Shown here piece after piece: positions 1 through 64,000 of a stretch of 64,000 nt of DNA; positions within the stretch are counted from its first letter, which is position 1; each line of letters starts with the position of its first letter. Both the position numbers and the translations under genes were made by a program. Source of the stretch: Klenkia soli (GTDB lineage: Bacteria > Actinomycetota > Actinomycetes > Mycobacteriales > Geodermatophilaceae); NCBI RefSeq assembly GCF_900103975.1, contig NZ_FNIR01000008.1, positions 124,001-188,000 of the forward strand, given 5' to 3'. Under the pieces are notes generated by a model. The model searched no databases and was not told where the DNA came from. It was given only the letters and a program-made list of their open reading frames with translations.

Positions 1-1309
<1,309 letters not shown>

Positions 1310-1442
1310 GCCGCCTCCTGGTGCTGGGCGTCGCGCAGGGAGCCGGCGACGCTGCCTCGCCGTCGACCCTAGGGGAGGCCGCCCGCCCCGTCAGGTCGGC
1401 CGCAACGCCTCCGGCAACCACCGGCCCGGGGAGACTGGGGCC

Positions 1443-2147
1443 GTGACCCCGCCCGACGACGCCCAGGCCCGGGTGGCCGCCGTGCTGCCCGGTGCCGCGA
1501 TGCTCGGGCTGCTGGTGCCGCCGGGTTCCCGGCCGGTGCCGGCGACCGCGTTGGCAGACGAGGCGTGGACCGCCGAGTTGCTGGAGCTGCGGGCGCTCAC
1601 CGCCCGCACCGACGACCGCCGCGTGCTGGCCACGCTCTGGTGGTACTCGGCGTCGCTGGTGCTCGTCGGCCCGGCCCTGGCGGGGTTGGTGGCCGGGCGC
1701 CGGCTGTCGGCGCGGTTGGCCGACACCACGCTGCACCTGGTCGGTGACCTGCCCTACGCGGCCACGTCGCGCTCGGCCACGGGGGACGTCGCCGCCGACC
1801 TGGGGGAGTCCCTCGCCGCGGTCGTGGCGGTCGTGGCCCGGGCGGGCGGTGTGCGCGAGGCGCCGCTGCGGGCCATCGCCACCGATTCGTTGGCCAACAA
1901 GCTGCTCGCGCTGGGCCGGGCGCGGGGGGACGTCGCCGCGGTGACGTCGTTGGCGGCCCCGCTGGCCCGGGCGGCCGGGCTGCCGGCCCCGCGCTGGGTC
2001 GAGGCCGGGGGGCAGGTCTTCACCCGGCGTGCGTCGTGCTGCCTGGCCTGGCGGATGCCCCACGAGGTGGTGTGCACGTCGTGCCCGCGGCGGGACCCGG
2101 CGGAGCGGCAGGTCCTGCTCGAGGACACCGCCGCGCGGATGCCCTGA
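1443..2147 (+). CDS. FhuF-like (2Fe-2S) iron-sulfur protein
   Basis: The predicted protein has 234 residues and ends in a cysteine motif typical of the FhuF C-terminal [2Fe-2S] domain: adjacent cysteines in ASCCLAW, then a CxxC in VCTSCPRR. FhuF proteins reduce ferric siderophores in the cytosol to release iron. The rest of the protein is poorly conserved alpha-helical sequence, as is usual for the family. The GTG at 1443 is chosen because a GGGGAGA element lies about 9 bases upstream; the open frame continues further 5' but would run into the acs promoter region. No siderophore transport genes are nearby, so the substrate is unknown. Family membership is fairly sure; an iron-release role is inference. 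Confidence 0.75.
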   Translation: MTPPDDAQARVAAVLPGAAMLGLLVPPGSRPVPATALADEAWTAELLELRALTARTDDRRVLATLWWYSASLVLVGPALAGLVAGRRLSARLADTTLHLVGDLPYAATSRSATGDVAADLGESLAAVVAVVARAGGVREAPLRAIATDSLANKLLALGRARGDVAAVTSLAAPLARAAGLPAPRWVEAGGQVFTRRASCCLAWRMPHEVVCTSCPRRDPAERQVLLEDTAARMP

Positions 2148-2154
2148 CCGCTGC

Positions 2155-2721
2155 TCAGCGAGGGGCGTCGGGCCGGACCAGGTCGCGGTAGGCGGCGGCG
2201 TAGGCCTGCAGGTCGGCGGCGGCCCGGGCGGCCTCGGCGGCGACCGGGCCGTGCGCGGCGGGGAGGGCGGCGCTCGCGCGGACCGCGCCGGTCACCTCGG
2301 CGACGGCGGCCAGGTGGGCGCGCGCGGCGTCGTGCAGCTCGGCGGACCGGGTGGTCGGTGCGGTCGCGGCCAGGCGCAGGGCGCGGGACAGCGCGTGCGC
2401 CTCGTCGGCCAGCCCGGGGAGGACGTCGGGGACGTCGCCGAGGTGGGCGTCGACCCGGCGGGCCGCGGCCACCTCGCGCTGCAGGGACATCGATGCGGCG
2501 GTCACCCGGAGGGCGAGCCCCGCCGACGTCCGGTCCGTGCCCCGCGGGTCGCGGACGGCGCCGGCGGCCAGCGCGGCGTAGCCGCCCAGCTCGCGGCCGC
2601 GCCGGACGGCGCCGCTGCCGCGCACGGCGTGGACGGCCCGTCGGGTGCCGACCACGGCTGCCGTGGTGACCCCGCCGGCCACGACCAGCAGGAGGACGAC
2701 GAGCACCAGCACGAACTCCAC
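2155..2721 (-). CDS. Single-pass membrane protein of unknown function
   Basis: I do not recognise this 188-residue protein. It begins with a transmembrane helix (EFVLVLVVLLLVVAGGV) directly after the start, followed by basic residues and a long alanine/arginine-rich helical region, so most of it probably sits in the cytoplasm. The GTG at 2721 is preferred because GCGGAGG lies 7 bases upstream and the membrane helix then starts at residue 2; an upstream in-frame start at 2805 would add 28 unlikely residues. It converges with the FhuF-like gene, with stop codons 7 bp apart. Coding is supported by strong third-position GC bias, but no function can be given. Confidence 0.6.
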   Translation of the reverse strand: MEFVLVLVVLLLVVAGGVTTAAVVGTRRAVHAVRGSGAVRRGRELGGYAALAAGAVRDPRGTDRTSAGLALRVTAASMSLQREVAAARRVDAHLGDVPDVLPGLADEAHALSRALRLAATAPTTRSAELHDAARAHLAAVAEVTGAVRASAALPAAHGPVAAEAARAAADLQAYAAAYRDLVRPDAPR

Positions 2722-2906
2722 GGGACACCTCCGCTCGGTCACCCCGGGTGAGGGACGCGCGCCCGACGATAGTCGGGTCGGGCGACCGTCGGACCGGTCC
2801 GTCACGCCTACCCGTAACCTCCGGTCACGGGTGTCGTTGTCCGGTCACCCGCCCGGCTGCGATCCCGCCGGGAACCGCCCGTGAACGACCAACGGAGGTC
2901 GCCGCC

Positions 2907-3728
2907 GTGCCCCAGCTCCACCCCTCCCGCCGCACCGGCCGCCACCTCCTGGCCGGCGGCCTGCTGTCCGCCGTGGTCGTCCTCGGCACTCCCGCGGTGG
3001 CCTCCGCGGCCGACGACAGCACCTCTCCCCTCGGGAGCATCCCCGGCCTCGACCAGCTCCCCATCCCCCTGCCCGGAGCGGGCACGGGAGGGGACGACGG
3101 CGAAGGCGACACCGGCGGCGACACCAGCGGGGCACCCGCACTGCCGGGCCCCGACGACCTCGACGCCGGAGCTGCCTGCGTCGCCGGCCTGGTCGACGGC
3201 ATCACCGTGCAGGTGGGGGAGATCGTCGGTGGCTTGACCGGCATCCTCGTCGGCCTCACCGGTGTCGGGTCCACCACCGTGGGCGCGGAGCAGACGGCCA
3301 CCATCCCGATGACGCCCGAGGAGTTCCTGGCGCTGCTGTCACCCGCGCAGCTCCAGCAGCTCCTGGCTGGGGGGCAGGAGTCCCTCACCGTCGGCATCCC
3401 GCTGGTCGTCGAGGGTGTCGCCGGCATCGTGCCGGTCGTCTTCGACTTCGTGAGCTGCCTCGCCTCGCTCATCCCTGCCGCCACGCCGACCACCGTCTCG
3501 CCGGGTTACACGCCTCCGGCCGCCGCCGCGCCGACCACCACGGTCGCGCCGGCGATCACCACCAGCGCGGCGCCGACCCAGGCGGTGGCCTACCCGGGCT
3601 ACGCCCCGACCGGCGGTGCCCCGAGCGACGACGACGGCTCCCCGGCCGCCCTGGTCGGGCTGGGTCTGCTCACCGCCGCGACCGGTGGTGGCGCGCTCTG
3701 GCTGCGGGCCCGCCGTGGCGTCGCCTGA
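2907..3728 (+). CDS. Secreted, wall- or membrane-anchored protein; likely partner of the adjacent sortase
   Basis: The 273-residue product has a clear Sec signal peptide (basic start, hydrophobic core, cut after VASAA near residue 32). A Gly/Asp-rich stretch, a central hydrophobic domain of unknown fold with two cysteines, and a Thr/Pro/Ala-rich wall-spanning region follow. The C-terminus has YAPTGG about 13 residues before a hydrophobic segment and a final RARRGVA tail. That layout resembles a sorting signal, although the motif is not a standard LPxTG or LAxTG. The GTG at 2907 follows AACGGAGGTC. The downstream sortase gene overlaps the end of this one by 14 bp, so they are almost certainly co-translated, suggesting a substrate-sortase pair. 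The function of the globular part is unknown. Confidence 0.75.
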   Translation: MPQLHPSRRTGRHLLAGGLLSAVVVLGTPAVASAADDSTSPLGSIPGLDQLPIPLPGAGTGGDDGEGDTGGDTSGAPALPGPDDLDAGAACVAGLVDGITVQVGEIVGGLTGILVGLTGVGSTTVGAEQTATIPMTPEEFLALLSPAQLQQLLAGGQESLTVGIPLVVEGVAGIVPVVFDFVSCLASLIPAATPTTVSPGYTPPAAAAPTTTVAPAITTSAAPTQAVAYPGYAPTGGAPSDDDGSPAALVGLGLLTAATGGGALWLRARRGVA

Positions 3729-4335
3729 CCGGGAGGGCGGGGCCGGTTCCGGCCTGACCGTCCTGGTCACGCTGGCGGTGCTGCTCGGCGGGGGTCTCTG
3801 GTACGGCGTCGGCACGCACTCGGCCGACCCGGTCCCGGCGACGTCGACCGCCGAGACCCCCCTGGTCCCGGCCGCCCTCAGCGTGCCGGCGATCGGGGTC
3901 GAGGCACCGGTGGAGGCGCGGGGGACCGTGCAGACCACCAACGTGTTCACCGGCCAGCAGGTCGCCGGCTACGGGGTGCCCGAGGACATGGCGGCGACGT
4001 CCTGGTGGTCCGACGGCCCTGAACCGGGGTCGGGCCAGATGGCCGTCGTCCTGGGGCACGACGTCCCGGGTGACGCGCCCGGGGTGTTCGACCGGCTCGA
4101 CGAGCTGCAGCCCGGCGACGCCGTCGTCCTCACCGACGCCGCGGGCACCGCGCTGCAGCTGCAGGTGATCGAGGCGCCGCTGACCGGTCTGGACAAGTCG
4201 ACCTCGGCGCTGTCCGACGCGCTGAACGGCCACCCCGAGGGCGCCGACGTCGCGCTGGTCACCTGCGGCGGCGAGTTCGACGAGTCGGTCGGCGCCAGCG
4301 ACCAGAACGTGGTGGTCTTCGCGTCGGTGGTCTAG
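3715..4335 (+). CDS. Class F-like sortase lacking the usual catalytic arginine position
   Basis: Sortases are membrane-anchored transpeptidases that cleave C-terminal sorting signals. This 206-residue protein has an N-terminal membrane anchor (residues 14-33), a short linker, then the sortase barrel. The catalytic histidine is in VVLGHD (His115) and the cysteine in LVTCGG (Cys184). In class F enzymes the third catalytic residue, an arginine, sits in a Y-R-D-N context shortly after the cysteine; here that site reads ASDQN (194-198) with no arginine. The GTG at 3715 lies inside the end of the upstream secreted-protein gene, so translation is probably coupled. It ends 4 bp past the stop of the convergent cobA gene. 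The family call is good; activity is uncertain. Confidence 0.8.
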   Translation: MASPDREGGAGSGLTVLVTLAVLLGGGLWYGVGTHSADPVPATSTAETPLVPAALSVPAIGVEAPVEARGTVQTTNVFTGQQVAGYGVPEDMAATSWWSDGPEPGSGQMAVVLGHDVPGDAPGVFDRLDELQPGDAVVLTDAAGTALQLQVIEAPLTGLDKSTSALSDALNGHPEGADVALVTCGGEFDESVGASDQNVVVFASVV

Positions 4336-5567
4336 GCGCCGAGGCCGACCACGTCGCCGACGACCCAGACCGCGGGCGGGCGGACGGCCTCGTCGGTGAT
4401 CGTGCGGCCGAGGTCGGCCAGCGTCGTCCGGATGAGCCGCTGGGTGGGGCTGGCGCCGTCGACCACCACCGCCACCGGGGTGTCGGCGGCCCGGCCGTGC
4501 TCGACCAGGGCGGCCGCGATCGCCGGGGCGGTCTCGACGCCCATGAGCACCACGAGGGTGCCGCGCAGCCGGCCCAGCGACGGCCAGTCCACCAGCGAGG
4601 CCGGGTGGTCGGGCGGCACGTGCCCGGAGACGACGACGAACTCGTGGGTCATGCCGCGGTGGGTGACCGGCACGCCGACCAGCCCGGGGACGCCGATCGC
4701 GCTGGTCACCCCGGGCACCACCTCGACCGGCACCCCGGCGGCCGTGCACGCCTCGAGCTCCTCGAAGCCGCGGCCGAAGACGAACGGGTCGCCGCCCTTG
4801 AGCCGCACCACCCGCTTACCGGCCAGCGCGTGCTCGACCAGCAGCGCGTTGATCTGCTCCTGGGCCATCGACCGGCCGCGCGGCAGCTTCGAGGCGTCGA
4901 CGACCTCGACGTGCGGGGGCAGCGAGGCCAGCAGCGACTGCGGGGCCAGGTGGTCGGCCAGGACGACGTCGGCGCCCGCGAGCGCCTGCCGACCGCGCAC
5001 CGTCATCAGCCCGGGGTCGCCGGGGCCGCCGCCGACCAGCACCACGCTGCCGCGGGCATCCCGGGGGCGCGAGGCGGTGTCGGGGACCGTGCCGTCGGTC
5101 AGGCCGGCCAGGACGGCGTCCCGGATGCCGACGGCCCGCTGCGGGTCGCCGCCGCCGTGCACGCTGACCACGACGTCGCCCTGCCGGCCGACCGCCGGCG
5201 TCCACACGCTGGAGCGCGACCGGTCGTCGGCCCGCGCGCAGAAGATCCGCAGCGACTCGGCTTCGTCGGCGACGGCGGCGTTGACCTCGGGTGCGTCGGT
5301 GGCGGCCACGGCGTACCAGGCCTCGGCGAGGTCGCCGGCGGCGTAGGGGCGACGGAGCCAGGTCAGCGCACCCGGCTCCACCAGCGCCTCCAGGGCCGGG
5401 GTGACCTGGGGGCTGACCACCGTGACCACGGCGTGCGCGTCGAGCAGGCCGGCGACCCGGCGGTGGGCGACCGAGCCACCGCCGACGACCACGACGTGCT
5501 TGCCGGCCAGCCGCAGGCCGATCGGGTACACCGACCCGGAGGCCGGGTCGACCGGGGTGGCGGGCAT
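4332..5567 (-). CDS. cobA: Uroporphyrinogen-III C-methyltransferase fused to a siroheme-synthase dehydrogenase domain
   Basis: This 411-residue protein makes precorrin-2 by two SAM-dependent methylations of uroporphyrinogen III, the branch to siroheme and cobalamin. The N-terminal 150 residues match the CysG precorrin-2 dehydrogenase/ferrochelatase half (VVVVGGGSVAHRR nucleotide-binding loop). The C-terminal half is a SUMT methyltransferase with LVGGGPGDPGLMTVRG and LKGGDPFVFGRG. The ATG at 5567 overlaps the cobT stop as TGATG, so the two are translationally coupled. The N-domain would allow sirohydrochlorin formation for siroheme as well, so the gene could equally be called cysG-like. Assignment of the SUMT domain is firm. 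Confidence 0.92.
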   Translation of the reverse strand: MPATPVDPASGSVYPIGLRLAGKHVVVVGGGSVAHRRVAGLLDAHAVVTVVSPQVTPALEALVEPGALTWLRRPYAAGDLAEAWYAVAATDAPEVNAAVADEAESLRIFCARADDRSRSSVWTPAVGRQGDVVVSVHGGGDPQRAVGIRDAVLAGLTDGTVPDTASRPRDARGSVVLVGGGPGDPGLMTVRGRQALAGADVVLADHLAPQSLLASLPPHVEVVDASKLPRGRSMAQEQINALLVEHALAGKRVVRLKGGDPFVFGRGFEELEACTAAGVPVEVVPGVTSAIGVPGLVGVPVTHRGMTHEFVVVSGHVPPDHPASLVDWPSLGRLRGTLVVLMGVETAPAIAAALVEHGRAADTPVAVVVDGASPTQRLIRTTLADLGRTITDEAVRPPAVWVVGDVVGLGA

Positions 5568-6616
5568 CAGGCCTTCTCGGTGACGCCGGCCGAGTCGAAC
5601 GTGGCGACGTCCTGGAGCGCCCGGGCCGCCGCGGCCACCAGCGGGGTGGCCAGCAGGGCGCCGGTGCCCTCGCCCAGGCGCAGGTCGAGGCCCAGCAGCG
5701 GGCGCAGGCCCAGGTGCCGCAGGGCCAGGGCGTGCCCGGGCTCGGCGGAGACGTGCCCGGCGAAGGCGTGCTCGAGCGCGGCCGGGCACAGCGCCGCGGC
5801 GACCAGGGCGGCCGAGCCGGCGATCACGCCGTCGAGCACCACGGGGACGCGGGCGGCGGCCGCGCCGAGCACGAAGCCGGCCAGCGCGGCGTGCTCGAGC
5901 CCGCCGACCTCGGCCAGCACGGTGAGCGGGTCCCGGTCGGCCAGGCGGGCCACGGCGCGCTCGACCACGGCCACCTTGCGGGCCAGCGTGGGGTCGTCGA
6001 CCCCGGTGCCGCGGCCGGTGGCCGCGGCGGGGGAGGCGCCGGTGAACGCGCAGACCAGCGCGGCCGACGCGGTGGTGTTGGTGATGCCCATGTCGCCGGT
6101 GACCAGGCAGCCGTGGTCGGCAGCCAGCTCGGTGGCCACCGCGATGCCCACCTCGACGGCCCGCCGCGCCTCGTCGACGGTCATGGCCGGGCCCTCGGCC
6201 AGGTCGGCCGTGCCGCGCCGCACGTTGCGGTCCAGGAAGCCCGGGGCAGGGGCGGACGGCGTGGCGACCCCGACGTCGACCACGACGACGTCGGCGCCCA
6301 GCGATGCGGCGAAGGCGTTCACCACGGCGCCGCCCGCGGCGAAGTTGGCCACCATCTGGGCGGTGACCTCCTGCGGCCACGGGGTGACGCCCTGGCCGTG
6401 CACGCCGTGGTCGCCGGCGAACACGGCCACCGCGGTCGGGCCGGGCAGCGGCGCGGGGCAGACCCCGGCGGTGCCGGCCAGCTGGGCCGCGACGTCCTCG
6501 AGCACGCCGAGCGAGCCCGGCGGCTTGGTCATGCGGTCCAGGCGCTCGCGGGCGGCCCGCTCGGCGGCGGGGTCGCGGGGGCGGATCGCTGAGATGGTGT
6601 CGTCGAGCAGGCTCAT
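5567..6616 (-). CDS. cobT: Nicotinate-nucleotide--dimethylbenzimidazole phosphoribosyltransferase
   Basis: CobT makes alpha-ribazole phosphate from nicotinate mononucleotide and dimethylbenzimidazole, activating the lower ligand of cobalamin. The 349-residue length is normal for the family. Recognisable segments are MTKPPGSLG near the start, FAGDHGVHGQGVT, the GDMGITNTT loop, and the C-terminal LGEGTGA with the catalytic glutamate. The ATG at 6616 lies 32 bp downstream of the histidine kinase stop and the gene overlaps cobA by one base, so kinase, cobT and cobA could share a transcript. No bluB, cobS or cobU is in the window; those steps must be encoded elsewhere. Confidence 0.95.
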   Translation of the reverse strand: MSLLDDTISAIRPRDPAAERAARERLDRMTKPPGSLGVLEDVAAQLAGTAGVCPAPLPGPTAVAVFAGDHGVHGQGVTPWPQEVTAQMVANFAAGGAVVNAFAASLGADVVVVDVGVATPSAPAPGFLDRNVRRGTADLAEGPAMTVDEARRAVEVGIAVATELAADHGCLVTGDMGITNTTASAALVCAFTGASPAAATGRGTGVDDPTLARKVAVVERAVARLADRDPLTVLAEVGGLEHAALAGFVLGAAAARVPVVLDGVIAGSAALVAAALCPAALEHAFAGHVSAEPGHALALRHLGLRPLLGLDLRLGEGTGALLATPLVAAAARALQDVATFDSAGVTEKA

Positions 6617-6648
6617 GGTCGTCCCAGGATCGCAGCCGCGCCCCGGGG

Positions 6649-7733
6649 TCAGGTCGCGGGACCCCCGGTCGGCAGCTCGACCGCGACGTCCAGCCCGCCG
6701 CCGGGTCGGGCGGTCGCGGTGACGGAGCCGTCGTGCGCCTGCACGATCGACCGCGCGATGGTGAGGCCGAGCCCGGCGCCGCCGCTGTGGTCCAGCCGGT
6801 CCCCGCGGGCGCGCCGGAAGGCCTCGAACAGCCGGGGCACCGACTCCGGGGCCACCTCCGGACCGGTGTTGACCACCCGCAGCACCGGGTGCCCCGGGCC
6901 GACGGTGACCCAGAGGTCGCCGTCCCGGTCGTTGTACTTGATGCCGTTGTGCACCAGGTTGGCCACCAGCCGCTCCAGCAGCGCCGACTCGCCGGGGACC
7001 TCGACCGGGGCCACCTCGGCGTGCACGCGCACGCCGGCCGCGGTGGCCAGCGAGGCGTGGGTGGCCAGGGTGTCGGCGACGACGGCGTCCAGCCGCTGCG
7101 GGGTGCGCGAGCTCAGCCCGCGGTCGGTCTCGGCGAGCACCAGCAGGCCCTCGACCAGCGCCTCGTTGCGCTCGTTGGTGTCCAGCAGCTGCCGGGTCAG
7201 CAGCTCCAGCTGCTCGGGCGAGGGGGTGCCGACCATGCCCACCTCGATCAGCGTCCGCTGGATGGCCAGCGGTGTGCGCAGCTCGTGCGAGGCGTTGGCG
7301 GCGAACCGGCGCTGGCCCTCGTAGCCGGCCGACACCCGGTCGAGCATCTGGTCGACCTGCCCGGCCAGCCGCGTGTACTGGCTGCGCCGTCCGCGCACCT
7401 CGGTGCGCTCGGCCAGGTTCTGCGGCCCGAACCGGGTGACCGTCGTGGCCAGGCTGCGCAGCGGCCGCCCCGACCACAGCACCAGCAGCGCCACCGCGGC
7501 CAGCACGAGCAGGCCGACCACCACCAGGCGGGTGACGGTGCCGGCCACCGAGAACGTGTCCGGGTTGCAGTAGGTGTCGCCCCAGTCCCGCCAGTCGCCC
7601 GTGCAGACCAGGATGCGGGAGTCGTAGAGCACCACCCGCCACAGGTTGCGGGCCTGGACCACCGCCCAGGGCAGCACGAAGGCGCCCCCGACGAGGGCCA
7701 CGACCAGGGCGGCGAAGACCCGGACGCGCAGGC

Positions 7734-7737
<4 letters not shown>
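6649..7737 (-). CDS. Sensor histidine kinase
   Basis: The 362-residue kinase has two transmembrane helices (about residues 8-28 and 68-92) flanking a short extracytoplasmic loop of some 40 residues. A HAMP-like linker, a HisKA domain with phospho-acceptor histidine in FAANASHELRTPL, and a HATPase domain with N box LVANLVHNGIKYN and G box GGAGLGLTIARS follow. The loop carries two cysteines and three tryptophans (VCTGDWRDWGDTYC), suggesting a disulfide or metal/redox ligand site rather than a large sensor domain. The GTG start overlaps the stop of the response regulator by 4 bp. It is followed by cobT at 32 bp, a possible operon with cobalamin genes. The stimulus is unknown. Confidence 0.9.
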
Positions 7738-8396
<659 letters not shown>

Positions 8397-8424
8397 GCCC
8401 GCTGCCCCCCGTCGCTCCGAACCC

Positions 8425-8470
8425 GGCATGCCACAGCATGCCGTGACCGGGCATAAGGATTCGGTAAGGA
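8425..8470. promoter_or_regulatory. Candidate response-regulator operator between divergent genes
   Basis: Two elements lie in the 118-bp region between the response regulator and dacA. One is an inverted repeat GGCATGC-caca-GCATGCC (8425-8442). The other is a direct repeat TAAGGA at 8454-8459 and 8465-8470, exactly 11 bp apart, which puts both half-sites on one DNA face as OmpR/PhoB-type dimers require. The region is noticeably less GC-rich than its surroundings. Which protein binds is inference. Confidence 0.45.
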
Positions 8471-8514
8471 CGAGCTGAACGCTGCCCGTATGCGCCGCTC
8501 GGGACGCTGCCGGC

Positions 8515-9612
8515 GTGCCTCGCCCGCTGCCTCCGGTCCCGCCGCCCGTGCGCCGTCCGGCCGCTCCTCGTCCCGCCCCGCGACCCCCCGCACGTCCCAC
8601 CCCGCGTCCGGTGGTGTCGACCTACCGGCACGGGCAGAAGCTGTCCGGCCCGGGGCCGGTCCGACCGCCGTCCCCGCGCCCGGCGGCCCGCCGGGTGGTG
8701 CGCCGGCGGCGCTGGCCGCGGGCGGTCGGCGTCCTCGCGGTGCTGCTGGGCGGGGTCCTGCTCGTCGAGCACGTCGTCGCCCCGGCCGAGGCCGGTGCGC
8801 CGGCGGTCGTCGCCGGGCCCGACATCGCGTGGCCGGCGCAGGGCCAGGCGGCGTACACCACCTCGGCCATCACCGACCTGCGGGCCGGCGGGCCGCAGGA
8901 ACCGGTGCCGATCGCCAGCCTCACCAAGGTGATGACCGCCTGGGTGGTCCTGCAGCAGCACCCGCTGGAGGTCGGCGAGGACGGTCCGACGATGCAGATC
9001 ACGCAGGACGACGTCGCCGACACGCAGCGGCGGCGGGACGGCGGGGAGTCCGTGGTGGACGTCGAGGCCGGCGAGGAGCTGACCGAGCTGCAGGCGCTGG
9101 AGGCGCTGCTGCTGCCCTCGGCCAACAACGTGGCGGTGGTGCTGGCCCGGTTCACCGCCGGCTCGGAGGCCGACTTCGTGGACCTGATGAACGCCGCCGC
9201 CGACGACCTCGGGCTCGCCGGCACGCACTACGACGACGCCAGCGGCATGTCGGCGGCCAGCGTCTCGACGGCCGCCGACCAGGTGGTGCTCTACGACGTC
9301 GCGCTGCGCGACCCCGTGTTCGCCGCGATCAGCGGGGCCGCGACCGCGGAGATCCCCGTCGCCGGCACCGTCTCGACCACCAACGGCCTGCTCGGCACCG
9401 ACGGGTTCGTGGCCGGCAAGACCGGCTCCCACGACGCGGCCGGTGGCTGCCTGGTGTTCCGGGTCGACGCGGTGGTCGACGGCCGACCGGTCACCGTCAC
9501 CGGCGCGGTCCTGGGGCAGCGCGGGGGGCCGCAGGTGCAGGCCGGGCTGGACGCCGCCCAGGCCCTCGCCACGGCGGTGCGGGCCAGCAGCGACGTCCAG
9601 GGGGCGGCGTGA
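8515..9612 (+). CDS. D-alanyl-D-alanine carboxypeptidase (penicillin-binding protein, peptidase S11)
   Basis: This enzyme trims the terminal D-alanine of peptidoglycan stem peptides outside the membrane. The 365-residue protein has an unusual proline/arginine-rich cytoplasmic head of about 70 residues, one transmembrane anchor (residues 70-90), and then the S11 catalytic domain. All three active-site motifs are visible: SLTK (Ser135, Lys138), SANN as the SxN motif, and KTG in VAGKTGSHD. It lacks the C-terminal beta domain of DacA-type enzymes. The start is the GTG at 8515; no strong ribosome site is visible. It diverges from the response regulator, which may control it. The stop lies 58 bp from the convergent cobC stop. 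Confidence 0.88.
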   Translation: MPRPLPPVPPPVRRPAAPRPAPRPPARPTPRPVVSTYRHGQKLSGPGPVRPPSPRPAARRVVRRRRWPRAVGVLAVLLGGVLLVEHVVAPAEAGAPAVVAGPDIAWPAQGQAAYTTSAITDLRAGGPQEPVPIASLTKVMTAWVVLQQHPLEVGEDGPTMQITQDDVADTQRRRDGGESVVDVEAGEELTELQALEALLLPSANNVAVVLARFTAGSEADFVDLMNAAADDLGLAGTHYDDASGMSAASVSTAADQVVLYDVALRDPVFAAISGAATAEIPVAGTVSTTNGLLGTDGFVAGKTGSHDAAGGCLVFRVDAVVDGRPVTVTGAVLGQRGGPQVQAGLDAAQALATAVRASSDVQGAA

Positions 9613-9670
9613 GCCCGGCGCGGCTGGCCCGGGAGCTGGAGGTCGCCGTGCGGCGGGCCGAGCGTCGGGG

Positions 9671-10678
9671 TCAGCCCAGCGCGGCGGCGAGGGCGGCGGC
9701 GAAGCCGGCCGAGGTGGCGGGGTCGCGGACGGCGACCCGCAGGTGGTCGGGCTCCAGCCCCGGGAACGTGTCACCCCGCCGGACGGCGTAGCCGGCCTCG
9801 CGCAGCCGCTGCCGCACGCGGTCGGCGTCGGGCACCTGCAGCAGCACGAACGACGACCGCGGCTGCCCGACGACGCGGACGCCGTCGGGCAGCAGGTCCA
9901 GCAGCGCCTGGCGGTGGGCGGCGAGCTCGTGCGCCCAGGGGGTGGTGGCAGCGCCCGCGCAGGCCTCCAGGGCGGCCAGGGCGGGCGTGGAGACCGGCCA
10001 GTGCGGCTGGACGGCGGCCAGTGCGGCGACCAGCTCGGGCGGGCCCAGGGCGTAGCCGACCCGCAGGCCGGCCAACCCCCACGTCTTGGTCAGGCTGCGC
10101 ACCACGAGCAGCCCGGGGAGGTCCCGGCGCCCGGCCAGGGACTGCGGCTCACCCGGGTCGGTGTCGGCGAACGCCTCGTCGAGCACGACGGTGCGCCCCG
10201 GTCGGCAGAGGGCGGCGACGTCGTCGGCCGGGTGCAGCACCGAGGTGGGGTTGGTCGGGTTGCCCAGCACGACGAGGTCGGCGTCCGCGGGCGGTGGGGT
10301 GAGCAGGTAGGACGGCGGGGCGAGCAGGTGCCGCTCCACCGGGTGCCTGTGCGCGCGGAGGGCCGCCTCGGGTTCGGTGAACGACGGGTGCACCACGACC
10401 GCGCGGCGGGGCGCCAGCGCGCGGGCGACCAGGGTGAACGTCTCAGCGGCACCCGCGGTGAGCAGCACCTCGTCCTCGGGGCGGTCGTGCGCGGCGGCGA
10501 CGGCGGCTCGGGCGCGCCGCGGGTCGGGGTAGGACGCGGACGCGTCGACCGCGGCGTGCAGGACCTCCCGCAGCCAGGCCGGGGGAGCACCGGCACGCAC
10601 GTTGACGGCGAGGTCGACCAGCCCGGGCGTGGCCTCGACGTCCCCGTGGTGCCGGAGGTCGGGGCCCGGCGGGGTCAT
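9671..10678 (-). CDS. cobC: Threonine-phosphate decarboxylase / PLP-dependent cobalamin gene
   Basis: This class I/II aminotransferase-fold enzyme (335 residues) most likely decarboxylates L-threonine O-3-phosphate to aminopropanol phosphate, the linker between corrin ring and nucleotide loop. The PLP-binding lysine is in VRSLTKTWGLAGLRVGY, with the aspartate in VVLDEAF and the asparagine in LGNPTNPTS, as in CobC/CobD and the related histidinol-phosphate aminotransferases. Position in a cobalamin operon decides between these. Its ATG overlaps the stop of cobE by 4 bp. It is the last gene of the riboswitch-led operon that starts with the chelatase subunit. In Salmonella nomenclature it would be cobD. 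Confidence 0.85.
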   Translation of the reverse strand: MTPPGPDLRHHGDVEATPGLVDLAVNVRAGAPPAWLREVLHAAVDASASYPDPRRARAAVAAAHDRPEDEVLLTAGAAETFTLVARALAPRRAVVVHPSFTEPEAALRAHRHPVERHLLAPPSYLLTPPPADADLVVLGNPTNPTSVLHPADDVAALCRPGRTVVLDEAFADTDPGEPQSLAGRRDLPGLLVVRSLTKTWGLAGLRVGYALGPPELVAALAAVQPHWPVSTPALAALEACAGAATTPWAHELAAHRQALLDLLPDGVRVVGQPRSSFVLLQVPDADRVRQRLREAGYAVRRGDTFPGLEPDHLRVAVRDPATSAGFAAALAAALG

Positions 10679-11124
10679 CGGGCGGCGACGGCCACGGTGA
10701 CCCGGCCGTGCACCGTCTTGGGCACCAGCAGCTCCCCGCCCTCGGCCAGCGCCGCGGCCTCGGCCACCGACGGCGTGCCCAGCGCGGCGGCCACCCGGGC
10801 CGAGACCGTGGGCACTGCCACCTGCGCCAGCCGGTCGACGGTCAGCCCGACGAGGCGCCACCCGCGCGCGTCGGCCGCGGCCTGCACCCCGGGTTCGGCG
10901 GCGCGACGGTCGACGGTGGCCAGGGCCGTGACGCGGACGCCCGGTGGCAGCACGGCGTCGACGGCGGCCAGCACCTCGGCGGCGGTCACCCCGGGCCGCG
11001 CCCCCACCCCGACCACGGCGTGGATCAGCTGGGCTGATCCGACGCCGTCCTGGCTCACCGACGCCGGTGAGCCAGGACGGACGTCGGTCAACCCAGCTGA
11101 TCCACGCCGGGCGGTGGCGGTCAC
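10675..11124 (-). CDS. cobE: Cobalamin biosynthesis protein CobE / CbiG C-terminal domain, with palindrome-encoded N-terminal extension
   Basis: The 149-residue product contains the small CobE fold from about residue 37 on (VVGVGARPGVTAAEVLAAVD), related to the C-terminal half of CbiG. CobE is needed in the aerobic pathway but its exact reaction is unsettled. The GTG at 11124 overlaps the cobB stop (GTGA), like every junction in this operon, which supports this start. However, residues about 8-35 are encoded by an 85-bp near-perfect palindrome (11020-11104) that has no place in the family. A second GTG at 11016 would begin exactly at the family core but has no ribosome site. The protein therefore either carries a 35-residue foreign head or starts internally. 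Confidence 0.75.
   Translation of the reverse strand: MTATARRGSAGLTDVRPGSPASVSQDGVGSAQLIHAVVGVGARPGVTAAEVLAAVDAVLPPGVRVTALATVDRRAAEPGVQAAADARGWRLVGLTVDRLAQVAVPTVSARVAAALGTPSVAEAAALAEGGELLVPKTVHGRVTVAVAAR
11020..11104. repeat. 85-bp palindromic element at the start of cobE
   Basis: Two 41-base arms (11020-11060 and 11064-11104) face each other around a 3-5 base loop. The outer 14 bases (gtggatcagctggg) and inner 14 bases (gtcctggctcaccg) pair perfectly; between them I count one substitution and two single-base offsets. On the minus strand it is read in frame as part of cobE. A stem this long is far beyond what base composition gives and would form a very stable RNA hairpin just after the cobE start codon. 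Confidence 0.85.
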
Positions 11125-12494
11125 GACGGGACGCCGGCGCGCACCCGGGCGGCCGCGGCGACGAAGCGGGACGCCATGCCCGGCGACCCCGCCCAGTTCA
11201 GGTGCAGGTAGGAGGCGTGCACGCCGCCCTGCACGAAGCCCTCGGGCCCCTCGGCGTTCCACTGCCACGCCGGGGTCGGGCCGGCGCCGGGGGTGGTGCG
11301 GGTGCGGTGGAACTCGTGCCCGCGCACCCGGGTGCCGGCCGGGGCCAGCACGCTGTCGGTGAGCGCCACCGCGGCCCGGTAGCCCAGGGCCAGCCGCGGG
11401 TGCATGGCCGCCTGCGCGTCCAGCACCCCGCACATGGGTTCGTCGTCCAGGGCGCTGGCGAGGTAGAGCAGACCGGCGCACTCGGCCGCGATCGGTGCCC
11501 CGGTGGCCGCCAGCTCGGCGATCGCTGTCCGCAGGCCGACGTTGGCGGCCAGGGCCGACGCGTGCACCTCGGGGAAGCCGCCGCCGACCACCAGGCCGGC
11601 GGTCCCCGGGGGGAGCGCCTGGTCGCGCAGCGGGTCGACGGTGACGACGTCTGCGCCCGCGGCGGCCAGCAGCTCGGCGGTCTCGGCGTAGCCGAAGGTG
11701 AACGCCGGCCCGCCGGCGACCGCCACGACCGGGCGGCCCTCGACGCGGGTCACCTCGGCGGCCGGCTCCCAGGGCGCGGCGTCCAGGTCGGGGGCGCTGC
11801 GGGCCAGCCGGAGGACGGCGTCCAGGTCGACCGACGACCCGACCACCGCACCCAGGGCCCGCACCGTGCGCACCGCCTCGGCCGACCGCTCGGCGGCGGG
11901 CACCAGCCCCAGGTGCCGGGACGGCGTCTCGAGGTCGGTGATCCGGCGGACGGCGCCCAGCACCGGAACCCCGGCCGACCCCAGCGCCTCGCGCAGGATC
12001 GCCTCGTGCCGGTCGGAGCCGACCCGGTTGAGGATCACCCCGCCCAGCCGCACGGTGGGTTCGAAGGTGGCGAACCCGTGGACGACGGCCGCGACGCTGC
12101 GGGCCTGCGCGCTGGCGTCGACCACCAGGACGACGGGGGCCCGCAGCTGCGTGGCCACGTGCGCGGTGGACCCGAAGCCGGGCTCGACCGACGGGTGGCT
12201 GGCGCCGTCGAACAGGCCCATGACGCCCTCGACCACGGCGACGTCGGCCCCGCGGGCGCCGTGCAGGAAGAGCGGGACGATCCGCTCCTCGCCGACCAGC
12301 CAGTTGTCCAGGTTGCGGCCCGGCCGGCCGGCGGCCAGCGAGTGGTAGCCGGGGTCGATGTAGTCCGGGCCCACCTTGTGCGGCGAGACGGCCAGGCCGC
12401 GGTCGGTCAGCGCGGCGATCAGCCCGGTGGCGATGGAGGTCTTGCCGGCGCCCGAGGACGGTGCGGCCAGCACGATGCGCGGGATCACGGTCAC
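11121..12494 (-). CDS. cobB: Cobyrinic acid a,c-diamide synthase (hydrogenobyrinic acid a,c-diamide synthase)
   Basis: CobB amidates the a and c carboxylates of (hydrogeno)byrinic acid using glutamine and ATP. The 457-residue protein has the N-terminal ATPase half with P-loop APSSGAGKTSIATG and the KVGPDYIDPGYH motif. Its C-terminal glutamine amidotransferase-like half has the nucleophile cysteine in AECAGLLYL and the acceptor motif near VRGHEFHRT. The GTG at 12494 overlaps the cobO stop (GTGA). In the aerobic pathway this step precedes cobalt insertion, which fits the CobN-type chelatase encoded here. The call is firm. Confidence 0.95.
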   Translation of the reverse strand: MTVIPRIVLAAPSSGAGKTSIATGLIAALTDRGLAVSPHKVGPDYIDPGYHSLAAGRPGRNLDNWLVGEERIVPLFLHGARGADVAVVEGVMGLFDGASHPSVEPGFGSTAHVATQLRAPVVLVVDASAQARSVAAVVHGFATFEPTVRLGGVILNRVGSDRHEAILREALGSAGVPVLGAVRRITDLETPSRHLGLVPAAERSAEAVRTVRALGAVVGSSVDLDAVLRLARSAPDLDAAPWEPAAEVTRVEGRPVVAVAGGPAFTFGYAETAELLAAAGADVVTVDPLRDQALPPGTAGLVVGGGFPEVHASALAANVGLRTAIAELAATGAPIAAECAGLLYLASALDDEPMCGVLDAQAAMHPRLALGYRAAVALTDSVLAPAGTRVRGHEFHRTRTTPGAGPTPAWQWNAEGPEGFVQGGVHASYLHLNWAGSPGMASRFVAAAARVRAGVPS

Positions 12495-13105
12495 CACTCG
12501 ATGCCCCGCTGACCCTTCTGGCCGGCGTCCATCGGGTGCTTGACCTTGGTCATCTCCACGACCAGGTCGGCGGCCTCGACCAACGCCGGGTGCGCCGTGC
12601 GCCCGGTGATCACGACGTGCTGGTTGCCGGGGCGGTTCCGCATGGTCTCGACGACGTCCTCGACGTCGACCCAGCCCCACTTCATGGGATAGGTGAACTC
12701 GTCGAGCACGTAGAACCGGTGCGCCTCCGCGGCCAGGTCGCGCTTGATCTGCGCCCAGCCCTCGGCGGCGTCGGCGGCGTGGTCGACCTCGTCGCCGTGC
12801 TTGCGCGACCACGACCAGCCCGAGCCCATCTTGTGCCAGACCACCGGCCCGCCCGTGCCGGTCTGCTCGTGCACCTGCCCGAGGGCGGTCAGCGCGTCCT
12901 CCTCGCCGACCCGCCACTTCGCGCTCTTCACGAACTGGTAGACCGCGATCGACCAGCCCTGGTTCCACGCCCGCAGCGCCATGCCGAAGGCGGCGGTCGA
13001 CTTGCCCTTCATCTCGCCGGTGTGCACGGCGAGCAGCGGCCGGTTGCGGCGCTGCTTGGTGGTGAGCCCGTCGACGGGCACCGCGGCGACCTGTCCCTGA
13101 GGCAT
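12491..13105 (-). CDS. cobO: Cob(I)yrinic acid a,c-diamide adenosyltransferase, CobA/CobO type
   Basis: CobO transfers the adenosyl group from ATP to cob(I)yrinic acid a,c-diamide, forming the upper ligand. The 204-residue length is typical. The P-loop GEMKGKSTAAFG lies near residue 31, followed by the WxHKMGSGWSW region and the aspartate-rich VLDEFTYPMKWGW. The N-terminal helix with KQRRNRP is the part that caps the substrate in CobA homologues. Its ATG overlaps the stop of the chelatase subunit as TGATG, and its stop overlaps cobB, so it is tightly embedded in the operon. The cobalt reductase (cobR) that prepares its substrate is not in the window. Confidence 0.95.
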   Translation of the reverse strand: MPQGQVAAVPVDGLTTKQRRNRPLLAVHTGEMKGKSTAAFGMALRAWNQGWSIAVYQFVKSAKWRVGEEDALTALGQVHEQTGTGGPVVWHKMGSGWSWSRKHGDEVDHAADAAEGWAQIKRDLAAEAHRFYVLDEFTYPMKWGWVDVEDVVETMRNRPGNQHVVITGRTAHPALVEAADLVVEMTKVKHPMDAGQKGQRGIEW

Positions 13106-15153
13106 CAGGCGGCGTCCTTCATGTCCTGCACCAGCGCGCCCAGCTCCTCCATGCGGAGGACCTGCCCGCCCAGGTGGGCGCCCAGGACCTGCGCGAGCCC
13201 GAGCTGCACGAAGCCGGACTCGCAGTCCACGACCACCGACGCGGTGCCGGCCGCCTGCAGCAGCCCGGCGGCGCGGTGCGCCTGGGCCAGGTGGTCGGTG
13301 CCGCGCGCGCCGGTCGCCCGGCCGTCGGTCACCACCACCAGCAGCGGACGGCGGCGCGGGTCGCGCACCCGCTCGACGCGCAACGTCTCGTGCGCCCGCA
13401 GCAGCCCGGCCGCGATCGGCGAGCGGCCACCGGTGGGCAGGTCGGTCAGCCGCGCGGCAGCGGCCTCGACCGACCAGGTCGGCGGCAGCGCCAGCTCGGC
13501 GCCCTCGCCGCGGAAGGTCACCAGGCCGACCTTGTCCCGCCGCTGGTAGGCGTCGGTGAGCAGCGACAGGACGGCGCCCTTCACCGCGGCCACCCGCGTG
13601 CGCGAGCCCATCGACCCCGACGCGTCGAGCACGAACAGCACGAGGTTGCCCTCGCGGCCCTCCAGCTCGGCCTGCCGCAGGTCGCCGCGCTCCAGGCGCA
13701 GCCCGGGGCCGGTGCGGCCGCGCTCGCGCTGGTGCGGGGCGGCGGCGACCACCGTGTCGACCAGGTGCAAACGGGTCACGGCGCCGGCCGGCCGGGTGGA
13801 GCCGACGACGCGCCCGCGCTCGCTGCGCGCCTTGGACCGTCGCCCGGCCACGCCCGCGCCGGTGCCGGGCACCTCCAGCCGCCGGGCCCGGAACGCCTGG
13901 TCCGGTGCGACCGCCGGCTGCTCGGGAGCAGGGGCCGCCTCGGTGCGCGGGGCGTCGGGGTCGGCGGCGTCGCCGCGGGGTGCGGTCGTCGGCTCCCGGG
14001 TGTCGCCGGACGAGGCGTCGTCCTGCGGGCGGCCGCCGTCCTGGGGGCTCCCGTCCTGGTGGCTCCCGTCCTGGGGTCCGCCGTCCTCGGGGGAGCCGCC
14101 GCCCTCCGGGGGCGTGTCGTCGGGGTCCGGGTCGCCGTCGGGCTCGGGGCGGGCGTCGTCGAGGGCCTGCTCGAGGGTGTCCTCGTCCAGGCCGGGGGCG
14201 TCGAAGGGGTTGCGCCGGCGGCGGTGGGGGAGGGCGAGCCGGGCGGCCACCCGGACGTCGTCCTCGATGACCTGGTCGCGGCCGCACCAGGCGGCGTGCG
14301 CGATCGCGGCGCGGGCGGTGACGATGTCGGCGCGCAGCCCGTCGACGCCGAAGGCGGCGCAGACGGCGGTGACCTGGTCCAGCGCGGCGTCGCCGAGCTC
14401 GACGCGGGGGAGCAGCTCGCGGGCGGCGGCGATGCGGTCGGCCAGCTCGCGCTCCTCGTCGGCCCAGCGGGCCTCGAAGCCGGTCGGGTCGGCGTCGGCG
14501 GCGAACCGGCGGCGGACGACCTCGGCGCGCAGGCCCGGCTCGCGCGGCGCGGCGACCTCGACGGTGAGGCCGAAGCGGTCCAGCAGCTGGGGGCGGAGCT
14601 CCCCCTCCTCGGGGTTCATGGTGCCGACCAGCAGGAACCGGGCGGCGTGCTGCACCGAGACGCCCTCGCGCTCGACGTAGGCCCGGCCCAGTGCGGCGGC
14701 GTCGAGCAGCAGGTCGACCAGGTGGTCGTGCAGCAGGTTGACCTCGTCGACGTAGAGCACGCCGCGGTGCGCCCCCGCGAGCAGGCCGGGCTCGAAGCTC
14801 TTCACGCCCTCGGTCAGCGCCCGCTCGATGTCCAGCGAGCCGACCAGCCGGTCCTCGGAGGCGCCGACCGGGAGCTCGACCAGCCGGGCGGGGCGCTGCG
14901 CGCCGGGGCCGTCGGCGGGGTGCGGGCCGTCGGGGCAGGCGGGGTCCGGTGCGGCCGGGTCGCAGCCGAACCGGCACCCGGCGACGACGGCGACCGGGGG
15001 GAGGACGGCGGCCAGCGCGCGCACCGCGGTGGACTTCGCCGTCCCCTTCTCACCGCGCACCAGCACGCCGCCGACGGCGGGGGAGACGGCGTTGAGGAGC
15101 AGAGCCAGGCGCATGTCGTCCATGCCGACGACCGCGCTGAACGGGTAGACCAC
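13105..15153 (-). CDS. ChlI/ChlD-type AAA+ and VWA chelatase subunit, probable cobaltochelatase partner of CobN
   Basis: This 682-residue protein joins an N-terminal AAA+ ATPase like magnesium-chelatase subunit I (P-loop RGEKGTAKSTAVRAL, Walker B GVLYVDEVNLL) to a C-terminal von Willebrand A domain with the MIDAS motif DASGSMG. The two halves are separated by a long Pro/Gly/Asp/Gln-rich linker containing repeats of QDGS and QDGG. In actinobacteria such ChlID fusions accompany CobN in place of the CobS and CobT subunits of proteobacterial cobaltochelatase, and no chlorophyll genes are present here. The GTG at 15153 follows GGGAGAGGAAC. It is the first gene after the cobalamin riboswitch at 15200-15289. 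Confidence 0.88.
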   Translation of the reverse strand: MVYPFSAVVGMDDMRLALLLNAVSPAVGGVLVRGEKGTAKSTAVRALAAVLPPVAVVAGCRFGCDPAAPDPACPDGPHPADGPGAQRPARLVELPVGASEDRLVGSLDIERALTEGVKSFEPGLLAGAHRGVLYVDEVNLLHDHLVDLLLDAAALGRAYVEREGVSVQHAARFLLVGTMNPEEGELRPQLLDRFGLTVEVAAPREPGLRAEVVRRRFAADADPTGFEARWADEERELADRIAAARELLPRVELGDAALDQVTAVCAAFGVDGLRADIVTARAAIAHAAWCGRDQVIEDDVRVAARLALPHRRRRNPFDAPGLDEDTLEQALDDARPEPDGDPDPDDTPPEGGGSPEDGGPQDGSHQDGSPQDGGRPQDDASSGDTREPTTAPRGDAADPDAPRTEAAPAPEQPAVAPDQAFRARRLEVPGTGAGVAGRRSKARSERGRVVGSTRPAGAVTRLHLVDTVVAAAPHQRERGRTGPGLRLERGDLRQAELEGREGNLVLFVLDASGSMGSRTRVAAVKGAVLSLLTDAYQRRDKVGLVTFRGEGAELALPPTWSVEAAAARLTDLPTGGRSPIAAGLLRAHETLRVERVRDPRRRPLLVVVTDGRATGARGTDHLAQAHRAAGLLQAAGTASVVVDCESGFVQLGLAQVLGAHLGGQVLRMEELGALVQDMKDAA

Positions 15154-15199
15154 GGGTGCGTTCCTCTCCCCGGGTGTCCGCGCCCGGAGGTGGCAGGTG

Positions 15200-15289
15200 G
15201 CGACGGCGGCAGTTCCTGGCTCACCCCCGGAGGGGCTGACAGTGGCGGGACCGCGCCGGAGTTCCACCGGCTTCCTGCACTGCCGTCGC
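15200..15289 (-). ncRNA. Cobalamin riboswitch ahead of the chelatase-cobO-cobB-cobE-cobC operon
   Basis: Read on the minus strand, the segment has the hallmark cobalamin riboswitch core: GCAGGAAGCCGGTG, then the ligand-binding GCGGTCCCGCCACTGT, then the B12-box-like GAGCCAGGAACTGCC. Flanks gcgacggcag and gccgtcgc can pair as P1. It ends 47 bases upstream of the GTG at 15153, where a GGGAGAGG ribosome site lies, so translational control is likely. High adenosylcobalamin should lower expression of the downstream operon. Confidence 0.93.
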
Positions 15290-15321
15290 AGTTCGCCGCC
15301 AATGAGACCACGCCCGATGAC

Positions 15322-15355
15322 TTGACGAAGTGGAAAGTCACGGTGCAGACTTTCC
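15322..15355 (+). promoter_or_regulatory. Promoter with palindromic operator for the membrane-protein/winged-helix operon
   Basis: TTGACG (15322-15327) looks like a -35 box, with CAGACT (15346-15351) as a weak -10 eighteen bases later. Overlapping it is the palindrome GGAAAGTC-8 bases-GACTTTCC (15332-15339 and 15348-15355). The ATG at 15359 begins about where transcription would start, so the mRNA may be leaderless. The operator placement between -35 and start suggests repression, possibly by the winged-helix protein encoded third in the operon. Confidence 0.55.
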
Positions 15356-15358
15356 GGC

Positions 15359-15823
15359 ATGGAAAGTGACGAGGTGCTGAGCGACCGTGCGGCGGCCGAC
15401 CTGGCCGCCCTGCAGACCGACCGGACGGCGCTGGCCGACCGGCTCCGGCAGCCGGGCTGGTACGACCCGGCCCTGGGTGTGCTGGTCGCGGGCTTCTACT
15501 CCTCCTACTCCTTCGCCTACCCCTGGGTGACCCTCGGTGCGCTGCCGGTGTTCTTCGTCGGCATCGGCCTGCTGATCGCGGCCTACCGCCGGCGCACCGG
15601 CAGCTGGGTCAACGGGTTCCACGGCGGGCCCTCGACGAAGCCGCTGGTCCGGTGGTCGCTGGTGGTCGCCGGGGTGCTGCTGGTCGCCGGCCTGGTCGCC
15701 GAGTTCGGCTTCGGGGTCCGCTACGCGATGGTCGCGATCGGCGTCGTGCTCGGCGTGGGCGCGGCCGTGGCGAGCCGGCGCTGGACGACGCTGCACCAGC
15801 GCGACCTGCGCGGGCAGCTGTGA
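15359..15823 (+). CDS. Four-helix membrane protein, first of a tandem pair
   Basis: This 154-residue protein has an acidic N-terminal helix (ADLAALQTDRTALADRL) followed by four hydrophobic segments (about residues 40-55, 58-75, 97-115 and 120-138) and a basic end. I do not recognise a named family, but it is clearly a paralogue of the next gene: both share the ADLAAL..DR.ALADR head, the PWVT motif and the SxRWT ending. The three genes of this cluster overlap by 4 bp at each junction and end with a small DNA-binding protein. This arrangement is known for membrane proteins controlled by a co-transcribed winged-helix regulator. The function is unknown. Confidence 0.75.
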   Translation: MESDEVLSDRAAADLAALQTDRTALADRLRQPGWYDPALGVLVAGFYSSYSFAYPWVTLGALPVFFVGIGLLIAAYRRRTGSWVNGFHGGPSTKPLVRWSLVVAGVLLVAGLVAEFGFGVRYAMVAIGVVLGVGAAVASRRWTTLHQRDLRGQL

Positions 15824-16251
15824 CCCCCGACCGGGAACGGGCCGCGGCCGACCTCGCCGCCCTCGACGCCGACCGGGCCGCGCTGGCCGACCGGGTGGCG
15901 CCCGCGGCCTGGTTCGGCCCGGCCCTGGGGCTGCTGCTGTTCGTGTTCCTCTCCTCGAACGCGTTCGACTCCCCGTGGGTGACCGTCCCGGCGCTGCTCG
16001 GCTTCGGCATCGGGATCGGTCTGCTGGTCAACGCCTACCGCGTCCGCACGGGGGTGTGGGCCAGCACCCCGCCGAGGCAGCTGGCCGGCTGGGCGGTGTT
16101 CGTGGTCGCCGTCCTGACGCCCACCTACCTGCTCGCCGACGACCACCCGTGGGTGTTCGTGGTGGCCGGGGCGGTGCTGGGCACGGCGATCGCCGTCCTG
16201 TCGCACCGCTGGACCCGGGCCTGGCAGCGCGAGCTGCGGGAGGGGGTGTGA
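15820..16251 (+). CDS. Four-helix membrane protein, second of a tandem pair
   Basis: The 143-residue product starts at a GTG that overlaps the preceding stop (GTGA). It repeats the layout of its neighbour: head ADLAALDADRAALADRV, four membrane segments, SPWVTVPAL in the second, LLVNAYRVRTG after it, and a C-terminal SHRWTRAWQRELREG. It looks like an old tandem duplication, since similarity is concentrated in the head and a few membrane motifs. Coupled translation suggests the two proteins may form a hetero-oligomer. No catalytic residues stand out; transport, sensing or envelope roles are all possible. Confidence 0.72.
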   Translation: MTPDRERAAADLAALDADRAALADRVAPAAWFGPALGLLLFVFLSSNAFDSPWVTVPALLGFGIGIGLLVNAYRVRTGVWASTPPRQLAGWAVFVVAVLTPTYLLADDHPWVFVVAGAVLGTAIAVLSHRWTRAWQRELREGV

Positions 16252-16541
16252 CCGCCGTCGAACCCCGCTTCGACCAGGTGGTGCACGCCCCACCGCGGCT
16301 GCAGGTCTGCGGCCTGCTCGCCGCCGTGGACACGATGGAGTTCGCCGCCGTGCGCGACGCGGTGGGCGTCAGCGACTCGGTGCTGTCCAAGCACGTCAAG
16401 CAGCTCGAGGACGCCGGCTACGTCCGGGTCCGCAAGGCCACGGTCGCCTCCCGGCAGCGCACCTCGCTCTCGCTGAGCCCGGAGGGCCGCCGGGCGTTCA
16501 CCGCCCACGTCGCCGAGCTCCGCCGCATCACCGGCGGCTGA
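16248..16541 (+). CDS. Small winged-helix transcriptional regulator
   Basis: The 97-residue protein is a single winged-helix domain of the MarR/ArsR-related small type. The recognition helix reads VGVSDSVLSKHVKQLEDAGYV, followed by the wing VRKATVASRQRTSLSLS and a closing helix beginning PEGRRAF. Proteins of this size act as dimers. It starts at a GTG overlapping the stop of the second membrane protein (GTGA) and is the last gene of the operon. The palindrome GGAAAGTC/GACTTTCC at the operon promoter is a natural candidate for its binding site, giving autoregulation; that link is inference. A dispersed 68-bp palindromic element follows 17 bp after the stop. Confidence 0.85.
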   Translation: MTAVEPRFDQVVHAPPRLQVCGLLAAVDTMEFAAVRDAVGVSDSVLSKHVKQLEDAGYVRVRKATVASRQRTSLSLSPEGRRAFTAHVAELRRITGG

Positions 16542-16558
16542 GCGCACCGGCCGCAGGG

Positions 16559-16626
16559 GTCTTCGCGGATCCCTGCAGGTCGTCGCCCATCGCGATGGCT
16601 GCGCACCCGCAAGAATTCGCGGACAC
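16559..16626. repeat. 68-bp dispersed palindromic element, copy 1
   Basis: This imperfect palindrome is centred on the perfect 12-bp ccatcgcgatgg, with arms of 28 bases that agree at about 18 positions; most mismatches are transitions that would still form G-U pairs in RNA. It matches the element at 63061-63128 over the same 68 bases with no gap (about 54 identical positions by hand count), including GCGGATCCCTGC and GAATTCGC. It lies 17 bp after the winged-helix gene. Confidence 0.8.
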
Positions 16627-16680
16627 CCCGGGGGTGGCGACCCCGGCGTGACCTGGGTCCCGGGTGCAGAGTGGACGGCG

Positions 16681-17727
16681 ATGAACCGGCGGCTGCTCCT
16701 CGACTGGCTGGCCGTGCTGCTGGTCGCCGCCGCCCTGTCGGGCCTGCTGACGCTGCTCGCGGTCCCCTCGGCCACCCTGTTCGCCGGGCTGGCCACCGGC
16801 CTGGGCCGGGCGCTGCTGGTGCCCCGTAAGCTGACCCTCCCCAAGCACGGCATGACCGGCGCGCAGGCCGTCGTCGGCGTCTCGATCGGGGCGCTGGTCT
16901 CGCTGTCCACGCTGCAGGCGATCGCGCGGGACTGGCTGCCGGTGGTCGGCGTGACGGTCGGGACCCTGCTGCTCAGCCTCGTGGCCGGCCGGCTGATGGC
17001 GCTGCGCCCCGGGGTCAGCCGGGTGACCGGGGCGTTCTCGATGATCGCCGGCGGAGCCTCGGGCATCACCGTGATGGCCCGCGAGCTCGGCGCCGACGCA
17101 CGCATGGTCGCCGTCCTGCAGTACCTGCGCGTGCTGCTGATCGTGGTGACGATGCCGGTGGTCGCCGCCGTCGGCTACGGCGCCTCGGCCTCCGGCGGGG
17201 GGACGGCGGCCGACGCCGGACCCGGCCCGTGGGCCGGCCTGCTGTTCACCGCGGTGAGCATCGCCGTGGGCATCCCGCTGGGCCGGCTGACCCGGATCCC
17301 GGTGGCCGCCCTGCTGGGCCCGATGCTGGTCGCCGCGACGCTCGACCTCACCGGCCTGTCCCGGGACGCCGCCGTGCCGGCCCTGCTCGAGAGCGCGGCG
17401 TTCCTGGTCATCGGCCTCCAGGTGGGGCTCTCGTTCACCCGGGAGAGCCTGCGGGTGGTGGGGCGCGCGCTGCCGCTGGCGCTGGCGATCATCGTGGCGC
17501 TGGTGCTCGCCTGCGCCGGGCTGGGGGCGGTGCTGGCCGCGACCGCCGACGTCAGCCCGCTCACCGCCTACCTGGCCACCACCCCGGGCGGGCTCTACGC
17601 GGTGCTGGCCACCGCCACCGAGAGCGGCGCCGACGCGACCGTGGTGCTCGCCGTCCAGGTGCTGCGGCTGTTCGTCATGCTGCTCACCGCCCCGCTGGTC
17701 TCCCGCTGGCTCCGCCGCGGGGACTGA
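16681..17727 (+). CDS. AbrB-family (pfam05145) integral membrane protein
   Basis: Despite its database name this family is not the Bacillus AbrB DNA-binding protein; it is a polytopic membrane protein with a duplicated half, sometimes linked to ammonia monooxygenase by old annotation. The 348-residue product has about ten hydrophobic helices. It shows the family's repeated features: a GALVSLS helix after GMTGAQAVVG in the first half, VTGAFSMIAGGASGITVMARELGAD in the middle (quoted segments GGASGITVMARELGAD), and TTPGGLYAVLATATESGAD near the end. The ATG at 16681 is chosen over an upstream ATG at 16648 because it begins just before the first helix. The substrate is unknown. Confidence 0.85.
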   Translation: MNRRLLLDWLAVLLVAAALSGLLTLLAVPSATLFAGLATGLGRALLVPRKLTLPKHGMTGAQAVVGVSIGALVSLSTLQAIARDWLPVVGVTVGTLLLSLVAGRLMALRPGVSRVTGAFSMIAGGASGITVMARELGADARMVAVLQYLRVLLIVVTMPVVAAVGYGASASGGGTAADAGPGPWAGLLFTAVSIAVGIPLGRLTRIPVAALLGPMLVAATLDLTGLSRDAAVPALLESAAFLVIGLQVGLSFTRESLRVVGRALPLALAIIVALVLACAGLGAVLAATADVSPLTAYLATTPGGLYAVLATATESGADATVVLAVQVLRLFVMLLTAPLVSRWLRRGD

Positions 17728-17728
17728 C

Positions 17729-18292
17729 TCACCAGCCGAGCACGCGGCGGGCCTCGGCGGCGACCTGGTCGAACCGGCGGCGGTCCAGCACGGCGCCCTC
17801 GCGGCGGACATCGGCCGGGTCGACCCGCAGCACCCGGTCCACCCGCACCTCGCTGGGCCGGCCCTGCCGGTCCCACGCCCCGGTGCCGATGTCCACCCAG
17901 ACCCGGCCGTGCCGGGCCTCGTCCGCGGCGTCGCGGTCGTGGTCCTTGCTGGTCAGCATGAAACCGACCAGGTCGGTGCCGTCGCGCCCGGCGACGAGGA
18001 CCGGCCGGTCCTTGCCGCGGCCGTCGCCCTCCTCGAACGGCACCCATGCCCAGACGATCTCGCCGGGGTCGGGCCTGCCGTCGTCGCGGGGGGAGTAGGA
18101 GAGCTCGGCCCGACCGGTGAAGTCGCCGGCGCCGGGGTTCTGCCGCGGTGCACCGGCCGGCGGCAGCTGCGAGCGGTGCGCGGGAGGCGGGCCGGGGTCG
18201 GGGGCGCGGCGGGGCGTGGACGACGTGCGGGTGGCCTCCCGGACCACGGTCGACACGACCCGGGACAGAACCGACTTCCAACCGCTCGCCAT
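17729..18292 (-). CDS. PemK/MazF-like domain protein with long N-terminal extension
   Basis: The 187-residue protein has a low-complexity Pro/Arg-rich N-terminal part (residues 1-70) and a C-terminal PemK-like barrel. PGEIVWAWVPFEEG matches the first strand of the fold, KDRPVLVAGRDG the second, and FMLTSKDHDRD the loop with the acidic/basic residues of these RNases. Unlike typical MazF (about 110 residues), it has no adjacent antitoxin: the divergent 69-residue gene is 186 bp away and looks unrelated. It may be a solitary type II toxin homologue or a repurposed PemK domain. A TACGGT box (18301-18306, minus) nine bases before the ATG suggests leaderless transcription. Confidence 0.78.
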   Translation of the reverse strand: MASGWKSVLSRVVSTVVREATRTSSTPRRAPDPGPPPAHRSQLPPAGAPRQNPGAGDFTGRAELSYSPRDDGRPDPGEIVWAWVPFEEGDGRGKDRPVLVAGRDGTDLVGFMLTSKDHDRDAADEARHGRVWVDIGTGAWDRQGRPSEVRVDRVLRVDPADVRREGAVLDRRRFDQVAAEARRVLGW

Positions 18293-18478
18293 GGGACGTG
18301 ACCGTAGGGGGTGGTGCCCCGGCCCGGCGCGCCGCCCCGACACGCCGACGGGCCTGGGACCAGCGTGATCGGTGTCATCCGATGGGACGAACCCTCGACT
18401 TGCACGGTTGATATTCGGCCGGGAAGGTCATGGAATAGGGCGGCGGGCGCGTGCAGCGGCCGTACGGGGAGGTACCAG

Positions 18479-18688
18479 ATGAGCAGCGCTGAGCCGGTGC
18501 GTCCGGCCACGTCCACCGGCCTGTTCGGCACCTCGCGGGTGCGGGCCAGCGCCCTTGCCTCGTACCAGCTGGTCGAGGACGCCCGCGACCGCGCTCCCGA
18601 GCACGTGCGCAAGCGGCAGCGCGACCGGGCCCGCAACGAGCAGGTCGTCGCCGCCCGCCTGCTGGCCCGGGAGTTCGACCGCGAGTGA
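18479..18688 (+). CDS. Small basic/acidic helical protein of unknown function
   Basis: This is a 69-residue protein with an ATG preceded by GGGGAGGTACCAG, a strong ribosome site. Residues 25-69 form a highly charged helix (VEDARDRAPEHVRKRQRDRA) ending LAREFDRE. I see no known domain. Size, charge and position might suggest a small nucleic-acid-binding or adaptor protein, but nothing proves it. The upstream 186 bp, shared with the PemK-like gene, contains the only AT-rich patch of the area (tgcacggttgatattcgg, near 18400), probably its promoter. It converges with the VOC gene 7 bp beyond its stop. Confidence 0.65.
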   Translation: MSSAEPVRPATSTGLFGTSRVRASALASYQLVEDARDRAPEHVRKRQRDRARNEQVVAARLLAREFDRE

Positions 18689-18695
18689 CCCCGGC

Positions 18696-19130
18696 TCAGG
18701 CCAGGCAGAACTCGTTGCCCTCGGGGTCGGTGAGCACCACCCACGCGTGAGGCCCCTGGCTGCCGCGGCCGGTCTCGGTCGCGCCGGCCGCCAGCAGCCG
18801 TTCGAGGTGGGCCGGCCGGTCTGCCTCGCCGGCCCGGAGGTCCAGGTGCAGCCTGTTCTTCGCGGTCTTGGGCTCGGGCACCCGCATGAACAGCACCCGG
18901 GGCATGCCCTCGGGGGGCACGAGCGCGGCGCCCTCGGCCCACACCAGCGTGCCGCGGTGCGTGGTCGTGTCGGACTCCTGGGCGTGGCCGGCGGCGACCA
19001 TCGACCGGATGAACGCCTCGTCGCTGGGCTCGACCGCCCACCCCAGCGCCTCGGCCCACCAGTCGGCCAGCCCGTGCGGGTCGGCGCAGTCGATCGTCAC
19101 CTGGAACGTCAGCGGGGATGTGGTCGGCAT
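18696..19130 (-). CDS. VOC-superfamily (glyoxalase/bleomycin-resistance-like) protein
   Basis: The 144-residue protein has two beta-alpha-beta-beta-beta modules of the vicinal oxygen chelate fold: FQVTIDCADPHGLADWWAEA at the start and NRLHLDLRAGEADR later, ending with VVLTDPEGNEFCLA. Possible metal or substrate ligands are the histidine in RLHLDL and the glutamate in GNEFCL. VOC proteins span dioxygenases, isomerases and resistance proteins, so no substrate can be given. On the minus strand TAGCGT (19137-19142) lies seven bases before the ATG with no ribosome site between, implying a leaderless message. Confidence 0.85.
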   Translation of the reverse strand: MPTTSPLTFQVTIDCADPHGLADWWAEALGWAVEPSDEAFIRSMVAAGHAQESDTTTHRGTLVWAEGAALVPPEGMPRVLFMRVPEPKTAKNRLHLDLRAGEADRPAHLERLLAAGATETGRGSQGPHAWVVLTDPEGNEFCLA

Positions 19131-19136
19131 GCCAGC

Positions 19137-19190
19137 ACGCTAGGTGCGGACACCGACAGTTCTGCGGGTGCGGGCGGACCGGGTTAGCGT
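19137..19190. promoter_or_regulatory. Back-to-back leaderless promoters for the VOC and methyltransferase genes
   Basis: The 66-bp space between the two divergent start codons carries a TAGCGT box on each strand: 19142-19137 (minus) and 19185-19190 (plus). Each lies exactly seven bases from its start codon, matching the actinobacterial TANNNT -10 consensus and leaderless transcription. The outer limits given are the two boxes. The -35 regions must overlap in the middle, so the two promoters may compete. Confidence 0.6.
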
Positions 19191-19196
19191 CCGTCG

Positions 19197-19706
19197 GTGC
19201 CGATCAGCTCGCCCGAGGGCAAGGACTGGACCCGCAGCAAGATCACCGAGCTGGCGCCCGCGTCGGTGCTGGACGTCGGGGCGGGGGCCGGCACCTACGC
19301 CAAGCTGCTGGCCGACGACCGACCGGCGCGCATGGTCGCGCTCGAGGTCTTCGAGCCCTACGTCGAGAAGTACGGCCTGCGCGACCTCTACGACGAGGTG
19401 CTGCTGGGCGACGCCCGCACGACCGCCCTGCCGGCCGCCGACGTCGTCGTCCTCGGGGACGTCGCCGAGCACATGACGGTCGAGGAGGCGCAGGACCTGT
19501 GGCGCCGGGCCGGCGAGGCCGCCGGGCGGGCGGTCTACATGTCGATCCCGATCGTGCACTACCCGCAGGGCGAGCTGGAGCACAACCACCACGAGGTGCA
19601 CGTGGTCGACGACTGGGACCACGACAAGGTGATGGCGGCCTTCCCGGGCATCACCGACTCGTTCCGCGGCGAGGTCGTCGGCGTCTACGAGCGCCGCACG
19701 GACTAG
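19197..19706 (+). CDS. Class I SAM-dependent methyltransferase-like protein
   Basis: The 169-residue product has the Rossmann-type SAM-binding motif I in SVLDVGAGAGTYAKLL, an acidic strand end in VALEVFEPYVEKY, and motif IV-like VVVLGDVAEHMTVEEA, the layout of small UbiE/Coq5-like methyltransferases. It ends early compared with the usual 200-250 residues, with a histidine-rich stretch (LEHNHHEVHVVDDWDHD) in the last third. The GTG at 19197 lies seven bases after a TAGCGT -10 box. It converges with the PPOX gene; the two TAG stops share the same four bases (CTAG). The substrate is unknown. Confidence 0.78.
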   Translation: MPISSPEGKDWTRSKITELAPASVLDVGAGAGTYAKLLADDRPARMVALEVFEPYVEKYGLRDLYDEVLLGDARTTALPAADVVVLGDVAEHMTVEEAQDLWRRAGEAAGRAVYMSIPIVHYPQGELEHNHHEVHVVDDWDHDKVMAAFPGITDSFRGEVVGVYERRTD

Positions 19707-20293
19707 AGCTCGAGGGCCAGCTCGGCGCGCATCTCGCTGTCGGCCTGGTCGGGGGAGACCCCGGCGGTGTGCTCGCGCCAGACCTTGCCCATCGGCGGGA
19801 ACACCGAGCGGTGCACCTGGGCCGCGGGGTCCCACAGCTTCGAGCGCATGACCGCCTTCGCGCAGTGGAAGTAGGCCCGCTCGACGTCCATCACCAGCAC
19901 CGACAGCGGCTGCTTGCCGAACTCGGTCAGGTCGAGGGTGACCTCCTCGGGGGCCACCAGCCGGCAGCGGCCGTAGACCCGCAGCGTCTCCTCGATGCCG
20001 GGCACGAAGAACATGAGCGCGGCCCGCGGGTTGGCCTCGAGGTTGCGGAGGCTGTCCACCCGGTTGTTGCCCTGGCGGTCGGGCAGCGCGAGCGTGTGCG
20101 GGTCGACCACGCGCACGAAGCCGGGCCCGCCCCCGCGGGGCGAGACGTCGGGAAAGCCCTCGGCATCGGCCGTGGCCAGGGTGGCGAACGGCGACAGCTC
20201 GACGAACCGCGCGCAGTGGTGGTCGACGTGGTCGATCACCTTCGCCACGGCTCGCGGGGACGCGGTCGGGTAGCTGTTCACCACGGTGCTCAC
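19703..20293 (-). CDS. Pyridoxamine 5'-phosphate oxidase-like FMN protein
   Basis: This 196-residue protein has the split-barrel fold of the PPOX superfamily. FATLATADAEGFPDVSPRGG is the first hairpin, followed by LALPDRQGNNRVDSLRNLE (flavin phosphate contacts) and ALMFFVPGIEETLRVYGR. It resembles the MSMEG_1061-type F420- or FMN-dependent group of actinobacteria rather than true PdxH, because it lacks the PdxH C-terminal substrate motif. The GTG at 20293 follows CGCAGGTGA. Members act on diverse small oxidised compounds; no substrate can be deduced. It is divergent from the thioesterase gene by 78 bp. Confidence 0.85.
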   Translation of the reverse strand: MSTVVNSYPTASPRAVAKVIDHVDHHCARFVELSPFATLATADAEGFPDVSPRGGGPGFVRVVDPHTLALPDRQGNNRVDSLRNLEANPRAALMFFVPGIEETLRVYGRCRLVAPEEVTLDLTEFGKQPLSVLVMDVERAYFHCAKAVMRSKLWDPAAQVHRSVFPPMGKVWREHTAGVSPDQADSEMRAELALEL

Positions 20294-20371
20294 CTGCGCA
20301 GGAGAACACAGCGCAGGCCCTCCGGGCGAGCACCCCGGGTGTGGGTCGTCACACGCCTACCGTCTGCCCCC

Positions 20372-20755
20372 GTGGCAGTCACCTGGAGCGCGCCGGTCCG
20401 GTACAGCGAGTGCGACGACCAGCGGGTCGTGTTCAACGCCAACTACCTGGTCTGGGCCGACGAGGCGTCGAACGCGTGGTGGCCCTCGGTCGGGTTGACC
20501 TGGGACCCCGACGGCGTCGCCGGGGTGCAGCCGCTGGTGAAGGCCGCAGCGCTGGAGTGGTCGTCGTCCGCGGTCTGGGGCGACACCGTCGACGTCGTCT
20601 GCGACCTGGAGAAGCTGGGGCGGACCAGCCTGACGCTGCGGTTCGAGGTCCGGGTGGGCGACCGGCTGTGCTGCGTCGTCCGGTCCACCTACGTGGCGAC
20701 GACCGACGGCGTCACCGTCCCCTGGCCGGACCGGGTGCGCGCCGCCGTCTCCTGA
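20372..20755 (+). CDS. 4HBT-family acyl-CoA thioesterase
   Basis: The 127-residue hot-dog-fold protein has the catalytic-region signature RYSECDDQRVVFNANYL near its start, with Asp in the position used by 4-hydroxybenzoyl-CoA thioesterases, then VKAAALEWSSSAVWGDTVDV and TLRFEVRVGDRLCCVVRS. Such enzymes hydrolyse medium-chain or aromatic acyl-CoAs in the cytosol. The GTG at 20372 is preceded nine bases upstream by TACCGT (20358-20363) and no ribosome site, so the message is probably leaderless. No neighbour suggests a pathway. Confidence 0.85.
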   Translation: MAVTWSAPVRYSECDDQRVVFNANYLVWADEASNAWWPSVGLTWDPDGVAGVQPLVKAAALEWSSSAVWGDTVDVVCDLEKLGRTSLTLRFEVRVGDRLCCVVRSTYVATTDGVTVPWPDRVRAAVS

Positions 20756-20905
20756 CGCTCGGTCACCGGGCGATCGCACAGGACCGCCACAGGGTCGGCG
20801 TGTCGGGCCGACCGGGTCAGCCGTCGCCCGCCGTTCACCTGGTGGTCGTGCCGGCGCGGTTCGTTCCCCCGGTCCTGACCCCGGCGAACGGATACCCCGC
20901 TCCCC

Positions 20906-23374
20906 ATGCGCTCGCTCCCCGCCCGTCTCGGCTCTCTCCTGGTCGCCGCGACGGCTGCCTGCTCCGGCGTGCTGCTGCTGGCCCCGCCGGCCTCCGCCGC
21001 CGACGCCGACCTGTCCGGCGTCGCGATCAACGAGGTGGAGTCCCAGGGCGGTGCCCCCGACGACTGGGTGGAGCTGAGCAACTCCGGCGCCGCGTTGGTC
21101 GACGTCGGCGGCCTCCTGCTCACCGACAGCGACCCGGCCGACGCCACGGCGCTGCCCGACGGCACGACCATCCCGGCCGGCGGCCACCTGGTGCTGGAGC
21201 GGGGTGTCGACTTCGCCTTCGGCCTCGGGGGCGCCGACGCCGTCCGGCTGCTGCGACCCGACGGCACCGTCGTCGACGAGCTCAGCTGGACCACCCACGC
21301 GACCACCACCTTCGGCCGCTGCCCGGACGCCACCGGCGAGGTGACCACCACCGCGGCGCCGACCAAGGGCGCGGTGAACGACTGCTCGACGCCCGAGCCG
21401 GAGCCGACCCCGCCGCCGGCCGCGGCGAGCACGCTGGTGGTCAACGAGGTCGAGTCCAACGGCGACGACACCGACTGGGTCGAGCTGGTCACCACCGGCA
21501 GCGCCGACGTCGACATCAGCGGCTACACCTTCCGCGACGACGACGACGCGCGGACGCCGTACACGCTGCCGGCCGGGTCCGTCGTCCCCGCCGGTGGGTT
21601 CTTCGTGGTCGACCAGGCGCAGGGCACCCGACCGGGTTTCGACTTCGGGCTGGGCGCCGCGGACTCCGCCCGCCTGCTCGACCCGACCGGCGCGTTGGTG
21701 GCCGGCTACTCCTGGACGACGCACGCACCCACCAGCTACGGCCGCTGCCCCGACGGAACGGGGGAGCTCACGACCACCACGGTCACCACGAAGGGGGCGG
21801 CGAACGACTGCTCGTCGCCGGTGCGGATCAACGAGGTCGAGTCCTCCGGCGGCACCCCGGGCGACTGGGTGGAGCTCACCTCGGTGGGCGTGACCGACGT
21901 CGACGCCTCGGGCTACGTGATGGTCGACGGCGAGGGCGGACGCACGACCGTGCCCGCCGGTACCACCGTCGCGCCCGGCGCCCACGTCGTGGTCGACGTC
22001 ACCGGTCTCGGCGGGTCGGACTCCGTCGCGCTGCTGGACGGCGACACCGTCGTCGACGAGTTCGCCTGGTCGCAGCACGCGGCCACCACCTACGGCCGCT
22101 GCCCCGACGGCACCGGCGAGTTCGCGGTCACGAGCGCCCCGACCCGGGGGGCGGTGAACCAGTGCGCCGGGATCGTGAACCCGCAGCCGTGGCCGGGCGG
22201 CCCGGAGGAGACCCCGCTGGACGCCGAGGACACCTTCGGCGGTGACCTGTCGGGGCTGGACTGGGAGCCCTCGGGCACCGCGGCCCCGGGCACGCTGTGG
22301 GCGGTGCAGAACGGCGACGGGCTGCTCTACCGGATCACCTCCGACGGCGCCGGCGGCTGGGCCCCCGAGGCGGAGTGGACGCTGGGCTACCCCGGTGGCG
22401 AGACCGGGGTCGTGGACGCCGAGGGCGTGACCGTCGCCGGTGACGACTCCGCCGGCGGTGTCTACGTCTCCTCCGAGCGGAACAACGCGGCCAGCAGCGT
22501 CAGCCGACCTGCGGTGCTGCGGTACGCGCCGACCGGTACCGGGGGGAGGCTCACCGCGACGCAGGAGTGGAACCTGGCCGCGGACTTCCCGGGCCTGGGC
22601 TCGAACGCCGGGCTCGAGGGCATCACGTGGGTCCCCGACTCCTTCCTGACCGCCGGGGGGTTCACCGACCAGCGCACCGGGACCGCCTACGACCCGGCGC
22701 GCTACTCCGGGCACGGCGACGGGCTGTTCCTCGTCGGCGTCGAGGGCACGGCGAGCGTCTACGCCTACGCCCTGTCCATCGACGGCACCGCCACCCGGGT
22801 GGCGACCATCGGCACCCCGTTCGCGCTGGTCGCCGATGTCCAGTTCGACGCCGACCTGGGTGCGCTCTGGGTGGTCTGCGACGAGGCCTGCGACGGACGG
22901 ACCGCGCTCTACGAGATCGGGGACGACGGCGCCTTCGCCCCCGCCGCGGTGTACGACCCGCCGGCCGACGCCGACCCGGGCCTGGCCAACGAGGGCTTCG
23001 CCATCGCCGACGCGGCCACCTGCGCCGACGGGTTCCGGGCGACCTTCTACGCCGACGACGCCGACACCGACGGCTTCTCGCTGCGCACCGGCACCTTCCC
23101 GTGCGCCCCGGACGCGGAGCAGCCGGGCCCCGGCACCCAGCCGGGCCCCGGCACCCAGCCCGGACCCGGCACCCAGCCCGGGACCGGCACCCAGCCCGGG
23201 ACCCACCCGGGCTCGGGCGGGCAGCCGGTCACCGGCACCGGGACCACCGGGGGGCCGCGGCCGGCGGCCCTGGCGCAGACCGGTGCCGAGGTCGGCAGCT
23301 GGACGGCGCTGGCCGCGGGGCTGCTGGTCGCCGGCGGGGCCGCGCTGGTGGCGGGGCGACGCCGGCACGGCTGA
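20906..23374 (+). CDS. Sortase-anchored surface protein with three lamin-tail domains and a phytase-like domain
   Basis: The 822-residue protein has a signal peptide cut after ASAADA. Three lamin-tail repeats follow (each opening INEVES or VNEVES, with DWVEL, and closing YGRCPDGTGE or FGRCPDATGE), at about residues 33-155, 175-285 and 300-415. A domain resembling the esterase-like activity of phytase family comes next (about 430-735: LSGLDWEPSG, LEGITWVPDS). A proline/glycine linker made of PGPGTQ repeats leads to the class E sorting signal LAQTG (789-793) before a membrane helix and RRRHG tail. Lamin-tail domains in secreted proteins often accompany nucleases or phosphoesterases. No sortase E is nearby; the only sortase here is the class F-like one at 3.7 kb. 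Confidence 0.88.
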   Translation: MRSLPARLGSLLVAATAACSGVLLLAPPASAADADLSGVAINEVESQGGAPDDWVELSNSGAALVDVGGLLLTDSDPADATALPDGTTIPAGGHLVLERGVDFAFGLGGADAVRLLRPDGTVVDELSWTTHATTTFGRCPDATGEVTTTAAPTKGAVNDCSTPEPEPTPPPAAASTLVVNEVESNGDDTDWVELVTTGSADVDISGYTFRDDDDARTPYTLPAGSVVPAGGFFVVDQAQGTRPGFDFGLGAADSARLLDPTGALVAGYSWTTHAPTSYGRCPDGTGELTTTTVTTKGAANDCSSPVRINEVESSGGTPGDWVELTSVGVTDVDASGYVMVDGEGGRTTVPAGTTVAPGAHVVVDVTGLGGSDSVALLDGDTVVDEFAWSQHAATTYGRCPDGTGEFAVTSAPTRGAVNQCAGIVNPQPWPGGPEETPLDAEDTFGGDLSGLDWEPSGTAAPGTLWAVQNGDGLLYRITSDGAGGWAPEAEWTLGYPGGETGVVDAEGVTVAGDDSAGGVYVSSERNNAASSVSRPAVLRYAPTGTGGRLTATQEWNLAADFPGLGSNAGLEGITWVPDSFLTAGGFTDQRTGTAYDPARYSGHGDGLFLVGVEGTASVYAYALSIDGTATRVATIGTPFALVADVQFDADLGALWVVCDEACDGRTALYEIGDDGAFAPAAVYDPPADADPGLANEGFAIADAATCADGFRATFYADDADTDGFSLRTGTFPCAPDAEQPGPGTQPGPGTQPGPGTQPGTGTQPGTHPGSGGQPVTGTGTTGGPRPAALAQTGAEVGSWTALAAGLLVAGGAALVAGRRRHG

Positions 23375-23407
23375 GCCCCCCGCCCCGGCCCGGACGGCGG
23401 TTCCCGA

Positions 23408-23435
23408 CCCGGGACGACGCGGCTATCGTCCCGGG
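23408..23435. promoter_or_regulatory. Hairpin overlapping the promoter and start region of the DUF1801 gene
   Basis: A perfect 10-bp stem, CCCGGGACGA (23408-23417) with TCGTCCCGGG (23426-23435), closes an 8-base loop. TATCGT (23424-23429) inside its right arm lies nine bases before the GTG at 23438 and looks like a -10 box for leaderless transcription. The palindrome could also end transcription of the upstream surface-protein gene; there is no U tract. Confidence 0.4.
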
Positions 23436-23437
23436 CC

Positions 23438-23830
23438 GTGGAACCCGCAGCCGAGATCGACGCCCTCGTCGCGAAGCACCCCGACTGGCGGGGGCAGGCC
23501 CTCGCCGAGGCGCGCGAGGCGATCCGCGCGGTCGACCCGGCGATCGAGGAGACCTGGAAGTGGATGGGCTCCCCGGTGTGGGAGCTGGACGGCATCCTCG
23601 TGGTCGGGGACATCTTCAAGGCCAAGGTCAAGCTCGGGTTCTTGCACGGCGCCTCGCTGCCCGACCCGACGGGGCTGTTCAACGGTGAGCTGGGCGGCAA
23701 CCAGCGCCGCTCCTACGAGCTGTTCGAGGGCGACGCCGTCGACGTCCCGGGTCTGCAGGGCCTGGTCCGCGCGGCGATCGAGCGCAACCGGGCAGCCCTG
23801 GCCGAGCGCGCAGCGAAGAAGAAGCGCTAG
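23438..23830 (+). CDS. DUF1801 (YdhG-like) protein
   Basis: The 130-residue protein matches the DUF1801 family. IDALVAKHPDWRGQALAEAR and ETWKWMGSPVWEL form the N-terminal helices and first strand, FKAKVKLGFLHGASLPDP the central sheet, and a basic helix ending KKKR closes it. Members are small cytosolic proteins of unknown biochemical role, structurally akin to the YdhG fold and often encoded alone in soil actinobacteria. The GTG lies nine bases after TATCGT and inside no ribosome site. It converges with the DUF1810 gene; the two stops share CTAG. Confidence 0.85.
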   Translation: MEPAAEIDALVAKHPDWRGQALAEAREAIRAVDPAIEETWKWMGSPVWELDGILVVGDIFKAKVKLGFLHGASLPDPTGLFNGELGGNQRRSYELFEGDAVDVPGLQGLVRAAIERNRAALAERAAKKKR

Positions 23831-24237
23831 CCGAGGAGCTCGATGGTCCGCGGGTCCGGCCCGTCGTACCACTGCGCCAGGACGGCGGGGAACCGCGGAT
23901 CATCCGGGTCGGCGGCGGCGAACAGGGTCATCGACGAGCGCAGCTTGAGGTCGTCGGGGTCGCCGAACACCGCGTGCGCCGTCGTCCCGGCCAGGCCGAG
24001 CAGGACGTCGCAGGCCCCGCGCAGCCGCGCACCGAGCACCGGGTGGGCGAGGTAGGCCCGGGCGTCGTCGAGGTCGGCGAGTGCGTAGTGCTGGGCGGTC
24101 GACGAGCGGCCCAGTCCGCGCAGCTGCGGGAAGACGAACCACATCCAGTGCGTGCGCTTGCGTCCGGCCCGCAGCTCGGCCAGGACGTCGTCCCACACCG
24201 GGTCCTGGGCGTCGACGAAGCGCTGCAGGTCAGGCAC
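23827..24237 (-). CDS. DUF1810 family protein
   Basis: This 136-residue protein is a clear DUF1810 member. It has LQRFVDAQDPVWDDVLAELR, the signature THWMWFVFPQLRGLG, the helix DLDDARAYLAHPVLGARL and DDLKLRSSMTLFAAA near the end. The family has a small helical fold and no established activity; it occurs widely in bacteria and some fungi. It starts at a GTG overlapping the preceding membrane-protein gene by 8 bp, so it sits at the 3' end of the plsC-cobQ transcription unit. There is no reason from sequence to link it to cobalamin synthesis. Confidence 0.88.
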   Translation of the reverse strand: MPDLQRFVDAQDPVWDDVLAELRAGRKRTHWMWFVFPQLRGLGRSSTAQHYALADLDDARAYLAHPVLGARLRGACDVLLGLAGTTAHAVFGDPDDLKLRSSMTLFAAADPDDPRFPAVLAQWYDGPDPRTIELLG

Positions 24238-24562
24238 GGGGGCCCCGGACCAGGGCGGTGGCGTCGGCCAGGGTGAGGCGAGGATCGGCCTTGCGGACCG
24301 CCCGGATCCGCGGCACGTCGCCCTCGATCCGGCCCACCACGGAGCGCAGCCGCTCCGGGGGCCAGTCGGCCAGCGCCCGCTGCGAGATCTCCGCGGCGTC
24401 CCGGCGCCGGATCTCGAGCACCGCCGCGTAGGCCGCGGACAGGGCGGCCACGACGAGCAGCACCCCGGTCAGCGTCTGCCCGGCGGAGAAGGAGAACGCG
24501 GCGAGCGCGACCATGATCAGCGCGAGCACCAGCGCCACCGCGATGGGGAGCGACCGCTTCAC
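24230..24562 (-). CDS. Two-helix membrane protein, last but one gene of the cobQ operon
   Basis: The 110-residue protein has two adjacent transmembrane helices (about residues 5-25 and 28-50: [17 protein letters not shown] and [18 protein letters not shown]). A charged cytoplasmic tail with [16 protein letters not shown] and [14 protein letters not shown] follows. I do not recognise the family. The GTG at 24562 overlaps the cobQ stop (GTGA), so it is translationally coupled to cobyric acid synthase, and the next gene overlaps it by 8 bp. Whether it supports cobalamin synthesis or is only a passenger cannot be told from the sequence. Confidence 0.7.
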
Positions 24563-26058
24563 GACGTCCACCCTGCACCCGGCGGCAGCATCGGCAACCC
24601 GGCCGGGGCGCCGTGCTCGACCAGCCGCCAGAGGGCGTCGGTGTCGGCGTGCTGCTCGACCAGGTCGCCGAGGGCGTCCAGCCGGGCCTCGCGCACCGCG
24701 GCGAAGTCGGTGTCGGGCGCGGCGGTGAACCGGCGTCCGGTGGTGGCGGCGACGTCGGCCAGGAAGGCGCGGCGGAAGCCGTCGTTCTCCAGCGCGCCGT
24801 GCCAGGTCGTGCCCGAGACCGCGCCGACCCGGACGCCGTCCAGGAACGGCTCGCCGCCGTCGGGGGTGACCACGCCGTGGTGGATCTCGTAGGCGCTCAC
24901 CGGGTGCCCGCGCCAGGACCCGGTCGGCCGGGCGAGCGTCTTGTCGCGGGCGAACACCACGTCGGTGGGCAGCAGCCACAGGCCGGGGACCGTGCCCGAC
25001 CGCGACTCGACGTCGTCGGTGATCGAGCGGGCCAGCATCTGGTGCCCGCCGCAGATGCCCAGCACCGGGCGCCCCTCCGCGGCCCGCCGGGCCAGCGCGA
25101 GGTCCAGGCCGCGCTCGCGCACCCAGGCCAGGTCCGAGACCGTCGAACGGGTGCCGGGCAGCACCACCAGGTCGGCGTCGGCCAGCTCGGCGGGGTTGGT
25201 CGCGTACCGCACCAGGACGCCGGGCTCCGCCGCCAGCGCGTCGAGGTCGGTGAAGTTCGACAGCCGGGGGAGCCGGACCACCGACACCCGCAGCACGTCC
25301 TCGCCGACCGGGGGCAGCGCCGGGCCGCGGTCGCCGTCCAGGTCCAGGGAGTCCTCGACGTCCAGCCACAGCCCGGGCACCCACGGGAGGACGCCGAGGG
25401 TGGGCCGGCCGGTGAGCTGCTGCAGCGTGTCGAGGCCGGGGGCCAGCAGCCGGGGGTCGCCGCGGAACTTGTTCACCAGGAACCCCGCCACCAGGGCCTG
25501 GTCGGCCGGCGGCATCAGCGCGACCGTGCCGTAGAGGGCGGGGAAGACCCCGCCGCGGTCGATGTCCCCGACGACCAGCACGGGCAGCCGGGCCGCCGTC
25601 GCCAGACCCATGTTGGCGATGTCGGTGTCGCGCAGGTTGATCTCGGTGGGGGAGCCCGCGCCCTCGCAGACCACGACGTCGAACCGCGAGCGCAGGTCGG
25701 CCAGGCTGCTGAGGACCTGCTCGAACAGCTGGGCCTTGAGGCCCCGGTAGCTCATCGCGGTGACGTCGGTGACGGCCTTGCCGAGGACGACGACCTGGCT
25801 GGAGTTCTCGCCCCCGGGCTTCAGCAGCACCGGGTTCATCGCGGCCTCGGGCTCGACCCGGGCGGCGGCGGCCTGGAACACCTGCGCCCGGCCGATCTCG
25901 GCGCCGTCGGCGGTGACCCCGGAGTTGTTGCTCATGTTCTGCGCCTTGAACGGCGCGACCGCGACCCCCTGCCGGACCAGCCAGCGGCAGATGCCCGCCG
26001 TCACCACGGACTTGCCGGCGTCCGAGGTCGTGCCGGCGACCAGCAGCGCGCCGCTCAC
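24559..26058 (-). CDS. cobQ: Cobyric acid synthase
   Basis: CobQ adds four amide groups (b, d, e and g) to adenosylcobyrinic acid a,c-diamide using glutamine and ATP. The 499-residue length is standard. The N-terminal ATPase domain shows [11 protein letters not shown] and the CobQ signature [13 protein letters not shown]. The C-terminal glutaminase-like domain has the nucleophile in [11 protein letters not shown] (quoted core GICGGHQML) and the histidine in YEIHHGVV. The GTG start overlaps the plsC stop (GTGA). It lies apart from the other amidase gene, cobB, and no riboswitch was seen before it, so its control may differ from the main operon. Confidence 0.95.
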
Positions 26059-26699
26059 CAGCCGGACTTCTCCTGGCCGCTCAGCGCCTGGATGGCGGTC
26101 ATGATGCGGTCGGTGACCACCCGCCGGGCCGGGCCCTTGCCGGCCAGGCCACGCTGCTCGGGGAAGGTCAGCGGCTCGCCGAAGGTGATGGTCACCTTGT
26201 GCGGCCGGGGGTAGGGCGCGTCGACCGGCTGCACCCGGTCGGTGCCGTGCACGGCCACGGGGACGACGGGGCAGTCGGCGGTCAGCGCCAGCCAGGCCAC
26301 CCCGGTCTTGCCGCGGGCCAGCCTGCCGTCGCGGGAGCGGGTGCCCTCGGGGTAGATGCCGAACGCCTCGCCGGCGTGCAGCGCGGCCAGCACGGTGTCC
26401 AGCCCCGCCTGCGCCGCGCGCTGGGACTGCCGCTCGACCGGCCGGGCGCCCAGCGCGGTGAACACCGTCCTCGTCAGCCAGCCCTTGACACCGGTGCCGG
26501 TGAAGTACTCCGCCTTGGCCAGGTAGCCGACCTTGCGCGGGGCCATCAGCGGGATGGCGATGGAGTCGATGAACGACAGGTGGTTGCTGGCCAGCAGCAC
26601 GGGCCCGGTGCGCGGCACCCGGTCCTCGCCCACCACCGTGGGCCGGCAGGTCAGGATGAACAGGGGGCGCAGCACGAAGCGGGCGAGGAAGTAGAACAC
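26055..26699 (-). CDS. 1-acyl-sn-glycerol-3-phosphate acyltransferase (PlsC family)
   Basis: The 214-residue enzyme acylates lysophosphatidic acid or a related acceptor at the inner membrane face. The four PlsC motifs are visible: NHLSFID (HX4D catalytic pair), the arginine in [13 protein letters not shown], the substrate motif [14 protein letters not shown] and a final [11 protein letters not shown] short hydrophobic start ([15 protein letters not shown]) anchors it to the membrane. The GTG at 26699 follows GAGGGAGGGA. It is the first gene of a unit continuing into cobQ with a 4-bp overlap; that pairing of lipid and cobalamin genes has no clear functional reason. Confidence 0.9.
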
Positions 26700-26743
26700 C
26701 CGGACAGATCCCTCCCTCGCAGCTCGACGACCCGGGCATCATC

Positions 26744-26760
26744 CCCCGACCCCGTCGGGG
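26744..26760 (-). terminator. Short hairpin after the MocR-type gene
   Basis: CCCCGA and TCGGGG pair around a 5-base loop, 19 bp beyond the stop of the MocR-type regulator and 45 bp before plsC. It could end the regulator transcript. There is no run of Ts, which is common in such GC-rich genomes, so this is a weak call. Confidence 0.35.
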
Positions 26761-26778
26761 CGCAGCGGGCCCCCCGGC

Positions 26779-28227
26779 TCACACGGCGCGGACCGAGGGC
26801 GCCGGGCCCCGGCCGTGCACCGCGCGGGCGACCCGGGCCAGCACCGGGATCGCCTCCCGCAGTTCGGCACCCGGCCGGACCACCGGCAGCCGCAGGTGGT
26901 CGTCGAAGGCGGCACCGGTGCCGAACGCCCGCCCCTCGGCCAACCGGATGCCCTCGCCCAGCGCGGCCCGGGTGAGCGCGGCGGAGCTCAACCCCTCCGG
27001 CAGCCGGCACCACAGGGACAGCCCGCCGGCGGACGGGGCGACCGCCCACTCGGGGAGGTGCTCGGCCAGCAGCTCCCGGAGGGCGGTCCGGTTGCGGCGC
27101 AGCTCGGCGCGCCGGTCGGCCAGCACCTGGTCGAGGTCGGTCACCAGGAAGCTGGCGGTCAGCTGGTCCAGGGTGCCCACGGACGGCTGCCGCTGGACGT
27201 AGGCGTCGGCCAGCCGGGCGGTCAGCGCGGCGTCCGTGCGCAGCCAGCCGATCCGCAGCCCGCCCCACACCGCCTTGGACAGCCCGCCGAGGGTCACCGT
27301 CGCGGTGTCCGGGACCCCGGCGGCGTACGGGGGCGCCGGTGCGCGGTCGGGTTCGTCGAGGTCGAGGCCCGCGGTGACCTCGTCGACCACCGCGATCGTG
27401 CCCTGCTGCCAGAGGGTCGCGGCCAGCCGGCGGCGTCCGCCGGCCGAGAGGGACAGGCCGGTGGGGTTCGAGAGGTCGGGCATCAGGTAGGCCAGCCGGG
27501 GCGCGCTCTGCCGGGCCGCCGCGTGGGCGGCGGCGACCAGGGCGTCGGGCTGGTCGGCGTCGGTCGCGACCGGCACGGGCAGGCCGCCCCGGTCGGTGAT
27601 CAGCCGGACCGCGCCGGGGTAGGTCGGGTGCTCGACCAGCACCCGGTCGCCGGGGTGCAGCAGGGTGCCCAGCACCAGCCCGAGGGCGTCCATGACCCCG
27701 GCGGTGATCAACACCTGGTCCGGGTCGGTGGGCAGCCCGCGGGCGCTGAACCGGTCGGCGACCGCCTGGCGCAGCGCGGGCAGGCCGTCGTGGTGGTAGC
27801 CGGAGGACTGCAGCACGCCGGGCAGCAGCTCCAGCGCCCGCGTGCAGGCCGGGAGCAGGTGCGGGGACGCCGGCGGGGCGGTGTGCGCCAGGTTCACGAA
27901 CCCCTCGCCGTCTGCGGGGAGCGGCCACGCCGCGCCCGGGCTCCGGGGCAGCTCGGTCACCGTGCCCGACCCGTGCCGGGTCTGCGCGTAGCCCTCCTCG
28001 CGCAGCGTCCGGTAGGCGCTGGCGACGGTGACCCGGCTGACCCCGAGGGCCTCGGCCAGCTCGCGCTCGGCCGGCAGCCGGGTGCCGACCGGGAGGGCGC
28101 CGGTGCTCAGCAGCTCCTGCACGCGGGCGGCCATCGCGGCGTACCGCGGGCCACCGTGCCGGGAGGGTGCCCGCAGCAACCGCACGAGCTCGTGCACCCC
28201 GGTGGACTGGTCGACGGAGCCGGTCAT
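26779..28227 (-). CDS. MocR/PdxR-family regulator (GntR winged helix fused to aminotransferase-like domain)
   Basis: The 482-residue protein joins an N-terminal GntR-type winged helix (PAERELAEALGVSRVTVASA, about residues 52-71) to a fold-type I aminotransferase domain. The latter has the PLP lysine in LGGLSKAVWGGLRIGW, an asparagine in MPDLSNPTG and the aspartate in AVVDEV. Such proteins sense PLP or amino compounds and commonly regulate vitamin B6, GABA or taurine genes; no such gene is adjacent. The ATG at 28227 lies within a pair of inverted 15-bp sites (28199-28213 and 28257-28271), suggesting autoregulation. It is read in the same direction as the upstream GGDEF-EAL gene, 50 bp away. 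Confidence 0.9.
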   Translation of the reverse strand: MTGSVDQSTGVHELVRLLRAPSRHGGPRYAAMAARVQELLSTGALPVGTRLPAERELAEALGVSRVTVASAYRTLREEGYAQTRHGSGTVTELPRSPGAAWPLPADGEGFVNLAHTAPPASPHLLPACTRALELLPGVLQSSGYHHDGLPALRQAVADRFSARGLPTDPDQVLITAGVMDALGLVLGTLLHPGDRVLVEHPTYPGAVRLITDRGGLPVPVATDADQPDALVAAAHAAARQSAPRLAYLMPDLSNPTGLSLSAGGRRRLAATLWQQGTIAVVDEVTAGLDLDEPDRAPAPPYAAGVPDTATVTLGGLSKAVWGGLRIGWLRTDAALTARLADAYVQRQPSVGTLDQLTASFLVTDLDQVLADRRAELRRNRTALRELLAEHLPEWAVAPSAGGLSLWCRLPEGLSSAALTRAALGEGIRLAEGRAFGTGAAFDDHLRLPVVRPGAELREAIPVLARVARAVHGRGPAPSVRAV

Positions 28228-28271
28228 GGATCCACTGTGCCCTGGTGGGCGGGCCACGACCAGTCCACCGG
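28199..28271. promoter_or_regulatory. Inverted 15-bp sites flanking the start of the MocR-type gene
   Basis: CCGGTGGACTGGTCG (28199-28213) and its exact reverse complement (28257-28271) are 43 bp apart and straddle the ATG at 28227. The promoter-side copy overlaps where the gene's promoter should lie, and the other is inside codons 5-10. Two identical far-spaced sites suit a dimeric MocR regulator that loops its own promoter. The binding partner is inference. Confidence 0.45.
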
Positions 28272-28277
28272 TCTCGT

Positions 28278-30977
28278 TCAGTTGACCTGCGGGTGCCCCC
28301 CGGCGGGCACGGCCTCCTGGGCCCGGACGCGGCGCACCCCGTCGCTGCCGGCTGCGCCGGCCTGCGCGGGAGGCACCGGGCGGGACATCAGGTAGCCCTG
28401 GACCTGGTCGCAGGACTCGGCCCGCAGCGCCTCGAGCTGGCAGGGCTCCTCGACGCCCTCGGCGACGACGGTGAGCCCGAAGGCGTGGGCCGCGTGGATC
28501 ATCATCCCGACCAGGGTGCGGTGCGACGGCTCGTCGCTGGCGATGAAGCTGCGGTCGATCTTGAGCGTGTCCACGGGCATGCTGCGCAGCTGGCCGATCG
28601 AGGTGTACCCCGTGCCGAAGTCGTCGATGGCGATGCCCACGCCGGTCGCCCGCAGGGTGGCCAGGTGGTCGTAGGCGGTCGGGTCGTCGACCAGCACGGT
28701 CTCGGTGACCTCCAGGACCAGCAGCTCGGCGGGCAGCCCGGAGGCCTCGAGGGCCGCGGCGACGTCGGCGACGACCCGCGAGTCGACCAGGTGCCGGCCC
28801 GAGATGTTGACCGCGACCGTCGGCTCCCCGGGGCGCGCGGGGCCCGGTGCGCTCCGCCAGGCGGCCAGCTGGGCCGTGGCCTCGGCGAGCACCCACCGGT
28901 CCAGGTCGCAGATCAGCCGGGAGGCCTCGGCGGCGCCGATGAACAGGTCCGGCGGGACGGTGCCGTGCCCCGGACGGTCCCAGCGGATCAGCGCCTCGTA
29001 GCCGATGACGGCGCCGGACCCGACGTCGTGGACGGGCTGGTAGACCAACCGCATCTCCCCGCCGGCGAGACCCGCGGCGATGGCGGCCTGCAGCTCGCTG
29101 CGCTCGACCAGCTGGGCGCGCAGCGCCTCGTCGAACAGCTCGGCGCGCCCCCGCCCGGACGCCTTGGCTCGGTAGACCGCGGCGTCGGCCTGGGCCAGCA
29201 GGGCGTCGGCGTCGGTGCTGGCGTCCCGGCTGGTGGCGATGCCCACGCTGGCCCCGACGGCCACCGTGCTGGTGCCCACCGTGATCGGGGCGCTGACGGT
29301 CTCGACCAGCCGGGTGGCCAGCTCCATCAGGTCGTCCTCGGACTCCGCGGGCTCGACCAGGACGACGAACTCGTCCCCGCCGAGGCGGCAGACGACGTCG
29401 CCGGAGCGGACGGCGTCGTGCAGCCGGTGCGCGGTCTGCCGGAGCACCTCGTCGCCGGCGGCGTGCCCGAAGCCGTCGTTGACGGCCTTGAACCCGTCCA
29501 GGTCGACGAACAGCAGGCCGATCATCGCGCCCGACCGCTGCGCCCGGTGCAGGGCGGCCGCGGCGAGCCGGAGTGCCTGGGCGCGGTTGGGCAGCTCGGT
29601 CAGCGCGTCGTGCTGCGCCTGGTGGGTGAGGGCGGACTGGAGCTCCTGCCGCTGGCGGACGGCGGTGACGATCTGCTGCACGGAGGCGTGCACGACCTCG
29701 CCGAGCGGGCCGGGCAGCGGCTCGTCGAGCAGGGCGTGGTCCAGGTCGCCGCGGGCCACCGCGCCCGCCTGGTCCTGGATGCGGCGCAGGCTGGCGACCG
29801 CGGCGCGCAGCGCGCTGGAGACCGTGCGCACCTCCCGCGGTCCGCCCACCTCGACGTCGACCAGGGTGCCCTCGCTGACGTCCTGCGCCCGGCCGGCCAG
29901 CCGCCGCAGCGAGCGGGACAGCGAGCGCCACACCACGGCGACCACCAGGGCGGTGAGGAGCACGAGCGCGCCGCAGACGACGGCGGTGGTGGTCGTGGTG
30001 GAGCGCGCGGCGGCCTGGTCGGCGACGGCGGCGTCCTCGGCCCGCACGACGGCGGCGCCCAGGACGTCGGCGACCACGGTGCTGCGGGCGTTGCTCTGGG
30101 TCACCAGGTCCTGCAGCCCCAGGATGGTCAGCGGTGCAGCGCCGGGCACCGCCTGCGCGTCGAGCACGGCGTCGACGGTGGGCACGGGGCCCTCGGCCTC
30201 GGCGGCCGCCCAGGCCTCCTGCGCCTCGGGTGCGGTCAACCCGGCCAGGGCGGCCGCGGCGGCCCGGTACTCGGCCCGGGCGCTGAGCCACTGGTCGGCC
30301 GCGACGGCCACGTCGATCTCGGTCAGGGAGCTGAGGAACAGGGGCATCTCGCGCCCGGCGGCCTGCGCCGCCCGGGACAGCAGCGCCACGTCGGCCACCG
30401 CCGCTCGGGTGGTGGCCGAGACGTCCTCGTCGCGGGCGCCCTCGCCGGCCTGCCGCTGCGCCAGCGCGAGGTCGTCGGAGAGCTGGAGGTACCCCTCGTA
30501 GGTGGCCACCACGTCGTCCACGGTCCGCTGGTCGGAACCGCTCCCGCGGAGGCTGTCCAGGGCGGCGACGGCGGAGCTCGCGGCGGCGGCCGCCGAGGAG
30601 TCGGCCGGGACCTCGGCCAGGGCGGCGTCGGTGGCCGCGCGGGCGGTGTCCAGTCCCTGGGCGGCCTGGGTGCGGGCCGTCGCCACGAACATCGCCGGCA
30701 GGCCCAGCTGCTCGACGAGCTCGGGGCTGTCCAGGGCGGCGACGGTGAGGACCGGCACGACCTCCTGCTCGACGGCCGCGCGCACCCGCTCCAGCACGGC
30801 CACCGCCGCGACCGAGCGGGCCGCCTCGGCCGCGGAGTCCGAGCGCGCGACGGCCGACCGGACCAGGGCCCCGGTCAGGGCGAGGACCCCGAGCAGGGGC
30901 ACCAGGACCAGCGCGGTCACGTAGACGGAGAGCGGGACACCCCGGCCGGTGGAGCCGGTGGACGAGCGGAGACGCAT
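28278..30977 (-). CDS. Membrane GGDEF-EAL protein (cyclic di-GMP synthesis and breakdown)
   Basis: From the ATG at 30977 the product has 899 residues. It has an N-terminal transmembrane helix (about residues 17-37), a helical extracytoplasmic sensor domain of about 290 residues, a second transmembrane helix (about 335-360) and a HAMP region. A GGDEF domain with the intact RLGGDEFVVLV follows, and then an EAL domain with YEALIRW, NISGRHL, and DDFGTGYTS. Both catalytic sites look intact, so it may make or cleave cyclic di-GMP according to the sensor. A GGGAGG element lies 14 bases before this ATG; a GTG at 31025 would add 16 residues and is the alternative start. A PilZ receptor gene lies 5 kb away. 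Confidence 0.9.
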   Translation of the reverse strand: MRLRSSTGSTGRGVPLSVYVTALVLVPLLGVLALTGALVRSAVARSDSAAEAARSVAAVAVLERVRAAVEQEVVPVLTVAALDSPELVEQLGLPAMFVATARTQAAQGLDTARAATDAALAEVPADSSAAAAASSAVAALDSLRGSGSDQRTVDDVVATYEGYLQLSDDLALAQRQAGEGARDEDVSATTRAAVADVALLSRAAQAAGREMPLFLSSLTEIDVAVAADQWLSARAEYRAAAAALAGLTAPEAQEAWAAAEAEGPVPTVDAVLDAQAVPGAAPLTILGLQDLVTQSNARSTVVADVLGAAVVRAEDAAVADQAAARSTTTTTAVVCGALVLLTALVVAVVWRSLSRSLRRLAGRAQDVSEGTLVDVEVGGPREVRTVSSALRAAVASLRRIQDQAGAVARGDLDHALLDEPLPGPLGEVVHASVQQIVTAVRQRQELQSALTHQAQHDALTELPNRAQALRLAAAALHRAQRSGAMIGLLFVDLDGFKAVNDGFGHAAGDEVLRQTAHRLHDAVRSGDVVCRLGGDEFVVLVEPAESEDDLMELATRLVETVSAPITVGTSTVAVGASVGIATSRDASTDADALLAQADAAVYRAKASGRGRAELFDEALRAQLVERSELQAAIAAGLAGGEMRLVYQPVHDVGSGAVIGYEALIRWDRPGHGTVPPDLFIGAAEASRLICDLDRWVLAEATAQLAAWRSAPGPARPGEPTVAVNISGRHLVDSRVVADVAAALEASGLPAELLVLEVTETVLVDDPTAYDHLATLRATGVGIAIDDFGTGYTSIGQLRSMPVDTLKIDRSFIASDEPSHRTLVGMMIHAAHAFGLTVVAEGVEEPCQLEALRAESCDQVQGYLMSRPVPPAQAGAAGSDGVRRVRAQEAVPAGGHPQVN

Positions 30978-31043
30978 GGTGCCGGTATCGACCTCCCGTG
31001 CACCGGTGCGCAGGGGGTCGGTCACCCACGTCCCCCGTCGGGG

Positions 31044-31985
31044 TCAGGTGGCGGTGCTCCCGCGCCGGGCCAGGCGGGCGGCGACGGCCAGCGCGGCCGA
31101 CGCTGTCCACACCGCACGGGACAGCGCGACCGCCCGGTCGACGTCGGCCCGCACGGGGCCCGCGCCGTCGCCCATGGTCGGGCGGTGCTCGACCCGGCTG
31201 CCGTAGACGTTGGTGCCGCCCAGCCGGATGCCGAGCGCGCCGGCGGCGGCCGCCTCGCACCGGCCGGAGTTGGGGCTCGGGTGGGCGCCGCCGTCCCGCC
31301 GCCAGACCGCCAGCGCCCCCGACGGGGAGCCGCCCACCAGCGGGGCGACGGCGACGGTGAGCGCCGCGGTCAACCGGGCCGGCAGCCAGTTGGCGACGTC
31401 GTCGGCCCGCGCCGACGCCCAGCCGAACCGGTCGTACCGCGCCGACCGGTACCCGACCATCGCGTCCAGGGTGTTGACCGCGCGGTAGGCCAGCAGGCCG
31501 GGCAGGCCGGCCACCGCCCCCCACACCAGCGGGGCGACCGCGGCGTCGGAGGTGTTCTCGGCCACCGACTCCACCGTGGCGCGGACCAGCTCGGGTTCCC
31601 CGAGGGACGACGGGTCCCGGCCGGCGAGGGTGGGCAGGTGCGCCCGGGCCGCCGGCAGGTCGTCGAGCAGCTCGGCCATCCGGCTGCCGGCGCGGCCCAG
31701 CGACGTGCCGCCCAGCACCGCCCACGTGCCGGCCGCGGTGACCAGGGCGCGGGCGACCGATCGGTCCCGGGTCACCCGGTCGGCGGCCAGGCCCAGCGCG
31801 GTCACCGGCAGCACGCAGGCCAGCCAGTGCGCGGTCCCGGCCGGCCGGGAGTCCCGCCAGGTGACCCGCTCCACGGCGGCCGCGGCCCGGCCGAACCCGG
31901 CTACGGGGTGCCCGCGACGGGGGTCGCCGAGGGCGAGGTCGGCGAGCGAGCCCAGGGCGAGGCCGGTCGCGGTCGGGAGGTCCAC
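31044..31985 (-). CDS. cobD: Adenosylcobinamide-phosphate synthase (CbiB/CobD)
   Basis: This integral membrane enzyme joins aminopropanol phosphate (made by the cobC product) to adenosylcobyric acid. The 313-residue protein shows the family features LALGDPRRGHPVAGFGR at the N-terminus, ESVAENTSDAAVAPLVW in the centre, and SPNSGRCEAAAAGALGIRLG near the C-terminus, with four or five hydrophobic helices between. The name cobD follows aerobic-pathway usage; it equals Salmonella cbiB. It is divergent from the def-cobL operon across 32 bp. It ends 66 bp before the start of the GGDEF-EAL gene. Confidence 0.93.
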   Translation of the reverse strand: MDLPTATGLALGSLADLALGDPRRGHPVAGFGRAAAAVERVTWRDSRPAGTAHWLACVLPVTALGLAADRVTRDRSVARALVTAAGTWAVLGGTSLGRAGSRMAELLDDLPAARAHLPTLAGRDPSSLGEPELVRATVESVAENTSDAAVAPLVWGAVAGLPGLLAYRAVNTLDAMVGYRSARYDRFGWASARADDVANWLPARLTAALTVAVAPLVGGSPSGALAVWRRDGGAHPSPNSGRCEAAAAGALGIRLGGTNVYGSRVEHRPTMGDGAGPVRADVDRAVALSRAVWTASAALAVAARLARRGSTAT

Positions 31986-32003
31986 CGGGGAGATGGTGCC
32001 AAC

Positions 32004-32009
32004 TACGAT
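32004..32009 (+). promoter_or_regulatory. Leaderless -10 box for the def-cobL-cobM-cobK operon
   Basis: TACGAT matches the actinobacterial TANNNT -10 consensus and lies nine bases before the ATG of def, with no ribosome site between (cggccccc). Transcription would start at or next to the A of the ATG. The -35 region overlaps the first codons of the divergent cobD gene. Confidence 0.6.
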
Positions 32010-32017
32010 CGGCCCCC

Positions 32018-32575
32018 ATGCGCTTGCCCGGCCGTTACGACGGCGTCGCCCGGCCGATCGTCACCTACGGCAGCAACCCGGTGCTGCACCGGCGCTGCGC
32101 CGACGTGACCACCTTCGACCGCGAGCTGCGGCACCTGGTGCTGGACATGTTCGCCTCGATGCAGGCCGCCGACGGCGTGGGCCTGGCGGCCAACCAGATC
32201 GGGGTCGACGCCCGGGTGTTCGTCATCGACTGCCCGGACGCCCGCGGCGAGGACGTCGTCGGCTACGTGGTGAACCCGGTGCTCACCGTCCTCGAGCCGG
32301 TCGACGGCGAACCCGAGGTCGAGCGCACCGAGGAGGGCTGCCTGTCGGTGCCGGGGCCCTACGCCGAGCTCGACCGGGCCTTCCGTGCGCGGGTCGACGG
32401 CGTGGACGCGCACGGCGACCCCACCTCGATCGAGGCCACCGGCATGGCCGCCCGCTGCCTGCAGCACGAGGTCGACCACCTCGACGGCACCGTCTACGTC
32501 GACCGCCTGGACGCCGAGCTGCGCGAGCAGCTGCTGGCCGAGGCCGCCGGTCCGCAGGGGGACCTCCCCGCGTGA
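32018..32575 (+). CDS. def: Peptide deformylase
   Basis: Peptide deformylase removes the N-formyl group from nascent proteins. All three motifs are intact in this 185-residue protein: GVGLAANQIG, EGCLSVPG with the metal-binding cysteine, and QHEVDHLDG with the two metal histidines and catalytic glutamate. The gene is probably read from a leaderless promoter (TACGAT at 32004). Its stop overlaps the GTG of cobL (GTGA), placing a housekeeping translation enzyme at the head of a cobalamin operon. It may be a second deformylase, as many actinobacteria have more than one. Confidence 0.95.
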   Translation: MRLPGRYDGVARPIVTYGSNPVLHRRCADVTTFDRELRHLVLDMFASMQAADGVGLAANQIGVDARVFVIDCPDARGEDVVGYVVNPVLTVLEPVDGEPEVERTEEGCLSVPGPYAELDRAFRARVDGVDAHGDPTSIEATGMAARCLQHEVDHLDGTVYVDRLDAELREQLLAEAAGPQGDLPA

Positions 32576-33774
32576 CGGGCCATCCCGTGGTCGTCGTGGG
32601 CATCGGCGCCGACGGCTGGGACGGGCTCTCCCCGCTGTCCCGCGCCGCGGTCGAGGCCGCCGACGTGCTCGTGGGCAGCCCCCGCCAGCTCGACCTCGTG
32701 CCCGGGTCCGCCGAGCGCCGCGCGTGGCCGTCCCCGATGCTGCCGGCGATCCCCGGCCTGTTCGCGTCGCTGGAGGGCCGGGCCGTCGTCGTCCTCGCCT
32801 CGGGCGACCCCATGCTCTCCGGCGTCGGGACGACGTTGGTGCGCGAGCTGGGCGCCGCCGCGGTGCGGGTGCTGCCCGCGCCCTCGTCGGTGTCGCTGGC
32901 CTGCGCCCGGCTGGGCTGGGCGGTCGAGGACACCCAGGTGGTCTCGCTGGTCGGCCGGCCGCTCGAGCTGCTGCACCCGCACGTCCAGCCCGGCCGCCGG
33001 CTGCTCGTGCTCGGTTCGGACGGCGGCACCCCGGCCGCCGTCGCGGCGCTGCTGACCGAGCGGGGCTACGGCGACTCGCAGGTCACCGTCCTCGCCGCGC
33101 TGGGCGGGCCCGACGAGTCGGTGACCACCGGCACGGCAGCTGCCTGGACCGCGCGCGCCGAACCCCTCGTGGTGACCGCCGTGGAGTGCCGGGCGCTGTC
33201 GGGCACCGCCCCCCTGCCGACCACCCCGGGGCTGCCCGACGACGCCTACGAGCACGACGGCCAGCTGACCAAGAACGAGGTCCGCGCGGTGACGCTGTCC
33301 CGGCTGGCCGCCGTGCCCGGGCAGCTGCTGTGGGACATCGGCGCCGGCTCGGGCTCGATCGGCATCGAGTGGATGCGGGCGCACCCCACCTGCCGCGCGG
33401 TCGCCGTCGAGTCCGTCGCCGAGCGGGCCGAGCGGATCCCGCGCAACGCCTCCCGGCTGGGCGTCCCCTACCTGCGGGTGGTGCACGGCCGGGCGCCCGA
33501 CGTGTTCGGCCGGCTCCCCGAGCCCGACGCCGTGTTCGTCGGGGGCGGGGCGACCACCCCGCTGCTGCTGGACGCCTGCTGGGACGCCCTGCGCCCGGGC
33601 GGGCGGCTGGTGGTGAACGCGGTGACCGTGCAGAGCGAGGCCGTGCTCGCCGACTGGCAGTCCCGCTACGGCGGATCGATGGTGCGGCTGGCCGTGCAGC
33701 GCGCCGAACCCGTCGGCGGCTACCTCGGCTGGAAGCCCGCCATGCCCGTGACCATCTGGAGCGGGACGAGGTGA
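32572..33774 (+). CDS. cobL: Precorrin-6Y C5,15-methyltransferase (decarboxylating)
   Basis: CobL methylates C5 and C15 of precorrin-6B and decarboxylates the acetate side chain, giving precorrin-8. The 400-residue protein is the normal CbiE-CbiT fusion. The N-terminal half is a corrin methyltransferase (VVVVGIGADGWDGLSP, VLASGDPMLSGVG), and the C-terminal half (from about 225) has the CbiT motif DIGAGSGSIGIEWMR preceded by LTKNEVRAVTLSRL. The GTG overlaps the def stop and its own stop overlaps cobM (GTGA), so the operon is tightly coupled. Confidence 0.95.
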   Translation: MTGHPVVVVGIGADGWDGLSPLSRAAVEAADVLVGSPRQLDLVPGSAERRAWPSPMLPAIPGLFASLEGRAVVVLASGDPMLSGVGTTLVRELGAAAVRVLPAPSSVSLACARLGWAVEDTQVVSLVGRPLELLHPHVQPGRRLLVLGSDGGTPAAVAALLTERGYGDSQVTVLAALGGPDESVTTGTAAAWTARAEPLVVTAVECRALSGTAPLPTTPGLPDDAYEHDGQLTKNEVRAVTLSRLAAVPGQLLWDIGAGSGSIGIEWMRAHPTCRAVAVESVAERAERIPRNASRLGVPYLRVVHGRAPDVFGRLPEPDAVFVGGGATTPLLLDACWDALRPGGRLVVNAVTVQSEAVLADWQSRYGGSMVRLAVQRAEPVGGYLGWKPAMPVTIWSGTR

Positions 33775-34511
33775 CGATCCACTTCATCGGGGCCGGGCCG
33801 GGGGCCGCCGACCTGGTCACGCTGCGGGCGGCCCGGCTGATCGCGTCGTGCCCGGTGGTGCTGTACGCCGGGGCGCTGGTGCCGGTCGAGCTGCTCGCGA
33901 CCACGCAGCCCGGCGCCCGGCTGGTGGACACCGCGAACCTCGACCTGGACGCGATCACCGGCGAGCTGGTGGCCGCGCACGGGGCGGGGCTGGACGTCGC
34001 CCGGCTGCACTCCGGCGACCCGTCGGTCTACAGCGCGATGGCCGAGCAGATGCGCCGGCTGGACGCCGCCGGGGTGCCCTACGACGTCGTCCCCGGGGTT
34101 CCCGCGTTCGCCGCCGCCGCGGCCACCCTCAAGCGTGAGCTGACCGTGCCGGGGGTGGGGCAGACCGTCGTGCTGACCCGGACCTCGGCCCGCTCCACCG
34201 CCATGCCGCCGGGGGAGGAGCTGGCCGCCTACGCGGCCACCGGCGCGACCCTGGTGCTGCACCTGGCCGTGCAGCGGATCGCCGAGCTGGCCCCGCAGCT
34301 GGCCGAGCACTACGGCGCCGACGGCCCGGTCGCGGTCGTCGCCCGCGCCTCCCGCGACGACGAGCTGGTGCTGCGCGGCACGCTGGGCGACATCGCCGAG
34401 CAGGTGGCCGCGGCGGGCGTCGTCCGCACGGCGGTCGTGGTGGTCGGCCCGGTGCTGACCGCCGGGGAGTTCCCCGACAGCCACCTGTACTCCACCACCC
34501 GGGCCCGCTGA
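33771..34511 (+). CDS. cobM: Precorrin-4 C11-methyltransferase
   Basis: CobM adds the C11 methyl group to precorrin-4. The 246-residue protein shows the methyltransferase family features FIGAGPGAADLVTLRAARL at the N-terminus, LHSGDPSVYSAMAEQM, VPGVPAFAAAAATLKREL and the TRTSARSTAMP motif typical of CobM/CbiF. It is read from a GTG overlapping the cobL stop and ends in TGATG with the cobK start. The substrate order in the aerobic pathway would be CobG, CobJ, CobM, then CobF, but no cobF gene follows. Confidence 0.95.
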   Translation: MTIHFIGAGPGAADLVTLRAARLIASCPVVLYAGALVPVELLATTQPGARLVDTANLDLDAITGELVAAHGAGLDVARLHSGDPSVYSAMAEQMRRLDAAGVPYDVVPGVPAFAAAAATLKRELTVPGVGQTVVLTRTSARSTAMPPGEELAAYAATGATLVLHLAVQRIAELAPQLAEHYGADGPVAVVARASRDDELVLRGTLGDIAEQVAAAGVVRTAVVVVGPVLTAGEFPDSHLYSTTRAR

Positions 34512-35230
34512 TGCGGGGCCCCGTGCTGCTGCTGGGCGGGACGGGGGAGGCGCGCGAGCTGGCGGGCCGGTTGTCGGAGGCGGGCGTCGAGGTCGTGTCG
34601 TCGTTGGCCGGTCGGCTGGCCGACCCCCTGCTGCCGGCAGGGGAGGTGCGGGTCGGCGGGTTCGGCGGGGTGCCCGGGCTGACCGCCTGGCTGCAGGAGC
34701 ACCGGCCGGCCGCCGTCGTCGACGCCACCCACCCCTTCGCGGCCGGGATGACGACGAACGCGGCGGCCGCGTGCACGGGGGCGGGCACCCCGCTGCTGCG
34801 GCTGCAGCGACCCGGCTGGACGGCGGAGCCCGGGGACGACTGGGCCTTCGTCGACGACCTCGCGCAGGCGGCTGCGCTGGTGCGGGGGACCGCGTTCCTC
34901 ACCACCGGCCGGCAGGGGGTGGGCGCGTTCGCGGGGTTGCCCGGGCGGGTCCTGGTGCGCTGCGTCGACCCGCCGACCGAACCGCTCCCGGCCGGGGCCA
35001 CGCTGGTGCTGGCCCGGGGTCCGTTCACCGTGGCCGAGGAGCTCGCGCTGATGCGCGAGCACGCCGTCGACGTCGTCGTCACCAAGGACTCGGGAGGACC
35101 GATGACCGCGGCCAAGCTGGTCGCCGCGCGCGAGCTGGGCATCCCGGTGGTGCTGGTCCGCCGGCCACCGCTGCCGGCCGGGGTGGCCGTCGTCCCCACC
35201 GTCGAGGAGGCGCTCTCGTGGTTGCGCTGA
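34511..35230 (+). CDS. cobK: Precorrin-6A reductase
   Basis: CobK reduces precorrin-6A to 6B with NADPH. The 239-residue protein has the N-terminal nucleotide-binding LLLGGTGEARELAG, the conserved VVDATHPFAAGMT, LLRLQRPGW, FLTTGRQGVGAF and VVTKDSGGP segments of the CobK/CbiJ family. It is coupled to cobM by a TGATG overlap and is the last cobalamin gene of this operon. The 73 bp after the stop hold CCCGGGCC (35238-35245) and GGCCCGGG (35279-35286), which could form a terminator-like structure before the HAD gene. Confidence 0.93.
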   Translation: MRGPVLLLGGTGEARELAGRLSEAGVEVVSSLAGRLADPLLPAGEVRVGGFGGVPGLTAWLQEHRPAAVVDATHPFAAGMTTNAAAACTGAGTPLLRLQRPGWTAEPGDDWAFVDDLAQAAALVRGTAFLTTGRQGVGAFAGLPGRVLVRCVDPPTEPLPAGATLVLARGPFTVAEELALMREHAVDVVVTKDSGGPMTAAKLVAARELGIPVVLVRRPPLPAGVAVVPTVEEALSWLR

Positions 35231-35303
35231 GGAAGCACCCGGGCCTCCCCACGACTCGCAGGCTCGCCGCGGGCCCCCGGCCCGGGCCGAGGAGCACGTC
35301 GGG

Positions 35304-35954
35304 GTGACCACGCTGACCCTGTTCGACCTGGACGGGACGCTGGTGGACTCCGCGCCGGGGATCCACGCGAGCATCCGGGTGGCCGCCGCCGAGCTGGGCC
35401 TGCCCGAGCCCACGGCCGACCAGCTCGCCGCCATGGTCGGCCCGCCGCTCCAGGACGGCTTCGCCGCCGCGCTGGGCGTGCCCGAGGCCGACGTCGACCG
35501 GGCGGTGGCCGCCTACCGCGCGCACTACACGGCCGGCGCCATGCTCGACGCGCCCGTGTACGCCGGCGTCCCCGACCTGCTGGTCGAGCTGCGCGCCCGC
35601 GGCGAGCGGCTCGCCGTCGCCACCTCCAAGCCGGCGGAGTTCGCCCGGCGGATCCTCGACCACGTCGGGCTGCTGGACGCCTTCGACAGCGTGCACGGGG
35701 CGACCCTGGACGGCCGGGTCCGGCACAAGCACCAGGTGGTCGGACTCGCCCTGGCCCAGCACGCCGACGGCACCGGGCCGGTGCTGGTCGGCGACCGCGC
35801 GCAGGACGTCGTCGGCGCCCGGGCGCACGGGCTGCCCTGCGTCGGCGCGGGGTGGGGGCCGGCACGGCCCGGGGAGCTGGCGCAGGCCGGTGCGGCGGTC
35901 GTGGTCGACGAGCCGGGGCAGGTCCCGGCCGCCCTCGACCACCTGCGGCCCTGA
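35304..35954 (+). CDS. HAD-superfamily phosphatase (Gph/PGMB-like)
   Basis: The 216-residue protein is a subfamily IA HAD hydrolase. Motif I is LFDLDGTLVDS with the nucleophile Asp, motif II the threonine/serine in AVATSKP, motif III the lysine in VRHKHQVVG, and motif IV the aspartate in LVGDRAQDVVGA. A helical cap domain lies between motifs I and II. Substrates of this group are small phosphates such as phosphoglycolate. The GTG at 35304 follows GAGGAG. It is 73 bp after cobK; a missing alpha-ribazole phosphatase (cobC of Salmonella) could be imagined here, but nothing in the sequence shows it. Confidence 0.85.
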   Translation: MTTLTLFDLDGTLVDSAPGIHASIRVAAAELGLPEPTADQLAAMVGPPLQDGFAAALGVPEADVDRAVAAYRAHYTAGAMLDAPVYAGVPDLLVELRARGERLAVATSKPAEFARRILDHVGLLDAFDSVHGATLDGRVRHKHQVVGLALAQHADGTGPVLVGDRAQDVVGARAHGLPCVGAGWGPARPGELAQAGAAVVVDEPGQVPAALDHLRP

Positions 35955-35980
35955 CCCGGGCGGGTGATCACCCGCCCGGG
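35955..35980. repeat. Perfect 26-bp palindrome after the HAD gene
   Basis: The half-site CCCGGGCGGGTGA is followed directly by its reverse complement with no loop, starting one base after the TGA stop of the HAD gene. As RNA the inner bases would form a small loop on a stable stem, so it may act as a terminator. As DNA it is a perfect operator-like dyad centred on TGATCA, 73 bp before the PilZ start. Confidence 0.6.
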
Positions 35981-36052
35981 GACTGCGCGCGGGGCACGTC
36001 GCGGCCGATCACCTCTCCGACAGGACACATGGTCCTCACAGGGAGGTGGAGC

Positions 36053-36661
36053 GTGGCGGTCGAGTTGCCGGTGCCCGGCGCGCTCGTGGACGTCGTCGCC
36101 GGCGCCGAGGTCGTGACCGGACGGGTCGACCAGCGCCGCCACGGCGGGTTCGTGGTCGAGCTGCCGGTCGAGCCGGCGGTCACCGAGCCGCTGCGCCTCT
36201 ACTGGAACAGCCCCGGCGGCGTGCACACGGTGCTGGCCCGGGTCGCCCTGCGCTGGCCGGTGCGGGGCGGGGTGCGCTGGCACGTGCTCCCCGTCGGCGT
36301 GACCGAGCGGGGCAACCGGCGGGACGCCGTCCGGGCGCCGCTGCGCTTGAAGCTGCAGGTGGTGGAGCAGGCGTCGGGCGCGGTGTTCCGCGGCCGCACC
36401 ACCGACGTCAGCGAGACCGGCCTGCGCGGCCGGCTCGAGCTCACCGGCGGCGCACCGGCCGAGGGTGCCGCGGTCGAGGTCGGGCTGCTGCTGCGCGGCG
36501 CCGTCTTCCCGCTCCCGGGCCGCTGGCAGACCGTGATCGGCGACGAGACCGGCTGGGACGTCGCCGTCGCCTTCACCGACCTGGCCGACAGCCTGGCCGA
36601 CCTGCTGCGCGCCCACGTGTTCGCCGCCCTCCGCGAGCAGCGCCGGCTCAGCCTGCTGTGA
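36053..36661 (+). CDS. PilZ-domain cyclic di-GMP receptor
   Basis: The 202-residue protein has an N-terminal YcgR-like barrel (residues 1-90) and a C-terminal PilZ domain. The cyclic di-GMP-binding motifs are present: arginines in RGNRRDAVR (RxxxR) and DVSETGLRG (the D/NxSxxG motif) about 25 residues later. The GTG at 36053 is chosen because GGGAGG ends six bases before it; an upstream ATG at 36029 lacks one. Its stop lies 14 bp inside the convergent MFS gene. It is a likely receptor for signals made by the GGDEF-EAL protein 5 kb away, although targets such as motility genes are not in the window. Confidence 0.88.
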   Translation: MAVELPVPGALVDVVAGAEVVTGRVDQRRHGGFVVELPVEPAVTEPLRLYWNSPGGVHTVLARVALRWPVRGGVRWHVLPVGVTERGNRRDAVRAPLRLKLQVVEQASGAVFRGRTTDVSETGLRGRLELTGGAPAEGAAVEVGLLLRGAVFPLPGRWQTVIGDETGWDVAVAFTDLADSLADLLRAHVFAALREQRRLSLL

Positions 36662-37841
36662 CCGGCGCGGCCTTCTGCACCAGGAGGCCGCCGACGGCGC
36701 TCAGCGCCAGGACGACGACCACCGCGCCGTAGACCTCGGCCGTGGTGGTCAGCCCGACGTGGGCGGCCGCGATGCCCGCACCGATGGCGGGCAGGCTGAA
36801 CGCCAGGTAGCTGGCGGTGAAGACCGCCGAGAGCAGCCCCGCGCGCTGGGCGGGGTCGACGCCGCGGGTGACCGTGGCCATCGCGCCCAGGAACGCCGAG
36901 CCGAAGCCGAACCCGGACACCACGGCGGCGACGAAGAACGCGGCCAGCGACCCGGCGGCCAGCGCCACGACGGTGCCCACGACGCCGACGGCGAAGACCA
37001 GCGCCCCGGCGACCATGCCGCGGGTGGGGGCCAGCCGCTGGGTGAGCAGCGAGCCGACCAGGCCGGTGCCGTTGAGGGCCAGCACGACCAGGCTGCCGAC
37101 CGCGTGGTCCGCGACCCCGTAGACGTCGGCCACCAACGAGGGGCCCAGCGAGGCGTAGAGCCCGCCGAGCGCCCAGGTGGCGAACAGGCAGGGCAGCGCC
37201 GCGGCGAACGCCCGCCGGTTGGCCCGGGGCACGTGCACGCTGGGGCGCAGCGAGGCCCGGGCGCCGGGGACGCGGGGCGAGGTCTCGGGCAGGAGGGCCC
37301 ACACCGCACCCGCGGCCAGCACGAACAGCACCGAGAGGACGCCGAACACCCAGTCGGTGGGCGAGGGCAGCTGCTGCACCGCGACCCCGGCGCCGACCGC
37401 GCCCAGGGAGAGCCCCAGCCCGGGAGAGGCCGAGTTCACCAGCGGGCCCAGCGGCTTCTCACGGCGCTGCAGGTCCAGCAGGGCCGCGCCGAACGCCCCG
37501 GTCATGGCGCCGGTGGCCAGCCCCTGGACGACGCGGGCGGCCAGCAGCCACACCACGCCGTCGGCGAGCAGGAACAAGCCCATCGCCACGGCCTCGACCA
37601 GCAGCGCGACGGCCAGCACGGGCCGGCGACCCACGTGGTCGCTGAGCGCCCCGACGGTGAGCAGCGCGACCAGCAGCGCGAGCGCGTAGACGGCGAAGAC
37701 GACGGTGAGCACGCCGGAGCCGAACCCGAACTCCTCGGCGTAGACGCGGTAGAGCGGGGACGGGACACCGGAGGCCGCGAGCACCAGGACCAGCAGCACC
37801 GCCACCGACCAGAACGCCGCGGGCCGGGAGAGTGTGCGCAC
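36648..37841 (-). CDS. MFS transporter
   Basis: This 397-residue protein has twelve predicted membrane helices and the MFS loop motif between helices 2 and 3 (GALSDHVGRRPVLAVAL). It begins with a short cytoplasmic end and a proline-rich first helix (SGVPSPLYRVYAEEFGF), as in drug and sugar exporters of the DHA1 group. The substrate cannot be told. It overlaps the convergent PilZ gene by 14 bp and starts 46 bp after the cobIJ stop on the same strand, so it could be read through from the cobG-cobH-cobIJ operon; a role in cobalt or corrinoid movement is only speculation. Confidence 0.88.
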   Translation of the reverse strand: MRTLSRPAAFWSVAVLLVLVLAASGVPSPLYRVYAEEFGFGSGVLTVVFAVYALALLVALLTVGALSDHVGRRPVLAVALLVEAVAMGLFLLADGVVWLLAARVVQGLATGAMTGAFGAALLDLQRREKPLGPLVNSASPGLGLSLGAVGAGVAVQQLPSPTDWVFGVLSVLFVLAAGAVWALLPETSPRVPGARASLRPSVHVPRANRRAFAAALPCLFATWALGGLYASLGPSLVADVYGVADHAVGSLVVLALNGTGLVGSLLTQRLAPTRGMVAGALVFAVGVVGTVVALAAGSLAAFFVAAVVSGFGFGSAFLGAMATVTRGVDPAQRAGLLSAVFTASYLAFSLPAIGAGIAAAHVGLTTTAEVYGAVVVVLALSAVGGLLVQKAAPVTAG

Positions 37842-37887
37842 GGGAGAGCCAGCGCCGAACCGGGCGCAGGTGTTCCCGCTCGGCGGA

Positions 37888-39456
37888 TCAGCCGGGGTAG
37901 GTGCGGCTGGTGTAGACCTGGCCGCTCCCCGTCACCCTCGTCTGGGTGCTGCCGATCATGACCAGGCAGCGCATGTCCACGGTGCCGGGGTCGAACTCGC
38001 CCAGGGTGGTCACGCGCAGCTCCTCCTCGGGGCCGCCGACGTCGCGGCCGACCACCACCACGGTGTCGGCCGACCGCACCTCCAGCAGCGCCTCGCGGGC
38101 GTCGAACAGCTGCTGCGGGCGCGCCTTGGAGCGCGGGTTGTAGAGCGCGATGACCAGGTCGGCGGCGGCCGCGTGGCGCAGGCGGTCCAGGACGACGTCC
38201 CACGGCTTGAGCACGTCCGACAGCGACAGGATGCAGAAGTCGTGGCCCAGCGGCGCACCCACCCGCGACGCCACCGCCTGGGCGGCGGTGATGCCGGGCA
38301 GCACCCGCACCGGGACGTCGGGGAAGTCCACCGCGGCCACCTCGAGCACCGCTGCGGCCATCGCGAACACCCCCGGGTCGCCGCTGGAGACCACCGCGAC
38401 CCGGCGCCCCGCGCGGGCCATCGCCAGGGCGGCCGCGGCGCGCTCGGCCTCGACCCGGTTGTCGCTGGGGTGCTTGACCTGCCGCGGGTTGGCCGCGACC
38501 CGGTCCAGGTAGGGGCCGTAGCCGACCAGGTCGTCGGCCTCGGCGAGGGCGGCCGCGGCCTCCGGCGTCGTCCAGTACCGCGCCCCGGGCCCGAGCCCGA
38601 CGACGGTCAGCGACCCTGCGCCCGCGACCGCCCCGACCGGCAAAGGATCCGTTGCACCCCCTGCCGGGCCCAGGACGGGGTGCAACGGATCCTTCGCCGG
38701 CTCATCGGTGCGCGCGGGGACGGCGGCGTTGCCCGGGCCGGTCAGCTCCGACGGCAGCAGCGCCAGCGAGAAGTAGGGCACCGTCTCGGGGTCGACGTCG
38801 GCCAGCGGCAGCACCCGCTGTCGGTCGGTGGTCGCCCGCTCGACGTACCAGGCGCGGTCCAGCACCCCGGCCACGGCGAAGGCGTCGCGGACGGCGGGGA
38901 AGGTGCGGCCCAGCTTCATCACCGCGGCGGAGTCGGCGGTCTCGAGCCAGGCGGCGAGCTCCTCGGTGGGCAGCGTGCCGGGCAGCACGGTGAGCACCTC
39001 GTCCCGCTCGACCAGCGGCCGGCCCAGCACCGCCGACGCGCCGGACACGCTGGTCACCCCGGGCACCACCTCGGTCGGGTACCGGTGCGCCAGCCGCTTG
39101 TGCATGTGCATGTACGAGCCGTAGAAGAACGGGTCGCCCTCGGCCAGGACGACGACGTCACGGCCGGCGTCGAGGTGGGCGGCCAGCCGGGCGGCGGCGG
39201 TCTCGTAGAACTCGTCGATGGCGCCCTGGTAGCCGCCGGGGTGGTCGGTGGTCTCGGTGGTGACCGGGTAGACCAGCAGCTCCTCGACCTGGCCGGCGCG
39301 CAGGTAGGGCTCGGCCAGCCCGCGGGCCACGGACCGACCGTGCCGCGCCGAGTGGAAGGCGACGACGTCGGCCGCGCCGATCAGCCGGGCGGCCTTGACC
39401 GTGACCAGCTCGGGGTCGCCCGGGCCCAGGCCGACCCCGTAGAGACGGCCGGTCAT
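37888..39456 (-). CDS. cobIJ: Fused precorrin-2 C20-methyltransferase / precorrin-3B C17-methyltransferase
   Basis: This 522-residue fusion carries two corrin methyltransferases. CobI (residues 1-235) has [30 protein letters not shown] and [13 protein letters not shown]. CobJ (about 280-522) has [41 protein letters not shown] and a final [10 protein letters not shown]-type region. CobI adds the C20 methyl and CobJ the C17 methyl with ring contraction. Such fusions are common in actinobacteria. The linker (about 245-275) is unusual: it is encoded by a 64-bp near-perfect palindrome (38637-38700) read in frame as [19 protein letters not shown]. The ATG overlaps the cobH stop by 4 bp. Confidence 0.95.
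38637..38700. repeat. 64-bp palindromic element in the cobI-cobJ linker
   Basis: Arms of 24 bases (38637-38660 and 38677-38700) match at 23 positions around a 16-base loop. Each contains GGATCCGTTGCACCCC. The element is translated in frame and encodes only linker sequence between the two enzyme domains. A match this long is not expected by chance even at this base composition. Confidence 0.88.
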
Positions 39457-40088
39457 TCGGCGGTGCTCGCCAGCGCGTTGACCGCGGCGGCGGTGATCGC
39501 CGACCCACCGCGCCGACCGCGGACGACCAGGAAGTCCAGGTCGGAGGCGGCCAGGGCCTCCTTGCTCTCGACCGCGCCGATGAACCCGACGGGGATGCCG
39601 ACGACGGCGGCCGGGCGCGGGCCACCGGCGGCGGCCATCTCGAGCAGGTGGAACAGCGCGGTCGGGGCGTTGCCGATCGCGACCACGGCGCCCTCGAGCT
39701 TCTCGCCCCAGAGGTGCATCGCCGCCGCCGTGCGGGTGGTGCCCATCTCCCGGGCGAGGTCCGGCGTCCGCGGGTCGTTCAGCGTGCAGACCACGTCGTT
39801 GAACGCCGGCAGCCGCTTGCGGGTCACCCCGGCGGCCACCATCTGCGCGTCGCAGAGCACGGGTGCGCCGAGCTCCAGCGCGGCGCGGGCCTTGCCCACG
39901 ACACCGTCGGACCAGGCGACGTCGCGGACCAGGTCGACCTGCCCGCAGGCGTGGATCATCCGCACCGCCACCTGCGCGACGTCGGCCGGCAGCCGGTCCA
40001 GCTCGGCCTCGCGGCGGATGGTCGCGAAGGACTGCCGGTAGATCTCGGCGCCGTCGTGCTCGTACTCGTACTCGACCCTGCTGCTCAC
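39453..40088 (-). CDS. cobH: Precorrin-8X methylmutase
   Basis: CobH moves the C11 methyl group to C12, giving hydrogenobyrinic acid. The 211-residue protein has the catalytic histidine in [12 protein letters not shown], followed by [29 protein letters not shown] and [14 protein letters not shown] with [17 protein letters not shown] near the end, all characteristic of the family. The GTG at 40088 overlaps the cobG stop (GTGA) and the stop overlaps cobIJ (ATGA), so cobG, cobH and cobIJ form one operon. The call is firm. Confidence 0.95.
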
Positions 40089-41326
40089 CCTGCTCCGATC
40101 TCGTAGCCCCGGCCGGTGGCCAGGACATCGGTCGATCCTGCCGGGCGCCCGCACCGGCGCTCGCACCCGGCCCAGTGCTGGGGCCCGACGACCGGCAGCG
40201 TCCCGGTCGCCACGGCCCGCGCGGCGTCGGCGCGGACGTCGGCCCGCGACTTCGCGCAGCCCGGCAGCCCGGCGCACGCGGTGACCTGCGCCCACGGGCT
40301 CGCGGCGTCGAACACCAGCCCGCCGTGGTGCAGGGCGGTGGCGACGTCGTCGACGAACTCGTCGGGCAGGTCGGGGACGACGACGCTGCGCCACGGCGTC
40401 ACCTGGACCTCGCTGCCCAACGCCGCCGTGACCTGCACCAGCACCTCCAGCACAGGCCCGGTCAACCGCCCCAACGGCACCAACCCGACCAGCGCAACCA
40501 GACCATCGGTCTGCGGGACGGCACCCGCCGGGGCCACGACGAGCGGGGGCTGTGCACCTGGTCGTCCTCCGGACGACACCGCGGCCAACGGCCGTCCCCC
40601 TGGGGCGGCGAGCGCGTCCGTCCGCTCCTCGGGGGACCCTGCGGGCCCCCGCTCGTCGCGGACCAGGCGGTCGGTCAGCGTGCGAGGACCGTCGTCGAGC
40701 TCGGACACCCGCCACGCCTGGCTCTGCTGGGCCTCGCGTTCGGCGAGGAAGGCGTGGGCGGCGGCCAGGGCCAGGGAGTGGGCGTGCTCGACCGGCGCGG
40801 TCAGGTCGGTGGCGACGCCGGCCAGGGTCAGCTCGACCGCGGTCGTCGACACCGCGCGCAGCGCCACGTCGGCGCCCAGGCCGTGGACGTCGCCGCGGCC
40901 GTCGTCCACGGTGACCAGGAAGCGGCCGGGCAGCGCGGCCAGCACCGGGTCGGCGACCAGGCCGGCGTCGAAGGCCCGCACCACCGGCCGGACGTCGAGC
41001 AGCCCGTCGTCCGTCCGACCCGAGAGCACGCTGGCCACCACGTTGCGTGCGGTCTCGTGCGCCTCCGAGGGCAGCAGCCCGGCCGCGGACAGCCGGCGGG
41101 CCAGCTCGGGCGGGGCGTGGTCGGCCAGGCCGCGCAGCTGCAGGTTGCCGCGGCTGGTCAGCTCCAGCGCACCGTCGGCCAGCTCCGCGGCGCAGGCGGC
41201 GAGCACCCGCACCTGGTCGGCCGACAACAACCCCCCGGGCACCCGCACCCGGGCCAGCTGCCCGTCGGCGGCCCGGTGGGTCTGCACCGCACCCGGGCAG
41301 GCGTCGGAGCGGTCGCGGGTCGTCAT
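40085..41326 (-). CDS. cobG: Precorrin-3B synthase, with a palindromic insert in its linker
   Basis: CobG is the oxygen-dependent monooxygenase that marks the aerobic pathway. It is related to nitrite and sulfite reductases and carries a [4Fe-4S] cluster. The 413-residue protein has the N-terminal ferredoxin-reductase-like half domain ([33 protein letters not shown]) and C-terminal cluster cysteines in [13 protein letters not shown] and [10 protein letters not shown]. Between the halves, about 40 residues (roughly 223-263, rich in Gly, Pro, Arg and Glu) are encoded by a 120-bp element with nested inverted repeats (40538-40657). This length is a multiple of three, so the frame is kept. The insert lies in the interdomain linker, so the enzyme may stay active. 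Confidence 0.9.
40538..40657. repeat. 120-bp multi-hairpin palindromic element inside cobG
   Basis: Terminal inverted repeats of 13 bases match perfectly: GACGAGCGGGGGC (40538-40550) and its complement (40645-40657). Inside are further perfect pairs: GTCGTCC-tcc-GGACGAC (40561-40577), GGCC-aac-GGCC at about 40583-40593, and GTCCCCC with GGGGGAC at about 40594 and 40631, which enclose a smaller GAGCG/CGCTC pair. Folded, it makes a closed stem with several branches. It is translated in frame as part of cobG. Confidence 0.75.
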
Positions 41327-41339
41327 GGCCCGCCCGAGG

Positions 41340-42578
41340 TTACGTGCGCGCCATCGGCGTGCTCGGGGCCCGGACCAGCAGCACGACCACCGGCACCAGC
41401 AGCACGGCGGCCGCCACCGCCACGGACGGGTAGCCCCCGGCGGCGAGCACCGGGCCGGCCAGCGCGCCCGCCGAGGCCCCGGCCAGCCCCATCACCAGGT
41501 CCGAGGTGCCCTGCACCGACGTGCGGACGTCGGCCGGCACCGACTCCGACAGCAGCGTCGACCCGGCCACCAGCGCCGCCGACCAGCCCAGGCCGAGCAG
41601 CAGCATCGACACCGTCACCCAGCCGCGCGCCTGCGCCGGAGCCAGCGCCCCCACCACCAGGGCACCCGCGAGCAGGACGACGCCCAGCCCGATCGTGCGC
41701 ACCCGCCCGGCCCGGTCGGCCAGCCAGCCCATCACCGGGGAGGCGGCGTACATGCCGGCGATGTGCACGCTGATCACGATCCCGACCACCTGCAGCGAGG
41801 CACCGCCGTGGCCCAGGTGCACCGGCGTCATCACCATCACCCCGACCATGACGGCGTGGGCGGTGGCGACCGCGACCAGCCCCAACCGCGCAGCGGGGAC
41901 GCCGAGGACCACCCGCAGCGTCTGCCGCACCGAGGACCGGGCCGGCGCGGTCGTGGCCCCGGCGACGACCAGCGGGTCGGGGCGCAGCAGCAGCCACACC
42001 ACCACCGCCCCGGCCGTGAAGGAGACGGCGGAGAACACGTAGGGGCCGGCCAGCGGGGGCAGCCCCAGCGAGCTCCCGACCCGGCCGCCCAGGCCCGAGA
42101 GGTTGGGGCCGAGCACGGCGCCGGCGGTCGTCGCCCAGACCACCACCGACAACGCCCGGCCACGGGTCTGCGGGGTCGCCGCGTCGGTGGCGGCGTAGCG
42201 GGCCTGCAGCCCCGAGGTGGTGGCCCCGCCGAACAGCAGCAACCCGGCCACCAGCAGCAGGAACGACCCCAGGACGGCGGCCAGCACCACCAGCCCCGTG
42301 CCGAGCAGCCCCAGGAGGTAGCCGGTGGCCAGCGCCGGACGTCGTCCCCGCGCCGCGGCCAGCCGGGCCAGCGGGACGGCGAGCGCGGCCGACCCGAGCA
42401 CCGTGGCGGTCTGGGCGAGCCCGGACAGCGCGGTGGAGCCGGAGACCTGCTCGGCCAGCAGCCCGCCGACCGCGATGCCGCTGGCCACCCCGACCCCGCC
42501 GAGCACCTGGCTGCCCACCAGCACGGGCACCGCCCGGCGGCGGGCCTGCTCGCGGACGGTCTCGACGGTGGCGGTCAC
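41340..42578 (-). CDS. MFS transporter
   Basis: The 412-residue protein has twelve membrane helices and the typical motif between helices 2 and 3 (ARLAAARGRRPALATGYLLG) and again between 8 and 9 (GWLADRAGRVRTIGLG). The central loop after helix 6 is short. It resembles multidrug or unknown-substrate exporters of the DHA1/YfcJ kind. The GTG at 42578 follows GGGGAGCAGGATCCCC. It lies directly upstream of cobG on the same strand (13 bp between stop and start), so it may head the cobG-cobH-cobIJ operon. Whether it handles cobalt, corrinoids or something unrelated cannot be said. Confidence 0.85.
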   Translation of the reverse strand: MTATVETVREQARRRAVPVLVGSQVLGGVGVASGIAVGGLLAEQVSGSTALSGLAQTATVLGSAALAVPLARLAAARGRRPALATGYLLGLLGTGLVVLAAVLGSFLLLVAGLLLFGGATTSGLQARYAATDAATPQTRGRALSVVVWATTAGAVLGPNLSGLGGRVGSSLGLPPLAGPYVFSAVSFTAGAVVVWLLLRPDPLVVAGATTAPARSSVRQTLRVVLGVPAARLGLVAVATAHAVMVGVMVMTPVHLGHGGASLQVVGIVISVHIAGMYAASPVMGWLADRAGRVRTIGLGVVLLAGALVVGALAPAQARGWVTVSMLLLGLGWSAALVAGSTLLSESVPADVRTSVQGTSDLVMGLAGASAGALAGPVLAAGGYPSVAVAAAVLLVPVVVLLVRAPSTPMART

Positions 42579-42658
42579 GAGGGGGATCCTGCTCCCCGGG
42601 GGCCGGGAATGCGGCGGAGGTCGCCGTGTTGGACCGACCGCCTGAGAGGAGGCCACCG

Positions 42659-42982
42659 ATGACCACCATCGACCTGCACTCCGAGTTCCTCCGCGCCGAG
42701 CTGTTCCTGACCAGCGGCCAGCCCACCGAGGCGGTGGCCATCCTGGCCCCGGTCGTGGCCGACTACCCGCACGACGTCGCCGTGCTGGAGCTGCTGGGCC
42801 GGGCCTGCTTCGAGTCCGCCCAGCTGGCCAAGGCCGAGCAGGCGTTCGGCGAGCTGGTGCAGCTGGCGCCGGCCGACGGCTGGGCGCGCCGCGCCCTGGC
42901 CCGCACGCTGGAGCGCCAGCACCGGGCCGCCGAGGCCGCCACCCACCACCGCATGGCCGACGCGCTGGGCGCCCCCAGCTGA
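42659..42982 (+). CDS. Small tetratricopeptide-repeat protein
   Basis: This 107-residue protein contains two to three TPR-type helix pairs: AELFLTSGQPTEAVAILAPV, VAVLELLGRACFESAQLAKA with EQAFGELVQLAP, and AGWARRALARTLERQHR-like helices (seen as DGWARRALARTLERQHRA). Such proteins are protein-protein adaptors. The ATG at 42659 is chosen over an upstream TTG/ATG at 42626 because GAGAGGAGG lies eight bases before it. It diverges from the MFS transporter gene and converges with the DinB-like gene 3 bp beyond its stop. Its partner is unknown. Confidence 0.82.
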   Translation: MTTIDLHSEFLRAELFLTSGQPTEAVAILAPVVADYPHDVAVLELLGRACFESAQLAKAEQAFGELVQLAPADGWARRALARTLERQHRAAEAATHHRMADALGAPS

Positions 42983-42985
42983 CGG

Positions 42986-43525
42986 TCAGGCCCGGCGGCC
43001 CAGCTCGGCCAGCAGCGCGGTCTGCCGGTCGGCGCCGGCGGGCACGGGCACGGCGGGGGCGCAGATGCCGTCCATGTGCAGCGCCTCGCCGAAGGAGGCG
43101 GCACCGGCCGCCACCCGGTCGAGCTCGTCGCCGGTGAGCGCCTCGTCCCCGCCGGTGGCGCGGGCGACGTCCCAGCGGTGCACGACCATGTCCCACACGT
43201 AGAACTGCTCGAGGGTCGCGCCGACGGTGGTCGGCCCGAAGAAGCCGTCGTAGGCCCGGGTGACCAGCTCGTCGCTGAGCGCGGCCCGCACCGCGTCGGC
43301 GTGGGCGCGGAAGACGGTGGCCGGGTCGCCGGTGGGCGCCGTCCCGAGGTCGGCGCCGTGGGTGGCCAGCAGCTCGCGCTGGGTGTCCACGACGTGGGTG
43401 ACCACGTCGGCCGCCGTCCAGCCGTCGCACGGCGACGGGGCGGTCCAGCGGTCGGCCGGGACGGCGTCGAGGACGGCGGACAGGGCGGCGGCGGTGGCCC
43501 GGTAGGTGGCCGCGGTGTCGGTCAT
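42986..43525 (-). CDS. TIGR03086-type DinB/mycothiol-dependent maleylpyruvate isomerase-like protein
   Basis: The 179-residue protein has the four-helix DinB-like metal-binding fold used by mycothiol-dependent enzymes. The features are WTAPSPCDGWTAADVVTHVV (first metal histidine), later the pair in YVWDMVVHRWDVARATG, and the C-terminal FGEALHMDGI. These histidines usually bind one divalent metal. Family members act in mycothiol-dependent detoxification or isomerisation, but most are uncharacterised. The ATG at 43525 is divergent from the AraC-type gene across 37 bp. Confidence 0.85.
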   Translation of the reverse strand: MTDTAATYRATAAALSAVLDAVPADRWTAPSPCDGWTAADVVTHVVDTQRELLATHGADLGTAPTGDPATVFRAHADAVRAALSDELVTRAYDGFFGPTTVGATLEQFYVWDMVVHRWDVARATGGDEALTGDELDRVAAGAASFGEALHMDGICAPAVPVPAGADRQTALLAELGRRA

Positions 43526-43562
43526 GCCCCCACCCTGGCGACGGTGCGGCAGGCTGGTCTTG

Positions 43563-44390
43563 ATGGAACCCGACAGCACCGACGCGGTCGAGCGGGCGCA
43601 CCTGCGGGCGCCCGGCGACCGCTCGCACACGATGTACCGCTACGCCCCCGACGCGGACCTCGCGCCGTTGGTGCAGCGGTTCTGGATCCCGGTCTGGTCG
43701 GTGCCGCCGGGGCAGGAGTCCGCCCAGCACGTGCTGCAGTACCCGGTCGCGCTGCTGGTCGTGGCGCACGACTACGCCCGGTTCTACGGCGTGGTCACCG
43801 GCCTGTCGACCACCACGCTCGTCGGCGACGGCTGGGCGGTCGGGGTGATGCTGACCCCGGCGGCCGGTGCGCTGGTGGCCGGTGTCGACATGTCGACCTC
43901 CACCGATCGACATGTCGACATCGCCGAGGTGCTCGGGCCCGCCGACCCGACCGACCGCGTGCGCGCCGCGATGGCCGCCGACCCGCACGACCCCGCGGCG
44001 CACCGGGCGGCGATGGCCGCGTACGGCGACGCGCTGCGCCCGCTGCTGCCCGTGGACGCCGAGGGCGAGCTGGTGGACCGCGTGGTCGCGCTGGTCGAGA
44101 GCCGGCCCGACCTGCTCCGGGTGGCCCAGCTGTGCGAGGCGACCGGGCTGGGCGAGCGGGCCCTGCAGCGGTTGGTGCAGCGCCGCCTCGGGCTGACCCC
44201 GAAGTGGCTCATCCAGCGACGTCGGCTGCACGAGGCCGCCGAGCGGCTCCGGCACGGCGAGGGCTCGATGGCCGAGACGGCCGCGGTGCTCGGCTACGCC
44301 GACCAGGCCCACTTCACCCGCGACTGGACGGCGGTCACCGGCACCCCGCCGGCCCGCTTCGCCGCCTCACACCGTCAGGCGCAGGGGTAG
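43563..44390 (+). CDS. AraC-family transcriptional regulator
   Basis: The 275-residue protein has an N-terminal sensor domain of the DUF6597 kind (YRYAPDADLAPLVQRFWIPV) and a C-terminal double helix-turn-helix: LLRVAQLCEATGLGERALQR and MAETAAVLGYADQAHFTRDW, followed by the usual TGTPPARFA end. It is divergent from the DinB-like gene and may control it; it also ends inside the convergent P450 gene by 24 bp. A 14-bp palindrome (TGTCGACATGTCGA) occurs twice, inverted, in codons around residues 107-120, which could be an internal operator or a codon coincidence. Confidence 0.88.
   Translation: MEPDSTDAVERAHLRAPGDRSHTMYRYAPDADLAPLVQRFWIPVWSVPPGQESAQHVLQYPVALLVVAHDYARFYGVVTGLSTTTLVGDGWAVGVMLTPAAGALVAGVDMSTSTDRHVDIAEVLGPADPTDRVRAAMAADPHDPAAHRAAMAAYGDALRPLLPVDAEGELVDRVVALVESRPDLLRVAQLCEATGLGERALQRLVQRRLGLTPKWLIQRRRLHEAAERLRHGEGSMAETAAVLGYADQAHFTRDWTAVTGTPPARFAASHRQAQG
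43883..43920. repeat. Inverted pair of TGTCGACATGTCGA inside the AraC-type gene
   Basis: Two 14-bp arms (43883-43896 and 43907-43920) match perfectly around a 10-base loop, and each arm is itself a near-perfect palindrome around TCGACATGTCGA. The encoded residues fill a place of normal length in the protein family, so unlike the cob elements this is probably not an insertion. Confidence 0.5.
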
Positions 44391-45557
44391 CGACTCCCAC
44401 GAGCGCAGCGTGTTGTTCAGGTGCCGCACCGGCGCACCGGTGAGCTCCAGCCGCGACACCCGGGCCAGCAGCGCGGTGAGCAGCGACTCGGCCTCCAACC
44501 GGGCCACGTGCTGGCCGACGCACTGGTGGATGCCCATGCCGAACCCGACGTGGCCCGAGGGGTCGCGCGCCAGGTCGAAGGTGTCGGGGTCGGCCCACCG
44601 CCGCGGGTCGCGGTTGGCGGCGGCGAAGAACACCAGCACCTTCTCCCCGGCCGGCAGCACCGCGTCGCCGACGACGACGTCGCGCACCGTCGTCCGGAAG
44701 AAGGCCTGCACCGGCGACTCCCAGCGCACGGCCTCGTCGAAGGCGACCCGCACCAGCGAGGGGTCCGCGCGCAGCGCGGCCCAGGCGCCGGGGGTGACGG
44801 CGAGGGCGTGCAGCAGCGCGCCGATGCCGTGCACGGTGGTGTCCACCCCGGCGGTGAGCAGCGAGCGCACCACCAGGGGCGCCTGCTCGGGGGTGAGGTC
44901 GCCGCGGTCGGCGGCGGCCCAGATGTCGGCGCCGAAGCCGACGGGGGCCAGGTTCTCCCGCCGGCACTGCTCGCCGACCCACCCGGCGTGCTCGGGCATC
45001 GTGGCGTTGCCGGCCAGCACCAGCGCGTTGTCCACCGGACCGAAGGCGTTGAACGCGTGGTCGCCGTAGGGCAGCAGGTGCTCGCGGCCGTCGGGGCGCA
45101 GACCCACGGCGTCGGGGAACACCCGCAGCGGGAAGGCCGCGGCCAGGGCCGGGACGGCGTCGACCTCCACCTCGGCGCGGGCGCCGAGCAGGTCGTCGAC
45201 CAGGGCATCGGCATCGGCGACCCAGTCCGCGCGCAGCGTCCGCAGCGCCCGGGGGCCCAGGATCTTCGCCAGCACGGTGCGCGGGGCGTCGTGCCCGGGT
45301 GGGTCGGCCTCCAGCAGCAGCGACGGCGGCCGCCAGGGCGTCTCGGTGCGGAAGTTGGTCAGCCCCACGCCGGCGGAGGACTCGAAGTCCTGCCAGTTCG
45401 ACAGGGTCGCCCGCACCTCGGCGTAGCGGGCCACGGCCCAGGTGTCGTACCGGGGCAGCCGCACCAGCGGGCCGGCGTCCCGGAGGGCGGCCTGCGCCGG
45501 GAGCGGGTCGCGCAGCACGTCCGGCGCGAACGGGTCGAGGTCGAGGACGGCGGTCAC
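44367..45557 (-). CDS. Cytochrome P450, CYP199-like (aromatic acid O-demethylase type)
   Basis: The 396-residue P450 has all core motifs: the I-helix oxygen-binding LLTAGVDTTVHGIG, the ExxR in FDEAVRW, and the heme-thiolate loop VGFGMGIHQCVGQ. Long stretches resemble CYP199 enzymes, which demethylate or hydroxylate para-substituted benzoates. Examples are SSAGVGLTNFRTETPWRPPS, the PDAVGL segment, HAFNAFGP, ENLAPVGFGADI and LNNTLRSWESLPLRL. The residues that bind the benzoate carboxylate in that family (Arg and Ser in PWRPPS, Arg-Ser in VVRSLL) are present. The GTG at 45557 overlaps the reductase stop (GTGA), so electrons most likely come from that protein. The subfamily call is from memory of the motifs. 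Confidence 0.88.
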   Translation of the reverse strand: MTAVLDLDPFAPDVLRDPLPAQAALRDAGPLVRLPRYDTWAVARYAEVRATLSNWQDFESSAGVGLTNFRTETPWRPPSLLLEADPPGHDAPRTVLAKILGPRALRTLRADWVADADALVDDLLGARAEVEVDAVPALAAAFPLRVFPDAVGLRPDGREHLLPYGDHAFNAFGPVDNALVLAGNATMPEHAGWVGEQCRRENLAPVGFGADIWAAADRGDLTPEQAPLVVRSLLTAGVDTTVHGIGALLHALAVTPGAWAALRADPSLVRVAFDEAVRWESPVQAFFRTTVRDVVVGDAVLPAGEKVLVFFAAANRDPRRWADPDTFDLARDPSGHVGFGMGIHQCVGQHVARLEAESLLTALLARVSRLELTGAPVRHLNNTLRSWESLPLRLTV

Positions 45558-46477
45558 AGGTCCAGCACCAGCCGGTCGCCGCGCGAGCGCGAGACGCAGA
45601 CGAACATGCAGTCCCCGGCGGCCCGCTCGGCCTCGTCGAGCACCGAGTCGCGGTGGTCGGGGTCGCCGGCCAGCACCGTGGTCTCGCAGGTGCCGCAGGT
45701 GCCCTCGCGGCAGGAGGACAGCACCTCGACCCCGGCCGCGCGCACCGCCTCCAGCACGCTGACCTGCGGGGTCACCACGACCTCGGCGCCGGTGCGGTCC
45801 AGCACGACGGTGAACGGGAGGTCCCGCACCGGGGCGCCCTGGGCCTTGGCCGCGAACCGCTCGGTGCGCAGCAGACCCGGTGGGCAGGTCGCCTCGACCG
45901 CGTCGAGCAGGGCGGCCGGGCCGCACGCGTACACCCGCGCGTCGGTGCCGGTGAGCAGGTCGCCCAGCGGCAGCAGGCCGCGCTCGTCCTGCGGCCAGAC
46001 CGTCACCCGGTCGCCGTACCGGGCCAGCTCGTCGAGGAAGGCCATCGATGAACGGGCACGTCCGCCGTAGACCAAGCGCCAGTCCGCGCCGAGCCGGTGC
46101 GCGGCCTCGACCATCGGCAGCAGCGGGGTGATCCCGATGCCGCCGGCCAGGAACAGGTAGCGGGGTGCGGGGACCAGCCGGAACTGGTTCCGCGGCCCGC
46201 CGACGCCCACCAGGTCACCGACCGCCAGCTCGTCGTGCACCCACGCCGACCCGCCCCGACCCGCCGGCTCGCGCAGCACGCCCACCCGGTAGGCGTGGGC
46301 GTCCCAGCGGTCGCCGCACAGCGAGTACTGCCGGGTCGAGCCGTCGGGCAGCACGAGGTCCACGTGCGAGCCGGGGGTCCAGTCGGGCAGCCGCCCGCCG
46401 TCCGGGTCGACGAGCACGAGGACGACGACGCCGTCGGCGCCCCGTTCCTTCGCCGCCACCCGCAGTGCATCCGCCAT
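45554..46477 (-). CDS. PDR/VanB-type oxidoreductase (FMN, NAD(P)H, C-terminal 2Fe-2S)
   Basis: This 307-residue protein is a phthalate-dioxygenase-reductase-type electron donor. A flavin-binding barrel (GSHVDLVLPDGSTRQYSLCG) comes first, then a nucleotide-binding domain (FLAGGIGITPLLPM, VYACGPAALLDAV). A C-terminal plant-type ferredoxin domain has the cluster cysteines in SSCREGTCGTCETTVL and in FVCVSRS. It would pass electrons from NADH directly to the adjacent P450. Known CYP199 systems use separate ferredoxin and reductase instead. The ATG at 46477 fits the family start; an in-frame ATG at 46516 would add 13 residues and would cover the palindrome at 46484-46521. Confidence 0.92.
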   Translation of the reverse strand: MADALRVAAKERGADGVVVLVLVDPDGGRLPDWTPGSHVDLVLPDGSTRQYSLCGDRWDAHAYRVGVLREPAGRGGSAWVHDELAVGDLVGVGGPRNQFRLVPAPRYLFLAGGIGITPLLPMVEAAHRLGADWRLVYGGRARSSMAFLDELARYGDRVTVWPQDERGLLPLGDLLTGTDARVYACGPAALLDAVEATCPPGLLRTERFAAKAQGAPVRDLPFTVVLDRTGAEVVVTPQVSVLEAVRAAGVEVLSSCREGTCGTCETTVLAGDPDHRDSVLDEAERAAGDCMFVCVSRSRGDRLVLDL

Positions 46478-46483
46478 GGCCGC

Positions 46484-46521
46484 AGAGCATGGTCGGGAGC
46501 ACGTGACGGCCGACATGCTCT
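46484..46521. promoter_or_regulatory. Candidate operator between the IclR gene and the reductase-P450 genes
   Basis: The arms AGAGCATGgTCGG (46484-46496) and CCGACATGCTCT (46510-46521) are inverted, differing only by one bulged G, around a 13-base spacer that contains CACGTG. It fills the 50-bp gap between the IclR stop and the reductase start, so it could be the IclR-controlled operator of an internal promoter, or a hairpin separating the two transcripts. Confidence 0.5.
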
Positions 46522-46527
46522 TCTCGC

Positions 46528-47262
46528 TCAGTGAGAGACGAGCCTGCGGCCGATGCCGCGCGCCGCCGTCCGCAGGGCCGGGATCTGCGCCCGGGCCTCG
46601 GCGTCGTTGGGCACGATGACCGCCAGCGCGGCCACCACCGCGCCCGACCGGCCGCGCACCGGCACCGCGATGCCGCAGGCGTCGGGGTGGATGAAGCCGG
46701 GGCAGAAGGCCACGCCCTCGCGCCGCACGTGGTCGAGCGCGGTGCGCAGCGCGGCGGGTGTGCCGATGGTCTGCGGGGTGAACGTGCGCAGCGGCCCGTC
46801 GATGGTGCGCTCCTGCAGGTCGGCGCCGGCGTGCGCGAGCAGCACCAGACCCGAGGACGACGCGTGCAGCGGCAGCCGGCCGGCGATCCGGGTGTAGTTC
46901 ACCACCGCGCCCGGGGCCGAGAGCCGTTCGAGGAACAGCACCTCGGCGCCGTCGAGCACGCCGAGCTGGGTGTGCTGCCCGACGACGGCGTGCAGGTCCT
47001 CCATCAGCGGCATCGCGGCCTCGCGCAACGACAGCGCGGGGGAGGCGCGCGACCCGAGCTCCCACAGCCGCAGGCCCAGGCCGACCCTGCGGTCGGTGTC
47101 CCGGCGCAGCAGGCCCAGCTCCACCAGCTCGGCGACCAGCCGCGACGCCGTCGCCACGTGCAGCCCGGCCCGCCGGGCGATCTCCGAGACCCCGAGCGTC
47201 GTCTCGCCGGGCCGGAACGCGTCGACCACCCGCACCGCGCGGCCCACCACCGACTCGCCCAC
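46528..47262 (-). CDS. IclR-family transcriptional regulator
   Basis: The 244-residue protein has the N-terminal winged helix of the family (LGVSEIARRAGLHVATASRL) and a C-terminal effector domain (LRLWELGSRASP, GAEVLFLERLSAP, ASSSGLVLLAHA, VAFCPGFIHPDACGIAVPV). IclR proteins bind small, often aromatic, acids and regulate catabolic genes, which fits the P450-reductase pair that follows on the same strand after 50 bp. It is preceded by the sigma-like membrane protein gene with only a 3-bp gap, so it is probably also made from that transcript. Confidence 0.92.
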   Translation of the reverse strand: MGESVVGRAVRVVDAFRPGETTLGVSEIARRAGLHVATASRLVAELVELGLLRRDTDRRVGLGLRLWELGSRASPALSLREAAMPLMEDLHAVVGQHTQLGVLDGAEVLFLERLSAPGAVVNYTRIAGRLPLHASSSGLVLLAHAGADLQERTIDGPLRTFTPQTIGTPAALRTALDHVRREGVAFCPGFIHPDACGIAVPVRGRSGAVVAALAVIVPNDAEARAQIPALRTAARGIGRRLVSH

Positions 47263-47265
47263 GGC

Positions 47266-48924
47266 TCAGTCGAAGGGGCCGGTGCCGGCGCGGCTGACCT
47301 CGCCGGGCACGCCGTCGGCGGCGTACTGGGTCAGGCCGTCGCCCAGCACGTAGCCCCAGCCGTCGACCAGGTCGGGCACCACCGGGTCGCCGCCCGCCGC
47401 GCTGTTCAGCGTCACCGCGACCCCGAGCGGTGCGGCCACCACCACGGTGGCGCCGAACGTGGAGGAGTCACCGGCGTAGGAGGCGCACCGGGTGACCACC
47501 GTGGCCGTCGCCGGGTCGGTGCCCGCGGGCAGGGTCTGCGTCCCGCACGGCGCGCCCGAGCCGTCGTCGTAGGAGGTCGCGGTCGAGGTGGCCACCGCTC
47601 CACCGGGCAGGACGGCGGCGACCGTCACGGCGTGGGCGGTGGTGCCCCCGGGGGCGGGGAAGGTGCCAGACCCGAGCACCGTGACGTCCAGGTCGGCGAG
47701 GTCGACGCCGGTGGGGCGGGTGATCTCGGCCAGCGCGAACTCGAACGCGGTGGCGTCGACCGGTGCGCTGCCCGACCGGGCCGGCGGCGGGTCGACGACG
47801 GTCAGGTCGCTGTTGCTGATCGAGGACGGTGACCCGGTGCCGGCCGGTCCGCCGTCGCGGGACAGCCGGAACACGACGGCCGACCCGGTCCGGGCCCCGG
47901 CCAACGGCAGCGCGGCGACGCCGTCGTCGAGGTCGAGGGGGGCGAAGTCGCGGCCCGCCGTCCCGTCCGCGGCCACCACGAAGCCGTCGGAGAGCTCGAC
48001 CTGGTCGCCGGGCTCGGCGACCAGGAGCACCGCCGTCCGTCCGTCGATCGTCGCCAGCAAGGACCAGGCGGCGGGCGGGTCGGCGGCGAACGCGTCGCCG
48101 GTCCGGAGCAGGTCGGCGGGGTCGGCCCCCTCGGGGCCGACGAACCACGAGGTGGTCACGCCGTCGCCGTCGGGCAGCACCAGCAGGGCCCAGCGCAGCC
48201 CGGCGGCGTCCCCCGCGTAGAGCAGCCGGGCGTCGTCCAGGCCGGGGTCGAGGGCGTCGCGCAGCCCGGCGACGAACTCCGGGTCGTCGGCCAGCGACCC
48301 GCGGGCCGGACCCGACACCGGCGCGTCGGGGGCGACCGACCTGTTGTCGGCCGCGGCCGGTGCCGGGGCCGGCAGGGCGTCGGGCAGCCAGACCGCCCCC
48401 GCCCCGAGGACGGCGACCGCGCCCACCGCCAGCAGCACCCGTGATCGGCGGCGGGTGCGCACCGCGCGGACGCCCGCGGCGACGTCGTCGTCGGTGAGGT
48501 CGCGCAGGTCGGCCAGCGCCGCGAGGCCCTCCAGCCGGCGGGGCAGCTCGGCCGCGGGGATGCCGAGCCGGTCGGGCAGGGCGGCCAGGTCGACCCCGGG
48601 CACCAGGGCGGCCACCCGGTCGGCGTGCAGCCCCTCGTGCCAGCGCAGGACGGCGGCCGTGCGGTCGGCGCGGGGGAGCCCGTCCAGCGCCGCGGCGGTG
48701 CGGCCGGCGGTGGCGACGTCGTCGGTCGAGAGCCACCACGGGTCGCCCGACGTCCCGGCGATCGAGGTGTCCCGGGCCAGCCGTCGGCGGAGGTGGGCCC
48801 GGACCAGCCCCTCGAGGCCGCCGCCGCGGGCGAGGCCGCGGGCCAGCAGGTCGCGGGCACCGGTGTCGCTGCCGGCGAGCAGGTAGGCCGTGGGCAGCAG
48901 CTCCCGCCAGTCGTCCACGCGCAC
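47266..48924 (-). CDS. Membrane protein with sigma-factor-like cytoplasmic N-terminus
   Basis: This 552-residue protein is not of a family I can name. Residues 1-165 resemble a degenerate ECF sigma factor. TAYLLAGSDTGARDLLARGL is like region 2.1-2.2, and ALDGLPRADRTAAVLRWHEG with LHADRVAALV is like the start of region 4. RTRRRSRV leads into one transmembrane helix (about 174-193), and the remaining 360 residues form a secreted-looking Asp/Thr/Ser/Ala-rich part with two pairs of cysteines near the end. The order (DNA-binding-like part inside, large domain outside) is that of one-component membrane sensors. It precedes the IclR gene by 3 bp and diverges from the DUF2254 gene by 50 bp. Confidence 0.7.
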   Translation of the reverse strand: MRVDDWRELLPTAYLLAGSDTGARDLLARGLARGGGLEGLVRAHLRRRLARDTSIAGTSGDPWWLSTDDVATAGRTAAALDGLPRADRTAAVLRWHEGLHADRVAALVPGVDLAALPDRLGIPAAELPRRLEGLAALADLRDLTDDDVAAGVRAVRTRRRSRVLLAVGAVAVLGAGAVWLPDALPAPAPAAADNRSVAPDAPVSGPARGSLADDPEFVAGLRDALDPGLDDARLLYAGDAAGLRWALLVLPDGDGVTTSWFVGPEGADPADLLRTGDAFAADPPAAWSLLATIDGRTAVLLVAEPGDQVELSDGFVVAADGTAGRDFAPLDLDDGVAALPLAGARTGSAVVFRLSRDGGPAGTGSPSSISNSDLTVVDPPPARSGSAPVDATAFEFALAEITRPTGVDLADLDVTVLGSGTFPAPGGTTAHAVTVAAVLPGGAVATSTATSYDDGSGAPCGTQTLPAGTDPATATVVTRCASYAGDSSTFGATVVVAAPLGVAVTLNSAAGGDPVVPDLVDGWGYVLGDGLTQYAADGVPGEVSRAGTGPFD

Positions 48925-48974
48925 AGTGAACCCCGACCGGGCGGGCCGCGCGCCCCTGGTCGACCATTCGCGAC

Positions 48975-50291
48975 GTGAGCAGCAGACGCGGACCCTGGCC
49001 GCACCGACTCGGACGCCGGCTCCGCGGGTCGCTGTGGCCCATCCCGGTGCTCGGCGTCGCGCTGGCCATCGGGCTGGGCATCGCCGTCCCCGCGCTGGAC
49101 GAGGCGCTGGGCGGGGACACCCCGTTCACCTTCGCCTTCGGCGGCGGGCCCTCGGCCGCCCGCGACGTGCTGGCCGCCATCGCGGGGTCGCTGGTGTCGG
49201 TGACCGGCCTGACGTTCTCCCTCACCGTCGTCGCGCTGCAGCTGGGCAGCAGCCAGTACTCGCCGCGGCTGCTGCAGACCTTCACCCGCGACCGGGTGGT
49301 GCAGCTGACGCTGGCCCAGCTGGTGCTCACCTTCGTCTACGCGCTGACCGTGCTGCGCACCGTCCGCACCCAGGACGACGCCGCCGGCACCACGGCGTTC
49401 GTGCCCCGGCTGTCGATCACGCTGGCCTACCTGCTCACCCTGGGCGCCGTCGTCGGGTTGCTGCTGTTCCTGGGCCACCTGGCCCGGTCGCTGCGCGTGG
49501 AGACGATGCTGCGCGACGTCCACGACGAGGCGATGCTGACCTACGACGAGGAGCTGGGCGCCGGGGCGACGCAGCCCGCGCCGACCCTGCCCGACGGCCC
49601 GGCCACCCCGCTGCCGGCCCGGTCCAGCGGGTTCCTGGTGCACGTCGACGAGGGCCGGATCGCCGCCGCCGCGGCCCGGTGCGACGCCGTCGTCCTGCTG
49701 CACGCCCGGATCGGGGACGCCGTCGTGGCCGGCGCCCCGGTCGCGCACGCCTGGCTGACCGGCGACCCCGGCCCGCTGCGGGAGGCGCTGGACGCCGGGG
49801 TGGAGCTGGACTTCGAGCGGCACGCCGACCGGGACGTCGGCCAGGGCCTGCGCACCGTGGTCGACGTCGTCTCGCGGGCGTTGAGCACCGGGGTCAACGA
49901 CCCGACGACGGCGGTGCACGGGCTGGGCCACGTGTCGGCGCTGCTCGGCGACCTGGCCCACCGCCCGCTGGGCCCGGGCGTGCACACCGGACCCGGCGGC
50001 GAGGTGCGGCTGGTCGTCCCGCAGTGGAGCTTCGCCGACCTGCTGCACCTGGCCCTCGAGGAGCCGGTGCAGTACTCCGAGGGTTCTCCCGCGGTGCTGC
50101 GCCGGCTGGCCGCCCTGCTGCGCGAGGTGGCCTGGCGCGCTCCGCACGGGCTGGCCGACGACGACCTGCGGCACTGGTCGGACCGGTTGGCCGTCGTCGC
50201 CGGACGCACCGCCGACCTGCCGCCGGGCCAGGTCGAGGTGTGGCGGGGTGAGCTGGAGGACGCGCTCGCCGGGCGGTGGGCCCCGCGGTGA
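48975..50291 (+). CDS. DUF2254 integral membrane protein
   Basis: The 438-residue protein is a clear DUF2254 member. It has four membrane helices in the first 175 residues (LWPIPVLGVALAIGLGIAVP and following), the family motif SLVSVTGLTFSLTVVALQL with SSQYSPRLL after it, and a large cytoplasmic part with GFLVHVDEGRIA and STGVNDPTTAV near residue 300. The family has no proven activity; its position next to many different genes suggests a general membrane function. The GTG at 48975 has no strong ribosome site. Its stop overlaps the next start (GTGA). Confidence 0.88.
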   Translation: MSSRRGPWPHRLGRRLRGSLWPIPVLGVALAIGLGIAVPALDEALGGDTPFTFAFGGGPSAARDVLAAIAGSLVSVTGLTFSLTVVALQLGSSQYSPRLLQTFTRDRVVQLTLAQLVLTFVYALTVLRTVRTQDDAAGTTAFVPRLSITLAYLLTLGAVVGLLLFLGHLARSLRVETMLRDVHDEAMLTYDEELGAGATQPAPTLPDGPATPLPARSSGFLVHVDEGRIAAAAARCDAVVLLHARIGDAVVAGAPVAHAWLTGDPGPLREALDAGVELDFERHADRDVGQGLRTVVDVVSRALSTGVNDPTTAVHGLGHVSALLGDLAHRPLGPGVHTGPGGEVRLVVPQWSFADLLHLALEEPVQYSEGSPAVLRRLAALLREVAWRAPHGLADDDLRHWSDRLAVVAGRTADLPPGQVEVWRGELEDALAGRWAPR

Positions 50292-51052
50292 CGGCCGAGG
50301 TGGTCGCCCGGCTGCGGGCGGCGGGGTGCGTGTTCGCCGAGGACGAGGCCGCGCTGCTGGTGGCCGACGGCCGCGACCTCGGTGCCCTGGTTGACCGCCG
50401 GGTGGCCGGCGAACCGCTCGAGCAGGTGCTGGGCTGGGTGGGGTTCTGCGGGTTGCGGGTGCTGCTGGACCCCGGCGTCTTCGTGCCCCGCCAGCGCACG
50501 GCGCTGCTGGTCGAGGAGGCCGTGCGGCTGGGCGGCCGGGTCGTCGTGGACCTGTGCTGCGGCTCGGGCGCCGTCGGCCTGGCGGTGGCCGCCGGGCTGG
50601 GGGACGTCGAGCTGGGGGACGTCGAGCTGGTGGCCGCGGACGTCGACCCCGCCGCGGTGGCCTGCGCCCGCCGCAACGGGGTCGCCGCGACGGCCGGGGA
50701 CCTCTTCGACGCCCTGCCCGGGCAGCTCCGCGGCCGGGTCGACCTGCTCTGCGTCAACGCCCCCTACGTGCCCACCGACGCGATCGCCGACATGCCGCCC
50801 GAGGCCCGGGACCACGAGCCGGCGACCGCGCTCGACGGCGGTGCCGACGGCCTGGACCTGCACCGCCGGGTCGCCGCCGGCGCCCGGGACTGGCTGGCCC
50901 CCGGTGGATCGCTGCTGCTGGAGACGAGCCGCCGCCAGACCCCGGGCACCCTGGCCGCGGTCGTCGCCGGGGGCCTGACCGGCCGGGTGGTCACCGACGA
51001 CGACCGCGGCGCCGCGGTCGTGGTCGGCACCCGGGTCACGCCCGGGCGCTGA
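50288..51052 (+). CDS. PrmC/HemK-related SAM methyltransferase (TIGR03704-like)
   Basis: The 254-residue protein resembles PrmC, the methyltransferase of release-factor glutamine, but belongs to the related group with VNAPYVP in place of the NPPY catalytic motif. SAM motif I is VVDLCCGSGAVGLAV, the N-terminal substrate-binding part has LEQVLGWVGFCGLRV, and EPATALDGGADGLDL matches the family end. The true release-factor enzyme is probably elsewhere, so this one likely acts on a different protein glutamine. The GTG at 50288 overlaps the preceding stop. A 15-bp tandem duplication (50599-50628) gives GDVELGDVEL. It overlaps the convergent reductase gene by 17 bp. Confidence 0.85.
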   Translation: MTAEVVARLRAAGCVFAEDEAALLVADGRDLGALVDRRVAGEPLEQVLGWVGFCGLRVLLDPGVFVPRQRTALLVEEAVRLGGRVVVDLCCGSGAVGLAVAAGLGDVELGDVELVAADVDPAAVACARRNGVAATAGDLFDALPGQLRGRVDLLCVNAPYVPTDAIADMPPEARDHEPATALDGGADGLDLHRRVAAGARDWLAPGGSLLLETSRRQTPGTLAAVVAGGLTGRVVTDDDRGAAVVVGTRVTPGR

Positions 51053-51974
51053 CCAGGCGGGCGGTGTCCTCGGTGATCAGGTCCATGTTCAGCTGGGCGC
51101 CGGCCATCAGCCCGGCGCCCATCGACGCGACCACCTGGGCCATCGGCTCCGTCGAGTTGCCCGCCACCCAGACACCGGGCACCGGGGTGCGGCCGGTCGG
51201 CTCCGCGGTGATCTTCGTGGCGAGGACCAGGTCACCCATCCGCAGCTCCTCCACCGGCAACCCGAGGCCGGTGAGGTGCTCGGTGCGGGCCCGGGCGAAG
51301 GAGGTGACGACCAGCGCCACCCGGGGCACCACCTCGCCCGAGACCAGCCGGACGCCGGTCAGCCGGTCGTCGGTCACCTCGACACCGCCGACCCGACCCT
51401 CGACCACTCGCACACCGCGCGCCGTCAGCGACGCGGTCTCCTCCGCGCTCGGTGCGTAGGTGTGCGCGAACAGCACGACGTCCGGGCTGAGCTGGGAGAA
51501 CATCATCGCCGAGTGCACCGACATCGGGCTGGTCGCCAGCACGCCGACGGCCTGGCCGCGCACCTCGTAGCCGTGGCAGTACGGGCAGTGCAGCACGTCC
51601 CGGCCCCACCGCTCGGCCAGGCCGGGGACGTCGGGCAGCTCGTCGACGGCGCCGGAGGCGATCAGCAGCCGCCGCGCGGTGAGGGTGCCGCCGTCGGCCA
51701 GCGACACCTCGAACCCGCCGTCCACCGCCCGGGCGTCGGTCACCCGGCCGGGCAGGACCCGCCCGCCGTAGGACTCCAGCTCCCGCCGCCCGGTGGCCAG
51801 CAGCTCCCGCGGCGGGATCCCCTCGTTGCCCAGCACGTTGTGCGCACCGTCCGCCGCGGCGTTGCGCGGCTGGTCGTCGTCCACCACCACGACCGAGCGC
51901 AACGACCGCGCCAGGGCCTTGGCCCCGCTGAGCCCGGCCGGACCACCACCGATGACCACCACGTCTGCATCCAT
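51036..51974 (-). CDS. Thioredoxin-reductase-like FAD/NAD(P) oxidoreductase
   Basis: This 312-residue flavoprotein follows the thioredoxin reductase layout: N-terminal FAD site VVVIGGGPAGLSGAKALA, a CxxC in HCPYCHGYEV about residue 135, and a second nucleotide site (VGVLATSPMSVHSAMMF) lacking the usual GxGxxA. The C-terminal flavin motif GVWVAGNSTEPM is close to the usual GDxxxP. The weak second site and lack of a thioredoxin gene nearby suggest a TrxR-like oxidase or disulfide reductase rather than a true TrxB. CATCGT lies seven bases before the ATG on the minus strand, so it may be leaderless. Confidence 0.87.
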   Translation of the reverse strand: MDADVVVIGGGPAGLSGAKALARSLRSVVVVDDDQPRNAAADGAHNVLGNEGIPPRELLATGRRELESYGGRVLPGRVTDARAVDGGFEVSLADGGTLTARRLLIASGAVDELPDVPGLAERWGRDVLHCPYCHGYEVRGQAVGVLATSPMSVHSAMMFSQLSPDVVLFAHTYAPSAEETASLTARGVRVVEGRVGGVEVTDDRLTGVRLVSGEVVPRVALVVTSFARARTEHLTGLGLPVEELRMGDLVLATKITAEPTGRTPVPGVWVAGNSTEPMAQVVASMGAGLMAGAQLNMDLITEDTARLVSARA

Positions 51975-52048
51975 GCCACGACGATGCGGCCGTCCTGGCC
52001 GGCGAGGCAACGAACCATGCCGTTCCGGCAAACCGTGGCGTGGGCGCC

Positions 52049-53287
52049 TCAGACGGTGACCCGCCCGACCGGGACGACCGGGGTGCGGCCGAGCTCGGAC
52101 TTCGCCAGCGAGCGCAGGTGCACCTCGTCGGGGCCGTCGAACAGCCGCATCGCCCGGTGCCAGCCGGCCATCGCGGCCAGCGGGGTGACGTCGGTGACCC
52201 CGGCGCCGCCGTGCACCTGGATGGCCCGGTCGATGACCCGCCCGGCGGCCCGGGGGACGGTGACCTTGGCGATCGCGATGAGGTCCTTGGCGGCCTTGTT
52301 GCCCTGGGTGTCGATGACCTGGCAGGCCTGGTGGCAGACCAGCCGCGCCTGGTCGATGTCGATGCGGGACTCCGCGATCTGCTGCTGCACGACGCCCTGC
52401 TCGGCCAGCGGCCGGCCGAACGCCACCCGCTCCTGCACCCGGGCGACCATCATCGCCAGCGCGCGCTCGGCCGCGCCCAGGGCGCGCATGCAGTGGTGGA
52501 TGCGGCCGGGCCCCAGTCGGGCCTGCGCGGCGGCGAACCCGCCGCCCTCCTCGCCGACCACGTTCGACACCGGCACCCGCACGCCGTCGAAGCGGACGAC
52601 GCCGTGCCCGTGCTGGTCGTGCTGGCCGAAGACCGGCAGGTCGCGCTCGACCACCACGCCCGGGGTGTCGCGGGGGACCAGGACCATCGACTGCTGGCGG
52701 TGCTTCTGCGCCGCCGGGTCGGTCTTGCCCATCACGACCAGCAGCGCGCAGCGGGGGTCGAGCACGCCCGAGGTCCACCACTTGCGGCCGGTGATCACGT
52801 ACTCGTCGCCGTCGCGCTCGATGCGGGTCTCGATGTTGGTGGCGTCGCTGCTGGCCACCGCGGGCTCGGTCATCGCGAACGCCGACCGGATCTCGCCGGC
52901 CAGCAGCGGCTCCAGCCACCGCTGCTGCTGCTCGGGGCTGCCCAGCAGGTGCAGCAGCTCCATGTTGCCGGTGTCGGGGGCGGCGCAGTTGATGGCCTCG
53001 GGCGCCAGCTCCAGGCTCCAGCCCGAGAGCTCCGCGATCGGGGCGTACTCCAGCTGGGTCAGCCCCGATTCGCTGGGCAGGAACAGGTTCCACAGCCCCT
53101 GGGCCTGCGCGGCCTTCTTCAGCCGCTCCACCACCGGGGGCGCGTCGTGCCCGTCGGGGCCGGCCGCGCGGCGGTGCGCCTCGTACTCGGCCTCGGCCGG
53201 CAGGACCTCGTCTCGGAGGAAGTCGACCATCCGGGCGTGCAGGTCGAGCGCGGTGCTGGACGGGGTGGCGAGCGGGTGCGTCATCAT
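52049..53287 (-). CDS. Acyl-CoA dehydrogenase
   Basis: The 412-residue FAD enzyme has the family motifs FAMTEPAVASSDATNI (flavin and substrate contact), GRKWWTSGVLDPRC, the C-terminal helical half with RVAFGRPLAEQGVVQQQIAE, and AIQVHGGAGVTDVTPLA. Such enzymes introduce an alpha-beta double bond into acyl-CoA. Its length is slightly above the short-chain type and it has the MSxxx-like long loop of ACAD10/11-type actinobacterial members. The start has GGAAGG six bases upstream; two adjacent ATGs (53287 and 53284) are possible. It is divergent from the XRE-TetR regulator by 83 bp and may be controlled by it. Confidence 0.92.
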   Translation of the reverse strand: MMTHPLATPSSTALDLHARMVDFLRDEVLPAEAEYEAHRRAAGPDGHDAPPVVERLKKAAQAQGLWNLFLPSESGLTQLEYAPIAELSGWSLELAPEAINCAAPDTGNMELLHLLGSPEQQQRWLEPLLAGEIRSAFAMTEPAVASSDATNIETRIERDGDEYVITGRKWWTSGVLDPRCALLVVMGKTDPAAQKHRQQSMVLVPRDTPGVVVERDLPVFGQHDQHGHGVVRFDGVRVPVSNVVGEEGGGFAAAQARLGPGRIHHCMRALGAAERALAMMVARVQERVAFGRPLAEQGVVQQQIAESRIDIDQARLVCHQACQVIDTQGNKAAKDLIAIAKVTVPRAAGRVIDRAIQVHGGAGVTDVTPLAAMAGWHRAMRLFDGPDEVHLRSLAKSELGRTPVVPVGRVTV

Positions 53288-53370
53288 TCAGCCTTCCTGA
53301 ACACGTGCTCCGGTGCACGGTCGCGGCACGCTAGCAGCGGGGTCCGACGGTCCCGGGGGAGGAGGCGGCG

Positions 53371-54240
53371 GTGGAACCCGGCATCGGTGCGTCGATCCGG
53401 CGGCTGCGCACGGCGCGCGGGGTGAGCCTGCGCGCCCTCGCGGCCGGGCTCGGGGTGAGCCCGGCGACGCTCAGCGCAGTGGAGAACGGCCACACCGGGG
53501 TGAGCGCGGTCCGGGTGGCGGCGATCGCCGACCTGCTCGGCGTCCCGGTGGGGCGGGTGTTCGACCCGGACGGCCGGTCGGGCCCCGGACCCGGCGTCCT
53601 CGTCGGTCCACCGGTCGTCCCGCCGGGGGAGGAGGACGGCGACTGGCGGCACTACGGCCCGCTGCGGCTGGACCCTGCGCTGACCGCCGCGCTGGCCACC
53701 TTCGTCGAGGTCGGCTACCACGGCTCGACCATCCGGACCATCGCCGCGCACGCCGGCCTCTCGGTCTCGGGGCTCTACCACTACTACGAGAGCAAGTACG
53801 ACATGCTGGTCGCGCTGCTGGACCGCACGATGGTCGACCTCGACGCGCGCATGCGGGCCGCCCGGGCGGAGGGCGACGGCCCGCTGGGCCGGGTCGCGGT
53901 GCTGGTCGAGTGCCTCGCGCTGTTCCACGGCCACCGCCGGGGGCCGGCGTTCCTCGGGGCCAGCGAGATGCGCAGCCTGCGTCCGGAGGACTACCTGCGG
54001 GTCGCCGCCGTCCGGCGGGCCCAGCAGCGGGCCGTGGACGAGGAGGTCGCCGCCGCGGTCACGGCGGGAGAGCTCCGGGCGGCCGACCCGGGGACGGCGG
54101 CCCGCGCCGTCGTGACGCTCTGCACGGCCATCCCGCAGTGGTACCGGCCCGGCGGCCCCCTGCTGCCCGAGGAGCTGGCCGGGCAGTACGTCGGGTTCGC
54201 CCTCGCGCTGCTCGGTGCAGCACCGTTGCAGCGGCCTTGA
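53371..54240 (+). CDS. Dual DNA-binding regulator: XRE-type HTH fused to a TetR domain
   Basis: The 289-residue protein carries two DNA-binding modules. The first, residues 5-60, is a Cro/XRE helix-turn-helix (SLRALAAGLGVSPATLSAVE). After a proline/glycine linker comes a TetR N-terminal domain at about 103-150 (STIRTIAAHAGLSVSGLYHY), followed by a helical ligand-binding region to the end. The fusion occurs in some actinobacterial regulators of CoA-thioester catabolism. The GTG at 53371 has GGGGGAGGAGG upstream. It sits between the divergent acyl-CoA dehydrogenase gene and the cyclase-ligase pair, so it probably regulates both sides. The ligand may be an acyl- or aryl-CoA. Confidence 0.9.
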   Translation: MEPGIGASIRRLRTARGVSLRALAAGLGVSPATLSAVENGHTGVSAVRVAAIADLLGVPVGRVFDPDGRSGPGPGVLVGPPVVPPGEEDGDWRHYGPLRLDPALTAALATFVEVGYHGSTIRTIAAHAGLSVSGLYHYYESKYDMLVALLDRTMVDLDARMRAARAEGDGPLGRVAVLVECLALFHGHRRGPAFLGASEMRSLRPEDYLRVAAVRRAQQRAVDEEVAAAVTAGELRAADPGTAARAVVTLCTAIPQWYRPGGPLLPEELAGQYVGFALALLGAAPLQRP

Positions 54241-54282
54241 CCCCTCTCGCATGTGACCTGCATCATCGCGCACACCAGCCGC

Positions 54283-54302
54283 GACCGGACAACCGTTCGG
54301 TC
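54283..54302. promoter_or_regulatory. Candidate TetR-type operator before the cyclase gene
   Basis: GACCGgAC-aacc-GTtCGGTC is an imperfect 20-bp dyad (arms agree at 7 of 8 positions) in the 85-bp gap between the regulator and the cyclase gene, 23 bp before the GTG at 54326. Size and symmetry fit a TetR-family site; the upstream regulator is the natural candidate, by inference. Confidence 0.4.
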
Positions 54303-54325
54303 CGCCGTCTCGACGAGGAGACCCC

Positions 54326-55294
54326 GTGACCAGCACCGAGAAGCCCCCCGTGCCCGAGATGACCGACCTGCTCGCCGACGCCCCCACCAACTGGGGCAAG
54401 TGGGGCCCGGACGACGAGGTCGGCGCGCTGAACTACCTCACCGCGGACGAGGTGCTGCGCGGCATCCAGCACGTCAAGAAGGGCGAGGTGCACACCCTGC
54501 AGCGGCTGATCGGCGACCCGAAGGGCGACCCGGTGTGGCCCGGTCGCACCCCGGCCGAGCGCACCCAGATCCTCGACGAGTCCAGCTGGGACGGCGCCGA
54601 CGGCCCGGCCTTCCCCGGTGGCCTGCACTACGCCGACGACAAGATCAACGCCTTCCTGCAGGGCTCGACGCAGTACGACGCGCTGGGCCACGTCTGGTAC
54701 GGCGGGCAGATCTGGAACGGCTACGACGCCCGCACCTCGGTCGGCGGCCTGCACAAGGCCAGCGTCGAGCCGATCGCGCAGAAGGGCGTCGTCGGCCGCG
54801 GCATCCTGCTGGACATGGCCCGCTTCCGCGGCAAGGCCACCCTGGACAAGGCCGAGACCTTCACCCACGAGGACCTCCAGGCGTGCGCGAAGGCCCAGGG
54901 CGTGACCATCGAGAAGCGCGACGTGCTGGTCATCCGCACGAACTTCCTGCAGCTGTTCCACGAGCAGGGGGACGCGTTCTACGAGGGCTTCTGCGAGCCG
55001 GGCCTGGTCTACAGCGACGGCCTGGTGCGCTGGTTCCAGGACATGGAGATCCCCAACCTGGTCACCGACACCATCGCCAACGAGGTCACGTTCGACCCCA
55101 ACAACGGAACCGCGCTGCCGCTGCACTGCGCCCTCATGCGCAACCTCGGGGTCACCCTGACCGAGATCGCCGACCTGGAGTCCTTGGCGGCGAGCTCGGC
55201 CGAGGACGGCCAGTACACGTTCCTGTACGCCGCGGCCCCGCTCAAGGTGCACCTGGGCTCGGGGTCGCCGGTGAACCCGCTGGCCATCAAGTGA
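54326..55294 (+). CDS. Cyclase-family (kynurenine formamidase-like) hydrolase
   Basis: The 322-residue protein belongs to the cyclase family (pfam04199), which includes kynurenine formamidase and isatin hydrolase. In those enzymes HxGTHxDxxxH binds the metal. Here the site reads STQYDALGHVWY, so the aspartate and last histidine remain while the first histidines are glutamine, as in the larger, about 320-residue branch with TQxDxxxH. The N-terminal NWGKWGPDDEVGALNYLT is also typical of that branch. It opens amide or lactone rings or acts on hydroxylated cyclic acids. The GTG at 54326 follows GACGAGGAGACC. The next gene starts in a GTGA overlap, implying linked functions. Confidence 0.87.
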   Translation: MTSTEKPPVPEMTDLLADAPTNWGKWGPDDEVGALNYLTADEVLRGIQHVKKGEVHTLQRLIGDPKGDPVWPGRTPAERTQILDESSWDGADGPAFPGGLHYADDKINAFLQGSTQYDALGHVWYGGQIWNGYDARTSVGGLHKASVEPIAQKGVVGRGILLDMARFRGKATLDKAETFTHEDLQACAKAQGVTIEKRDVLVIRTNFLQLFHEQGDAFYEGFCEPGLVYSDGLVRWFQDMEIPNLVTDTIANEVTFDPNNGTALPLHCALMRNLGVTLTEIADLESLAASSAEDGQYTFLYAAAPLKVHLGSGSPVNPLAIK

Positions 55295-56946
55295 GCGGCT
55301 ACGCCGAGAAGCCCTGGCTGGCCCTCTACGGCGAGGACCAGCCGGCCTCGATCACCCCCGAGCACGACACGCTGCTGGCGGTGTTCGAGGCCACCCTGGC
55401 CGCCACGCCCGACGCCGTCGCCATCCGGTACTTCGACGGCACGCTCAGCTACGCCGACCTCGACGCCGCCTCCGACGCGCTGGCCCTGGGTCTGCTCGAG
55501 GGCGGGTTCGCCCACGGCGACCGCATGGGTCTGTACGTGCAGAACGACCCGGCGTTCGTGATCGGGCTGCTCGGCGCGTGGAAGGCCGGCGGGTCGGCGG
55601 TGGCGATCAACCCGATGAACAAGGCCGCCGAGCTCACCTACCTGCTCACCGACTCCGGGGCCACCGCCCTGCTGTGCCTGGACGAGCTGTACTCGTCGGT
55701 GGCCGCCGGTGTGCTGCCCGAGACCTCGGTGACCACGGTGGTGACCTGCTCCGGGCTGGACCGCCAGACCCGGGGCGACGCCCGGCTGTTCGAGGGGACG
55801 ACGAAGACCACCCCCGAGGGCACGCAGGACCTCGACGGGCTGGTCGAGCGGTTCGCCGGTCAGCAGCCACCGCCGGTGCAGCTGTCCGGCGACGACATCG
55901 GCGTCCTGACCTACACGTCGGGGACGACGGGGCGGCCCAAGGGCGCGATGAACACCCACTCGACGATGGTGTTCAACGCGTGCACCTACCGGGAGTGGAT
56001 GTCGCTGGGCCCGGACGACGTCGTCCTCGGGGTGGCCCCGCTGTTCCACATCACCGGGCTGATCGGGCACGTGGCGATCGCGATGCTGGTGGGCTGCCCG
56101 CTGGTCGTCGCGCACCGGTTCCACCCCGACGTCGTCCTCGAGGCGATCCGGGAGCACCGGCCGACGTTCACGGTGGGCGCGATCGCGGTGTTCATCGCGC
56201 TGGGCAACGCCGAGGGGGCCACCCGCGACGACTTCACCTCGCTGCGGGCGGTGTACTCCGGCGGGGCGCCGATCGCGCCGGCGGTGACCGACCAGCTGGA
56301 GGAGAAGCTCGGCGTGTACGTGCACAACATCTACGGGCTCACCGAGACCAACAGCCCCTCGCACGGGGTCCCGTTCGGGGTCAAGGCGCCGGTGGACGAG
56401 AACTCGGGTGCGCTGAGCGTCGGGGTGCCGGTCTACGACACCGTCGTCCGGGTGCTCGGCGAGGACGGCGAGGAGGTCCCGGTCGGCGAGGTGGGCGAGT
56501 TCGCCACCTCCGGGCCGCAGGTGGTGCCCGGCTACTGGGAGCGGCCCGAGGCCACCGCGGAGTCCATCCCCGGCGGCGAGCTGCGCACCGGCGACGTCGG
56601 GTTCATGGACGCCCAGGGCTGGTTCTTCCTGGTCGACCGCAAGAAGGACATGATCAACGCGGCCGGCTACAAGGTCTGGCCGCGCGAGGTCGAGGACGTC
56701 CTCTACGGCCACCCGGCGGTCCGCGAGGCCGCGGTCGTGGGCATCCCCGACGAGGTGCGCGGCGAGACGGTCAAGGCCTACGTCTCGCCGAGGCCAGGCG
56801 CCACCATCGACCCCGACGAGGTCATCGCCTGGGCGAAGGAACGCATGGCCGCCTACAAGTACCCGCGCTTCGTGGAGGTGGTCGACGAGCTGCCCAAGAC
56901 CACCACCGGCAAGATCCTCCGGCGCGAGCTGCGCGCCCGGAACTGA
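55291..56946 (+). CDS. Acyl-CoA ligase (class I adenylate-forming enzyme)
   Basis: The 551-residue enzyme activates a carboxylic acid with ATP and CoA. Motifs in order are the P-loop LTYTSGTTGRPKGAM, NIYGLTETN, the hinge and adenylate motif LRTGDVGFMD with FLVDRKKDMINAAGYK, and the catalytic lysine in KTTTGKILRRELR. The group with GYKVWPREVED is typical of medium-chain or aromatic acid ligases in degradation pathways. The GTG overlaps the cyclase stop, so both enzymes probably act in sequence: the cyclase frees an acid and this ligase activates it for oxidation, for example by the nearby acyl-CoA dehydrogenase. The true substrate is unknown. Confidence 0.93.
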   Translation: MSGYAEKPWLALYGEDQPASITPEHDTLLAVFEATLAATPDAVAIRYFDGTLSYADLDAASDALALGLLEGGFAHGDRMGLYVQNDPAFVIGLLGAWKAGGSAVAINPMNKAAELTYLLTDSGATALLCLDELYSSVAAGVLPETSVTTVVTCSGLDRQTRGDARLFEGTTKTTPEGTQDLDGLVERFAGQQPPPVQLSGDDIGVLTYTSGTTGRPKGAMNTHSTMVFNACTYREWMSLGPDDVVLGVAPLFHITGLIGHVAIAMLVGCPLVVAHRFHPDVVLEAIREHRPTFTVGAIAVFIALGNAEGATRDDFTSLRAVYSGGAPIAPAVTDQLEEKLGVYVHNIYGLTETNSPSHGVPFGVKAPVDENSGALSVGVPVYDTVVRVLGEDGEEVPVGEVGEFATSGPQVVPGYWERPEATAESIPGGELRTGDVGFMDAQGWFFLVDRKKDMINAAGYKVWPREVEDVLYGHPAVREAAVVGIPDEVRGETVKAYVSPRPGATIDPDEVIAWAKERMAAYKYPRFVEVVDELPKTTTGKILRRELRARN

Positions 56947-56953
56947 CCGGTCG

Positions 56954-56986
56954 GCGCGGTGGCCCAGGGGCAGTGGGCCACCGCGC
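56954..56986 (+). terminator. Strong hairpin after the acyl-CoA ligase gene
   Basis: GCGCGGTGGCCCA (56954-56966) pairs perfectly with TGGGCCACCGCGC (56974-56986) around a 7-base loop, 7 bp after the stop codon. No T tract follows, as is usual in GC-rich actinobacteria. It very likely ends the cyclase-ligase transcript. Confidence 0.7.
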
Positions 56987-57027
56987 GGACGACGGGTGGT
57001 GGGCCATGCATGCGGCATGATCTCGGC

Positions 57028-58770
57028 GTGGTCATGACCCCGGGTGAGCGCGAGGTCGCCTCGGCGCGGCTGGCCGTGGCCACCGAGGCAGCCGGACTGG
57101 GCCTGTGGGACTGGGACCTGGTGACCGACGCGCTGGTCTGGGACGACCGCAGCATCGCGATCTTCGGGTTGACCGACCAGACCCTGACCGGCCGCATCGA
57201 CGACATCGACCGCGGCATCCACCCCGACGACCGGCCGGTGGTCCAGGAGGCCCTCCAGACCGTCATCGCCGAGGCCGGCCGGCTCGACGTCGAGTTCCGG
57301 GTGCGCTGGGCCGACGGCACGGTGCGGTGGGTGTCGGCCCTGGGCCGGGTCCTGCGGGACGGCGCCGGGCGACCCGTGCGCATGATCGGCACGAACGCCG
57401 ACGTCACCGACGCCCGCGAGGCGGCCCACCAGCAGTTCGCCGACGCCCAGCGCATGGGCGGGCTCATCGCGGTGGCCGGGGCGCTGGGCCGCGTGCAGAG
57501 CATCGAGGGTGCGTTGGCCGTCGTCAGCCGGCACGCCGCGGACACCCTGGGCACCAGCGGGGTCATCCTCTGCCTGGTCGACGACGACCGCTCACCGGTG
57601 ACCACCTACGCCGACGCGCCGCTGGACGACGCGACGCTCGACCGGGTCCGGCGGCTGCCGCGGGACTTCCCTCTGCCGATGGTGGACTCCGCGGTCCGCG
57701 GCCGGTCGCACTTCGTGCCGGACCTGGAGACGGCGGCCCGCGAGTTCCCGGGCGGGGCCGAGGTGTGGCGCCGGTCGGGGGTGCGGTCGGGCTGCTCGGT
57801 GCCGCTGCGCTCGTCCACCCGGCTGATCGGCTCGCTGGCCCTGGGTCACCGGGTCGACCGGCACTGGCGGCCGGCCGACCGGGAGTTCGTCGGTGCGCTG
57901 GCCTCGCTCACCGCCCAGACGCTGGACCGGATCGCCTCCACCGAGGCCGCCGGCGAGGCGCTGCGGGCGGTGGCCCGGATGTCCGAGACCCTGCAGCGCT
58001 CGCTGCTGACCGCGCCGCCCGAGCCCGACCACCTGCACGTGGTCACCCGGTACCTCCCGGCCGCGGCCGACGCGCAGATCGGCGGCGACTGGTACGACGC
58101 GTTCCTCGGCCCTGACGGCGCCATCCACCTGGTCATCGGCGACGTCACGGGGCACGACCGCGAGGCCGCGGCCACCATGGGTGCGCTGCGCAACCTGCTG
58201 CGCGGCATCACCTGGGCCACCGGCGGCACACCCGCGGAGGTGCTCACGACGCTGGACCGGGCGATCGCCGGCCTGGACGTCGGCACCCTGGCCACGGTGC
58301 TCGTCGCCCGGGTCGAGCAGGGCGAGGGCGACCGCACGGTCGGCCGGCGCACGTTGCGGTGGTCCAACGCCGGTCACCCGCCCCCGCTGCTGGCCGACGA
58401 CCAGGGCCGGGTGCAGCTGATCGAGGGCCACGACCTGCTGCTGGGCGTCGACCCCACCGTGCACCGGCACGACCGCACCGTGGTCATGGAGCCCGGCAGC
58501 ACCCTGCTGCTGCACACCGACGGCCTCGTCGAGCGCCGCGGCGAGGACCTCGACACCGGCACCGCCCGCCTGGTGGCCACCGTGCGGCGGCTCGTGCAGG
58601 CCGGCACGCCGCTGGAGGACCTCTGCGACCGGGTGCTGGCCGACCTCCCCGCCCGCCCCGAGGACGACGTCGCGCTCATCGCCCTCCGCGCCCACCCCGA
58701 GGACCGCCCCCGCCCCGCCGAGGCCGGTCCGGCCGTCGTCCCCGACGGGATCGTCACCTCCGCCGGGTAG
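57028..58770 (+). CDS. RsbU-type phosphatase with PAS and GAF domains
   Basis: From the GTG at 57028 the protein has 580 residues. An N-terminal PAS/PAC domain (GLGLWDWDLVTDALVWDD, then FRVRWADGTVRWVSALGR), a GAF domain (AVVSRHAADTLGTSGVILCL to LASLTAQTLDR), and a C-terminal SpoIIE/PP2C-type phosphatase are visible. The phosphatase metal aspartates are in IGGDWYDAF, VIGDVTGHD, HTDGLVERR and EDDVALI. Such enzymes dephosphorylate anti-anti-sigma factors to release general-stress sigma factors. CATGAT seven bases before the GTG suggests a leaderless message; the ATGs at 57010 and 57034 are alternative starts. No anti-sigma partner is in the window. Confidence 0.9.
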   Translation: MVMTPGEREVASARLAVATEAAGLGLWDWDLVTDALVWDDRSIAIFGLTDQTLTGRIDDIDRGIHPDDRPVVQEALQTVIAEAGRLDVEFRVRWADGTVRWVSALGRVLRDGAGRPVRMIGTNADVTDAREAAHQQFADAQRMGGLIAVAGALGRVQSIEGALAVVSRHAADTLGTSGVILCLVDDDRSPVTTYADAPLDDATLDRVRRLPRDFPLPMVDSAVRGRSHFVPDLETAAREFPGGAEVWRRSGVRSGCSVPLRSSTRLIGSLALGHRVDRHWRPADREFVGALASLTAQTLDRIASTEAAGEALRAVARMSETLQRSLLTAPPEPDHLHVVTRYLPAAADAQIGGDWYDAFLGPDGAIHLVIGDVTGHDREAAATMGALRNLLRGITWATGGTPAEVLTTLDRAIAGLDVGTLATVLVARVEQGEGDRTVGRRTLRWSNAGHPPPLLADDQGRVQLIEGHDLLLGVDPTVHRHDRTVVMEPGSTLLLHTDGLVERRGEDLDTGTARLVATVRRLVQAGTPLEDLCDRVLADLPARPEDDVALIALRAHPEDRPRPAEAGPAVVPDGIVTSAG

Positions 58771-58792
58771 CGTCGCGTCCACCACGGCAGTG

Positions 58793-58871
58793 CGCAGGAA
58801 ACCGGTGCGATCCCGGTGCGGTCCCGCCACTGTGAGCCCCTCGGGGTGAGCCAGACACTCCGGCTGCCGTG
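58793..58871 (+). ncRNA. Cobalamin riboswitch ahead of cobN
   Basis: The segment shows the riboswitch core GCAGGAAACCGGTGCGA, then GCGGTCCCGCCACTGTGAG, then GAGCCAGACACTCC as B12 box. CACGGCAG (58793-58800) pairs with CTGCCGTG (58864-58871) as the closing stem P1. The cobN ATG follows 41 bases later, with a GGGGGAAGG ribosome site between, so cobalamin probably blocks translation of cobN. Confidence 0.93.
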
Positions 58872-58911
58872 TCCGACGAACTCCGGGCGCGGACCCGGGG
58901 GAAGGCATGGA

Positions 58912-61900
58912 ATGCGCACCTTCACGCTGCTGTCCACCTCCGACACCGACCTCCTGGCGGCGCGCTCCAGCGACTCCGACTGGCGGCTGGGCAACCCCTA
59001 CCGGGTCGGCGACCTGGTCGAGTTCGCGCGGGGCACCGACCTCGTGGTCGTCCGGATCCTGGGGTCCCGCCGCAAGTACGAGGACATGGTGGCGCCGCTG
59101 CTGGGCCTCGGCGTCCCGGTCGTCGTGCTGGGCGGTGAGCAGCTGCCCGACGCCGAGCTCATGGAGCTCTCGACGGTGCCGATGGGCGTGGCCACCGAGT
59201 CGCACGCCTACCTGGCGCAGGGCGGGCCGGACAACATCGTCCAGCTGCACCGCTTCCTGGCCGACACCGTGCTGCTGGACGGCGAGGGCTTCGACCGCCC
59301 CGCCGTCGCCCCCGACTGGGGTCTCCTGGAACGACCCACGCAGGCCACCGGGCCGCGGGTCGCCGTCCTGTACTACCGGGCGCACCACCTGGCCGGCAAC
59401 ACCGCGTTCGTGCACGCGCTGAGCGAGGCGATCGAGGCCGCCGGCGGCGTGCCCGTGCCGGTCTACTGCGCGTCGCTGCGGTCGGTGGCCCCGGAGATGA
59501 TCGACGTGCTGCGCACCGTCGACGCGATGGTCGTGACGGTGCTGGCGGCCGGCGGTTCCCGCCCGGCCACCGCGCAGGCCGGTGGGGACGACGGCGCCTG
59601 GGACGTCGGGGAGCTGGCGGAGCTGGACATCCCCGTCCTGCAGGGCCTGGTGCTCGGCACCCCGCGGGAGACCTGGGCGGCCAACGACGACGGGCTCTCC
59701 CCGCTGGACGTCGGCAACCAGGTCGCCATCCCCGAGTTCGACGGTCGGATCATCACCGTGCCGTTCTCGTTCAAGGAGGTCGACGACGAGGGCCTGACCT
59801 CCTACGTCGCCGACCTCGAGCGCTGTGCCCGGGTCGCCGGCATCGCCGTGGCGCACGCCCGGCTGCGGCACACCGCCCCCGCCGACCGCAAGATCGTGGT
59901 CATGCTGTCGGCCTACCCGACCAAGCACTCCCGCATCGGCAACGCGGTCGGCCTGGACACCCCGGCGTCGGTCGTCCGGCTGCTGGCCGCGATGGCCGGG
60001 CAGGGCTACGACATCGGCGCCTTCGACGGGCCCGGTTCGCTGCCCGGCGTGGCCGACCTGGACGGCGACGCCCTGGTGCACGCCCTGATCGAGGCCGGCG
60101 GCCAGGACCCCGACTGGCTCACCCAGGAGCAGCTGAGCGGCAACCCGGTGCGCATCCCGGCCGCCGACTACCGCGCGTTCTTCGACACCCTGCCGGCCGA
60201 GCTGACCGACCGGATGGTCGAGCACTGGGGCCCGCCGCCCGGCGAGCTGTTCGTCGACCCGACCGACGACTGCATCGTGTTCGCGGCACTGCGGGCCGGC
60301 AACACCGTGGTGATGGTGCAGCCCCCGCGCGGGTTCGGCGAGAACCCGATCGCGATCTACCACGACCCCGACCTGCCGCCCTCGCACCACTACCTGGCCG
60401 CCTACCACTGGCTGCGCTCGGAGTTCGGCGCGCACGCGGTGGTGCACGTGGGCAAGCACGGCAACCTGGAGTGGATGCCCGGCAAGACCGTCGGTCTGTC
60501 GGCGTCCTGCGCGCCCGACGCCGCGCTGGGCGACCTGCCGATGGTCTACCCGTTCCTGGTCAACGACCCCGGCGAGGGCTCGCAGGCCAAGCGCCGCGCG
60601 CACGCCGTCCTGGTCGACCACATGGTGCCGCCGATGGCCCGCGCCGACACCTACGGCGACATCGCGCGACTGGAGCAGCTGCTCGACGAGCACGCCAACA
60701 TCGCCGCGATGGACCCGCCGAAGCTGCCCGCCGTCCGGCAGCAGATCTGGACGCTGATCCAGGCCGCCAAGCTCGACCACGACCTCGGCCTGGACGACCG
60801 CCCGCACGACGCCGAGTTCGACGAGATGATCCTCAACGTCGACGGCTGGCTCTGCGCGATCAAGGACAGCCAGATCCGCGACGGCCTGCACGTGTTCGGC
60901 TCCCCGCCCGAGGGGGACGCCCGGGTCGGCCTGGTGCTGGCGATCCTGCGCGCCCGGCAGATCTGGGGCGGCTCGGTCGCCATGCCCGGTCTGCGCGAGG
61001 CGCTGGGCCTGGTCGAGGACGGCTCCGCCGGCCTGCACGAGACCGACGACGTCGAGGCCCGTGCGCTGGCCCTGGTCACCGGCATGGAGGAGGCCGGCTG
61101 GGTGTCCTCCGCCGTCGCCCCACTGGTCCTGGACGTGCTCGGCGAGCCGCACCCCGACGTCGAGCGGGTGCTGCACTTCGCCGTCGACGAGGTGGTGCCG
61201 CGGCTGGCCCGGACCACCGACGAGATCGACATGGCGCTGCACGCCCTCGACGGCGGCTACGTGCCGGCCGGGCCGTCGGGCTCGCCGCTGCGCGGGCTGG
61301 TCAACGTGCTGCCGACCGGGCGCAACTTCTACTCCGTCGACCCCCGCGCGGTGCCCTCGCGGCTGGCCTGGGAGACCGGGCAGGGCCTGGCCGAGTCCCT
61401 CCTGGAGCGGTACCGGACGGAGACGGGGGAGTACCCGCCGTCCGTCGGGCTGTCGGTCTGGGGCACGTCGGCCATGCGCACCAGCGGGGACGACGTCGCC
61501 CAGGTGCTCGCCCTGCTCGGCGTCCGGCCGGTCTGGGACGAGGCCTCCCGCCGGGTGACGAAGCTCGAGCCCGTCCCGCTGGCCGAGCTGGAGCGCCCGC
61601 GGATCGACGTCGTCGTGCGCATCTCCGGGTTCTTCCGGGACGCGTTCCCGCACGTCGTGACCATGCTGGACGACGCGGTGACCCTGGCCGCGGGCCTGGA
61701 CGAGGACCCGTCGGACAACTACGTGCGGGCCCACGTCGAGGCCGACGTCGCCGAGCACGGGGACCGCCGCCGGGCCACCACCCGGGTGTTCGGCTCGAAG
61801 CCCGGCGCCTACGGGGCCGGGCTGCTGTCGCTGATCGACAGCCGCGACTGGCGCACCGACGCCGACCTGGCCGAGGTCTACGCGGTGTGGGGCGGCTACG

Positions 61901-62526
61901 CCTACGGCCGGGACCTGGACGGCGTCGCGGCCCGCCCGGACATGGAGTCCTCCTACCGGCGGATCGCGGTCGCGGCCAAGAACATCGACACCCGCGAGCA
62001 CGACATCGCCGACTCCGACGACTACTTCCAGTACCACGGCGGCATGGTCGCCACGGTCCGCACGCTGACGGGTTCGTCGCCGAAGGCCTACATCGGCGAC
62101 TCCACCCGGCCCGAGCACGTGCGCACCCGCTCGCTGGTCGAGGAGACCTCCCGGGTGTTCCGCGCCCGGGTGGTCAACCCGAAGTGGATCGCCGCGATGC
62201 GCAGGCACGGCTACAAGGGCGCCTTCGAGATGGCCGCGACCGTCGACTACCTGTTCGGCTACGACGCCACCACCGGCGTGGTCGCCGACTGGATGTACGA
62301 GAAGCTGACCCAGAGCTACGTGCTGGACCCCGAGAACCGCGCGTTCCTGGAGGAGTCCAACCCGTGGGCGCTGCACGGCATCGCCGAGCGGCTGCTCGAG
62401 GCCGCCGACCGCAAGCTGTGGGCCGAGCCAGACCCCCAGCTGCTCGCCGAGCTGAAGCAGGCCTACCTGGAGACCGAGGGCGACCTCGAGGCCGGCCCCC
62501 GCACCCCCGCCGAGAGGACCCCGTGA
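58912..62526 (+). CDS. cobN: Cobaltochelatase subunit CobN
   Basis: CobN is the large subunit that inserts cobalt into hydrogenobyrinic acid a,c-diamide with help from an AAA+ motor. The 1204-residue length is normal. Family segments include VVVRILGSRRKYEDMV at the start, RKIVVMLSAYPTKHSRIGNA, the substrate site VGKHGNLEWMPGKTVGLS, and NYVRAHVEADVAEHG to KNIDTREHDIADSDDY in the C-terminal part. The ATG at 58912 has GGGGGAAGG seven bases upstream. Its transcript starts with a cobalamin riboswitch. The motor subunit is most likely the ChlID fusion at 13.1-15.2 kb, 44 kb away but under the same class of riboswitch. It overlaps the next gene by 4 bp. Confidence 0.96.
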   Translation: MRTFTLLSTSDTDLLAARSSDSDWRLGNPYRVGDLVEFARGTDLVVVRILGSRRKYEDMVAPLLGLGVPVVVLGGEQLPDAELMELSTVPMGVATESHAYLAQGGPDNIVQLHRFLADTVLLDGEGFDRPAVAPDWGLLERPTQATGPRVAVLYYRAHHLAGNTAFVHALSEAIEAAGGVPVPVYCASLRSVAPEMIDVLRTVDAMVVTVLAAGGSRPATAQAGGDDGAWDVGELAELDIPVLQGLVLGTPRETWAANDDGLSPLDVGNQVAIPEFDGRIITVPFSFKEVDDEGLTSYVADLERCARVAGIAVAHARLRHTAPADRKIVVMLSAYPTKHSRIGNAVGLDTPASVVRLLAAMAGQGYDIGAFDGPGSLPGVADLDGDALVHALIEAGGQDPDWLTQEQLSGNPVRIPAADYRAFFDTLPAELTDRMVEHWGPPPGELFVDPTDDCIVFAALRAGNTVVMVQPPRGFGENPIAIYHDPDLPPSHHYLAAYHWLRSEFGAHAVVHVGKHGNLEWMPGKTVGLSASCAPDAALGDLPMVYPFLVNDPGEGSQAKRRAHAVLVDHMVPPMARADTYGDIARLEQLLDEHANIAAMDPPKLPAVRQQIWTLIQAAKLDHDLGLDDRPHDAEFDEMILNVDGWLCAIKDSQIRDGLHVFGSPPEGDARVGLVLAILRARQIWGGSVAMPGLREALGLVEDGSAGLHETDDVEARALALVTGMEEAGWVSSAVAPLVLDVLGEPHPDVERVLHFAVDEVVPRLARTTDEIDMALHALDGGYVPAGPSGSPLRGLVNVLPTGRNFYSVDPRAVPSRLAWETGQGLAESLLERYRTETGEYPPSVGLSVWGTSAMRTSGDDVAQVLALLGVRPVWDEASRRVTKLEPVPLAELERPRIDVVVRISGFFRDAFPHVVTMLDDAVTLAAGLDEDPSDNYVRAHVEADVAEHGDRRRATTRVFGSKPGAYGAGLLSLIDSRDWRTDADLAEVYAVWGGYAYGRDLDGVAARPDMESSYRRIAVAAKNIDTREHDIADSDDYFQYHGGMVATVRTLTGSSPKAYIGDSTRPEHVRTRSLVEETSRVFRARVVNPKWIAAMRRHGYKGAFEMAATVDYLFGYDATTGVVADWMYEKLTQSYVLDPENRAFLEESNPWALHGIAERLLEAADRKLWAEPDPQLLAELKQAYLETEGDLEAGPRTPAERTP

Positions 62527-63050
62527 TCCGCCGCTCCACCCTGCTCGTCCTGCCCGTCGCGCTGCTGCTGAGCGCCTGCGGTTCCGGTGAGGGCGGGGAC
62601 GCCGCGGCGCAGCCGACCGCGACCTGCCAGAGCGCCGACCCCACCGCGCAGCCGCCGTCCTCGGTGTCCACCGACCTCGCCACCGAGCCCGAGGTGCCGG
62701 CCACCGACGCGTTGCCGCCGTGCGGGCTGGTGGTGGCCGACGTGGTCGTCGGCGACGGCGCCGTCGCGGAGGCGGGCTCGGCGGTCGAGGTCAAGTACGT
62801 GGGCGCGTTCTACGAGAGCGGCGAGGTGTTCGACGCGTCGTGGAACCGGGGCGCTGACGAGACCCTGCCTTTCACCGCCGGTGCCGGCCAGGTGATCGAG
62901 GGCTTCGACCAGGGTGTGCAGGGGATGGCCGTCGGCGGACGCCGGTACATCACCATCCCCAGCGACCTCGGCTACGGCGCGAACGGCCAGGGCCCCATCC
63001 CGGGCGGCGCCACCCTGGTCTTCGTCGTGGACCTGGTCTCCGTCAGCTGA
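62523..63050 (+). CDS. Lipoprotein FKBP-type peptidyl-prolyl isomerase
   Basis: The 175-residue protein has a lipoprotein signal with lipobox LLSAC (cysteine near residue 19), a Thr/Pro/Ala-rich spacer and one FKBP domain from about residue 70. The active-site segments VEVKYVGAFYESGEVFDASW, PFTAGAGQVIEGFDQGVQGM, RRYITIPSDLGYGANG and LVFVVDLVSV are all present, with Tyr, Phe, Asp, Val-Ile and Trp-position residues conserved except the pocket Trp. It would assist folding of exported proteins at the outer face of the membrane. The GTG overlaps the cobN stop (GTGA), so it is co-translated with cobN although no functional link is known. Confidence 0.9.
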   Translation: MIRRSTLLVLPVALLLSACGSGEGGDAAAQPTATCQSADPTAQPPSSVSTDLATEPEVPATDALPPCGLVVADVVVGDGAVAEAGSAVEVKYVGAFYESGEVFDASWNRGADETLPFTAGAGQVIEGFDQGVQGMAVGGRRYITIPSDLGYGANGQGPIPGGATLVFVVDLVSVS

Positions 63051-63060
63051 GGCCGGCGGG

Positions 63061-63128
63061 GTGTCCGCGGATCCCTGCGGGTGTCCGGCCATCACGATGA
63101 CCGGACACCCGCAGGAATTCGCTGACAC
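63061..63128. repeat. 68-bp dispersed palindromic element, copy 2
   Basis: Two 28-base arms (63061-63088 and 63101-63128) agree at 25 positions around a 12-base centre; outer ends GTGTC/GACAC, then GCGGATCCCTGCGGGTGTCC. It fills the gap between the convergent stops of the FKBP gene and the frameshifted gene at the right edge, so it may also act as a two-way terminator. The element at 16559-16626 is the second copy. Confidence 0.88.
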
Positions 63129-63137
63129 CCGGCTCGC

Positions 63138-64000
63138 TCAGGCCAGTTCGACCGCTACCCGGCCGTGTCCACGGCCCTCGCGTCGGTCGCGCCACCCCGC
63201 CAGGACCGCCTCGACGGCTTCGGCGTGCCCGGAGATGCCCAGCGTCCGGTCCCCGCCGTCAGAGCTGCCGAACGGGTGGTCGTGCGCACCTGGGCTCCCC
63301 GACGAGCACGCTGCGCACAGCATGCGCACGCTGGTGGTCCAGTTCTCGCCGGTCAGTCCGGCTCGGTCGAGATCCGACAGCAGCTCGTCCAGGTCGTCGT
63401 CGTGCGAGACGGTGAGGACCACGCTGCAGGTGGGCACCGAGGACCTCTCCCACAACTGGATCTCGTCGAAGACCGGCACATCGTGGCCGTCGAGCACCCG
63501 TGTGCCGTGGGGATCGCCGTCGTGGAGGACGACGTCGCCGAACCGGTGTCCGGATGTCGGCAGGGGGACGTTGCGGATCTGGATGCGCGCCGGATCGACC
63601 CGGATGCCCCAGACGACCTCCGTCCCACACCTGCCCGTCGAGGGTCAGCTCCGGCTCACCGATGAACCGTGGCTCCGGGTTGAGCCGCACCGGGCAGGGA
63701 CCGAGGTCGGCATCGACCGGGTCGTCGTCGGAGCCGTCGAGCTCGATGCCGAAGGCCCGCCAGGCCTTGCGGGCCGTCGGCCAGTCGCGCAACGCCGTCG
63801 CGGCGATGCCGAGGTTCCACGCCATCGGCTCGCCTTCGTGCTGGTCGGCGGGGATCCGCTCGAGACCGCGCACGCCGAGCTCGCGGGACGCCGTCCAGTC
63901 ACGGCGCCACTTCGCGTACATGGCCCGGTCGAACCAGAAGGCCGCGTCACCGGGCGTCCGGCGCAGCACCTCCACCGCCATCGCGTCCAGCCGGTCGGCG
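63138..64000 (-). pseudogene. TPR-like protein gene with an apparent one-base frameshift (5' end outside the window)
   Basis: Two minus-strand frames together read as one protein. The first, entering from the right edge, gives WFDRAMYAKWRRDWTASREL, PMAWNLGIAATALRDWPTAR and EPELTLDGQVWD, with TPR-like helices. It then runs into an arginine/proline-rich nonsense tail. The other frame continues sensibly from 63618-63624 as EVVWGIRVDPARIQIRNVPL, HRFGDVVLHDGDPHGTRVLD and SVVLTVSHDDDLDELLSDLD, to the stop at 63138. One extra G in GACGGAG (minus strand) explains it. Either the gene is broken or the base is a sequencing error. The family is unknown beyond the TPR-like start. Confidence 0.7.

Follow-up and report, generated by a model that had tools for sequence, protein, structure and literature searches.

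A decayed palindrome in Klenkia soli and its relation to a genus-specific 76-bp family found on both sides of an AbiEi-like, putative nuclease gene

Our results indicate that a palindrome between two genes of Klenkia soli (copy 2) is best explained as a solo element, now decayed, from a family of 76-bp palindromes that is specific to the genus. We found copy 2 in a stretch of 64,000 nucleotides (the window). The larger result lies outside the window: elsewhere in this genome, sister elements of the family flank a gene that encodes an AbiEi-like protein with a putative nuclease part, and such genes are associated with palindromes well beyond this one. Window coordinates and strands of the features are:

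16555-16630 (+): copy 2, a solo 76-bp palindrome of subfamily A, delimited by ungapped alignment and a leave-one-out profile
16558-16571 (+): unit U1 in the left arm of copy 2 (subfamily consensus GGTGTCCGCGGATC), placed by the 20-bp lag
16578-16591 (+): unit U2 in the left arm of copy 2 (subfamily consensus GGTGTCCGGCCATC), placed by the 20-bp lag
16587-16598 (no strand): intact palindromic centre of copy 2, CCATCGCGATGG, exact
16594-16607 (-): unit U2' in the right arm of copy 2, placed by its mirror position in the 76-bp frame
16614-16627 (-): unit U1' in the right arm of copy 2, placed in the same way
16248-16541 (+): gene upstream of copy 2, winged-helix protein (HTH_34, PF13601, E 3.5e-21)
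16681-17727 (+): gene downstream of copy 2, AbrB family (PF05145, E 1.9e-81)
63057-63132 (+): copy 1, a well-preserved subfamily-A element between convergent called genes, just after an FKBP gene

The first-pass annotation had described copy 2 as a 68-bp palindrome (16559-16626) and as a diverged copy of copy 1. The true unit is longer (76 bp, 16555-16630), and over its full length the two copies are 79% identical without a gap. Copy 1 as query retrieved copy 2 from the whole genome at E 4.2e-14 (blastn). When a sequence-only profile was built from the seven other subfamily-A elements, leaving out copy 2, it matched copy 2 at E 9.5e-15, while its top match in the window besides copies 1 and 2 reached only E 0.13. 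Thus, the similarity to copy 2 is not at background level, and chance likeness was rejected as its explanation. As annotated, the centre is perfect; the arms, said to agree at about 18 of 28 positions, agree at 19 of 28 by our count; counting across the whole 76-bp unit gives 26 of 38. The element was correctly placed just after a stop codon, since it begins 13 bp past the TGA at 16539-16541. That it is an older copy is plausible, but its decay is nothing special, as it shares 62 of 76 positions with the subfamily-A consensus (range 61-70, n = 8).

The annotation had also proposed a family with many members. The family is real, with at least 71 distinct places in seven of nine genus genomes (39-copy covariance model, E ≤ 0.01), but its presence in this genome is modest, with at least three subfamily-A copies and at least 13 places of the superfamily, one of them weak (E 0.009). 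It widened as we searched with DNA, then with an 8-copy covariance model and then with the 39-copy model; since the search scores the best first-look candidates, all counts are lower bounds. Besides the 13 places in this genome (G000), we recovered 15 in G001, 8 in G002, 7 in G003, 4 in G005, 7 in G006, and 17 in G007. The same model and threshold gave no elements in G004 or in the incomplete G008. Outside the genus there were only weak partial matches, in 2 of 103 other genomes of the taxonomic family. A pattern scan of contigs, which may omit records near the window, gave three matches, all in unrelated organisms.

We fetched 68 of the 71 places; four carried an indel and were excluded before the subfamily consensus was taken, and 65 were used for gene context. 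By inspection and nearest neighbours, we assigned 64 elements to subfamilies A (8), B (33), C (3), D (13), and E (7). The eight subfamily-A copies, three from this genome (the third on another contig) and five from two sister genomes, align over 76 bp without an indel. A sequence-only profile of the 56 non-A elements ranked the two window copies at the top (E 2.5e-6 and 1.4e-4; next, 0.77). Thus, the kinship between subfamilies is supported independently of their common hairpin shape.

Within each arm, the letters recur at a lag of 20 bp. In 39 elements, identity at this lag reached 0.68 in the left arm and 0.67 in the other, compared to 0.20-0.45 at the other lags tested (0.21-0.41 for the left arm), and the element therefore consists of four 20-bp units, U1-U2-U2′-U1′. 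The subfamily consensus sequences of U1 and U2 share the same letter at 11 of 14 positions. Mutual information at lag 20 was weak (mean 0.19 sd), being the highest among the lags tried, with columns 10/30 as the best pair (5.5); the signal from plain identity is clear. The consensus element ends in GGGGTG.../...CACCCC.

We compared the sites of both copies across the genus. All gene calls, for window genes and for element contexts, come from a home-made codon-position model, which starts the AbrB-family gene at 16681 (the open reading frame listing also allows 16648). The winged-helix and AbrB-family genes adjoin in all nine genomes, and the palindrome between them is absent from all eight sister genomes, both by eye and in the element search. 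Thus, of the nine genomes compared, only this one has copy 2. In G002, G005, and G006, the two genes are separated by an additional 500 bp or so, which probably represent another gene. The site of copy 1, past the FKBP gene, is occupied by a subfamily-B element in G003 and by a D element adjoining a B element in G001, and in the six remaining genus genomes it is empty of elements. We read this as a target that was hit repeatedly or as the replacement of one copy by another.

Solo elements lie mainly just past gene ends. Among 53 of them, which are not independent because some seem to occupy the same sites in different species, 30 lie in convergent, 19 in co-directional and 4 in divergent gene gaps, and none within called genes; 31 of 127 pooled gaps of at least 20 bp are convergent. 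Forty-nine of the 53 are downstream of one or both of their neighbouring called genes, and in 40 cases a gene 3′ end is no more than 35 bp away. Six tandem pairs were also present, with gaps of about -3, -1, 5, 9, 57, and 133 bp. Every pair joins an A or B element to a D or E element; for two of the twelve members, both with indels, the subfamily was judged by eye. The simplest reading is that tandem pairs arise by insertion adjoining an existing copy. Subfamilies A and B may be the older members; in G007, B flanks the nuclease-like gene.

Element pairs about 1.25-1.35 kb apart pointed to a single gene, which in this genome lies at C15:63604-64668 between genes that by eye are NUDIX-like and CoA-binding-like. 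An orthologue at least 75% identical is present in six of the nine genus genomes, once per genome, with elements on both sides in all six; 12 of the 71 places flank this gene. In G004, which has no element genome-wide, the gene is absent and the matched parts of the neighbours are about 12 bp apart. G003 lacks the gene at the locus and has no close orthologue, yet carries seven elements elsewhere, so a loss of the gene must be assumed. The flanking subfamily differs between genomes (C in G000, D in G001 and G002, E in G005 and G006, and B in G007), and in all six, solo copies of it occur in the genome too, although for G000 the support is loose (one aligned solo C element with 66% identity to the flank, plus another that carries an indel). 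Judged by coordinates, subfamily-A elements are not close to any nuclease match of the genus genomes. The orthologue in G006 (L147, G006:C4:2674664-2675735) is matched in two reading frames, so that the gene is possibly broken; both of its flank palindromes are present.

Residues 11-190 of the encoded protein match AbiEi (PADLOC, E 5.4e-16), with an AbiEi_4 match (E 5.9e-5) below the Pfam cut-off. The Pfam scan detected no nuclease match in this protein and no HUH family. In 57 aligned homologues, PD-(D/E)XK-type residues are conserved: D246 in 100%, E214 in 96%, D259 in 91%, and E257 in 89%, with S211 also falling within this 89-100% set. By our own assignment from the alignment, S211, E214, D246, E257, and D259 form a PD-(D/E)XK motif, making the protein a putative nuclease. 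Three of four scanned homologues match PF18741 (MTES_1575) and/or PF04480 (DUF559), with a best E of 1.3e-10. No relative was found in a PDB sequence search at E ≤ 1, and an NCBIfam scan of three proteins gave only one weak, irrelevant match. The divergent homologue L157 had no PADLOC match.

We asked whether more distant relatives of the gene also lie between repeats. Divergent nuclease paralogues number 2-8 matches per genus genome and up to 12 elsewhere, and in a sample of the phylum homologues were present in 35 of 149 genomes (our own included) and absent from 114. At 30 genus loci, a palindrome scoring at least 22/30 lay beyond both ends of the gene in 17 and beyond one end in 9; among the other four, L143 and L144 have family elements on both sides. 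Such palindromes occurred in 62 of 150 nuclease flanks compared to 37 of 820 window intervals, and on both flanks of 16 of 75 nuclease loci compared to 0 of 410 window intervals, these controls all coming from one genome. To detect a repeat common to both flanks, we compared 400 bp upstream with 400 bp downstream, taking the 99th percentile of 410 window controls as the threshold. A shared repeat was found at 47 of 67 unique loci, that is, at 30 of 33 in the genus, which are related by descent and not independent, and at 17 of 34 in other families or classes. Of 600 mismatched flank pairs, drawn from 75 loci including duplicates (67 unique), three exceeded the same threshold. At the remaining 20 loci, of which 17 lie outside the genus, no shared repeat exceeded the threshold.

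In other genera, the nearest homologues (54-61% identical) have a shared flank repeat in 19 of 24 fetched cases, using 450-bp flanks with the threshold derived from 400-bp flanks. Their palindromes differ in sequence from the focal family, the best match to the focal model being a flank palindrome of L261 (E 0.011). The 20-bp periodicity recurs: identity at this lag was 0.49 in the flanks from other genera, compared to 0.24-0.36 at other lags (64 arms), and 0.40 at the genus paralogues, compared to 0.25-0.35 (74 arms). Paired flanking palindromes alone are no proof, however, because a second gene, apparently lying between two palindromes of another family (G000:C18, 283063 and 284455), has them too; by eye it looks like a dehydrogenase instead of a nuclease.

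Other palindromes came to light in these searches. The window contains a longer one at 11016-11109 (84% agreement between arms), of which this genome holds six more strong copies; its core, GTCCTGGCTCACCG/CGGTGAGCCAGGAC, recurs in the flanks of the nuclease paralogue L157 (G003). At L215 (G000:C18), open reading frames end at 1578 and 184, one of them inside a palindrome of the 11016 family, and both end in DQLG, as if palindromes of that family were supplying new C-termini. Another palindrome, at 38637-38700 (88% complementary), lies inside a called tetrapyrrole-methylase gene, unlike the intergenic family, and the 273 fetched loci contain no exact match to an 18-bp piece of it. Near L187 (G144), a distant nuclease homologue, there are five palindrome calls, several of which belong to one family and lie close together.

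A model that we hold to be somewhat more probable than not is that of a REP/RAYT-like system with an unrelated enzyme, in which the 76-bp family is the cognate repeat of the AbiEi-like, PD-(D/E)XK-like protein. It builds on the homology of the elements, their four-unit build, their presence or absence between species (copy 2 among them), the bracketed nuclease-like gene with solo members of the bordering subfamily elsewhere in each genome, the flank repeats of divergent homologues and the six tandem pairs. AbiEi of Streptococcus and Rv2827c of Mycobacterium are reported to bind two and four 23-bp inverted repeats, respectively, upstream of their own genes (PMC7319586). Since the size and number of our units resemble these sites, the AbiEi-like part likely binds here too, and its targets would be the 20-bp units. 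The nuclease part would then make a break at or beside a palindrome or a target site, into which a palindrome could be copied by repair or replication. The expected outcome would be scattered solo palindromes, retained mainly just past gene ends, where insertion would be nearly harmless. An earlier form of this enzyme may have dispersed subfamily A. Several points count against this model: subfamily A is away from every nuclease match, a loss must be assumed in G003, 20 of the 67 loci have no shared repeat at the threshold, Pfam gives the focal protein no nuclease match and an AbiEi_4 match below cut-off, and L157 lacks a PADLOC match. Neither a target-site duplication nor a clean insertion junction was seen.

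Alternatively, the palindromes could be operators, with the AbiEi-like protein as a repressor that regulates its own gene and the solo copies regulating their neighbours, no mobility being involved. The upstream inverted repeats bound by AbiEi-type proteins (PMC7319586) would suit such a regulon, as would four units per palindrome, close in size to AbiEi sites. However, the nuclease-like gene has a copy past its 3′ end as well, and solo elements are placed badly for operators, with 49 of 53 downstream of a called gene and only 4 between divergent genes. As sites also vary between species, and subfamily numbers between genomes, we consider a regulon unlikely, although it is the strongest of the competing explanations.

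It is also conceivable that palindrome, gene, and palindrome together form the mobile unit, so that solo copies are scars left when recombination between the flanks removes the gene. The complete unit at one locus in six genomes and its absence from G004 would be expected under this explanation, as would divergent paralogues with flanks of their own. Yet palindromes outnumber the gene (at least 71 places, 12 of them flanking), some are in tandem, each genome has a single gene that is at least 75% identical, and subfamily A is near no such gene. Thus, we regard scars of a flanked gene as improbable, more so than a regulon.

The fold of the elements bears on a further explanation, that they are bidirectional terminators or mRNA 3′-end hairpins spread by ordinary recombination; the annotation had likewise raised terminator use for copy 2. 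Copy 1 folds strongly (z -8.9 on the + strand and -9.6 on the - strand; 0 of 200 shuffles as good), and the convergent setting of 30 of 53 solo elements, with 40 of 53 close to a gene 3′ end, would suit a terminator. Copy 2 folds only slightly better than its shuffles (z -1.9 on the + strand, with 9 of 200 shuffles equally good, and -2.8 on the - strand, with 3 of 200). Because this fold alone is weak, copy 2 is known by homology and not by its hairpin. We found no T-run terminator-like sites in 16000-17200 and no Rfam match at gathering score over the element; the window gave only two cobalamin riboswitches (RF00174), at 15191-15315 (-) and 58797-58858 (+).

We examined arm changes in the alignment of 39 elements from mixed subfamilies. 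There, 114 cells had a change in both arms, compared to 69 in shuffles (0 of 500 reaching this value), and the covariation score was 0.244 compared to 0.146, which favours a hairpin; the column pairs changed on both sides numbered 23, compared to 20.9 in shuffles (85 of 500). Within subfamilies, arm changes are mostly unpaired and the excess of paired changes is small; in subfamily B, there were 72 double changes compared to 50 expected, 29 of them paired. Our reading is that each subfamily founder was palindromic and that later copies decayed, which leaves the proposed use of copy 2 as a terminator unsupported. A terminator would also leave the direct 20-bp units and the flanked gene unexplained, and we consider this explanation very unlikely. 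Chance resemblance among GC-rich palindromes can be dismissed, since although covariance models favour any long GC-rich hairpin (other window palindromes reached E 0.004-0.008; R1, filters off), copy 2 is recovered by sequence-only profiles, both by the leave-one-out profile and by that of the non-A elements, which places both window copies at the top.

The REP/RAYT-like model may extend further. Under a wider version, to which we give even odds, short mobile palindromes across the phylum would be driven by AbiEi-like/PD-(D/E)XK nucleases, with each lineage having its own four-unit palindrome, units and protein co-evolving, and new copies often landing beside old ones.

Short dispersed palindromes are common in bacteria. 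ERIC, Correia/NEMIS, and YPAL are small intergenic palindromic repeats near gene ends and are lineage-specific; none of them is known to have a link of this kind to a nuclease. To our knowledge, only HUH/RAYT enzymes have so far been tied to dispersed short palindromes. The closest parallel is the REPtron (REP/BIME with RAYT/TnpA-REP), in which short palindromes lie beside a mostly single-copy gene and most are dispersed (PMC8266576). As in a REPtron, the repeats described here both adjoin the gene and are dispersed in the genome. However, the gene encodes an AbiEi-like, PD-(D/E)XK-like protein and not an HUH transposase, and the element is 76 bp long with four 20-bp units, whereas a REP is a 20-40 bp repeat (PMC3733652). 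The GTAG at the hairpin foot is also absent, given the GGGGTG.../...CACCCC ends. Because the enzyme is not HUH and GTAG is absent, the palindrome system is not a member of the REPtrons.

Two protein groups provide further comparisons. The AbiEi antitoxins (AbiE, Rv2827c) resemble the focal protein over residues 11-190 and have inverted-repeat sites of similar size (PMC7319586), but here a nuclease-like part follows, and the palindromes are on both sides of the gene and dispersed. By eye, the NUDIX-like and CoA-binding-like neighbours of the focal gene include no evident partner of the AbiEii nucleotidyltransferase toxin type. The MTES_1575/DUF559 PD-(D/E)XK nucleases are linked to the system by the Pfam matches of its homologues (PF18741/PF04480) and the conserved acidic residues, whereas Pfam detects neither domain in the focal protein. 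In searches of open-licence literature, we found no link between MTES_1575/DUF559-type nucleases and cognate palindromes and no description of these nuclease-like genes as associated with palindromes of their own; this is weak evidence of novelty. For the CGTC palindromic repeats, PMC3733652 states that there are no associated transposase genes.

If our model is correct, a second, unrelated enzyme family is bracketed by its own palindromes, and such partnerships arose more than once. Under the wider version, a REPtron counterpart would have evolved independently, and many AbiEi/DUF559-type proteins, a large group so far unexplained, would gain a function. The partnership could also help to account for the many divergent AbiEi-like nuclease homologues in some of these genomes, and it would offer a testable protein-DNA code in the form of four 20-bp units with variable bases that shift with the lineage.

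Follow-up and report, generated by a model that had tools for sequence, protein, structure and literature searches.

The window analysed here is a 64,000-nt stretch of a Klenkia soli contig, taken from the genome that we call G000. Near its right end, at 63061–63128, lies a 68-bp palindrome whose sequence is as an earlier note on this DNA had described, with an outer limit of 72 bp (63059–63130) and the ends GGGTG...CACCC. It folds as a single hairpin of 29 pairs at −52 kcal/mol, compared with −22.7 kcal/mol in shuffles (z = −9.9). The related copy that the note placed at 16559–16626 does align without gaps and is 79.4% identical (54/68); it folds poorly (z = −1.7). The features needed to follow the analysis are:

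63059–63130, no strand: S-type (GTGTCC) four-unit palindrome, full 72 bp, defined by sequence, fold and copy search
63061–63073, + strand: unit 1, outer left (GTGTCCGCGGATC), from the sequence and the 20-bp period across 108 arms
63081–63093, + strand: unit 2, inner left (GTGTCCGGCCATC), same basis
63096–63108, − strand: unit 2′, inner right, inverted, same basis
63116–63128, − strand: unit 1′, outer right, inverted, same basis
62523–63050, + strand: FKBP-type peptidyl-prolyl isomerase (PF00254, E 1.4e-25), its stop 8 bp before the 63059–63130 element
63138–63497, − strand: convergent ORF with no Pfam match and a weak coding score, its stop 7 bp past the 63059–63130 element
16557–16628, no strand: decayed further copy of the S type within the window, from alignment to 63061–63128
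16248–16541, + strand: HTH_34 winged-helix regulator, its stop 15 bp before the 16557–16628 copy
16648–17727, + strand: AbrB family protein (PF05145), its start 19 bp past the 16557–16628 copy
11016–11109, no strand: 94-bp palindrome of the T type, which represents a second, similar family; in G003, G006 and G007 its type is found flanking AbiEi/nuclease-like genes

An Rfam scan of the window gave no match at the palindromes, and its sole matches were two cobalamin riboswitches, at 15191–15315 (−) and 58797–58858 (+), the latter just before cobN (58912–62526). The window also holds a gene with a PemK/MazF-like toxin domain at 17729–18256 (−; PF02452, E 2.9e-11) and, at 38637–38700, a palindrome with 32-bp arms that are 88% complementary. 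This last one lies inside a predicted two-part tetrapyrrole methylase ORF (37888–39456, −) and is possibly an in-frame palindromic insertion.

A third close copy of the 63061–63128 palindrome is found in the window genome at C6:162977, more distant copies are also present genome-wide, and the sister species G006 has four, so the family extends beyond the two copies of the window and beyond one species. The flanks of the copies are non-homologous, and we therefore regard them as a dispersed repeat. A covariance model built from six copies brought in more distant relatives, of exactly the same length, in other Klenkia genomes.

Each element consists of four units of ~13 bp with a 20-bp period, arranged head-to-tail within an arm and inverted about the centre. 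The pattern can be written as GTG(N7)RTC, a 7-bp spacer, a second such unit, and then the mirror image. Across the arms of the S, G and A types (n=108), self-identity reaches 0.65 at a shift of 20 compared with a typical value of ~0.27, and this sharp peak means that each arm is two copies of a unit. Sorting by type gives nine S (GTGTCC), 35 G (GTGGCC) and 11 A (GTGGGAGG) copies, with element ends of either GGGTG...CACCC or GGCGTGGATCAG.... The copies differ from each other by 15–40%, i.e., there are no recent identical ones. Some elements of two types stand in tandem, 1–13 bp apart (L086:2426-2570, L095:2499-2651, L099:2499-2645 and L100:2499-2655), usually an A (or V) beside a G (or S).

Counted in six of the nine Klenkia genomes, the S/G/A copies number ~55. 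The architecture pattern occurs 3–14 times per genome in six of the nine Klenkia genomes, and the same pattern read backwards, used as a control, has no match in any of the nine. Among 115 Geodermatophilaceae genomes, the exact pattern matches in Klenkia only. Two pattern scans of genome contigs gave no matches in the first case and only Klenkia records in the second, including K. marina, K. brasiliensis and Klenkia sp. PcliD-1-E. The number of copies, their presence in several species and their intergenic sites beside stop codons all support the earlier view of a small interspersed, REP-like repeat. The flanking target duplications that had been considered alongside it were not detected, with no direct-repeat signal at either T-type or S/G/A elements. 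Lone half-elements were also sought as possible ends of a long transposon; nearly all half matches pair into whole elements, and a long transposon bounded by these ends was rejected on that ground.

Gene context was called with a simple codon-usage gene finder. Convergent gaps make up 28/50 of the element-bearing gaps but only 22/175 of the others (odds ratio 8.9, p = 1.3e-9). Elements lie a median of 10 bp from the closest stop codon, and several of them contain that codon. For example, at L078, L087, L089, L090, L093, L097, L105 and L120, the neighbouring gene's predicted stop is 20 or 13 bp inside, so the element would encode the last residues of that protein. In co-directional contexts there is a weak trend in orientation: ~9/12 G-type copies are oriented the same way relative to the upstream gene.

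The earlier note had proposed that RNA pairing may be what is kept. To assess this, the match between the two arms of one element was compared with the match between arms drawn from different elements. The values were 0.695 within and 0.721 between elements for the G type, and 0.765 and 0.786 for the A type. Since arms of the same element match no better than arms of different elements, pairing is not kept in these two types, and RNA structure was rejected as their conserved feature. The small S type alone has an excess within elements (0.759 vs 0.707, p = 0.003). Compensatory changes among the first six copies were barely above shuffles, and folding is weak for the G consensus and poor for some copies.

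Many element positions are common to several species, sometimes with a different type. The 3′ end of the FKBP gene, for example, carries S in G000, G in G003 and a tandem A+G in G001, with no element in G002, G004, G005, G006, G007 or G008. Six species likewise have an element at the site orthologous to 11016. It is of type T in G000, G003 and G006, of a different type in G001 and G002, and chimeric in G007, where the two arms are of two types.

One further locus links the palindromes to a gene. In four species (G000, G001, G002 and G007), two elements ~1.2 kb apart enclose a single gene, which in G000 is the solitary gene C15:63604-64668 and encodes an AbiEi/nuclease-like protein of ~355 aa. 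The earlier statement that no transposase is near stands for the scanned genes adjoining the window copies, and a cognate gene of the elements lies elsewhere in the genome, at this locus. Between species, the two elements around the orthologous gene switch type jointly: both are S/GGTGACC-like in G000, G001 and G002 have A, G007 has G, and G005 and G006 have a further type, V. Only in these last two genomes, where V elements flank the gene, are there strong V-type matches. Judged by eye, the neighbours at the locus in the four species resemble a CoA-binding protein and an enzyme of Cys/Met metabolism, and no AbiEii toxin gene was seen adjoining the copy examined there.

Klenkia genomes carry several paralogues of the gene each (one in the incomplete G008). 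The majority are closely bracketed by palindromes, whose sequence type differs from one paralogue to the next. A later survey of more distant Klenkia paralogues included several that lack a clear flanking palindrome. We scored this arrangement as the best 68-mer match between the 400 bp upstream and the 400 bp downstream of a gene, with a threshold of at least 44/68, in 90 homologues from Geodermatophilaceae and other actinobacterial families. Matching palindromes were found at 79% of these homologues, compared with 1.9% of mismatched pairs and 0/60 control genes of the window genome. Outside Geodermatophilaceae, ~12/21 homologues reach 44/68, one of which (L207) is of low complexity. The four-unit arrangement recurs as well: a four-unit score of at least 46 is reached by 56% of upstream and 44% of downstream flanks vs 5% of distal windows, and flank arms of many families have the 20-bp period (identity 0.44 vs ~0.29). 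The upstream side often has an additional feature, the eight-base motif GTCCACAG, which is within 160 bp upstream of 40/91 genes compared with 3/965 control windows, often ~57 bp before the start codon (L142-L233). Leaving aside the upstream flank of the gene, it is near 0/50 S/G/A elements. We take this motif to be similar to the core of the actinobacterial DnaA box.

The T-type family shows how solitary copies (solos) relate to the flanks of the gene. With matches halved, as a palindrome is hit on both strands, there are ~28 T-type copies in G003, ~25 in G006, ~22 in G007 and ~8 in G000; no T-type gene was found in G000 despite its ~8 solos. Over nine genomes, solo-to-flank identity is 0.815 within the own genome vs 0.701 overall, a coupling with a permutation p of 0.0001 that carries no correction for species relatedness. 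The G005 flank was expected from the G005 solos before the locus was retrieved, and the gene was found with that flank. In the T superfamily, solos mostly have the end GATCAG on both arms, whereas in flank copies it is confined to the arm that points away from the gene, so a solo resembles two outer ends joined. Coupling is looser in the S/G/A family, as many G-type copies are in genomes that now have another resident flank type.

The N-terminal ~200 residues of the protein match AbiEi profiles. In a set of 37 homologues, the PADLOC AbiEi profile matches 37/37 and Pfam AbiEi_4 matches 30/37 at E ≤ 0.01; the profile matches are to AbiEi only and not to Y1 (HUH) transposases. The C-terminal region has conserved motifs (E214, D246, ExDG at 257–260, K263 and E276-K277), in which D246, D259 and G260 are invariant across the 37 homologues and E214, K263, E276 and K277 are at least 90% conserved. 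These residues resemble a PD-(D/E)XK nuclease centre. The C-terminal domain has no match in Pfam, NCBIfam or PDB, and profile comparison gave no match to E. coli Vsr either, so it is from the motifs that we read a putative nuclease activity. Relatives of the protein were sought on plasmids, phages and viral contigs, and none was found there. The known DNA targets of AbiEi-family proteins are inverted repeats of ~23 bp in the promoters of their own genes, and the promoter of M. tuberculosis Rv2827c has four of them (PMC7319586). The palindromes are therefore natural candidate binding sites.

Our preferred reading, to which we give a probability of about 55%, is that the palindromes are REPIN-like, non-autonomous elements that are read, and probably spread or converted, by the AbiEi/nuclease-like protein instead of a RAYT. 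It builds on what the genomes directly establish, namely the architecture, the two-sided flanking, the paralogue-specific types, the dispersal and the type switching at orthologous sites; from these we infer DNA binding, cutting and element movement by the protein. By analogy with the way AbiEi proteins read inverted repeats (PMC7319586), the N-terminal domain would read the units. The C-terminal domain may then nick or cut at or near the element, and repair or strand transfer would copy elements to new sites and convert existing ones to the resident type. Elements would persist where they do least harm, i.e., between convergent genes and just past stop codons.

Several other explanations account for part of this evidence. 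One that we consider possible, with odds well below those of the preferred reading, is that the protein only binds: a solitary AbiEi-like factor with a degenerate nuclease-like domain would use the palindromes as operators, autoregulate through the flanking pair and act through the dispersed network on transcription ends or chromosome structure, its sites drifting in step with its specificity and without active spreading. This agrees with the binding of own-promoter inverted repeats by AbiEi-family proteins (four for Rv2827c; PMC7319586), with spacers that are not kept complementary within an element, as expected of double-stranded protein sites, and with orthologous positions that several species often have in common. 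Against it, the solos lie past stop codons and not in promoters, a matched copy is also found downstream of the gene, presence and absence vary between close species, and T-type copies reach ~20–28 in some genomes. A little less probable again is a gene-conversion drive without transposition, in which the nuclease cuts, repair copies other elements into the break, types sweep through fixed positions, and ectopic repair only rarely creates a new one. In its favour are the switches of type at orthologous sites, the chimeric element in G007, positions common to several species and the missing target duplications; the clean presence/absence at the FKBP 3′ end counts against it, and the three unrelated types there suggest repeated arrival as well as conversion.

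The bidirectional terminators of the earlier note, or mRNA 3′-end hairpins that are alike through common function, seem improbable to us. Placement between convergent genes and directly past stop codons fits them, as do the very stable fold of well-preserved copies such as 63061–63128 and the common orientation of ~9/12 co-directional G-type copies. However, the G and A types are not under selection for complementary arms, some copies fold poorly, and termination leaves unexplained the 20-bp period, the type switching, the gene-specific types with their tie to one gene family, and the matched copies upstream of the gene. We consider it very unlikely that the palindromes are MITEs of an unrelated DDE transposon that surround the gene by chance. 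Their inverted-repeat ends and dispersal are MITE-like, but they lack target duplications, half-elements nearly all pair into wholes, no long transposon with these ends appeared, and in several actinobacterial families they are again tied to the same gene family.

Returning to the preferred reading, in which the protein reads and spreads its palindromes, the matching repeats on both sides of a nuclease-like gene suggest a previously undescribed gene-and-repeat system in actinobacteria. To our knowledge, no AbiEi/nuclease-like gene has been described as paired with dispersed palindromes, and a search of open-access full text gave no paper on DUF559 with an inverted repeat and nothing relevant otherwise. 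The system works in the manner of REPIN-RAYT (PMC3116915), but we do not count it as a member, the flanked gene not being a Y1 transposase. A bolder version, which we hold tentatively and at somewhat less than even odds, is that this is a selfish or domesticated non-RAYT system of actinobacteria: AbiEi-like nucleases would recognise four-site palindromes, maintain copies to either side of their own gene, spread others to the 3′ ends of genes and, when their DNA specificity changes, rewrite those that are dispersed, amounting to a sequence-specific conversion drive in bacterial chromosomes. If true, the REPIN-RAYT arrangement of a chromosomal protein with a dispersed palindrome population would have a second, independent solution, built on an AbiEi/nuclease-like protein of several actinobacterial families that has so far been recognisable only by its AbiEi-type domain. 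The protein family would gain candidate DNA targets that can be read from each genome and tested singly, and the species-by-species type switching would allow co-change of a DNA-binding protein and its scattered sites to be studied.

Among known systems, the REP/REPIN elements and RAYTs (TnpA-REP) of Pseudomonas and relatives (PMC3116915, PMC8266576) are similar in having many dispersed extragenic palindromes, inverted pairs able to form hairpins, and several types in a genome, with each type linked to a chromosomal gene that has copies of it on its flanks. In Klenkia, however, that gene is AbiEi/nuclease-like and not a Y1 HUH transposase, the units are ~13 bp with four per element on a 20-bp period, and the type can change at orthologous positions. 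The AbiEi antitoxins of type IV toxin–antitoxin systems (S. agalactiae AbiEi and Rv2827c; PMC7319586) are similar in their AbiEi-like N-terminal region and in the inverted repeats beside the gene, four of them in the Rv2827c promoter. The Klenkia protein differs in its extra C-terminal nuclease-like domain, its repeats lie to either side of the gene as well as scattered through the genome, and no AbiEii toxin gene was seen beside the copy examined. MITEs and solo terminal repeats are likewise short and non-autonomous and resemble two outer ends joined, but the Klenkia elements have no target duplication, and no DDE transposase was found. Homing endonucleases and Vsr-like PD-(D/E)XK proteins are comparable in that a nuclease-like gene is accompanied by its own putative sites. 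Homing genes, however, interrupt their site, whereas in Klenkia whole sites flank the gene.
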